Under the pieces are notes generated by a model. That model saw only the letters and a program-made list of their open reading frames with translations. It ran no database searches and was not told where the DNA came from. 32,896 nt of DNA from Centipeda periodontii DSM 2778 (GTDB lineage: Bacteria > Bacillota > Negativicutes > Selenomonadales > Selenomonadaceae), in NCBI RefSeq assembly GCF_000213975.1, contig NZ_GL892076.1:2443809-2476704 (forward strand), written 5' to 3'. Position 1 is the stretch's first letter. Every line of letters begins with the position of its first letter. Of this stretch, positions 1-32,896 are shown one piece after another. Made by a program: the position numbers and the translations under genes.

Positions 1-44
1 CTCCAAAAAACTCAAGAAAATTTTTCAATAAATTTGTGTTATCC

Positions 45-75
45 TATCATATATTCATCGAAAGTATGATATAAT
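45..75 (+). promoter_or_regulatory. lysR promoter with operator-like inverted repeat
   Basis: An extended -10 box (TGATATAAT, TATAAT at 70-75) lies about 40 bp before the LysR start codon; no good -35 box is visible. A perfect 7-bp inverted repeat, TATCATA (45-51) and TATGATA (65-71) with a 13-bp spacer, overlaps the -10. An interrupted dyad of this kind is the usual shape of a LysR-type binding site, so autorepression is a plausible inference. Confidence 0.55.
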
Positions 76-114
76 AGGAAGCGCATAAAAAAAATTTATT
101 TGGAGGATGGTCTT

Positions 115-1011
115 ATGGAACTACGGCAGTTGGAATATTTCCAGATGGCGAGCCGGCTCAAGAATATTACGCGCGCCGCCGAACGCCTCCGCGTTTCCCA
201 GCCGAATATCACCGTTGCGATCAAAAAACTCGAGGGCGAGCTCGGCATACAGCTCTTTGACCGCAGTCAGAAACAGCTCTCCCTTACACCCGAAGGTGCG
301 GTCTTTCTCGGACGCGTCGAAGTTGCGCTACGCAACATACAGGATGCCGTGCTCGAAGTCAACGACTACAAGCAGCTCCAAAAGGGCACGATCAAGATCG
401 GTATTCCGCCGATGATGGGTGCCTACCTCTTTCCGAAAATCTTCTCGAGCTTTCAGCGCCGTTATTCGCATCTCGATGTCTATCTGCACGAGGAAGGATC
501 CGTCGCCATCCGCGAACAGCTTGAACGTGACGAGCTGGACTTCGGCATCATCATCATTCCCGATACATCGCCGAATTTGCAGCTGCTTCCAATGGCTCGC
601 AGTCAGATTGTCTGCTGTGTACCGGAGGACAGCGACCTCACCGCACGAAAGGCGATCACGCTGCAGGACATCGAGGATCGTAATCTCATCATGCTCAAGG
701 AAGGCTCCTTCCTCCGGCAGACCATGCTGCAAAAGATGAAAACGGCAGGTGTCACACCAAACATCGTGCTTGAGTCCAACCAAGTCGTCACCATCATGGG
801 ACTCGTTGCGAGCGGTGTTGGAAATGCCTTCCTGCTCGACATGATCGTGCGCGACACCCCTGGCATCCGTGCGCTCCCCCTCGCTACGCCTGTGTTCGTG
901 GATGTCGGTCTTGCGTGGAAGCGCGACCGCTACATCTCGCGTGCGGCACAATCCTTCATCGAGTTCAGCAAGGATATCCTCAGCCATCAGCCGGATCATA
1001 CGATGCTCTGA
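115..1011 (+). CDS. LysR-family transcriptional regulator
   Basis: A 298-residue LysR-type regulator of normal family length. The N-terminal winged helix-turn-helix (about residues 1-60) has the typical LysR signature: MELRQLEYF, then the helix AAERLRVSQPNITVAIKKLE and the LFDRSQKQLSLTPEG wing. The rest is the two-lobed periplasmic-binding-protein-like effector domain. The start chosen is the ATG at 115, because GGAGG at 102-106 lies 8 bases upstream; the TTG at 100 would overlap that ribosome binding site. The gene runs toward dcuB, so it is not the classical divergent arrangement and its target is uncertain. The effector cannot be read from the sequence. Regulation of dcuB or of its own gene is possible but unproven. 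Confidence 0.93.
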   Translation: MELRQLEYFQMASRLKNITRAAERLRVSQPNITVAIKKLEGELGIQLFDRSQKQLSLTPEGAVFLGRVEVALRNIQDAVLEVNDYKQLQKGTIKIGIPPMMGAYLFPKIFSSFQRRYSHLDVYLHEEGSVAIREQLERDELDFGIIIIPDTSPNLQLLPMARSQIVCCVPEDSDLTARKAITLQDIEDRNLIMLKEGSFLRQTMLQKMKTAGVTPNIVLESNQVVTIMGLVASGVGNAFLLDMIVRDTPGIRALPLATPVFVDVGLAWKRDRYISRAAQSFIEFSKDILSHQPDHTML

Positions 1012-1023
1012 GAAGCACATATA

Positions 1024-1070
1024 CAAGGGGCTGTTGCACGAAGTTGGAAAACTTCGTGCAACAGCCCTTG
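1024..1070 (+). terminator. Hairpin after the LysR gene
   Basis: Arms 1024-1044 and 1051-1070 form a stem of about 20 bp with a single extra G and a loop of about 6 nt. The arms contain GGGCTGTTGCACGAAGT and its complement. The following bases (TTGTTATGTT) are only moderately T-rich. It is 12 bp past the stop codon and probably terminates lysR, but it also belongs to a repeat family, since the same arm recurs at 1340-1357. Confidence 0.6.
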
Positions 1071-1360
1071 TTGTTATGTTAGCAGTATCGCTACAAGCGC
1101 CCCTTCCACCGCTTACGCGGTCCCCCTCCCCGCTCTGGCGGGGGAGGCTAGGATTATGGTATCTTAGCTTCCCCCGCCAGAGCGGGGGAGCGGTCAACGT
1201 CATCCGCGCGTCTGCATCCTTCGGATTTGACTTGCGGGACGTTTTCCCATACGACCTGTTACCCGATCAGCTGCGCCCTATGGGCTTGCTTCTCGGACAG
1301 GTCAGTAAGTGGCGAGCGCAGCGAGCCGATAGGGGCGCTCGTGCAACAGCCCCTTTTTTC
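1024..1360. repeat. Composite inverted-repeat region between convergent genes
   Basis: This spacer between lysR and dcuB holds no gene. GGGGCTGTTGCACG near 1027-1040 is matched in inverted orientation by CGTGCAACAGCCCC at 1340-1353, and a third arm sits at 1055-1068. Inside is a long GC-rich palindrome at 1125-1190 (CCCCGCTCTGGCGGGGGAGG against its near-complement). The CTCTGGC core recurs at 10937-10963. On the minus strand the 1340-1360 copy follows the dcuB stop with a run of T, so it may also help terminate dcuB. It is probably a dispersed palindromic element used as a bidirectional terminator. Confidence 0.6.
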
Positions 1361-1373
1361 ATGCAATCAATCC

Positions 1374-2717
1374 CTAGAAAATCAGATGCGCGACCACATA
1401 GCCGACGCAGCAGCCCGAGGCGACGCCGATGAGTCCCGGAATCATGAACGAATGGTTCAGAATGTACTTTCCGATGCGTGTCGTGCCCGAGCGGTCGAAG
1501 CCGATGCACGCGAGATCGGAGGGGTACGTCGGCAGAAAGAAGTAGCCGTAGCACGCCGAGATAAACGAGAGGACAAGAATGGGATCCATGCCCACGTTCA
1601 GCGCCATCGGCACCACGATCGCGATCGCCGCGCCCTGCGAGTTCACGAGCTTCGACGTGAGGAACGCGAGCACCGCATACGCCCACGGATAGTTCTGCAC
1701 GGCAGAGCCGAGAAAATCCTTGAGGAATCCCATGTGGTTCATGAAGTAGGTATCCGCCATCCACGCAACGCCGTAGACCGAGACGAGTGCGACCACGCCC
1801 GAGCGGAACACCTGCGAGTTGCCGACATCCTTCGCCTTGACCTTGCAGGAGAGAAGAATCGTCGCGCCCACGAGGAGCATGACCATCTGGATGACAACGA
1901 CCATCGAGATCGCCTTCGGCGCAGCATCCGGCTTCGGCGGGAACTTCGGCAGGAGCTCCGGGAAGTTGCCGAGCACTGCAATTGCAATGATGCCCGCAAA
2001 AAAAATAAACATGGCGCGATAGTACTCTGTCGGGAGCTCCTTATCCATCAGGCTCTCCGCATCGCCATAGACATACTTCTTGTTCTCCGGATCGCGGATG
2101 AACTCTTGGAATCGATCATCCTGCTCAAGATCCTTGCCACGGCGATAGCTCCAAAGAGCTGCAAAGAGCACACCGAGTCCCGTCGCCGGAATCGAAACGG
2201 AGAGCACTTGGAACACTGAGAACTCATGCCCCGAGACGGAGAGGAACGCGACCATTGAGACGACCGCGACCGACACGGGCGAGGCGCAGATGCCCATCTG
2301 GGATGCAACGGACGATACTGCCATCGGACGCTCGGGACGGATGCCCTGCTTGATCGCAATATCGTAGATGATCGGGAACATCGTGTAGACCACGTGGCCC
2401 GTGCCGCAAAGCACCGTCAGGAACCATGTCGTCAGCGGCGCGAGGATCGTGACATGCTTCGGGTTGTTGCGCAGGAACTTCTCCGCGTATTTCAGCATAA
2501 CTGTGAGTCCGCCCGAGGTCTGCAGGAAGCCCGCGCAGGTAACGACCGCGAGGATGATGAGCATGACATCGATCGGCGGCTTACCCGGCTGATAGCCAAA
2601 GACGAATGTGTAGATCACGAGACCGAATCCACTGATGACCGCGAGTCCAAGTCCACCGTGCCGTACACCGACAATCAGGCAGACCAAGAGGACAATAAAG
2701 CCCAAGAGCATTTCCAT
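1374..2717 (-). CDS. dcuB: Anaerobic C4-dicarboxylate transporter, DcuB type
   Basis: A 447-residue polytopic inner-membrane protein of the DcuA/DcuB family. Segments match remembered E. coli DcuB closely: QPGKPPIDVML near residue 45, the CGTGHVVYT stretch, PIIYDIAIKQGIRPERPMA, ASPVSVAVVS, a cytoplasmic RGKDL...DPENKKYVYGD loop and a C-terminal PTYPSDLACIGFDRSGTT. The DcuA paralogue differs at these places. The family exchanges external fumarate, malate or aspartate for succinate during anaerobic fumarate respiration. The ATG is preceded by GGGGGAAT at suitable spacing. The gene is monocistronic and converges with the LysR gene. Transport direction and substrate preference are inferred from the family. 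Confidence 0.93.
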   Translation of the reverse strand: MEMLLGFIVLLVCLIVGVRHGGLGLAVISGFGLVIYTFVFGYQPGKPPIDVMLIILAVVTCAGFLQTSGGLTVMLKYAEKFLRNNPKHVTILAPLTTWFLTVLCGTGHVVYTMFPIIYDIAIKQGIRPERPMAVSSVASQMGICASPVSVAVVSMVAFLSVSGHEFSVFQVLSVSIPATGLGVLFAALWSYRRGKDLEQDDRFQEFIRDPENKKYVYGDAESLMDKELPTEYYRAMFIFFAGIIAIAVLGNFPELLPKFPPKPDAAPKAISMVVVIQMVMLLVGATILLSCKVKAKDVGNSQVFRSGVVALVSVYGVAWMADTYFMNHMGFLKDFLGSAVQNYPWAYAVLAFLTSKLVNSQGAAIAIVVPMALNVGMDPILVLSFISACYGYFFLPTYPSDLACIGFDRSGTTRIGKYILNHSFMIPGLIGVASGCCVGYVVAHLIF

Positions 2718-2852
2718 AAATATAATTCCCCCATTCTATACAGAGTCCCCATCCTGCACAGAGATAACACAACGCATTGTATTATACATCATGCAGCTGT
2801 TATTAGTAAAGCCTAGGATGCATAAATGTAAGCTATGTTGATAGGATAGCCA

Positions 2853-2884
2853 AAACAAAAGAGCCGCCCATAGGGGCAGCCCTT
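2853..2884 (-). terminator. Rho-independent terminator of flgE
   Basis: On the minus strand, GGGCTGCCC and GGGCGGCTC pair as a 9-bp stem (two G-U pairs) with a CTAT loop, followed by TTTTGTTTT. It starts about 20 bp after the flgE stop codon. Confidence 0.75.
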
Positions 2885-2902
2885 TCGAGAAAGCTATCCG
2901 TT

Positions 2903-4945
2903 TTACCGCTTCATGTTGATGAGCGTTTCAAGCATCTCATCCGAAACGGTGATGATCTTCGAGTTCGACTGGAAGCCGCGCTGTGTGATGATCATGTCGG
3001 AGAACTGATCGGCGATGTCGACGTTCGACATCTCGAGCGCCGAGGTGGTCAGCTCCGTGCCGATGTCGGATGCACCGCTGATCGTACGCGTGCCGGAGTT
3101 GTTCGACTCCTGATAGAGGTTGCCGCCCATCTTCGTAAGACCCGACGGGTTGTTGAACTGCGCCATTGCGATCTGGGCTTCCTTCTGACGGACGCCGTTC
3201 GTGTACGTGCCCGTGATGACGCCCGAGCTGTCGATGTCAACGCTTGCGAGCGTACCTGCTGCGTTGCCGTCCGAGGTCGCCGCGATCGTCGACGTGCCCG
3301 AGAACTGCGTAATCGCCGCGAGGTTCAGCGATACCTGCTGCGGAGCGGCGCCGTTCGTGTAGGTGAGGTTCAGCGAAGCCGAGCCGCTGACGTATGCGCC
3401 GGCGGTATCAAAGGTGAGATCCGTCTTCGTGAGCGAAACCGTCGTCGACGTTCCGTCCGCCTCCGTGATATTGAACGTGTCGCCGCCGCTACCGAGCGAG
3501 AGCTGCCACGTATTATTCGCCGTCTTCGTATAGACGACAGGCACGGAATGCTTCGCGCCGAGCGAGTCATAGACCTCGATCGTCGATGCCACCGAGGGAT
3601 AGAACGTATCGTTCCGCGCATAGCTCTTGCCGATCAGACCGTCGACCGACGTACCGCTCTTCGTGTTCAGCACGACACCGGAAACGGTCTTGCCGCTGAA
3701 CTGATAGGTGGACTCACGTGTAATCGATTTGATCGTTCCATCCGTCGCACTGCCCGTATGTGCATACGGCGTAGACGTGCTTGTAATGGCGGGAAGGGCA
3801 GCCGTCAGCTTGGCACTGTTGCCGTCCGCCGTCGTCACCGTTGCACCCGCCTGCGGTGTGAGACTCGTGACCTTGAGCTGTCCCGTATAGGTATCGCCGA
3901 CCGCGTAGGTGAAGCTGGTCGGATTCGGCACCTTCACCGTAACGACACTGCCCGGGTTAATCGTATTGTCCGTACCCAGTGTCAGGATAACATCGGAGGG
4001 CGGCGAGCTGACAACGCTCGTGATCTTTCCGCTGATATTGAACCGATCCCCATAGGCATAGGTCCCACTCGTCAGCGATGTCGCGCCCGTACGCGTGATG
4101 ACCGTCGTCGATGAGCCGTTGATCTCCTTCGGACTGGAGGAGTTTGCCGGATCCATCTCAAGCGTCGCATCCACATGGCCCGTTGCACTTGCGGTGACAT
4201 TGGAGATCGTGGAGCTGTAGAGCGTGCCCGTCGGGTTGGTGCCGACCGTCTGTGCGGGTGCACTGGAATCCAGGTAGATCTTCTTGCCGTTGTCCATGGT
4301 CAGGACGAGCTTGCCGACCTCGTTCGGCGTATAGTTGCCGGTGGTCTCCGATGTGCCGTCTGCATAGCGCACGAGGATGTTCCCCACCTCATAGCCCGGC
4401 GTCGACGCATTCAGGTTCTTCGTATAGGACGCCGTCGATGTGACCGTTGCCTCCATCGACTTGCCCGCAGGGATCTGAATCTTCGTTGTGTTGTCGCCCG
4501 CAACGTTGAGGACACCGTTGTTCGCCATGTAGCCCTGCACGTAAAGACCTGAGTTCGGGAGCGTGAGGTTGCCCTCGCCGTCAAAGACGAACGCACCGTT
4601 GCGCGTGTAGTACTGTTGGTTGCCGCGCTTCACGACGAAGAGCCCGTCGCCGCGCGAGATCGCAACGTCCGTGTTCTTACCCGTCTGCTGCACGGAGCCG
4701 TTCGTGTAGATCAGGTCGGTGCTCGCCACCGCCATGCCGAGTCCGATCTGCTTCGCGTTCACGCCGCCGACCGTCCCCGTCGGTGCGGCTGCACCCGAAA
4801 GGTTCTGCGAGATCATATCCGCGAACGTGACGCGGCTCGCCTTGAAGCCCGTCGTATTGACGTTCGCAATGTTGTTGCCGACAACATCCATGCGGGTCTG
4901 GTGACCTTTGAGTCCCGAAACACCCGAGAACATGGAACGCATCAT
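2903..4945 (-). CDS. flgE: Flagellar hook protein FlgE
   Basis: A 680-residue hook subunit. The N-terminal rod/D0 segment reads MRSMFSGVSGLKGHQTRMDV followed by VGNNIANVNTTGFK, the class signature. The C-terminal D0 segment holds ALEMSNVDIADQFSDMIITQ, RGFQSNSKIITV and LINMKR. The central part is a very Ser/Thr/Gly-rich, beta-type region. It is much longer than the roughly 400-residue enterobacterial hook protein, which suggests extra surface-exposed domains. The start chosen is the ATG at 4945 (a second ATG follows at once), with AGGAGAGA about 7 bases upstream; a longer frame reaching 5008 adds residues unlike any hook protein. It follows the TIGR02530-type gene after a 168-bp spacer and ends at its own terminator. 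No other flagellar gene lies in the window. Confidence 0.95.
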   Translation of the reverse strand: MMRSMFSGVSGLKGHQTRMDVVGNNIANVNTTGFKASRVTFADMISQNLSGAAAPTGTVGGVNAKQIGLGMAVASTDLIYTNGSVQQTGKNTDVAISRGDGLFVVKRGNQQYYTRNGAFVFDGEGNLTLPNSGLYVQGYMANNGVLNVAGDNTTKIQIPAGKSMEATVTSTASYTKNLNASTPGYEVGNILVRYADGTSETTGNYTPNEVGKLVLTMDNGKKIYLDSSAPAQTVGTNPTGTLYSSTISNVTASATGHVDATLEMDPANSSSPKEINGSSTTVITRTGATSLTSGTYAYGDRFNISGKITSVVSSPPSDVILTLGTDNTINPGSVVTVKVPNPTSFTYAVGDTYTGQLKVTSLTPQAGATVTTADGNSAKLTAALPAITSTSTPYAHTGSATDGTIKSITRESTYQFSGKTVSGVVLNTKSGTSVDGLIGKSYARNDTFYPSVASTIEVYDSLGAKHSVPVVYTKTANNTWQLSLGSGGDTFNITEADGTSTTVSLTKTDLTFDTAGAYVSGSASLNLTYTNGAAPQQVSLNLAAITQFSGTSTIAATSDGNAAGTLASVDIDSSGVITGTYTNGVRQKEAQIAMAQFNNPSGLTKMGGNLYQESNNSGTRTISGASDIGTELTTSALEMSNVDIADQFSDMIITQRGFQSNSKIITVSDEMLETLINMKR

Positions 4946-5044
4946 AATGAATCTCTCCTTTGCCTTTTGTGACAGTGCAAAGGAAAGCCATCTCTGCATA
5001 GCAAACACAATCCCCGCAGGGATTTACTGTGCTGCCGATGTTTT

Positions 5045-5097
5045 GGAGGCATCCGCCTCCTACTGACCGCACCAGTCGCGCGCGGTCAAAAGCCTCC
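5045..5097 (-). other. Alternative-pairing hairpin region upstream of flgE
   Basis: In the gap between the TIGR02530-type gene and flgE, GGAGGC (5045-5050) can pair either with GCCTCC at 5055-5060 or with a second GCCTCC at 5092-5097. A separate stem, GACCGC (5065-5070) with GCGGTC (5082-5087), lies between. The two pairings exclude each other, as in attenuators, but there is no T-run, and I do not recognise a known riboswitch. Confidence 0.35.
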
Positions 5098-5113
5098 CGT
5101 AGGTCCAGCTTCG

Positions 5114-5491
5114 TCAGATGATGGCTGCACTGTCAATATTCGTAAAAATGCTGTCTGCCGCGGTCACGTCATCCAGTGCCGTGATCACGGTGCGGTTCGT
5201 CACAGAGACGACCATCGCCGTACTGTCCCTCATGTAGATCAGGGCTTCCCTTGCGCCCTTCTCCCGCATGCGGTCAATCGTACTGCCGAGCTTCTCGAGC
5301 TCCGTGTTCGTGAGCATCACACCGCGTCGCTGCAACCGCTCCTCTGCGTGCTGCGAGAAGCGAACGCGCGCCTTTGCTCCCTCGAGTACCTGTGCAAACG
5401 ACGCTCCGCTGCTGCCCATTGTCCTTCGTCCGTGGTCGGTCCCCCTGCTTCCCTGCCCGACCAGCGCTATCGAATCGTCTGCAATTCTCAT
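5114..5491 (-). CDS. Flagellar operon protein, TIGR02530-type
   Basis: A 125-residue soluble protein. After a variable N-terminus it has SFAQVLEG, then RFSQHAEERLQRRGVMLTNT and a C-terminal block ending in MVVSVTNRTVITALDD. This is the pattern of the short TIGR02530-type proteins found next to flgE in Firmicute flagellar operons; the assignment is from memory of that family. Its function is not settled; a role in hook assembly is inferred from location. The ATG at 5491 follows AGGAGGTG directly, an unusually tight spacing, so a start further in, such as the Met at residue 25 of this frame, cannot be excluded. It is transcribed toward flgE, probably on one message. Confidence 0.8.
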   Translation of the reverse strand: MRIADDSIALVGQGSRGTDHGRRTMGSSGASFAQVLEGAKARVRFSQHAEERLQRRGVMLTNTELEKLGSTIDRMREKGAREALIYMRDSTAMVVSVTNRTVITALDDVTAADSIFTNIDSAAII

Positions 5492-5518
5492 CGCATCACC
5501 TCCTCTATTTTATTGTTA

Positions 5519-5552
5519 GAATAAAAGATTCCACCGTGTATATCGGTGGAAT
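5519..5552 (-). terminator. Terminator after the RsmJ-like methyltransferase gene
   Basis: ATTCCACCG (5528-5536) and CGGTGGAAT (5544-5552) form a perfect 9-bp stem with a 7-nt loop. On the minus strand it is followed by CTTTTATT. It separates the mutS-mutL block from the flagellar pair. Confidence 0.8.
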
Positions 5553-5583
5553 GTGAGATAAACTTAAATGGAAATAAAGATTT

Positions 5584-6381
5584 TTAGAGTTCCATCACAC
5601 CGTATGCGATGCGGCTGTACTTGCCGCCCATGATGGTATCGAAGCCGAGGCGGGCAAACTCCGCACTCCCGCGGCGTTCCTTCATGACGACGCGACAACG
5701 GGCGACACGTCGTGCCTCGGCAATCGTCTCCTCCGTCAGCGCACGCATATCCGCAAGTACGCGCAGGGCGTTCATGCCCGCGCTCTCGTGGAGGGGACGG
5801 CGGAACATCGGATCGAAGTAAATAACATCATAGCCCTTGTCCGCCGCTGCACGCAGGAAGGTGAGTGCGTCCGCATGATGCACCACAATGCGGCGCATTG
5901 CCGCGTGCATATCATAGTTGTCCCCGATTGCGTGTGCGAGTCCGTCCGCAATCACTGCCGCAATGAGCGCATTCGACTCAAGCGCCGTGACACTTCCCGA
6001 CGCTCCTACGGCAAAACTCTCGACAATCGCATCTGCCCCAATACCGAGGGTGCAGTCGAGGACGTGCATTCCCTCCGTAAGTCCAAGCGCACGAACGAGG
6101 TGGTCACCATGACCGAGGAGGAGATTTTTCATGCGCAGATGCGCCATACCCGGATGAAAAAAGAGTTCACCCTCCGTCGTCACGAGGGTGAGAAGTCCCT
6201 GCCGCGCAACGAGCACGGCATCCACATTGTACGTCTTGCGCAGTTCCTCAATCGAATCATTGCCGCGCAGAACGTTGGGAATGCCGAGCTCCTTTGCCGT
6301 GCGCGCCGCAAGTGCGCGGTTCGCCTCCGTGTACCGTGTCCCCCGCCGCACAGTCGTGACAATCGCACTGCCCGCCGCCAT
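5584..6381 (-). CDS. Class I SAM-dependent methyltransferase, RsmJ-like
   Basis: A 265-residue protein. The C-terminal two-thirds is a Rossmann methyltransferase: motif I VLDCTLGIGADAI, an acidic strand end in VTALESN, and DVIYFDPMFRRP, which resembles the catalytic region of the RsmJ/YhiQ family that methylates a guanine of 16S rRNA. The first 90 residues form an extra N-terminal domain lacking an obvious motif. The ATG shares one base with the mutL stop (TGATG), so translation is probably coupled to mutL. RsmJ activity is inferred from similarity only; DNA or another RNA could be the substrate. Confidence 0.8.
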   Translation of the reverse strand: MAAGSAIVTTVRRGTRYTEANRALAARTAKELGIPNVLRGNDSIEELRKTYNVDAVLVARQGLLTLVTTEGELFFHPGMAHLRMKNLLLGHGDHLVRALGLTEGMHVLDCTLGIGADAIVESFAVGASGSVTALESNALIAAVIADGLAHAIGDNYDMHAAMRRIVVHHADALTFLRAAADKGYDVIYFDPMFRRPLHESAGMNALRVLADMRALTEETIAEARRVARCRVVMKERRGSAEFARLGFDTIMGGKYSRIAYGVMEL

Positions 6382-8264
6382 CAGAGATTAAACCCCGTGC
6401 GCTTGAACATCTTCGCCAGATCATGCGTGCCGAAGCGCAGGATCGTCGGACGCCCGTGCGGGCAGGTAAACGGGAACGGCGTCGCGCGCAGTTCCTCAAG
6501 CAGGATCTCCATCTGCCGCACATTCAGCTCCTCGCCTGCCTTGATCGCCGCGCGGCACGCCATCGTGGCAATCCCTGCCTGCCGCAGGTTCGCAGGTGTC
6601 GCAGCGTGCAGATCACCGAGCGAGATGAGAATCTCACGGATGATATCCTCCGCCTCATCCGTCGGAATATCGGCGGGCACCTCCGTGAGGCGGTAGGTGC
6701 GCTCCCCCGCAGATTCCAGATGAAAACCAAGGCGGTCGAACAGCTCTGCGTTCTCGTCAATGTACTGCGCCTCACGCGCATCGAAGGAGAGAATCGCGTG
6801 CACAAGCATCTGCTGGGACGGGATTCCATCTGCCTGTGCGGAGAAGCGGTCGAAGAGGATGCGCTCGTGTGCGGCGTGCTGATCGACAATGTAAAGACTC
6901 TGTGCACTCTGAGCAATGATGTAGGTGAGATCGACCTGCCCGATGGGGAGGAGATTCCCCTCCATCTCGATGCCCTCCTCCTGTGCGCTCGCTGCCGCAA
7001 CAAGCGCCGTACGTTCCTCGCTGCGCGCGGCGGCAACACGATCCTGCACCGCGCGCAGGTCAACGCGCTGCCCGCTCCACCGCACCGCCTCATGCACGGT
7101 CTGCGGACGCACGGGCGGCAGGACGTAGTTGTTTGTGTGTGTATTTGCAGAGGTAGGTGTGCGTGCGGTGTATGGACCTTCGCTGACAGGTGTGCCAACG
7201 TTGAGTGGCACGGCTTCGCAGTGGAATTTTGGCTTTTCAACCGATGCCGCGATTGCCGCGCTCTCACCCGTCACGGAGCGGATCGCGTCGAGCACGGATT
7301 TGTAGACTGCCTTGAAGATGCGCCCCTCGTCCTCGAATTTCATTTCTATCTTTTGCGGGTGGACGTTCACGTCGATCGTGCGCTGCGGCACCTCGATGCA
7401 GAGGACGGCAAGGGGGAAGCCCATCTTCGGCACAAGGGCGCGGTAGACGTTGTCAATCGCCTTTGCAATCGCGCGGTTCTGGATCGTGCGTCCGTTGACA
7501 ATGTACGTCTGCCACGCGCGGCTGCTGCGGACCACAGACGGCTTCGAGATGTAGCCCGTGATACGAATTTCGGCATCCGAATCGTTAAAGTCAAGCGGAA
7601 TCAGAGCGCCTGCCACATCGCCTCCGTAGATGCTCTCGATCGCATGGCGCAGACTGTCGTCCCCCGCCGTTAGAATCGTGAGGCGGTTGTTGTTGATGAA
7701 ACGGAACGCGATGTTGGGGCGCGAAAGCGCAAGACGGATCACATAGTCGCTGATCCTGCCCGCCTCGGTTGTATTCGTCTTGAGAAACTTCTTGCGCGCG
7801 GGCGTATTGAAAAAAAGCTCCTCCACACGCACGGTCGTCCCGATCTCACAGCCCGCCTCCTCAATCTCAGGCGGCTTGCCGCCGAGGATATCAACGCGCG
7901 TGCCGAGATCGTCCGATTCCTTTCGCGTGAGGAGTGAGAAGCGCGAGACGGATGCGATCGTCGGCAATGCCTCACCGCGAAAGCCGAGTGTCGCAACGGT
8001 CTGCAAATCCGAAACGGAGGTAATCTTACTCGTTGCGTGGCGCAGGATTGCCGTCTGTGCATCGGTGCGTGTCATACCGCGCCCGTTGTCCGTCACGCGG
8101 ATGAAACTGACGCCGCCGCCCACAATCTCAATCTCAATCGCCGTTGCGCCCGCGTCCATCGCGTTCTCGACCAGCTCCTTCACGACGGAGGCGGGGCGCT
8201 CGACAACTTCGCCCGCTGCAATCTTATTGATGGTCGTATCGTCCAATACGTGAATCTGCGTCAT
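6381..8264 (-). CDS. mutL: DNA mismatch repair protein MutL
   Basis: A 627-residue MutL. The N-terminal GHKL ATPase domain (about residues 1-330) has IAAGEVVERPASVVKELVEN, DNGRGM, and the HATSKI and GFRGEAL motifs. A variable linker leads to the C-terminal dimerisation/endonuclease domain with DQHAAHERILFD, ACRAAIKAG and CPHGRP. These are the metal-binding motifs of nicking MutL proteins, so it should be a latent endonuclease as in Bacillus rather than the nuclease-free E. coli type. The last acidic position of the DQHA(X)2E(X)4E motif is Asp here. Its ATG overlaps the mutS stop (ATGA), and its stop overlaps the methyltransferase start. Confidence 0.97.
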   Translation of the reverse strand: MTQIHVLDDTTINKIAAGEVVERPASVVKELVENAMDAGATAIEIEIVGGGVSFIRVTDNGRGMTRTDAQTAILRHATSKITSVSDLQTVATLGFRGEALPTIASVSRFSLLTRKESDDLGTRVDILGGKPPEIEEAGCEIGTTVRVEELFFNTPARKKFLKTNTTEAGRISDYVIRLALSRPNIAFRFINNNRLTILTAGDDSLRHAIESIYGGDVAGALIPLDFNDSDAEIRITGYISKPSVVRSSRAWQTYIVNGRTIQNRAIAKAIDNVYRALVPKMGFPLAVLCIEVPQRTIDVNVHPQKIEMKFEDEGRIFKAVYKSVLDAIRSVTGESAAIAASVEKPKFHCEAVPLNVGTPVSEGPYTARTPTSANTHTNNYVLPPVRPQTVHEAVRWSGQRVDLRAVQDRVAAARSEERTALVAAASAQEEGIEMEGNLLPIGQVDLTYIIAQSAQSLYIVDQHAAHERILFDRFSAQADGIPSQQMLVHAILSFDAREAQYIDENAELFDRLGFHLESAGERTYRLTEVPADIPTDEAEDIIREILISLGDLHAATPANLRQAGIATMACRAAIKAGEELNVRQMEILLEELRATPFPFTCPHGRPTILRFGTHDLAKMFKRTGFNL

Positions 8265-10852
8265 GCCTGCCCTGCCTCCTTCCGTGCCTGTTCCTGCAGG
8301 CGATAGAGTGTGTTCATCGCCTCGAGCGGCGTCATGGTCATAACATCAAGTGTCCGTAACTCCGCAAGCGTCCCGTCCGCAAAGAGGGATGTCATTCCGT
8401 CTGCGGGCTTTGTTTCCCGACTTGCCGGGATGGGCGCTGCGCCTTCGCTCTGCGCCTCTTTTTGTTCCAGCGCGTGCAGAATTTCCTCCGCGCGCTCCGT
8501 CACCTTCGCGGGCAGTCCTGCGAGACGTGCCACGTGGATGCCATAGGACTTGTCGGCTGCGCCGGCGACAATGCGCCGCAGGAATGCAACCTTTTTCCCC
8601 TTCTCGCGGACGGCAATACAGTAGTTGCGAATGCGCTCGTTTTCCATGTCGGTCAGCTCGTGGTAGTGCGTTGCAAAGAGCGTCTTTGCATGGATTCTCG
8701 TGTCGATGTGTTCCACGACGGCGCGCGCGATGCTCATGCCGTCGAACGTGCTCGTGCCGCGCCCGATCTCATCGAGGATGACGAGGCTGTCACGCGTCGC
8801 CTCGCGCAGGATCTGCGCGACCTCGTTCATCTCCACCATAAACGTGCTCTGCCCGCTCACGAGATCATCGCTCGCACCGATGCGCGTAAAGATGCGATCG
8901 ACGGGCGCAATCTCCGCTGTGCGCGCGGGGACAAAGCTGCCGACCTGCGCCATCAGCGTGAGGAGTGCAACCTGCCGCATGTAGGTGGACTTGCCCGCCA
9001 TGTTTGGTCCCGTAATGAGCATCGTTTCCGTCCCGCCGTGACTAATGTCGGTATCGTTCGGAACGAACACCTCACGCTGCAGGATGCGCTCGACGAGCGG
9101 GTGACGTCCGTCCCGTATGAGGATCGCACCGCCCGCCGTCACCCTCGGCCGCACGTAGCGATAACTTGCCGCCGCCTCCGCGAGACTCTGGAGAACATCG
9201 ACGCGCGCAATCGCCCGCGCAACGTTCTGGATGGGGACGAGCTGCGCCTTGACCTGCTCACGCAGCTGCGTGAAGATATGATATTCGAGCGCCGTGATCT
9301 TTTCCTCTGCACCGAGGATTTTCGCCTCGAAGACCTTCAGCTCCTCCGTAATGAAGCGCTCCGTGTTCGCGAGTGTCTGTTTTCGGATGTAGTCGTCCGG
9401 AACCTGATCCCGTCCGCTGTGGCGCACCTCGATGTAGTAGCCGAAGACCTTGTTGTAGCCGATCTTGAGCGTCTTGATCCCCGTGCGTGTGCGCTCGCGC
9501 TCCTCCATCTCCTGCAACAGGGTTTTGCTGTCATGGGAAAATGCGTGCAGTTCGTCGAGCGCAGCGTCGTAACCCGTGCGAATGATGCCGCCCTCGCGCA
9601 CGGAAAGCCCCGGCTCATCGACGATGGCTCGCTCGAGCGTATCGCGCAGCTCGTCAAATGTCTGAATCGCCGCGTACACGCGCGTGAGAAGATTGCTCTC
9701 TGCCGTGCTGAGCGTTTCACGTATGGCAGGGAGTGCCGCAAGGGAGACACGCAGAGCGACCAGATCGCGCGCGTTCGCCGTTTGTGTTTCAATGCGCGTC
9801 AAAAGGCGCTCAAAGTCATAGACCGAGCGCAGGTGGTCGCGCAGAGAAGCACGCAGCGGGGATTTTTCGACCAGCTCCGCCACGGCATCCAGACGAGCAT
9901 CAATACGGTGCGGTACGAGCAGCGGATGCTCGAGCCACGATTTCAGGAGGCGCGTACCCATCGGCGTGCGCGTGAAGTCGAGCACGTCAAAGAGCGTGTT
10001 CTTCTTGCCGCCGTCACGCAGGCTGCGCGTGATCTCGAGATTGCGGAGCGTGTAGGTGTCAAGCTGCATCGTATCCGCTGCATCGAGAAAGGAGAGGTGA
10101 TTCAGCTGTGAGAGGTCAGCCATTACCGTATCGTGAAGGTAGCGCAGGAGTGTCGCAACCGCCGTCCGTGTGCCCGCATCCGTCGGAATCTCCGCAGCAG
10201 GAAAATGCTGCACGAGGAGTTCGTCATCTGTCTGTGGCGCAACCGCCCCGATGGCGCAGTGCGGGAGGCGCTGCACGGCAAAGGCACGCACATCATCCGC
10301 GAGGGAGAATCCCTCCGTCATAAGGAGCTCTGCCGCCATGCGGCGGTAGAGCTCGTCAAGCATCTGCTGTGCGGCGTTCTCGCCCGCATAGGAGGCATAG
10401 AAGGACTCACCCGTCGAGATGTCCGCGCCAGCAAGGACAAAAGTTCCATCCTCTTTTTCATGAAGAAGTGCAATATAGTTATTTGCAGCGTCGCGCAGCA
10501 GGTCATCCGAGAGCGTTGTGCCGGGCGTCACAACCTTGACTACCTCACGATGCGTCAATCCCTTTGCCTTCGGATCACCGATCTGCTCGGCAATCGCCAC
10601 CTTGAACCCCTTTGCGACAAGACGCGCGATGTAGCTGTCCGCCGCGTGGTAGGGCACGCCGCACATGGGGCTTTTATCGAGATCGCCGCTGCGGCTCGTA
10701 AGCGTCAGTCCGAGCTCCTTTGCGGCGATCTTTGCATCATCAAAGAACATCTCGTAGAAGTCGCCGAGGCGAAAGAAGAGCAGTTCGTTCGGATGCGCCT
10801 CTTTCGCGCTCAGGTATTGCTGCATCATCGGCGTGACGTTCTGCGCGTCCAT
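8261..10852 (-). CDS. mutS: DNA mismatch repair protein MutS
   Basis: An 863-residue MutS1. The N-terminal mismatch-binding domain has the Phe-X-Glu wedge in DFYEMFFDDAKIAAKELGL (around residue 30). The C-terminal ABC ATPase has Walker A GPNMAGKSTYMRQ near residue 615, the signature region DDLVSGQSTFMVEM, Walker B LVILDEIGRGTSTFDG and the ATHYHEL switch. The C-terminus carries the usual short helix-turn-helix tail. It recognises base mismatches and recruits MutL. The ATG is preceded by AGGAGG about 7 bases upstream. It overlaps mutL by four bases and lies downstream of miaB in the same direction, a common Firmicute order. Confidence 0.98.
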   Translation of the reverse strand: MDAQNVTPMMQQYLSAKEAHPNELLFFRLGDFYEMFFDDAKIAAKELGLTLTSRSGDLDKSPMCGVPYHAADSYIARLVAKGFKVAIAEQIGDPKAKGLTHREVVKVVTPGTTLSDDLLRDAANNYIALLHEKEDGTFVLAGADISTGESFYASYAGENAAQQMLDELYRRMAAELLMTEGFSLADDVRAFAVQRLPHCAIGAVAPQTDDELLVQHFPAAEIPTDAGTRTAVATLLRYLHDTVMADLSQLNHLSFLDAADTMQLDTYTLRNLEITRSLRDGGKKNTLFDVLDFTRTPMGTRLLKSWLEHPLLVPHRIDARLDAVAELVEKSPLRASLRDHLRSVYDFERLLTRIETQTANARDLVALRVSLAALPAIRETLSTAESNLLTRVYAAIQTFDELRDTLERAIVDEPGLSVREGGIIRTGYDAALDELHAFSHDSKTLLQEMEERERTRTGIKTLKIGYNKVFGYYIEVRHSGRDQVPDDYIRKQTLANTERFITEELKVFEAKILGAEEKITALEYHIFTQLREQVKAQLVPIQNVARAIARVDVLQSLAEAAASYRYVRPRVTAGGAILIRDGRHPLVERILQREVFVPNDTDISHGGTETMLITGPNMAGKSTYMRQVALLTLMAQVGSFVPARTAEIAPVDRIFTRIGASDDLVSGQSTFMVEMNEVAQILREATRDSLVILDEIGRGTSTFDGMSIARAVVEHIDTRIHAKTLFATHYHELTDMENERIRNYCIAVREKGKKVAFLRRIVAGAADKSYGIHVARLAGLPAKVTERAEEILHALEQKEAQSEGAAPIPASRETKPADGMTSLFADGTLAELRTLDVMTMTPLEAMNTLYRLQEQARKEAGQA

Positions 10853-10936
10853 AACGAACCTCCTAAATCATGTGATAAAAACAAAAGATAGCAGCGCATT
10901 GTTCAAAGCGCCCCCACCGTCACGCTGACGCGTGCC

Positions 10937-10963
10937 ACCTCCCCCGCTCTGGCAGGGGAGGCT
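10937..10963. repeat. Copy of the CTCTGGC palindromic repeat
   Basis: CCTCCCCCGCTCTGGCAGGG and the following GAGGCT form a short hairpin closely matching one arm of the palindrome at 1125-1190. It lies between miaB and mutS. A family of dispersed palindromic units is the likely explanation. Confidence 0.6.
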
Positions 10964-10986
10964 TTGTGAGTGTGCGGTGTGTACAT

Positions 10987-11152
10987 GATGTGAAGCCCTG
11001 AGCGAACCCTAGTGAAGCAAGTGAGAAAAACTCGCGTTTCGCCCCCTGCGAATTTTATTCGTTCAAGCGAAGCGCGTTTGGAATTCGCAGGTATTTAGGC
11101 GAATAAGCGTGCGATCACTTGCGTAACGAGGTGTTCGCGTAGGGCTCACATC
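10987..11152. repeat. Element with imperfect terminal inverted repeats
   Basis: The arm at 10987-11024 (GATGTGAAGCCCTGAGCGAA...) is an imperfect inverted copy of 11115-11152 over about 38 bp, with roughly three-quarters of positions identical by eye. Nested inside is a perfect 10-bp inverted repeat, CCTGCGAATT (11045-11054) and AATTCGCAGG (11082-11091). No coding frame is evident. It fills the spacer between miaB (stop at 11157) and mutS and could be a miniature transposon-like element or a large palindromic unit. Confidence 0.6.
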
Positions 11153-11156
11153 GTAA

Positions 11157-12470
11157 TCAATGAACGATCTCGCCCTTCAGCACCCATGTCTGCGGCTGCG
11201 TGATGCGCACCTGCACGAAGTCGCCCTCCTGCTCTGTCCCATGCGGGAAGAGCACGATCTTGTTCGTGCGCGTGCGCCCGCTCCATACGTTCAGATCGTT
11301 CTTGCTCGCGCCCTCGACCATGACCTCGAGCTGGGCGCCGAGAAGGCGGTCGTTGATCGCACGGCTGATCGCATTCTGCTCCTCCATGAGCGCGTTCAGA
11401 CGCACATGCTTCACCTCGTCCGCGACCTGATCCGCCATGTTTGCGGCGGGCGTACCCGAGCGCTTCGAGTAGAGGAAGGTGTATGCCGAGTCGTAACGCA
11501 TCTCACGCAGGAACGCGAGCATCTCGGCGAAGTCCTCGTCGGTCTCCCCCGGGAAGCCCACGATAAGGTCGGTCGTCAGACTCGCCTCCGGCAGCGCCTC
11601 GCGCACGCGGCGTGCGCGCTCGCGGTACTTCTCCACCGTATAGCCGCGGTTCATCGCCTTGAGGATGCGTGTACTGCCATACTGCACGGGCAGGTGGATG
11701 TGCTCACAGATATGCGTGCCGCTTTGGATCGTGTCAATGAGCTTGTCGCTGATGTCCTTCGGGTGCGATGTCATAAAGCGCACGCGGCGGATGCCCTCCA
11801 CCTCATCCACCATGCGCAGGAGATCGGCGAAGTCCGCCGCCCTATGGTCCTTCCCATACGAGTTGACGTTCTGCCCAAGGAGCGTCACCTCGCGATACCC
11901 CTCCGCGACCGCACGGCGCACCTCCGCGACGACCTCCTCCGGTGCGCGGCTGCGCTCACGTCCGCGCACGTAGGGCACAATGCAGTAAGTGCAGTAGTTG
12001 TTACAGCCGTACATGATCGGCACCCACGCGGAGAACTTTCCACCGCGTGCGACGGGCAGGTTCTCCGCGATCTCACTGTCCGAGAGCGTCACGTCCACGA
12101 CAGGCGAATGCTCCGCCGCAATCTCGGCAACGATGCGCGCAAGCTCCTGCACCTTCCCCGTACCGAGCACAAAGTCGATGTGCGGCGCACGGCGCATGAG
12201 GTTATCCCCCTCCTTCTGCGCCATGCAGCCCGCGATGCCGAAGATCAGTTTCGGATTCTGCTCCTTGATCTTCTTGATCTCGCCGATCTTGCCGTAGACC
12301 TTGTCCTCTGCCGTCTCACGCACACAGCAGGTATTGATGAGAATGATATCGGCGTCCGCCATCTCCTCCGTGCGTACGTATCCCGCAGATTGCAGCTGCC
12401 CCTCCATGCGCTCGGCATCGGCGATGTTCATCTGGCAGCCGTAGACAAGTATCTTGTAACGTCCCCGCAT
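11157..12470 (-). CDS. miaB: tRNA-2-methylthio-N6-dimethylallyladenosine synthase MiaB
   Basis: A 437-residue radical-SAM methylthiotransferase. The N-terminal UPF0004 domain carries the auxiliary-cluster cysteines (Cys12 in YGCQMNIADAE, Cys48 in NTCCVRE, Cys82 in AGCMAQ). The radical-SAM cluster motif CxxxCxxC is at Cys156, Cys160 and Cys163 (CNNYCTYC). The C-terminal TRAM domain (about 370-437) binds RNA. The enzyme adds the 2-methylthio group to i6A37 of tRNAs reading UNN codons. NTCCVRETAEDKVYGKIGE favours MiaB over MtaB or RimO. The gene lies between a tRNA-Gly/Cys transcript and mutS, all leftward. Confidence 0.96.
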   Translation of the reverse strand: MRGRYKILVYGCQMNIADAERMEGQLQSAGYVRTEEMADADIILINTCCVRETAEDKVYGKIGEIKKIKEQNPKLIFGIAGCMAQKEGDNLMRRAPHIDFVLGTGKVQELARIVAEIAAEHSPVVDVTLSDSEIAENLPVARGGKFSAWVPIMYGCNNYCTYCIVPYVRGRERSRAPEEVVAEVRRAVAEGYREVTLLGQNVNSYGKDHRAADFADLLRMVDEVEGIRRVRFMTSHPKDISDKLIDTIQSGTHICEHIHLPVQYGSTRILKAMNRGYTVEKYRERARRVREALPEASLTTDLIVGFPGETDEDFAEMLAFLREMRYDSAYTFLYSKRSGTPAANMADQVADEVKHVRLNALMEEQNAISRAINDRLLGAQLEVMVEGASKNDLNVWSGRTRTNKIVLFPHGTEQEGDFVQVRITQPQTWVLKGEIVH

Positions 12471-12502
12471 TCGTTTCCTCTCATTTTACACAGACACATA
12501 GT

Positions 12503-12532
12503 AAAAAAGTCTGGAAGAAATCCTTCCAGACC
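12503..12532 (-). terminator. Terminator of the tRNA-Gly/tRNA-Cys transcript
   Basis: GTCTGGAAG (12509-12517) and CTTCCAGAC (12523-12531) form a perfect 9-bp stem, followed on the minus strand by six T. It lies just past the 3' end of tRNA-Cys and before miaB. Confidence 0.85.
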
Positions 12533-12543
12533 GCATTTCATAT

Positions 12544-12617
12544 TGGAGGCGACACCCAGAATCGAACTGGGGATAAAGGTTTTGCAGACCTCGGCCTTAC
12601 CACTTGGCTATGTCGCC
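12544..12617 (-). tRNA. tRNA-Cys (GCA)
   Basis: On the minus strand a 74-base cloverleaf with 7-bp acceptor stem GGCGACA/TGTCGCC, D-arm GCCAAGTGGTAAGGC, anticodon loop with GCA, T-arm with GTTCGATTC and an encoded CCA end. Confidence 0.96.
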
Positions 12618-12623
12618 GAAAGA

Positions 12624-12698
12624 TGGAGCGGAAAACGAGGCTCGAACTCGCGACCCCCACCTTGGCAAGGTGGTGCTCTACCACTGAGCTACTTCCGC
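12624..12698 (-). tRNA. tRNA-Gly (GCC)
   Basis: On the minus strand a 75-base cloverleaf: acceptor GCGGAAG paired with TTTCCGC (one G-U), D-arm GCTCAGTGGTAGAGC, anticodon GCC in TTGCCAA, T-loop GTTCGAG and an encoded CCA. Six bases separate it from tRNA-Cys. Confidence 0.96.
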
Positions 12699-12735
12699 AT
12701 ATAATCTTCCTGCGCCGCACGAGCGACACTTAGAA

Positions 12736-12764
12736 ATTATATCCATAACTCCATCCTTTGTCAA
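12736..12764 (-). promoter_or_regulatory. Promoter of the tRNA-Gly/tRNA-Cys operon
   Basis: Minus-strand TTGACA (12759-12764) and TATAAT (12736-12741) are separated by exactly 17 bp, a full consensus housekeeping promoter. Between it and the permease stop (12765-12856) I see no further feature. Confidence 0.92.
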
Positions 12765-12856
12765 GACTAAATTTTATACAGGTCTACGGTCGAAAATTAC
12801 GGACAGCCATGGTCCACGACTCTCCCCATATCATTTATCATAGCCCCTTTTATGCA

Positions 12857-14128
12857 TCATGCGGCAAGCTTCGGTTCCTCCTCGACAGGGTCTTTGCGGA
12901 GGATGAAGAAGGCATAGATGCCTGCGACGGCGACGATGCCGGCGATGACGGTGAAGGTGCTCTGGTAGCCGATCTGATCGCGCAACGCCCCCATCGGTGT
13001 GGAGAAGATGATCTGTCCGATCTGCGCGGCAATCTGAAAGCCGACCATGTAGAGTGTGGCGGAGATGCGCGTATCGAAGTGCAGTGTGAAGTAACGGAAG
13101 ATAGCGAGAATGAAGATTGCGGACTCGGGCGCGTGGAGAAGCTTGACCGCCGCGACACCGAGCGGATTCGTGACGAGGGAGCAGCCGCCGATGCGCACGA
13201 TCATGATGCAGCAGCCGAGAAGGATCGTGCGACGTACGCCGATTTTCTTCATGAGAATCGGCACGAGCGCCATCATGATGAACTCAAAGAACACCTGGAT
13301 GGAGTTCAGAATGCCGTATGCCTGCTGCCCCTCGGCAGGTGTGTCAAAGAAGCGCGTGAAGAACTCGGGGAACATCTGCTGGTCAAATACAACGTAGAAT
13401 GTCCAGCTCATGATAATGAACGCAATGATTTTCCAGACATCGAAAATCCTGAACACTCCGAGGATGTCACGCAGCGTGGGTGTCTGACTCTCCTTCGCGC
13501 TCTCCCTACGGTTCTCGTACTGTGCGCGCAGTGCCGCATTATTTTCCGGTCTGAGTGTCAGGAGCACGGCGAGCAGGAGTGCCGAGACGACGGAACCCGT
13601 CCAGAAGATGAGATAGGGATTGATGGTGAAGAGGAAGCCCGCGCACAGTGCCGAGACGGCGTAACCGAGCGAACCCCATGCGCGTGCCTGTCCGTACTCG
13701 AAATTAAAGCGGCGGCTCATGCGCTCCGTAACCGCCTCAAAGACGGGACAGGCGGCGAGGTAGGCAATCGAGAGATAGATCGCGCCGACAAGCGCGCCGA
13801 GATAGAAATTCGCCTCGAGCATCGGCACGTACACCCATGTAAAGAACGGTGCAAGCAGAATCTGACAGACGATCTGAAAGATCATCAATGTCTTTTTCAT
13901 ACCGAGTTTATCTTGAATCGATCCGTAGACAAACATCAGAACCAGTGCCGCCGCCGAGCCGAAGGAATAGATCGTGCCGACCTGCGCGCCCGTGAAGCCC
14001 TGCTGCGAGGTGAGCCAAATCTGGAAGAACGACCACCAGATCCCCCACCCCGCAAAAAACATCAGAATCTCAATGGAACTTGCACGAAAGAACGGATTGC
14101 GAAACATCGCTGTGCTCAGACTCGCCAT
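12857..14128 (-). CDS. cscB: MFS oligosaccharide:H+ symporter, probable sucrose permease
   Basis: A 423-residue integral membrane protein with about 12 hydrophobic segments. It looks like the LacY/RafB/CscB oligosaccharide:H+ symporter family: N-terminal FFAGWGIWWSFFQIWL, GTIYSFGSAAALVLMFVYG, the loop QDKLGMKKTLM and FEYGQARAWGSLGYAV in the region corresponding to the LacY central helices. The sucrose assignment comes from its position 12 bp after a GH32 sucrose hydrolase under a LacI repressor. It would import unphosphorylated sucrose by proton symport, so this is a non-PTS route. Another fructoside is possible. No terminator is evident before the tRNA promoter. Confidence 0.82.
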   Translation of the reverse strand: MASLSTAMFRNPFFRASSIEILMFFAGWGIWWSFFQIWLTSQQGFTGAQVGTIYSFGSAAALVLMFVYGSIQDKLGMKKTLMIFQIVCQILLAPFFTWVYVPMLEANFYLGALVGAIYLSIAYLAACPVFEAVTERMSRRFNFEYGQARAWGSLGYAVSALCAGFLFTINPYLIFWTGSVVSALLLAVLLTLRPENNAALRAQYENRRESAKESQTPTLRDILGVFRIFDVWKIIAFIIMSWTFYVVFDQQMFPEFFTRFFDTPAEGQQAYGILNSIQVFFEFIMMALVPILMKKIGVRRTILLGCCIMIVRIGGCSLVTNPLGVAAVKLLHAPESAIFILAIFRYFTLHFDTRISATLYMVGFQIAAQIGQIIFSTPMGALRDQIGYQSTFTVIAGIVAVAGIYAFFILRKDPVEEEPKLAA

Positions 14129-14140
14129 GACTCTTCCCCC

Positions 14141-15535
14141 TCAGTATTGATTGCTCTCGGATTCGAGCGCGTAAATTGTCCCGACCGCCGCGCCCGTATG
14201 TACCGTCAGACGCACATCTGCATCGAAGTAGATGCGCTCGGTAAAGGTAAGCACGCCGTCATTCACAAAGATTTCGACGGAGCTGCGGTCAATGTAGATC
14301 CGCAGCGTCATGTGCGTAAGCTCATGCAGCTGTGCCGCACGCTCCCCGTCCTTCGTCGTACGATTCAGGACAAACCGCCCGCATGCATGATCGGGGGTCA
14401 GCGTCAGCGTATGCGTGCCGTCCGTGAGCGTCAGGAGCGTCCCTTCTCCGATGTCCTGCACCGCGAGCAGAACTTCTGAGGTGCGCGGCACATCGTACGT
14501 GCGCCCGCATTCCAAGTTCCCGTCATGCAGTGCTTCCTGCCGCAGCTGCTTGAGCTCCCATACGGGAGACTGTCGGATTGTACCGTCCACGACACGCAGC
14601 TCACGCGGGACGGTGAGCGCGCCCGCCCAACCGTCTGCCTTTTCGTACATCGGCGAATCCCACGCATTCATCCATGCAACCATGACACGCCGCCCGTCGG
14701 GTGTCAGGATGGTCTGCGTCGCGTAGAAGTCGTGCCCGCAGTCGATCTCGCGAAAGCCGCCGTGCGTGAGCGTATGCGTCTCTTCATCCAGTGTGCCGAT
14801 GAGATAGCCTGTCTGGTTGAGATTGCGGTAGCGGTCACCGTCCGGCTCGAGTCCCTGCGGCGACATGAGAAGGATGTCCGCACCGTCCAGTCGGAAGAAG
14901 TCGGGGCACTCCCACATATAGCCCTCTTCCTTGAGATTCTTTGCCTTCGCAAGCACGGATACCTGCTCCCACGATTTCAGATCACGCGAACGGTAGAGCA
15001 GCGCGCGCCCGAGACCGTCTGCCGCCTGACTGCCGAGAGCCATGTAAAACACATCGCCCTCCTGCCACACCTTCGGGTCGCGAAAGTGCTTCGTATTGTC
15101 TGAGGGCATACGGAGCACAGGATTGCCCTCGTACTTCGTAAAGTGAATGCCATCTTCGCTGTAAGCAAGATTCTGATTTTCATAGAACGATTCGGGGTCG
15201 CCCGGCTCGATGTAATGATGTCCTGTGTAGATCAGCCAGAGCTTATCCTCAAAGACCACGGCACTGCCCGAAAAGCACCCGCTCTCCATGTCCCCCGGCG
15301 TGAGCGCGATCGGCAGCGTTTCCCAGTGCACAAGATCCACGCTGCGCGCGTGCCCCCAGTGCATCGGTCCCCACTCCGATGCGTACGGGTAATATTGATA
15401 GAACATATGATAGTATCCCTTGAAATAGGAGAAGCCGTTCGGGTCGTTCATCCATCCGCCCTTCGTCATCAGATGATAGCCCAGACGATAACGCCCGTTC
15501 GTAACCCTGATTTCTTCTTTGATCTTGTCCATCAT
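14141..15535 (-). CDS. cscA: GH32 sucrose hydrolase (invertase)
   Basis: A 464-residue cytoplasmic glycoside hydrolase family 32 enzyme of usual length. The five-bladed propeller (about residues 15-310) has the nucleophile in WMNDPNG (Asp31), the transition-state Asp in FRDP (Asp153) and the acid/base Glu in WECPDFF (Glu209). A C-terminal beta-sandwich includes the SSVEIFVNDG motif. It cleaves sucrose, or sucrose 6-phosphate in PTS systems, to glucose and fructose units. The partner here is a proton symporter, so free sucrose is the likelier substrate and CscA the better name than ScrB. Start: ATGATG at 15535. It is the first gene after the operator-bearing promoter. Confidence 0.92.
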   Translation of the reverse strand: MMDKIKEEIRVTNGRYRLGYHLMTKGGWMNDPNGFSYFKGYYHMFYQYYPYASEWGPMHWGHARSVDLVHWETLPIALTPGDMESGCFSGSAVVFEDKLWLIYTGHHYIEPGDPESFYENQNLAYSEDGIHFTKYEGNPVLRMPSDNTKHFRDPKVWQEGDVFYMALGSQAADGLGRALLYRSRDLKSWEQVSVLAKAKNLKEEGYMWECPDFFRLDGADILLMSPQGLEPDGDRYRNLNQTGYLIGTLDEETHTLTHGGFREIDCGHDFYATQTILTPDGRRVMVAWMNAWDSPMYEKADGWAGALTVPRELRVVDGTIRQSPVWELKQLRQEALHDGNLECGRTYDVPRTSEVLLAVQDIGEGTLLTLTDGTHTLTLTPDHACGRFVLNRTTKDGERAAQLHELTHMTLRIYIDRSSVEIFVNDGVLTFTERIYFDADVRLTVHTGAAVGTIYALESESNQY

Positions 15536-15570
15536 GCTCGTTCCCCCTCATCCATGCCGTCCGTTTCTAG

Positions 15571-15588
15571 TATCGAACCGGTTCGATA
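15571..15588 (-). promoter_or_regulatory. LacI-family operator of the sucrose operon
   Basis: TATCGAACCGGTTCGATA is a perfect 18-bp palindrome with the central CG typical of LacI/GalR operators. It lies just downstream of the -10 box, over the expected transcription start, where binding would block initiation. The adjacent LacI-type gene is the obvious candidate repressor. Confidence 0.85.
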
Positions 15589-15593
15589 TATGC

Positions 15594-15622
15594 ATCATAG
15601 TTATTTTGCGATAAAATGTCAA
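15594..15622 (-). promoter_or_regulatory. Promoter of cscA-cscB
   Basis: Minus-strand TTGACA (15617-15622) and TATGAT (15594-15599) with 17-bp spacing, positioned between the repressor terminator and the operator. Confidence 0.88.
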
Positions 15623-15652
15623 TAGGATTTTGGGGAAAATGCGACATTTTTT

Positions 15653-15690
15653 CAATAAAAAAAGAGAACCCCGTCAGCAGGTTTCTCTTT
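15653..15690 (-). terminator. Terminator of the LacI-type repressor gene
   Basis: On the minus strand AGAGAAACC pairs with GGTTCTCT (one bulged base), followed by a run of seven T. The hairpin begins within the last codons of the repressor gene and separates it from the cscA promoter. Confidence 0.75.
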
Positions 15691-16648
15691 CGATGAGTTC
15701 CGGTTCGCAGGTGCACGGCAGGTCGTCCATCTCCCCTTTGACGCGCCGCACGATTTTCTCCGCCGCGAGCCGTGCGAGCTGCCTGATCGGCTGCCGCACC
15801 GCAGTGATTGGCTGCGCCCCCGTGCACGTGAAGCTTGTGCCGTCATACGCGATGAGCTTTAGCTTTTCGGGGATACGGTATCCACGCGCGACGGCACTGT
15901 GCTGACAGGCGGCGACGACCATGTCCGCGCCGAGGATACCGTCAACGGCGGGGTACTCTGCAAAGAGGCGCTCCGCCGTCTGCAAAAAGTCCGCATAACC
16001 GAATGCGTTCCACGGCAGTTCGATGACGTGTACCTCCACGCCGTACGCCTCCATGATGGTGCGGAATGCGCGGTGATACTCGTGTGCGGGCGAGTGTACG
16101 CCCTGATAGCCGATGATGTCCGCGATGCGCCCGCAGCCCGCGCGCAGGAACGCCTCCGCCGCGAGCTGCCCGCCACGCCGATGGTCACAGTGGACAATCG
16201 GGATACGCGGATTGATGATACGATCGAATGCGATGATCGGCTGATCGAGGCCGTCGTAAATGGAGAGGTCGAGCGAGTGCGCCCCCATGATGATGCCGTC
16301 CATTGTCCGCCGCCGCAGCATATCCACAAAGTCGCGCTCGGAATTCTCCTTCGCCTGCGTGCAGCAGATCATCATTTTATAGTCCAGATGATAGAGCGCC
16401 GCCTCCAGCTCCTCCGCGAGTTCACCAAAGAAGGGGTGCGAGAGTGACGGCAGGATGACGCCTATGGTCTGCGTCCGGCTGAGCGAGAGATTCCGCGCCA
16501 CCTCGCTCGGGATATAGTTTAGCTTTTTCATCGCCGCCTCGACTTTTTGGCGCGTTGCCTCCGAGACATAGCCTTTTTGGTTCAGGACGAGAGACACGGT
16601 GCTCGCCGCAACGCCCGCCTCCCGTGCCACATCCTTTATCCGCGCCAT
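15674..16648 (-). CDS. LacI/GalR-family repressor of sucrose genes
   Basis: A 324-residue LacI-family regulator. The N-terminal helix-turn-helix and hinge read MARIKDVAREAGVAASTVSL, VLNQKGYVSEATRQKVEAA and LNYIPSEVARNLS. The remainder is the periplasmic-binding-like sugar sensor. The ATG at 16648 is preferred because GGAG lies 6 bases upstream and LacI proteins begin close to the recognition helix; the frame stays open for 19 more codons upstream. It sits directly upstream of cscA and the perfect operator palindrome, so a ScrR/CscR-like role is inferred. The inducer (sucrose, fructose or a phosphate ester) is not visible from sequence. Confidence 0.9.
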   Translation of the reverse strand: MARIKDVAREAGVAASTVSLVLNQKGYVSEATRQKVEAAMKKLNYIPSEVARNLSLSRTQTIGVILPSLSHPFFGELAEELEAALYHLDYKMMICCTQAKENSERDFVDMLRRRTMDGIIMGAHSLDLSIYDGLDQPIIAFDRIINPRIPIVHCDHRRGGQLAAEAFLRAGCGRIADIIGYQGVHSPAHEYHRAFRTIMEAYGVEVHVIELPWNAFGYADFLQTAERLFAEYPAVDGILGADMVVAACQHSAVARGYRIPEKLKLIAYDGTSFTCTGAQPITAVRQPIRQLARLAAEKIVRRVKGEMDDLPCTCEPELIERETC

Positions 16649-16707
16649 ATGTGCTCCATCTTCCTGCCCGTTCCATACATCTTCATAGCTTTTCTCCATA
16701 TACACAG

Positions 16708-16713
16708 ATTGTA
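16708..16713 (-). promoter_or_regulatory. Possible -10 box of the LacI-type repressor gene
   Basis: Minus-strand TGATACAAT is an extended -10 (TGnTACAAT) about 60 bp before the start codon. No good -35 box is seen. Confidence 0.4.
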
Positions 16714-16823
16714 TCAGTAATTCTCAAATTCAAGATTTTATGTCTTTTCCCTTCTTTCCCGCCCATCCCTGCGGAAAAAAATTCCCGCTTCATTACCTTT
16801 TTTTCGCGCTCACGCCAAAACAT

Positions 16824-16852
16824 TTGACAGGGGCTTCATATTCTGTAATAAT
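16824..16852 (+). promoter_or_regulatory. Promoter of brnQ
   Basis: TTGACA at 16824-16829 is followed after 16-17 bp by TAATAAT (16846-16852). Transcription would begin near 16858-16862, downstream of the ATG at 16851, which makes that ATG unusable as the start of brnQ. Confidence 0.75.
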
Positions 16853-16907
16853 GAAGGATATTGTATTTTCATTGTTATTCTGTGTAACAATTTTGGAGGG
16901 AACTGCC

Positions 16908-18245
16908 ATAAACTCATTGAAAAAGAAAGACCTCTTGACGCTCGGCTTTATGATGTTCTCCATCTACTTCGGCGCCGGCAATCTCATCTTCCCAACCGCG
17001 CTCGGACAGGCGGCGGGCGATCACACCTTGATCGCGATGCTGGGTTTCATGACGACGGGCGTCGGACTTCCGCTGCTCGGCATCACGGCGATCGCACTCG
17101 CGGGCGGCGAATACGCCTCTCTGCTCCACGAGAAGACGTGGCCGCGCTTTGCAACGGTACTGCTCGTCATCCTCTATCTCATCATCGGGCCGCTCTTCGC
17201 GATGCCGCGTACCGGTGCCGTTTCGTTCGAGATCGGCATCCGCCCGTTCCTCGGTGAGGAAAATCTCGGGCTCGGTCAGCTCATCTACACGGCGATTTTC
17301 TTTGCGACGTCCTACTATCTCGCGCTGAACCCGAACAAGATCATCGACCGCGTGGGCAAGATGCTGACACCTGCGCTCCTGCTCGTCCTTGCCATCCTCT
17401 TTGTGCAGGCGTTCCACGCCCCGCTCGGAAATATCCTTGCACCGACGGGCAGCTACATCGACGCACCGTTCGCACAGGGATTCCAGGACGGCTATCAGAC
17501 GATGGATCTGCTCGCCTCGATCGCCATCGGTGCGCTCATAGCGAACGCCGTGCGTCTGCGCGGGATCACGGACAGCCGCGCCATCGGCGCCGCGTGCCTC
17601 GTCTCGGGGCTCATCACAGTTACGCTGATGGCAGTGGTCTACGGCTCACTCGCTTACATCGGCGCGACGAGCGCATCCGTGCTCAGCCACTCGGAGAACG
17701 GCGGTCAGATTCTCTCGGGCGCGGTCGACATCTTCTTTGGTGCAGCAGGAAATCTGCTCCTTGCCGTTATCATCGGTCTCGCATGCCTGACGACCTGTTG
17801 CGGCATTACCTCGAGTGCCGCGATGTTCTTCAACAAGCTGCTGAAGGGGCGCGTTTCGTATGAACGCCTGCTCCTCTTCTCGATTCTCTTCAGCTTTGCC
17901 GCATCGAATATCGGTCTGACACAAATCATCGCCCTTGCGATTCCGTTCCTCGTCGTAATCTATCCGCTCATCATCGTGTTCGTCATTCTCTCGCTCTTCG
18001 ACCGCTTTATCGGATGGCGCAAGAGCATCTATCAGGGCGCGATGGCATTGACGCTCATTTTCTCACTGATCGACGGTCTGCATGCAGCAGGTCTGAGCAG
18101 CGCTCCGGTACACGCGCTGCTTGTAGAGTATATTCCGTTCTATGCAATCATGATGGGCTGGGTCTGTCCCGCAATCGTCGGTACACTCGTCGGCTTCGGC
18201 GTATCGCTCTTTCAGACAGCTCCGGTGACGGCGGAGGAAGCGTAA
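16908..18245 (+). CDS. brnQ: Branched-chain amino acid:cation symporter BrnQ, probable ATA start
   Basis: A 445-residue LIVCS-family transporter for leucine, isoleucine and valine, with about 12 hydrophobic segments. The N-terminus KKKDLLTLGFMMFSIYFGAG followed by NLIFP is the family signature. The frame is open far upstream, but similarity starts at the residues NSLKKKDLL. The ribosome binding site GGAGGG (16895-16900) has ideal spacing (8 bases after GGAGG) to ATA at 16908, exactly where Met is expected. The nearest ordinary start is TTG at 16917, which is 17 bases from GGAGG. The ATG at 16851 precedes the predicted transcription start. So either ATA is used, TTG is used, or the sequence has an ATG-to-ATA change. 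CodY is encoded 3 kb away and controls brnQ in other Firmicutes, but I found no convincing CodY box. Confidence 0.9.
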   Translation: MNSLKKKDLLTLGFMMFSIYFGAGNLIFPTALGQAAGDHTLIAMLGFMTTGVGLPLLGITAIALAGGEYASLLHEKTWPRFATVLLVILYLIIGPLFAMPRTGAVSFEIGIRPFLGEENLGLGQLIYTAIFFATSYYLALNPNKIIDRVGKMLTPALLLVLAILFVQAFHAPLGNILAPTGSYIDAPFAQGFQDGYQTMDLLASIAIGALIANAVRLRGITDSRAIGAACLVSGLITVTLMAVVYGSLAYIGATSASVLSHSENGGQILSGAVDIFFGAAGNLLLAVIIGLACLTTCCGITSSAAMFFNKLLKGRVSYERLLLFSILFSFAASNIGLTQIIALAIPFLVVIYPLIIVFVILSLFDRFIGWRKSIYQGAMALTLIFSLIDGLHAAGLSSAPVHALLVEYIPFYAIMMGWVCPAIVGTLVGFGVSLFQTAPVTAEEA

Positions 18246-18250
18246 GGAAG

Positions 18251-18298
18251 CAAAAGAGCGTCATCTGCATAAAAGTCTCGTGCAGATGACGCTTTTCT
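18251..18298. terminator. Bidirectional terminator between brnQ and dedA
   Basis: AGCGTCATCTGCA (18257-18269) and TGCAGATGACGCT (18281-18293) form a perfect 13-bp stem. TTTTCTT follows on the plus strand and CTTTTG on the minus strand, so it can serve both convergent genes. Confidence 0.9.
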
Positions 18299-18304
18299 TG
18301 TGCT

Positions 18305-18916
18305 TCAGCGCAGCCGACGCTTCTTTTTCTTCTTCCACTTGAGATAGAAATAGACGATCGCGATAACGGAGCAGATGACGAAGATGATGCTCGCCTCATG
18401 CCCGTACTCCATGAGATCCGTCCAGTTCTCGCCAAGCATCATGCCTGCGTAGATGATCGCCGCCGTCCACGGAAGGGATCCTGCGATGGTGTAGGTAAAG
18501 AAACGCTTCGTATCGACGCGTGCAAAGCCTGCGGGCAGCGAAATGAACGTGCGAATGACGGGCAGCATGCGGCTGAAAAACACCGCCTTGAGTCCATAGC
18601 GGTCGAACCAATCCTGCGCCGTATCGACGTGGGATTTTTTGATGAAGAAATATTTCCCGTACTTGTCTACGAACGGACGTCCGCCGCGCGCGCCGACCTC
18701 GTATGCAAAAACGGAGCCAAGGAGTCCGCCTGCCATACCCGCGAGCAGCGCCCCCTCAAACGACATATGGCCCGCAGAGATGAGATAGCCCGCAAAGCCG
18801 AGAATGAGTTCGCTTGGGATCGGAATGCAGGCGTTCTCTGCCGCCATGAGCACGACGACGGCGACATAGCCCCATGAGGAAATGAACGAAAGAAATATCT
18901 GAGAGAAATATTCCAC
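18305..18916 (-). CDS. DedA-family membrane protein
   Basis: A 203-residue inner-membrane protein of the DedA/VTT family. It has the conserved ENACIPIPSE near residue 27, a re-entrant glycine-rich stretch (GMAGGLLGSVFAYEVGARGG), and the signature FFSRMLPVIRTFISLPAGFA. A strongly basic tail (KWKKKKKRRLR) should lie in the cytoplasm. DedA proteins act in envelope lipid and carrier recycling, some as undecaprenyl-phosphate or phosphatidylethanolamine flippases; the substrate here is unknown. The start is GTG at 18916 with AAAGGAGA upstream. No separate promoter is obvious in the 36 bp after the tRNA terminator, so read-through from the tRNA operon is possible. Confidence 0.92.
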   Translation of the reverse strand: MEYFSQIFLSFISSWGYVAVVVLMAAENACIPIPSELILGFAGYLISAGHMSFEGALLAGMAGGLLGSVFAYEVGARGGRPFVDKYGKYFFIKKSHVDTAQDWFDRYGLKAVFFSRMLPVIRTFISLPAGFARVDTKRFFTYTIAGSLPWTAAIIYAGMMLGENWTDLMEYGHEASIIFVICSVIAIVYFYLKWKKKKKRRLR

Positions 18917-18952
18917 GGTAAAATCTCCTTTGGGTATGTGCGGTAACTCTAC

Positions 18953-18986
18953 AAAAAAATCCCCAGTGCAAATCTGTACTGGAGAT
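18953..18986 (-). terminator. Terminator of the tRNA-Glu/Asp/Phe operon
   Basis: ATCCCCAGT (18959-18967) and ACTGGAGAT (18978-18986) form a 9-bp stem with one G-U pair, followed on the minus strand by seven T. Confidence 0.85.
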
Positions 18987-18998
18987 CCAAATCCATGG

Positions 18999-19074
18999 TG
19001 GTGCCTCAGAGCGGAATCGAACCACTGACACGGGGATTTTCAGTCCCCTGCTCTACCAACTGAGCTACCGAGGC
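18999..19074 (-). tRNA. tRNA-Phe (GAA)
   Basis: Minus-strand 76-base cloverleaf: acceptor GCCTCGG/CTGAGGC with one mismatch-tolerant G-U pair, D-arm GCTCAGTTGGTAGAGC, anticodon GAA in CTGAAAA, T-loop GTTCGATTC and encoded CCA. Confidence 0.96.
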
Positions 19075-19085
19075 GAAAGGAAAAA

Positions 19086-19162
19086 TGGCGACCCGGATGG
19101 GACTTGAACCCACGACCTCCGCCGTGACAGGGCGGCATTCTAACCAACTAAACTACCGGGCC
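19086..19162 (-). tRNA. tRNA-Asp (GTC)
   Basis: Minus-strand 77-base cloverleaf: acceptor GGCCCGG/CCGGGTC (one G-U), anticodon GTC in CTGTCAC, T-arm GTGGGTTCAAGTCCCAT and encoded CCA. It is the middle gene of a three-tRNA transcript. Confidence 0.96.
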
Positions 19163-19168
19163 GAACTT

Positions 19169-19243
19169 TGGTGACGCGTACGGGATTCGAACCCGTGAAG
19201 CCGCCGTGAAAGGGCGGTGTCTTAACCACTTGACCAACGCGCC
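19169..19243 (-). tRNA. tRNA-Glu (TTC)
   Basis: Minus-strand 75-base cloverleaf: acceptor GGCGCGT/ACGCGTC (one G-U), anticodon TTC in CTTTCAC, T-arm CGGGTTCGAATCCCG and encoded CCA. It is the first gene after the promoter. Confidence 0.95.
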
Positions 19244-19255
19244 GAAATCATGAAT

Positions 19256-19288
19256 TGCGGCGGACTACCCGCGGGGGTATCCGCCGCA
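19256..19288 (-). other. Leader hairpin of the tRNA-Glu/Asp/Phe transcript
   Basis: TGCGGCGGA (19256-19264) and TCCGCCGCA (19280-19288) form a 9-bp stem, extended by an inner TACCC/GGGTA stem after a single bulge. It lies between the promoter and tRNA-Glu and would fold in the precursor RNA, perhaps as a processing signal. There is no T-run, so it is not a terminator. Confidence 0.5.
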
Positions 19289-19302
19289 CACTCACGAAGG
19301 CA

Positions 19303-19331
19303 ATTATATGGGATTTTTGACCGCTTGTCAA
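19303..19331 (-). promoter_or_regulatory. Promoter of the tRNA-Glu/Asp/Phe operon
   Basis: Minus-strand TTGACA (19326-19331) and TATAAT (19303-19308) at exactly 17-bp spacing, a full consensus housekeeping promoter located 35 bp after the codY stop. Confidence 0.93.
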
Positions 19332-19365
19332 CCTCTTTTATCTGCGCTATAATATGAACGCTTTG

Positions 19366-20196
19366 TCAAAGATTGACACCGCTGCCGAGATTCGCCCACT
19401 GGACATCGGAGGCATACTCCTCGAGTTCGGGCAGCTTCTCCATGAGGTAGGAATTCGTGACGCGCACGAACGTCCCCTTCATGCCGAGCGACTTCGACTC
19501 GATGACGCCCGCGGACTCAAATTTGCGGAGCGCGTTGACGATGACCGAGCGCGTGATCTTCGCCTCATCGGCAATGCGCGATGCGATCAGCCTGCCCTCG
19601 AACTTCCCTTGGCTCGCGAGCTCCTGCAGAATCGCGTGCGCCGCCTTGCGCTCGGAGTACGAAAGTGTTTCCACCGCAATGCGTACCGCCTCGCGCTGAC
19701 GCGCCTCGACCTCGTTCCGCTGCGCGGCGTCGCGCAGCATCTCCATACCGACTACGGTTGCGCCATATTCCGAGAGCAGGAGGTCAGGATCCCCGAACTC
19801 TTTCTTACCGCTTGCCACAACGAGAGTCCCCAGTCTGCGTCGTGGACCATAGATCGGTGTGATGACGATGTTCTGTTCACGAAACAGCTCCGCCATCTCT
19901 TTTTCATACGACGCACCGTCTGTATCCACGCGGATATTGGCGTGCGTCTCCTCCAGCCGATTGAGCCAGTCGACATACTTTCGCGGGAACTGCCCCAGCT
20001 CGATCGCCTCGTTCATCATGAGGTCGTCGTCATCATCGAAGAGAGCATATCCGCAAATTTTACCGCCCTCGTCCGTGATGTAGACGTTCGCCTCAAGGAC
20101 ATTGCTCAATACACGTGAAATCCCATCGTACTCAACGCTTTCCGAACGCTGAAGCAGACGATTGATTTGCCGTGTTTTTCCCAGCAACGTAATCAT
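19366..20196 (-). CDS. codY: GTP-sensing global repressor CodY
   Basis: A 276-residue CodY. The start MITLLGKTRQINRLLQ matches the family N-terminus and has GGGGGAT about 7 bases upstream; the frame stays open 18 codons further but without homology. The N-terminal GAF domain (about residues 1-155) binds branched-chain amino acids. The C-terminal winged helix contains the near-invariant block ASRIADEAKITRSVIVNALR followed by KFESAGVIESKSLGMKGTFV. It senses GTP and branched-chain amino acids and represses nutrient-acquisition genes. It is monocistronic here rather than in the Bacillus codVWXY arrangement. A brnQ gene about 3 kb away is a plausible target. Confidence 0.97.
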   Translation of the reverse strand: MITLLGKTRQINRLLQRSESVEYDGISRVLSNVLEANVYITDEGGKICGYALFDDDDDLMMNEAIELGQFPRKYVDWLNRLEETHANIRVDTDGASYEKEMAELFREQNIVITPIYGPRRRLGTLVVASGKKEFGDPDLLLSEYGATVVGMEMLRDAAQRNEVEARQREAVRIAVETLSYSERKAAHAILQELASQGKFEGRLIASRIADEAKITRSVIVNALRKFESAGVIESKSLGMKGTFVRVTNSYLMEKLPELEEYASDVQWANLGSGVNL

Positions 20197-20280
20197 CTGA
20201 ATCCCCCTCTTTCTCGAACTGTCCGCACAGTCCGAAACAAATAACCACACCCCGTAAAAGACATTTTTCCTTCTATAGAT

Positions 20281-20308
20281 ATAATACTACATTTTTTCCA
20301 AATATCAA
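20281..20308 (-). promoter_or_regulatory. Probable codY promoter
   Basis: Minus-strand TTGATA (20303-20308) and TATTAT (20281-20286) with 16-bp spacing, in an AT-rich region about 85 bp upstream of the codY start. Confidence 0.6.
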
Positions 20309-20402
20309 GAAAAACTTGAATGTTTTTCATTTTTAACGAATAAAATCCTACTATCGTCCCATAGGCTCAGGCAATCGTATGTGGAAAAATTTTCTCAGCA
20401 TC

Positions 20403-20431
20403 TTGCCTAATAGCGGGAATCGTAGTATAAT
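20403..20431 (+). promoter_or_regulatory. rpmB promoter
   Basis: TTGCCT (20403-20408) and TATAAT (20426-20431) with 17-bp spacing, about 50 bp before the rpmB ATG. The stretch between the codY and rpmB promoters shows nothing else convincing. Confidence 0.8.
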
Positions 20432-20483
20432 AGCACGGTATTGCGCGCGACTTGAGAGAAGTGCGCGTCGAGGAGGTGTAGCA

Positions 20484-20675
20484 ATGGCAAGTGTATGCGA
20501 GGTCTGCGGCAAGGGGCCGATGAGCGGCAACAACGTGAGCCACTCCCATGTGAAGACGAAACGCAAGTGGAAGCCGAATATTCAGCGTGTCCGCGCCCTT
20601 GTGAAGGGTGAGGTCAAACACGTCAATGTGTGCACACGCTGCCTGCGTTCCGGCAACGTCGAGCGTGCCGTGTAA
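20484..20675 (+). CDS. rpmB: 50S ribosomal protein L28 (bL28, C+ form)
   Basis: A 63-residue ribosomal protein of typical length. MASVCEVCGKGPMSGNNVSH at the N-terminus, then SHVKTKRKWKPNIQ and VCTRCLRSGNV. Two CxxC pairs (CEVC and CTRC) make it the zinc-binding C+ paralogue, a form often paired with a zinc-independent C- copy elsewhere in genomes. GAGGAGGTG precedes the ATG at good spacing; the longer upstream frame precedes or overlaps the promoter and is not used. It is followed by its own terminator. Confidence 0.97.
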   Translation: MASVCEVCGKGPMSGNNVSHSHVKTKRKWKPNIQRVRALVKGEVKHVNVCTRCLRSGNVERAV

Positions 20676-20694
20676 GCAATCAGTGCATAGAGAG

Positions 20695-20724
20695 AACCGT
20701 CCGGGAGATCGGGCGGTTTTTTCT
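20695..20724 (+). terminator. rpmB terminator
   Basis: AACCGTCCG (20695-20703) and CGGGCGGTT (20710-20718) form a 9-bp stem with one G-U pair, followed by six T. Confidence 0.88.
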
Positions 20725-20759
20725 TTAGGGATTACATGGAGAGCGAAAGGATTGGTCGA

Positions 20760-21308
20760 ATGAGCACGAATGTGAAAGAGATTCTTACAGCAAATGAGGC
20801 TTATGCCGCCGCATTTGGGGACAAGGGCGCACTCTCGCACCATCCGGCGCGCAGCATCGCCATCGTCACCTGTATGGACTGCCGCCTCGATCCGGCGAAG
20901 TTCGCAAATCTCACAGAAGGAGACGCCCATGTCATCCGCAACGCAGGCGGGCGCGTGACGGACGATGTCATTCGTTCCCTCCTCATCTCCTACAAGATGC
21001 TCGGGACAAAGGAATGGTTCATCATCCAGCACACACACTGTGGTATGCAGGGCTTTACGAACGAGGAGGCGCGCGACCTCTTTGCTGCGGATGCCGATGT
21101 GCATGGAATTGATGCAACGGAGGCGCACTACATCGACTTTATGCCGATCAGCGGTTCGATCGAGGAAAACCTCGTCCGCGATGTACGCCGTCTGCGCACG
21201 CATCCGCTCGTCCCCGCTTCGATTCGTATTCACGCCTATGTCTACGACGTGAACACGGGGCGCCTGAGCCGGGTGGAGGAAGCAGAGAAGATTGGAGCAG
21301 GGGAATAA
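20760..21308 (+). CDS. Beta-class carbonic anhydrase
   Basis: A 182-residue beta-carbonic anhydrase catalysing reversible CO2 hydration in the cytoplasm. Zinc ligands are Cys38, His91 and Cys94 (CMDCRLD and HTHCGM), with the Asp40-Arg42 dyad that gates the active site. VIRNAGGRVTDDVIRSLLIS is the family core. It resembles the short clade common in Firmicutes and actinobacteria rather than the longer CynT/Can type. The ATG at 20760 is preferred for its AAAGG upstream; an ATG at 20736 adds eight residues. It is separated from rpmB by a terminator, and its own promoter is not obvious. Confidence 0.92.
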   Translation: MSTNVKEILTANEAYAAAFGDKGALSHHPARSIAIVTCMDCRLDPAKFANLTEGDAHVIRNAGGRVTDDVIRSLLISYKMLGTKEWFIIQHTHCGMQGFTNEEARDLFAADADVHGIDATEAHYIDFMPISGSIEENLVRDVRRLRTHPLVPASIRIHAYVYDVNTGRLSRVEEAEKIGAGE

Positions 21309-21375
21309 GCGGACAAAAAAGATGCGCCAAGATGGTAGTGCTGGATTTATCAGGGCTTCCATAAGCCCATATGTG

Positions 21376-21408
21376 AAAAAGAACGCGTTGCACGACGCGT
21401 TCTTTTTT
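21376..21408. terminator. Terminator between carbonic anhydrase and the rib operon
   Basis: GAACGCGT (21381-21388) and ACGCGTTC (21395-21402), extended by flanking A/T pairs, make a strong stem with T-runs on both strands. It serves the two convergent transcripts. A smaller hairpin, GGGCTT/AAGCCC, sits just before at about 21352-21367. Confidence 0.88.
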
Positions 21409-21412
21409 CATG

Positions 21413-22147
21413 TCAAAGTTCTTCTGTCCTCACCCATTCATTCAGCTCTCTGCGCACGGTCTTCCAGTCGGGAAAATATTTATCCATGCGCGCGTAGAAC
21501 CGGGCGTCATGCCCTCGCACCCAGAGATGCGTGAGCTCATGTGTGATGACGTAGCGCAGGGCGCGCACATCGTACTGTGCGAGTTGGAGGTTGAGTGTAA
21601 TCGCCGCCGTGCGGACGTTGCAGCTGCCCCAGCGTGTCTTCATCGCGCGGATGCGCCAACGTGCGGCACGCTTACCGACGATGCGCTCACAGGCGGGTGC
21701 CTCGCGTTCGATTTCCACCCCAAGTTCCGCACGATAGAGTGCCACGATTGCCGCGCGGCGCATGTCTGTATCCGCGCCCTCGGGGATATAAAGCACGATC
21801 GCGTTGTCCGTGCGTTCCGCATAGGCTTTGCCGTGTATGAGCGGACGAATAACGAGCGGGTATTCCGTGCCCCAGAGTCGTATCCGCTCCCCATCAGCAT
21901 ACGTGCGTACGGGCTTTTCTGCATGCGCACAAATGCGCCGCCGGCGCTCGTCAATCCATGCACGCCTGCGGCGAACAAAGTTCTCGATCTCGCTCAGCGC
22001 CGTCCTCTGCGGCGCGCTCAGTTCGATGTGTCCGCCCTCGGTGGCGACGCGAAGGTAGAGATTCTTGATGTTCTTGTAGCGGATCACCGCCCGCAAACCA
22101 TCCACCGTGATCTCCTGCTCCCGCAGGAGGCGCACCTTCCGCCTCAT
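21413..22147 (-). CDS. YgjP-like zinc metallopeptidase (DUF45/PF01863)
   Basis: A 244-residue protein with the gluzincin-like motif HELTH at residues 203-207 and a third likely ligand, His213 (HELTHLWVRGHDARFY). The preceding KTRWGSCNVRTAAITLN block is the YgjP/SprT-like signature. The N-terminal half is a beta-rich domain typical of PF01863. The physiological substrate of this family is unknown. The ATG overlaps the hslO stop (ATGA), so it is translated from the same message as hslO. It is the last gene of the long leftward operon. Confidence 0.88.
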   Translation of the reverse strand: MRRKVRLLREQEITVDGLRAVIRYKNIKNLYLRVATEGGHIELSAPQRTALSEIENFVRRRRAWIDERRRRICAHAEKPVRTYADGERIRLWGTEYPLVIRPLIHGKAYAERTDNAIVLYIPEGADTDMRRAAIVALYRAELGVEIEREAPACERIVGKRAARWRIRAMKTRWGSCNVRTAAITLNLQLAQYDVRALRYVITHELTHLWVRGHDARFYARMDKYFPDWKTVRRELNEWVRTEEL

Positions 22148-23043
22148 TTGCCCGCGCGCATCGCACGCATCTTCTGCGCGACGTTGTAGATAGCGCTCAG
22201 ATCCGCGCGGTCAAATGTATATGCCTCGTTGCAGAAGTGGCATTTCACCTCTGCCGTGCCGTCGTCACGCAGCGCACGCAGATCCTCCTCGCCGAGCGTC
22301 AGCAGACGATCGGTGATGTAGTTCTTCGAGCAGTTGCAGCGAAAGGCAAGGTCGGTGGTCGAAAGGAGCTTCACATCATCGAAGCCGCCGAGAATCTTGC
22401 CGATGATGCCCGCTGCATCCAGTCCCTCCTCGACCATATGGGAAACGGAGGAAATGCCCTTTAGGTTTTCCTCGAGTCGATCGATCGTCTCATCGGATGC
22501 GCCCGGCATCGGCTGGATGAGAAAGCCGCCCGCGCCGAGACATTGCAGTTCGGGGCTGACGAGCACGCCGAGCCCGATGGATGACGGTGTCTGCTCGGAG
22601 GTGTAGAGGTAGGCGATAAGATCGTCGGCAATTTCTCCGTTTGTGATGTCAACGCTGCCCGTCACAGGCTCTTTCAGTCCCGTGAAGCGCGTGACGGAGA
22701 GAATCCCCGCGCCGATACCGCCGCCCACATCGATCTTACCGTGCGCGTTGAGCGGGAGATTGACATGCGGATGGTCGACATAGCCGCGTACAGAGCCCTC
22801 CGCCGTCGCGTCCGCTGTCACCGTGCCGAGGGGGCCGTCTCCCTTGAACTTCACGGTGACAGATTCCTTGTTCTTGAGATTCGCGGCAAAGAGGAGCGCC
22901 CCCGTCATCGTGCGCCCAAGTGCCGCCGCTGCAACGGGATAACAGTCATGCCGCCGCATCGCCTCGGCGACCGCATCCGTCGTCACCGCCGCAAACGCGC
23001 GCAGCTGCCCATGCGCCGCTGTCGCCTTAACGAGCTGATCCAT
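22144..23043 (-). CDS. hslO: Redox-regulated chaperone Hsp33
   Basis: A 299-residue Hsp33 of normal length. The N-terminal substrate-binding domain begins MDQLVKATAAHGQLRAFAA and includes GRTMTGALLFAANLK. The C-terminal redox switch holds the four zinc cysteines in CNCSKN and KCHFCNEAYTF, a CxC plus CxxC pair. Oxidation releases zinc and activates holdase activity. It lies 7 bp after the phosphoesterase gene and overlaps the YgjP-like gene. An oxidative-stress chaperone suits an anaerobe exposed to oxygen; its place in the riboflavin operon is the unusual part. Confidence 0.96.
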   Translation of the reverse strand: MDQLVKATAAHGQLRAFAAVTTDAVAEAMRRHDCYPVAAAALGRTMTGALLFAANLKNKESVTVKFKGDGPLGTVTADATAEGSVRGYVDHPHVNLPLNAHGKIDVGGGIGAGILSVTRFTGLKEPVTGSVDITNGEIADDLIAYLYTSEQTPSSIGLGVLVSPELQCLGAGGFLIQPMPGASDETIDRLEENLKGISSVSHMVEEGLDAAGIIGKILGGFDDVKLLSTTDLAFRCNCSKNYITDRLLTLGEEDLRALRDDGTAEVKCHFCNEAYTFDRADLSAIYNVAQKMRAMRAGK

Positions 23044-23050
23044 AGTTCCC

Positions 23051-23614
23051 TTACCAATCCAGCGCGAGTTCGTGCAGAACGTCGCCCGTATCTATGTCAA
23101 AAATCCGTATCGTACCATCCTCAAGGACGGCAACGGTATTGCGCCCGTCGGGACGCTTCGAGAGCGCAGCGGAGCCGGGATTGAGAAAGACGGTATTGCC
23201 GCGCTTTTCGAGTACGGTCACATGAATATGTCCGCTGATGAAAAGATCCGCCTTGAGGTGTTTCGCCATCGCGTCTTTTTCCGCATCCGTCATCACGGCA
23301 TCACCGTGCGTGACGATGATCCGCCGCCCCTCCCAAAAAACGTAGGCATAGGGGGACATAAGTGGGACTTCGAGGCAGCTCGCGTCCACGTCGGAGTCGC
23401 AGTTGCCCTTGGCGATGATGACGGGGATCTCCGAGGCGTTGATGCGCTCGATCAGCCCCATCGGATTGTAGTCCGCCTTCATCGGGTTGCGCGGCCCGTG
23501 GTAGGCAACATCGCCCGCATGGAGGATCAGGTCGGCGCCCGTGAAGAACTTCTCGCACGCACGTACCCATGCACCCTCATGTCCGTGCGTATCGCTGAGT
23601 ATTCCGATCTTCAT
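23051..23614 (-). CDS. YfcE/MJ0936-type metallophosphoesterase
   Basis: A 187-residue calcineurin-like phosphodiesterase. Metal-binding motifs are in order: MKIGILSDTHGHEGAW (DxH), LHAGDVAY (GD), IIAKGNCDSD (GNCD), VTHGD and SGHIHV. This is the short YfcE/MJ0936 class, which hydrolyses phosphodiesters in vitro and whose physiological substrate is usually unknown. The start MKIGIL lies four bases past the ribH stop, so coupling to ribH is likely; the frame stays open upstream inside ribH but without homology. An FMN- or nucleotide-related substrate is a guess from position only. Confidence 0.9.
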   Translation of the reverse strand: MKIGILSDTHGHEGAWVRACEKFFTGADLILHAGDVAYHGPRNPMKADYNPMGLIERINASEIPVIIAKGNCDSDVDASCLEVPLMSPYAYVFWEGRRIIVTHGDAVMTDAEKDAMAKHLKADLFISGHIHVTVLEKRGNTVFLNPGSAALSKRPDGRNTVAVLEDGTIRIFDIDTGDVLHELALDW

Positions 23615-23618
23615 AGGC

Positions 23619-24083
23619 TCACAGCTTTCCGAGGAGACTTGCCATCTCCATCGCCGCCATCGCCGCATCTGCGCCCTTGTTGCCCGCCTTCGTGCCCGCG
23701 CGCTCAATCGCCTGCTCGATGTTCTCCGTCGTCACCACACCGAAGATCGTCGGCACGCCCGTCTGGAGTCCGACCTGCGCCACGCCCTTCGACACCTCAT
23801 TGCAGACGTAGTCGTAGTGCGTCGTCGAGCCGCGAATGACCGCACCGAGGCAGAGCACCGCATCGTACTTGCCGCTCTCCGCCATCTTCTTTGCCACAAG
23901 CGGGATCTCGAACGCACCCGGCACCCACGCCACGTCAATGTCGTCGTCCGCCGTTTCGTGACGATGCAGCGTATCGAGTGCACCGCCGACCAGCTTACTC
24001 ACAATGAACTCGTTGAAGCGTGCCGCAACAATGCCGAATTTAAGTCCCCTACCGCTGATATAGCCTTCAATCATATTAGCCAT
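23619..24083 (-). CDS. ribH: 6,7-dimethyl-8-ribityllumazine synthase
   Basis: A 154-residue lumazine synthase (beta subunit of riboflavin synthase), which condenses the butanone phosphate made by RibB with the ribitylamino-pyrimidine. Motifs: [44 protein letters not shown] with the catalytic His, and [17 protein letters not shown]. The start chosen is MANMIEG with GGAGG 8 bases upstream; that site lies in the last codons of ribBA. It should assemble as a pentamer or 60-mer. Confidence 0.96.
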
Positions 24084-24084
24084 C

Positions 24085-25302
24085 TTACTTTCCTCCCAAT
24101 TCCTCATCCGTCAGCATATGCCCCATCTTTTCCTTTTTGACCGTCATATAGCGGCGATCGAACTCATTCGTGTGCATGACGATCGGTACGCGCTCGACGA
24201 TCTTCAGCCCGTAGCCCTCCAGTCCCGCACGCTTCGCGGGGTTGTTCGTCATCAGGCGAATGGTGGTCAGCCCAAGGTCAGCGAGAATCTGTGCGCCAAG
24301 ACCGTAGTCGCGGAGATCCGGTGCAAAGCCGAGCTCGACGTTCGCCTCGACCGTATCGCGCCCCTGATCCTGCAGGGCGTACGCGCGCATCTTGTTCGCA
24401 AGCCCGATGCCGCGCCCCTCCTGCCGCACGTAGAGGACGACACCCTCGCCCTCCGCCTCGATCTGCCGCATCGCCGCCGCAAGCTGATCGCCGCAGTCGC
24501 AGCGCATCGAGCCGAGTGCATCGCCCGTCAGGCACTCCGAGTGTACGCGCACGAGCACATTCTCCTTGCCGCGCACATCACCCTTCACCACGGCGAGATC
24601 ACAGCGCTTGTTGAGGGTGTTCTCGTAGGCAATCAGGCGGAAATGTCCGTATTTGCTTGGAAAATCCACATCCGAAATGCGATGAACAAACGTCTCCGTA
24701 TGCTTGCGGAACTCGATGAGATCCGCAATCGTAATGATGTTCAGCCCGTGCTTTTTTGCAAACGCCTTGAGCTCAGGCGTACGCATCATGTGACCGTCGT
24801 CCGCCATGATCTCGCAGCACATTCCCGCAGGAAAGAGCCCCGCCATGCGCGCGAGATCCGTGGTCGCCTCCGTGTGTCCGGCACGGCGCAGAACACCGCC
24901 CTCGACCGTGCGCAGGGGGAAGATGTGTCCCGGGCGGCGGAAATGCGAAGGCTTTGCCTGCGGGTCGATCAGCATCTTCACCGTGTGGCAGCGCTCGAAT
25001 GCCGAGATACCGGTCGTCGTATCGTACGCGTCGATGCTGACCGTAAACGCCGTCTCGTGATTGTCCGTGTTGTTCTCCACCATCTGCCCAATCGCAAGTT
25101 CGTCCAGACGGCTGCCGATGATCGGCGTGCAGATCAGCCCGCGCGCGTACGTCGCCATGAAATTCATATGTTCCGGCGTGAGTTTTTCTGCGGCGACAAT
25201 GATATCGCCCTCGTTCTCGCGATCCTCATCGTCCACGACGACGAGCATCTTGCCGTTTTTAATGTCCTCGATTGCCTGTTCAATCGTTGCAAAATCTGAC
25301 AT
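24085..25302 (-). CDS. ribBA: Bifunctional DHBP synthase / GTP cyclohydrolase II RibBA
   Basis: A 405-residue fusion. The RibB domain (about 1-200) has [17 protein letters not shown], the active-site acidic loop, and [14 protein letters not shown]. The RibA domain (about 205-400) has the zinc site [28 protein letters not shown] and [17 protein letters not shown]. It supplies both precursors of riboflavin, from ribulose 5-phosphate and from GTP. The start [17 protein letters not shown] has AGGAGA upstream. It lies between ribE and ribH, with a 10-bp gap after ribE. Confidence 0.97.
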
Positions 25303-25312
25303 ACTATCTCTC

Positions 25313-25948
25313 CTAAAATCCATTTTTCAAAAGAAAGTCCCGCGTCAGCCCTGCGCCCGTCGCAGCAAAACTTTCGCCGCCGAGCAGTTTCAGTGCGTAT
25401 TTCCCGAGGATGTCCGTCTCGATGTTGAGCGGACTGCCGACGCGCTTCGCACCGAGATTCGTCACCGTGCGCGTGTGCGGGATCAGGCTGACGGTGAAAT
25501 CCGTCGTGCCGACCCGCGCAACCGTAAGGCTGATGCCGTCGAGTGCAACCGATCCCTTTTCAACAATGCCGCGCAGTATTTCATCATCTGCCGCGACGGT
25601 CATCAGAATCGCGTTGCCCTCCTCGCGCATCGCTCGGATATGCCCCACGCCGTCGATGTGCCCGCTGACGAAATGTCCGCCAAGCCGCGTCGTCGGAAGC
25701 AGTGCGCGCTCGAGGTTGAGCGGCGCACCGTGCGTAAGACCCGCAAGCGAGGTGCGACGCACGGTCTCGGGCATGACCGCTGCACGGAAGCCGTGTGCGT
25801 CAAACTGCGTCACCGTGAGGCAGATGCCGTTGACGGCAATGCTGTCGCCGATGTGCGCGTCCGACTGAACGCGCCGCGCACCGATGGAGATATTGCCGCC
25901 CGAAAGTCCGCCAAAGGTGCCGACCTCCTCAATGATTCCGGTAAACAT
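25313..25948 (-). CDS. ribE: Riboflavin synthase alpha chain
   Basis: A 211-residue riboflavin synthase built of two similar lumazine-binding beta-barrels, each near 90 residues. The first opens [10 protein letters not shown], with VNGICLTV; the second has GHIDGVGHI and ALDGISLTV at equivalent positions, showing the internal duplication. It dismutates two lumazines to riboflavin. GGAGGCTTC precedes the ATG. It follows ribD after 9 bp. Confidence 0.96.
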
Positions 25949-25957
25949 GAAGCCTCC

Positions 25958-27070
25958 TCACTCCGCCGCACACGGATAACCCGTGACGAGAATGTCCGTA
26001 CCCAGCTGCTCCACCGTCATATCATGGAGGCGAAATGCCGCCTGCGGGCTGTCGAAGCCCGTGCCGCCGATCGGCGTTTTCGCTTCCGCTCCCCCCATCA
26101 GCATGGGCGCAATAAAGGCGTGTACCTTATCGACAGATCCCCCTGCAAGCAGCGACCAATTCACCGTAGCACCGCCCTCGACGAACAGCGATGTGATCTC
26201 ACGTGCGCCGAGATAATCCAGCAGCGCCGCGATATCCACGCGCTGTGCGCCGAGCGTTACAACCTCTGCACCGCACGCACGAAGGAGGTTCACACGTCTG
26301 TGGTCGGCGCGCTCGCTTACGACAATAATCGTCGGTGCCGCACCATCCGCGACAAGCTTTGCATCGAGCGGTGTGCGCGCCTCCGAGTCGAGCACGATGC
26401 GCAGAGGGTTTTTCCCCGTGCCATGTTCCAGCCGTGTGGTAAGACTCGGATCGTCGGCAAGCACCGTGCCAATGCCCACGAGAATCGCGTCATACTCGTT
26501 GCGATACGCATGCACACGCGCACGTGCCGCCGCGCCCGTGATCCACTGCGATGCGCCCGTATGGCTCGCGATCTTGCCGTCGAGCGTCATCGCCGTCTTG
26601 AGTGTCACGAAGGGACGCTTTGTCGTCACCCATTTGAGAAAAATTTCGTTCTGCCGCCGTGCTTCGTCCTCGCATATGCCTGTTGTGACCTCGATGCCCG
26701 CCGCCGTGAGCAAATGGATGCCGCGCCCCGCGACCAAGGGGTTCGGATCAGAGAGCGCAATGACGACGCGCGCGAGTCCTGCCGCAATCACCGCCTCGGC
26801 ACATGGCCCTGTGCGCCCATGATGCGCACAGGGCTCAAGCGTCACATAGAGCGTCGCCCCGCGTGCAAGCTCGCCCGCCATGCGCAGCGCATGAATCTCC
26901 GCATGCGGCTCGCCCGCCGCGCGATGCCAGCCGCTCGCAACGATCGCCCCATCTCGCACGATGACCGCACCGACCAAAGGATTCGGCGAGGTGCGCCCGC
27001 GCGCGTACTCTGCAATCCGCAGAGCCTCGCGCATATAGGATTCGTCTAGTTCCCGTTGCTGCTCGTTCAT
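25958..27070 (-). CDS. ribD: Bifunctional diaminohydroxyphosphoribosylaminopyrimidine deaminase/reductase RibD
   Basis: A 370-residue protein. The N-terminal deaminase (about 1-145) has the zinc motif HAEIHAL and [11 protein letters not shown]. The C-terminal reductase (about 150-370) has [13 protein letters not shown] and [15 protein letters not shown]. It performs the second and third steps of riboflavin synthesis. The start [13 protein letters not shown] is chosen because the longer frame runs back through the riboswitch terminator, which cannot be coding; the ribosome binding site (GGGG, 6 bases away) is modest. It is the first gene of the operon and directly follows the FMN riboswitch. 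Confidence 0.96.
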
Positions 27071-27085
27071 AGCAACCCCATTCAA

Positions 27086-27119
27086 CAAAAAAACCGCCGG
27101 AATTTCTTCTCCGGCGGCA
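27086..27119 (-). terminator. Riboswitch-controlled terminator before ribD
   Basis: CCGCCGG and CCGGCGG form a stem with a loop of about 12 nt; on the minus strand it is followed by seven T. It lies between the FMN aptamer and the ribD start, so it is the likely expression platform: FMN binding would favour termination. Confidence 0.9.
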
Positions 27120-27177
27120 CATAAATCGTCCTGATGAAACACAAATACATTGATCCGTGCTTCCTTCCATAGACGCG

Positions 27178-27311
27178 CCTTTTCTCATCCAGACTGCGAA
27201 GGCAACCGCCTTCTTCACTGTCGGCTTCGGAATCTCACCGAATCGTGCCGCTCTCGCGAGTGGCTTGCGGGCTGTACCGCCGGTGGGGATTTGCACCCCG
27301 CCTCAAAGAGC
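27178..27311 (-). promoter_or_regulatory. FMN riboswitch (RFN element)
   Basis: On the minus strand the conserved RFN blocks appear in order: TTTGAGGCGGGGTGCAAATC, CCCACCGGCGGTACAGCCCG, GCAAGCC, GATTCGGTGAGATTCCGAAG, CCGACAGT, a variable hairpin, then AGTCTGGATGAGAAAAGG. This is the FMN-binding aptamer upstream of riboflavin operons. Followed by a terminator and ribDEBAH, it should shut off the operon when FMN is abundant. Confidence 0.96.
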
Positions 27312-27325
27312 ATCATTCGTATGCT

Positions 27326-27354
27326 ATTGTAACACCACAGGTTCTCGCTGTCAA
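27326..27354 (-). promoter_or_regulatory. Promoter of the rib operon
   Basis: Minus-strand TTGACA (27349-27354) and TACAAT (27326-27331) with 17-bp spacing, just upstream of the riboswitch. The -35 box overlaps the dhaM stop codon (27351-27353). Confidence 0.88.
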
Positions 27355-27737
27355 TCGCCAATCTTTGCCGCGCCGCGAGTCTCCTCCGCACGACGCACAA
27401 CATCGTCGAGATTCGCTCCGCAGACGGCGGCAATCGCGGCGACAACACTCCCCTCGACGACGGGGCAGTCTGCCATGCGCAGACGTCGCTCCGGCATTTC
27501 CTCCACAATCGTCTCCACGGTCAGAATCGAACTGCCTGCATCCACGAGGAGCACAACACCGTCCGCACCGTACACGGCATCGATTGCGGCAACAATCCGT
27601 GCGTAGCTCGTGCCGAAGCCGCCGTCCTCCATGCCGCCCGCAACCGCAAGGCGCGCATCCTTTGCCATCATACGGCAGGTTTCCGCGATGCCGTGCGCGA
27701 GCGCGGCGCTGTGTGTCACAATCACAAGTCCGACCAT
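27351..27737 (-). CDS. dhaM: PTS-dependent dihydroxyacetone kinase phosphotransferase subunit DhaM
   Basis: A 128-residue EIIA-mannose-like domain. MVGLVIVTHSAALAHGIAE places the phosphorylated His at residue 9. GGMEDGGFGTS, VLLVDAGSSILTVET and CPVVEGSVVAA match DhaM rather than the sugar-specific EIIA. It carries phosphate from HPr to the ADP of DhaL for dihydroxyacetone phosphorylation. DhaK and DhaL are not encoded in this window, and the HPr and EI domains present in long DhaM proteins are absent, the normal short form in Firmicutes. The start at 27737 has GGAGAGG upstream; upstream codons overlap the TerC-family gene. It lies one base after that gene's stop. Confidence 0.88.
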   Translation of the reverse strand: MVGLVIVTHSAALAHGIAETCRMMAKDARLAVAGGMEDGGFGTSYARIVAAIDAVYGADGVVLLVDAGSSILTVETIVEEMPERRLRMADCPVVEGSVVAAIAAVCGANLDDVVRRAEETRGAAKIGD

Positions 27738-27738
27738 A

Positions 27739-28410
27739 TCAGCCTCTCCGACGCAGATAACCGCCAATACCACACACCGCCCCCGCGAGTGCCGCAGGCA
27801 GGAGGTATTCCGCCTGTGGTGCTGCCTCCAGGAGCATGATGCCGATCGTACGGTCATGCACAATCATTGTACCGCCCGTCCAGCCGAGGATGGCAGTACC
27901 GAGCACAACGAGCACGGGGAACCTCTCCATCAGTGAGCCGATCAGCTGACTGCCGCCGACCACAATCGGGACGCTGATGATGAGCCCCAGCACGACAAGC
28001 AAAAAGTCGCCGTGCGATGCGCCCGCAATCGCAATCACATTGTCGATCCCCATTGCCGCGTCGGCAATGATAATGGTCTTGACCGCCCCCGCAAACGTCT
28101 CCGCCGCCTCGATATGCTCCTCGCCGCCCGACGGCTTCATCAACTTCACCGCAATCGGCAGCAACACGAGTCCACCGAGTGCCTGCAAATACGGCACGGA
28201 GAGCAGCTGCACGGCGAAGAACGTCATAATCAGACGGATGAGGATCGCACCCGCCGTACCAACGTAGATTGCGCGCTTCCTCAGATGCACAGGCAGCCGG
28301 TTCGACGCCATCGCAATAACGACGGCATTATCCCCTGCCAGCACGAGATCAATCACAATGATCGAGAAAAGCGCCACAAAGAACTGTGACGAAAAGAGTT
28401 CGACTTCCAC
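27739..28410 (-). CDS. TerC/YjbE-family integral membrane protein
   Basis: A 223-residue protein with about seven hydrophobic segments. The two TerC-family acidic motifs are present: DLVLAGDNAVVIAMA near residue 22 and AAMGIDNVIAIAGASHG near residue 120, in a two-repeat layout. It matches the YjbE branch often described as manganese exporters (MeeF/MeeY-like) in Bacillus. Metal specificity here is inferred; there is no recognisable Mn-sensing riboswitch upstream. It sits 9 bp after htpG and one base before dhaM, so it is probably part of the htpG transcript. Confidence 0.88.
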   Translation of the reverse strand: MEVELFSSQFFVALFSIIVIDLVLAGDNAVVIAMASNRLPVHLRKRAIYVGTAGAILIRLIMTFFAVQLLSVPYLQALGGLVLLPIAVKLMKPSGGEEHIEAAETFAGAVKTIIIADAAMGIDNVIAIAGASHGDFLLVVLGLIISVPIVVGGSQLIGSLMERFPVLVVLGTAILGWTGGTMIVHDRTIGIMLLEAAPQAEYLLPAALAGAVCGIGGYLRRRG

Positions 28411-28419
28411 GATTTCTCC

Positions 28420-30369
28420 TTATTTCGCCATCATCTTTGCAAGCTTCTGCGCAAAGGCGACGGGATTTTCCGGCAGGATTCCCTCGATGAGGAGAGCCTG
28501 CGTATAGAGGAGGTCACAGTAGTCCTTGAATTCTTCAGAGTCCTTGCCCGCCGCGTGCAGCTCTTTCAGCTTTGCAAAGAGATCGTGGTGCGGATTGATC
28601 TCAAGGATGCGGCGTGCCTTGAACATCGGATTGTTCATGTCGGCAAAGGTCTGCTCCATCGAGAGCGACGGTCCCGCCTCATCCGCAACAAGACAGACCG
28701 CGCTTGAACGCAGACGCTGCGAGATCTTGACCTCGGCAATCTTATCGCCGATGGCTTCCTTCACGTCCTTAATGAGATCGTCGTTCGCCTTTGCGATGTC
28801 CTCCGTCTCCTTCTTCGCCGCCTCGCTCTCCGCATCGTCGAGACCCAAGTCACCGCGGCTGATCGAGTGAAAACTCTTCCCCTCGTACTCGTGCACCGTC
28901 TCAATCGCGAACTCGTCCACGGGATCGAGCAGGAAGAGCACCTCGAACCCACGCTCACGCAGCTGCTCCATCTGCGGCAGCTGCTCAATCGTCGCCTGAT
29001 CCTTCGCCGTCGCGTAGTAGATGCTCTTCTGACTCTCCGGCATACGCGCAATATACTCCTTGAGCGAGACGAGCTTCCCTTCCTTCGAACTGTGGAAAAG
29101 CAGGAGATCCTTCAGCTTGTCCACCGTATCGCGTCCAGAGTACATACTGTTGTAAATGCCGATCTTGAGCATGCGCCCGTATTCGTTCCAGAACTTCTCG
29201 TAGTCCTCACGGTTCTTCTCAAGCTTCCTGCCGAGCGCCTTGAGCACATTTTTCTCCAGCGCGCGTCCGATCGTCTTGAGCTCGCGGCTCTGCTGCAGCA
29301 GTTCGCGCGAGATGTTGAGCGAGAGGTCAGGTGAATCGACCAGCCCCTTCATAAAACGCAGATACTCCGGCAGGAGATCCTTGCACTTGTCCATGATAAA
29401 GACGTGGCGCGAGTAGAGTTGGATGCCCGGCTCGTAGTCCGCCTGATAGAGATTGAACGGCGCACGCGCCGGGATCTCAAGGAGTGCCGTATACTCAACC
29501 GTGCCCTCGGCTTTCGTGTGAAAGACCTCCATCGGCGCTTCCCACTCGTGAAACTGATCGCGGAAGAAGTCGTTGTACTCCTCTTGCTTGATCTCCGATT
29601 TCGCACGCGTCCAGAGCGGCTGCATCGAGTTCAGCGTGCGCAGCTCCGTCTTCTTGATCTTCTCCGCGCCCTCGATGATCTTGCCCTCGTCGTCGCGCGG
29701 CATCTCCTCCGTCGTCACATTCATGCGGATCGGATAGCGCACATAGTCCGAGTACTTCTTCACGAGACTCTCAAGCTCGAACGTGTCCGTATAGTCCGTC
29801 TCGCCCTCCGTGAAGTCCTTCGCGAGGTGGATCGTCACCGTCGTACCGCGCCCCTCCTTCTCCGCGTCCTCGATCGTATAGCTGCCGTCACCCGTCGATT
29901 CCCAGCGCGTCGCCTGTGTCTCGCCCGCACGGCGCGTCACAATCGTCACCTTCTCCGCGACCATGAATGCCGAGTAGAAGCCCACGCCGAACTGACCGAT
30001 CATCTCCTTGTCTGGTGCGCCGCCGCTCTCCTCCTTCGCCTTTGCGAGCTGCTCCATGAACGCCTTCGTGCCCGACTTTGCAATCGTGCCGATGTTCTCG
30101 ACAATCTCCGCCCGCGACATGCCGATGCCGCTGTCCGATATTGTCAGCGTCTTCGACTCCTTGTCCGGCACGAGGAAAATCTCATAGTTCTCGTTGCCCT
30201 CAAGCAGTTCCCTGTTCGTCAGGCTCTCGAAATGCAGCTTGTCGAGCGCGTCCGACGCGTTCGAGATCAGTTCACGCAGAAAGATCTCGCGGTTCGTATA
30301 GATCGAGTGGATCATCAGATCCAACAGTTGTTTTGTCTCAGCTTGAAACTCAAATGTTTCCTTTGCCAT
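28420..30369 (-). CDS. htpG: Molecular chaperone HtpG (Hsp90)
   Basis: A 649-residue bacterial Hsp90. The N-terminal GHKL ATPase has ETKQLLDLMIHSIYTNREIF, RELISNASDALDKL, DSGIGM, IAKSGTKAF and GQFGVGFYSAFMVA. The middle domain has SRHVFIMDKCKDLLPEYLRF and NISRELLQQSRELKTI. The C-terminal dimerisation domain ends in PENPVAFAQKLAKMM. It assists folding of client proteins in the cytoplasm. It follows its own promoter and heads a probable htpG-TerC-dhaM transcript. No CIRCE element or other heat-shock operator was seen. Confidence 0.97.
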   Translation of the reverse strand: MAKETFEFQAETKQLLDLMIHSIYTNREIFLRELISNASDALDKLHFESLTNRELLEGNENYEIFLVPDKESKTLTISDSGIGMSRAEIVENIGTIAKSGTKAFMEQLAKAKEESGGAPDKEMIGQFGVGFYSAFMVAEKVTIVTRRAGETQATRWESTGDGSYTIEDAEKEGRGTTVTIHLAKDFTEGETDYTDTFELESLVKKYSDYVRYPIRMNVTTEEMPRDDEGKIIEGAEKIKKTELRTLNSMQPLWTRAKSEIKQEEYNDFFRDQFHEWEAPMEVFHTKAEGTVEYTALLEIPARAPFNLYQADYEPGIQLYSRHVFIMDKCKDLLPEYLRFMKGLVDSPDLSLNISRELLQQSRELKTIGRALEKNVLKALGRKLEKNREDYEKFWNEYGRMLKIGIYNSMYSGRDTVDKLKDLLLFHSSKEGKLVSLKEYIARMPESQKSIYYATAKDQATIEQLPQMEQLRERGFEVLFLLDPVDEFAIETVHEYEGKSFHSISRGDLGLDDAESEAAKKETEDIAKANDDLIKDVKEAIGDKIAEVKISQRLRSSAVCLVADEAGPSLSMEQTFADMNNPMFKARRILEINPHHDLFAKLKELHAAGKDSEEFKDYCDLLYTQALLIEGILPENPVAFAQKLAKMMAK

Positions 30370-30440
30370 GTTATCGTTCTCCCTTGTATTCGATTATTTT
30401 GCATCACATTTATGCGTATGCAATTCTAAAACTGTTCTTC

Positions 30441-30469
30441 ATTTTACACGAAAAATGACAAAAAGTCAA
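30441..30469 (-). promoter_or_regulatory. htpG promoter
   Basis: Minus-strand TTGACT (30464-30469) and TAAAAT (30441-30446) with 17-bp spacing, about 70 bp upstream of the htpG ATG. Confidence 0.82.
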
Positions 30470-30526
30470 ATTCCATCATGGCTCTTTGCCAAATATTGTA
30501 GGGGATTTGCCGACACAATGCGGGTG

Positions 30527-30561
30527 AAAAAGAGTCGCTAAGATGGCAGTGTGAATGACTC
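30527..30561 (-). terminator. Weak terminator after the sulfatase-fold gene
   Basis: GAGTC (minus strand, overlapping the stop codon) can pair with GACTC about 20 bases later, followed by TTTTT. The stem is short and the loop large, so confidence is low. Confidence 0.35.
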
Positions 30562-32374
30562 ATCTCTCTGCCTGCATATCCTCATCCGCTAATTTCAGCG
30601 TACCATGCAACGTCATGGCATTTTCCTTTGTTATCCCATAATCTTTCGATGCCAAGTCATATTGCAAATCCACATGAGGCATCCCTTCAATGCCCAAAAC
30701 ATCAATCATCACATCGTAAATCATGTCATTTGTCCAATACGCCTGCTCATGAGCCTTCAACTGAGCAAACACCTCTGGGCGCTCCTCTTGAAAAGCATCA
30801 CTAAACCACATCACGAGCGGTATGCGTGCCATGCTCCAGGTAAATTTGGTCGCTTCATGGTACAACCTGCGATCAGGATCTTCGCCATGATCGGAAAAAT
30901 AAACCATCCCCTTGAAGTTTGGCAGTGAATGAACCTGTTCGTAAATTTGGGAGAGTATGTAGTCGTTATACAACACGGCATCATCATACTGATCGACATA
31001 GGAGTCCTCCCCCGAAAAATGCGCATTGGGACAGCGATCCCGATAATCCGCATGACATCCCATCAGATGTATGATAATCAACGCATTTTTTTCACAAACT
31101 TGCGGAATTTGTGTAAGAAGTATATCGTCATAGTATTCTGTGACCTGACTGTTTCCGAACATGCCATTCATCCATTTTTGATGCTGTGCCGTACTCGCAG
31201 TTTCTGAAACGGGCGTGTCGGCTACACCCAGTTTTTTTTGATTGCTGATCCAATACGTCTCATAGCCGACTGCGTTCGCCACTTCGACAATGGAATACGC
31301 ATCCTTCAAATCCATCGCATTGTACTGGTTCTTTTCACTGAGCGCATAGGTCAACGCAGGAACGGTATGAACATAATTTGAGTAGGCATTGGAAAAGGTG
31401 ACATTCTCTTTATTTTCACACTGGTCTTTCATCCACGGCGTTGTTTCTCTCGCATATCCATAAACCTGCATGTGGTTTCGCGTCTCTGCTTCACCAATCA
31501 CCAGAACGAATACCCCACCAGAAGAAACAAGATTCAGTCCTTGCAGGTTTTTCAAGCGTTCTTCCCGCATTGCGCGTGCTTCTCCATAAGCACGATATTG
31601 CTGAAGTGCCACCTTCACTTCCATACCAATGTGAGCAGGAAGGTAATACTTCACTCCGTGATTCACAACGAAAAGCCCTATGAGCATAAAGAAAAGAAAA
31701 AGCAAAGACATGCGCCGGTCGGGCAGTTGAACATCCACATGAAGGGCGACTCGCAGTGCTTTTATAGTACCGACGACTGCAAAAAACAGCCCCAACGAAC
31801 CACAAATCCAAAGGAAAACATTTTGATTTTTCAGATATGCAAGTGATTCAGCCAGATTGGTTTGAAACAAGGTCAAGACAATGGCAGAGGATAAAACGTA
31901 CCCGCCGCTGACAATCCAATACCCCCATACCAGAAGCGGCATAAGGATCGCCACCGCCAAAGCCGCAAAAGAGAATCCACAGGCGAAGCGTCGCAGAGCA
32001 TTCGAGGAAATCTTTCGCGCAGCTCCATAGATCCAAGTCCAAAAGAGGAAATGCGATGCACCAAGCAAATAGGCGGAAGTAATTTCTTTACCGGCTACAT
32101 TTGCTCCACCCAAAAATGGCACGTATGCTGCACTCACAAAAACAGCAGTATAAAACACAAGCATAAGAATGTATCGCTTTGAGTATACCGCCATCGGCAA
32201 CAGAATTGCCGTCCATATACCTAAATAGAACAACCTCCCCAATTCAACAAGCCCCTTGTACTTGTCCGAAAGGACAACCATCTGAAGAAGCGCCCCCAGG
32301 GAAACGACGATGAGAACCGTGACCATATACGGCATCCATTTGCGGCTCTGGTTTTCTGCCCACTTTGTCATCAT
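30560..32374 (-). CDS. Phosphoethanolamine-transferase-like sulfatase-fold membrane protein
   Basis: A 604-residue protein. About seven hydrophobic segments occupy residues 15-240 and an extracytoplasmic alkaline-phosphatase/sulfatase-fold domain follows. Metal and catalytic features resemble EptA/CptA enzymes: GEAETRNHMQVYGYARETTP (Glu295), the likely nucleophile Thr337 in VHTVPALTYALS, and YFSDHGED (Asp and His) further on. The family moves phosphoethanolamine onto lipid A, LPS core or other envelope targets, which fits a Gram-negative envelope; a glycerol-phosphate donor cannot be excluded. The gene is visibly more AT-rich than its neighbours and lies next to a broken gene and an IS end, suggesting transfer. 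Start: ATGATG at 32374, with AGGAAGG upstream at a somewhat long spacing. Confidence 0.85.
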   Translation of the reverse strand: MMTKWAENQSRKWMPYMVTVLIVVSLGALLQMVVLSDKYKGLVELGRLFYLGIWTAILLPMAVYSKRYILMLVFYTAVFVSAAYVPFLGGANVAGKEITSAYLLGASHFLFWTWIYGAARKISSNALRRFACGFSFAALAVAILMPLLVWGYWIVSGGYVLSSAIVLTLFQTNLAESLAYLKNQNVFLWICGSLGLFFAVVGTIKALRVALHVDVQLPDRRMSLLFLFFMLIGLFVVNHGVKYYLPAHIGMEVKVALQQYRAYGEARAMREERLKNLQGLNLVSSGGVFVLVIGEAETRNHMQVYGYARETTPWMKDQCENKENVTFSNAYSNYVHTVPALTYALSEKNQYNAMDLKDAYSIVEVANAVGYETYWISNQKKLGVADTPVSETASTAQHQKWMNGMFGNSQVTEYYDDILLTQIPQVCEKNALIIIHLMGCHADYRDRCPNAHFSGEDSYVDQYDDAVLYNDYILSQIYEQVHSLPNFKGMVYFSDHGEDPDRRLYHEATKFTWSMARIPLVMWFSDAFQEERPEVFAQLKAHEQAYWTNDMIYDVMIDVLGIEGMPHVDLQYDLASKDYGITKENAMTLHGTLKLADEDMQAER

Positions 32375-32415
32375 TTTCTGCGTTGCCTTCCTACAAAATC
32401 AAACTTCCGCGAACT

Positions 32416-32736
32416 TTATGTAATAAAGATAAAGTCGAACCGTGTTGACTGCTCACGCATTTCCTCATCAAAACGAAACGAATCAATACCACGCAGTATA
32501 TTATTTATCCCACGCGAATCAGACTGCCGAATAAGCCCAATAGCTACATTCATTGCATTCAGTATATTGCTTTTTCCTGCCGCATTCGCGCCATAGATAG
32601 CAGCAACGGGAATCAAGCTCTCTGCTCCAACATGACACAAATATTCCGTATGCACATCGTCTGTTTCATTTGCCAGCATGCTCAACACGACTTCATCTTT
32701 AATCGATCTGAAGTTCGAAGTGCTAAACTTTGACAT
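32416..32736 (-). pseudogene. Truncated AAA ATPase (AbiLii/AAA15-like) remnant
   Basis: Only the N-terminal 106 residues of an AAA ATP-binding protein remain. FSTSNFRSIKDEVVLSMLAN is the usual opening of the RloC/AbiLii/AAA15-like group, and VAAIYGANAAGKSNILNAM is the Walker A region (GANAAGKS). The frame stops after RFDFIFIT, well before Walker B, whereas such proteins usually exceed 350 residues. The DNA after the stop holds no continuation and leads straight into the leader of the sulfatase-fold gene, so the 3' part was deleted. The first codons (ATG TCA A..) overlap the end of the neighbouring IS element. Full-length relatives include phage-defence proteins, but this fragment is unlikely to work. 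Confidence 0.75.
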
Positions 32737-32739
32737 ACT

Positions 32740-32802
32740 CCCCACGGCGAAAGCCGGGGAATTTTTGGATACCTACGGCATTTGCCTGCGATAGCGCAGG
32801 TC
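32740..32802 (-). ncRNA. Predicted omega/reRNA scaffold at the TnpB element right end
   Basis: In TnpB elements the guide RNA scaffold is made from the right end, overlapping the tnpB 3' region, and the guide is the flanking DNA. Here the two hairpins form such a scaffold, and the guide would begin at 32729 reading leftward as AGTTTAGCACTTCGAACTTC. Transcription is inferred, not seen. Confidence 0.5.
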
Positions 32803-32896
32803 TTACGATGCCTCTCCAAAGAAGGTCGATGCCCCAACCTTCAAGATGTTCTTTGCGGCGTTCCTGTCCCGATCATGAATGGCTCCGCAATGCGGG
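32803..32896 (-). CDS. tnpB: TnpB RNA-guided endonuclease, C-terminal fragment
   Basis: The last 31 codons of a TnpB/IS1341-type protein enter from the window edge. They read HCGAIHDRDRNAAKNILKVG then ASTFFGEAS and stop at 32803. CGAIHDRDRNAAKNI carries the second half of the zinc finger (the Cys) and the conserved catalytic Asp region of the RuvC-III motif (DRDxNAAxNI). TnpB proteins are RNA-guided nucleases of IS200/IS605 elements. Completeness upstream cannot be judged. Confidence 0.92.
   Translation of the reverse strand, partial: PHCGAIHDRDRNAAKNILKVGASTFFGEAS

Follow-up and report, generated by a model that had tools for sequence, protein, structure and literature searches.

Translation of brnQ, which encodes a branched-chain amino acid transporter in Centipeda periodontii DSM 2778, very probably begins at an AUA codon, as far as sequence comparison can tell, and an AUA or AUC codon stands at the same place behind an unchanged Shine-Dalgarno (SD) sequence in 12 of the 14 genomes of the genus set. 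The start position, its conservation, the boundary at which coding constraint begins, the SD, and the fact that no canonical start preceded by an SD is conserved are each supported by the aligned sequences. The best reading overall, which we consider likely on these grounds, is that a weak AUA/AUC start limits synthesis of the transporter and is probably sensitive to initiation factor IF3.

The brnQ locus and its start codon across the genus

The locus lies in a window of 32,896 nucleotides, the whole stretch of DNA that was analyzed (Table 1). In a profile search, the brnQ frame, which translates as INSLKKKDLLTLGFMMFSIYFGAGNLIFP..., matches PF05525 (E value 2.3e-139; 465.5 bits, cut-off 22.3) from five residues past the ATA codon, and TIGR00796 (435.3 bits, cut-off 243.4); both scores lie above the curated cut-offs and nearly the whole protein is covered, which places it in the BrnQ/LIVCS family. 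Since the score against the narrower BrnQ equivalog NF011962 is 283.6, under its cut-off of 790, the name brnQ is used here for the family at large, and leucine, isoleucine, and valine are the presumed substrates by family membership alone.

Table 1. Features of the brnQ locus, in window coordinates
Feature	Position	Strand	Basis
brnQ-type branched-chain amino acid transporter CDS, 445 aa + stop	16908..18245	+	ORF and profile matches
Shine-Dalgarno GGAGGGA	16895..16901	+	Invariant in 12/12 ATH genomes; duplex energy
Probable start codon ATA (AUA)	16908..16910	+	ATC instead in 5/12 ATH genomes
Promoter-like TTGACA (16824-16829), 17-nt spacer, AATAAT (16847-16852)	16824..16852	+	Found in 14/14 genus genomes
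In-frame upstream ATG on the -10 box, rejected start	16851..16853	+	Counterpart out of frame in 7/12 ATH genomes
TTG five codons 5' of ATA, rejected rival start	16893..16895	+	GGG/TCG/CAG in 3/12; weak duplex

In the window sequence ...ATTTTGGAGGGAACTGCCATAAACTCATTGAAAAAGAAAGAC..., GGAGG (16895-16899) is followed after 8 nt by ATA, just as an earlier note on this DNA had described it in proposing ATA as the start of brnQ. The note had also placed the upstream ATG on the -10 box of a promoter, and the two do overlap. This ATG would precede the transcript start predicted from the promoter-like pair, and it was rejected as a start for this and for the loss of frame among relatives. The promoter-like pair is kept throughout the genus set as its flanking bases diverge. 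A search of 16300-17300 against Rfam found no riboswitch and no T-box, with one sub-threshold chance match, and folding of four brnQ leaders gave no structure common to them; the start triplet was predicted to be mostly paired in two of the four.

brnQ was found in all 14 genomes of the genus set, and the loci were compared on the coding strand. In 12 of them (the ATH genomes), GGAGGGA is followed after 6 nt by ATA or ATC, both of which thus stand 8 nt from GGAGG, and this arrangement is kept despite a diverging surrounding leader. ATA occurs in seven genomes (G000, G002, G005, G006, G007, G008, and G011) and ATC in five (G001, G004, G009, G010, and G012), with neither ATG nor ATT in any of the 12. 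Named genomes among the 12 include Selenomonas infelix, S. noxia, S. felix, S. flueggei, S. massiliensis, sp. FOBRC6, and oral taxon 892. These counts bear out the proposed start; the note's view of AUA starts as rare holds in that such a start is unusual, but the trait is clade-wide rather than strain-specific and AUC is used too.

The trait is not universal in the genus, because the remaining two genomes, S. artemidis and sp. F0473 (G003 and G013), read ATG AAG GGA CTC AGT ATA/ATC, with an ATG five codons upstream of the start column that has its own SD, AAGGAG. S. noxia reads GTG GAG GGA CTC ACT ATC over the same stretch, so that the bases serving as SD in the ATH genomes look homologous to those that make up the first codons in the ATG form. 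Third-base parsimony on the brnQ tree requires at least five changes over the 14 genomes and at least four among the 12 ATH genomes. All changes at this column are between A and C, none being to G or T, and three of the four fall inside well-supported groups (G005/G012; G010/G011; G006 vs. G001 and G009). Because the 12 genomes share ancestry and support for the deep branches of the brnQ tree is weak, the nominal p values given below overstate independence.

Two features of individual loci may be recorded here. The 60 nt before the brnQ start are identical in the window and S. massiliensis (G007), the next 900 nt being 84% identical, and this shared leader is possibly a recombination tract. 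In G006, brnQ is split between two frames close to a run of N, through either an assembly gap or a frameshift.

Outside the genus, the ATA column holds ATG in 39 of 50 brnQ loci from named genomes, in agreement with the note's statement that BrnQ proteins normally have Met here. The other 11 loci comprise nine genus members, a Pectinatus locus (L103) with ATT in the column and an ATG two codons upstream, and one locus (L108) that could not be aligned at this column. Since the 39 loci with ATG all lie outside the genus, ATG is taken as the outgroup state, and in a brnQ tree that includes seven outgroup rows the outgroups are set apart from the genus by one change at the column. An ancestral AUG would thus have given way to AUA/AUC in the common ancestor of all or most of the genus. 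The note had named ATG in all close relatives as the observation that would speak against an ATA start; this pattern is seen outside the genus (39 rows) and fails within it.

Coding constraint and rival start positions

The onset of coding constraint was located from pN/pS in the 12 ATH genomes, with each row cut to its first 330 codons because of the late frame break in G006. Before the start, codons -12 to -5 have a pN/pS of 1.43, codons -8 to -5 of 2.03, and codons -4 to -1 of 0.96, the values beyond about codon -6 resting on an ungapped alignment of indel-bearing sequences. Within the coding sequence, the ratio is lower: codons 2-5 have 0.34, codons 2-9 have 0.13, codons 10-30 have 0.02, and codons 31-330 have 0.11. 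The coding constraint of brnQ therefore sets in at the ATH codon. Upstream of it, GAG GGA is identical in 12/12 ATH genomes, synonymous positions included, and GGA makes up only 58 of the 429 glycine codons of brnQ; the hexamer therefore appears to act as an SD and not as two codons.

These values leave almost no room for the suggestion that ATA is a point mutation, a sequencing error, or the mark of a decaying gene. The rarity of AUA starts speaks for it and nothing more, and against it stand the purifying constraint over codons 31-330 and the same state in 12 species-level genomes. The error alternative that the earlier note had kept in reserve is ruled out because all of these carry ATA or ATC with a conserved SD.

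A second alternative is that translation starts at an NTG five codons upstream (TTG 16893 in the window), giving (M)EGTAINSLKKK and making ATA an internal isoleucine codon. That column reads TTG in six ATH genomes, ATG in two, and GTG in one, so that nine of the 12 have an NTG there, and G003 and G013 do begin at an ATG in this column. However, it reads GGG, TCG, or CAG in one genome each, and pairing with the 16S tail differs sharply between the two positions: the duplex energy is -9.8 to -11.2 kcal/mol at the ATH codon in 12/12 genomes and -3.1 to +0.9 kcal/mol at the codon five upstream in the same 12, compared with -8.8 and -8.9 kcal/mol at the upstream ATG of G003 and G013. The tail used, GGATCACCTCCTTTC, was matched in three of the five genus genomes searched; neither it nor a longer pattern gave a match in the window's own assembly. 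Moreover, the two spacer codons between GGA and ATH vary freely (codons -2 and -1, pN/pS 1.17), whereas GAG GGA is frozen. ATA is also far over-represented for an internal isoleucine codon, with 7/12 at the start column vs. 11/369 among the internal isoleucine codons of brnQ (nominal binomial p = 1.5e-8, relatedness ignored); against the 12.1% ATA of a rough genome training set, which may include shadow frames, p is 1.7e-4 with relatedness again ignored. The upstream start is thus very improbable, an SD-less start of this kind being least easily dismissed in the two ATH genomes that have ATG there. Such SD-less NTG codons in nine genomes aside, the ATH genomes have no usable in-frame canonical start.

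A start downstream of ATA, at TTG 16917 or at a later TTG or ATG in the first membrane helix, is less credible still. In the window genome, TTG (16917-16919) lies just three codons past ATA, but the column is TTG in only 3/12 ATH genomes, CTC in 6/12, and TTA in 3/12, so it is not a conserved start, and the note was right to set it aside. The segment that such a start would leave untranslated is already constrained (codons 2-5 and 2-9, above), and the next NTG is weakly SD-paired in the 12 genomes (-1.2 to -5.6 kcal/mol).

Other explanations of the codon itself were discarded. A special AUA-reading initiator tRNA is not expected, given that AUC is also used, and a tRNA search over 800 kb returned seven tRNAs, one of them tRNA-Met (cat). 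A-to-I editing of AUA would leave AUC unexplained. With regard to possible coupling to a leader ORF, the TAA created by ATAAAC is missing wherever the start codon is ATC.

infC, other candidate AUH starts, and neighboring genes

The gene for IF3, infC, starts with ATA after AGGAGGTG in 14/14 genus genomes (start context also recorded as AGGAGGTGTTCTTGCC). Among genomes of the wider family outside the genus, 37 matched infC; 27 loci were taken, of which 24 were readable by the start pattern (three unread), and these start with ATT in 21 cases, ATC in two, and ATA in one. At residues 96-97, IF3 has Asp-Glu in 14/14 genus genomes and Glu-Gln in 24/24 readable non-genus family members, the Asp-Glu coinciding with the infC shift from ATT to ATA. 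A full second brnQ paralog is present in 11 of the 14 genus genomes and starts with ATG in all 11 loci examined, the split copy of G004 being left out. G000 and G007 gave no second match, which leaves these two with no brnQ other than the ATA-started gene among the matches.

ATH starts look rare in these genomes, although only about half of the compared pairs could be judged. Two sets of orthologous frame pairs, 147 and 211 in number, were screened for an aligned ATH with an SD of at least 5 where no canonical start with an SD of at least 4 was aligned. Three frames emerged: infC (in both comparisons), brnQ (a deliberately added control, in one of two), and one ATT, which lies inside a conserved coding stretch and is false. 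brnQ was missed in one comparison as the matched region started further upstream than the scan range allowed. Just 67/147 and 103/211 pairs had a canonical start that was aligned and had an SD of at least 4, and other ATH starts could escape the screen. A loosened version (SD of at least 4, CTG allowed, wider range) returned 25 rows; on inspection by eye, all but infC and brnQ were taken for internal codons, shadow frames, or neighbors of an ordinary ATG. A single-genome screen on coding potential and SD yielded mostly shadow frames, with ATH not enriched over other codons, and listed neither infC nor brnQ; eight of its matches were rejected as shadow frames, as unconvincing, or because an ordinary ATG lies nearby.

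The codY gene (TIGR02787, PF06018; 19366-20250, minus strand) lies some 1.1 kb downstream of brnQ, with a UptA/DedA-like gene (18305-18916) between them, and the G010 and G012 loci likewise have a codY match close to brnQ. In other Firmicutes, branched-chain amino acids are a signal to which CodY responds. At the brnQ promoter, no match to the CodY box was found within three mismatches, and the best partial matches were equaled by 18 to 194 of 200 shuffles (the lowest counts being 18 in G004, 43 in G011, 51 in G013, and 54 in G010). A LacI-family regulator (15674-16651, minus strand) is divergent from brnQ in the window genome and had no match in the examined flanks of 11 named brnQ loci.

A weak start as a possible control of transporter synthesis

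In the proposed mechanism, AUA at 16908 (AUC in some relatives) would be read by the fMet initiator tRNA with a third-position mismatch. The strong GGAGGGA SD would mark this start and load the 30S subunit on brnQ, and IF3 would reject most 30S complexes at the near-cognate codon. Since loading is strong and rejection frequent, transporter output would be low and responsive to IF3: the protein would be made at a small fraction of the AUG level, and its synthesis would rise when IF3 is scarce relative to ribosomes. The ATA start of infC in the same genomes bears on such IF3 dependence circumstantially. Thus, initiation with fMet, a reduced yield, IF3 sensitivity, and selection for weakness are what the sequences lead us to expect at brnQ. 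That IF3-sensitive attenuation is what selection has maintained is, in our view, only slightly favored.

The start may instead be real with no regulatory role, an AUG having drifted to AUA/AUC with a strong SD in compensation and the IF3 level being immaterial, and we regard this as a serious if minority possibility. As compensation predicts, the 12 ATH genomes as a group have stronger SD pairing than the 39 ATG-start relatives outside the genus (median -5.6 kcal/mol, range -2.2 to -10.3; Mann-Whitney p = 3e-7, relatedness ignored), and the use of an upstream ATG by G003 and G013 implies that the weak start is dispensable. Against drift, ATG is one transition away from ATA, yet 12/12 genomes keep ATH through the A-C changes counted above.

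The weak-start reading has precedents. IF3 destabilizes 30S complexes at starts other than AUG, GUG, and UUG and autoregulates infC, according to PMC5472188, which also describes a Streptomyces sigR GTC start repressed by IF3. In Staphylococcus aureus, PMC13009471 reports that ccpN (AUA), citZ (AUA), and cvfC1 (AUU) yield about 10% of the AUG level in RPMI medium, with ccpN AUA reaching up to 30% in rich medium, and that AUU and AUA performed alike in minimal medium; it notes extended SDs for infC, cvfC1, and ccpN and a conserved non-canonical start in cvfC1 and ccpN, and a title in its reference list gives an AUU start for Escherichia coli pcnB. In Listeria, PMC13068326 gives ATT and ATC starts for infC and rnhC, respectively, start-codon mutants of rsbW, and a reporter strength of ATG > ATA > ATT.

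Like infC, brnQ has a near-cognate AUH start after a strong SD; unlike infC, which encodes IF3 and closes a feedback loop, it has a transporter as its product, and as a target of IF3 it would stand outside that loop. It shares an AUH start with ccpN, cvfC1, and citZ, but those are other genes in another lineage, with yields measured there, and ccpN is a regulator. As with sigR and pcnB in the sources above, a non-canonical start would limit synthesis, to judge by the brnQ sequence; in contrast to them (GTC in sigR), brnQ is a transporter gene, with AUA as its codon in some species and AUC in others. ATA is likewise a weak start in the Listeria rsbW mutants, but those changes are laboratory-selected mutations, whereas the ATH start of brnQ is a fixed clade trait. 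The brnQ case is unusual among AUH starts for this clade-wide conservation. Among the open-license papers that the literature searches listed, none was noticed that describes an AUH start in brnQ or in Selenomonas; the kind is already known from infC, pcnB, sigR, and ccpN, and what appears to be new is its occurrence in this gene and this lineage, with A and C alternating across 12 species.

A more far-reaching and rather unlikely proposal is that the genus re-tuned its start-codon selection, with infC moving from AUU to AUA and brnQ from AUG to AUA/AUC, never AUU, and IF3 controlling both. ATT is absent from the brnQ starts (12) and infC starts (14) of the genus, though the independent events are few, and this absence fits, by analogy, the Listeria order in which ATA exceeds ATT, but not the like performance of AUU and AUA in S. 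aureus in minimal medium. If true, the lineage's initiation machinery would favor AUA/AUC over AUU among weak starts, and a small IF3 regulon would couple isoleucine, leucine, and valine import to the balance of ribosomes and IF3.

Very few non-canonical starts have been characterized experimentally, and start prediction relies on ATG, GTG, and TTG (PMC5472188), so that AUH-started genes risk misannotation. The 12 ATH species, the two genus members with an upstream ATG, and the ATG outgroups form a natural comparative set, which bears on IF3 control beyond infC and on why a weak start persists one transition from AUG.
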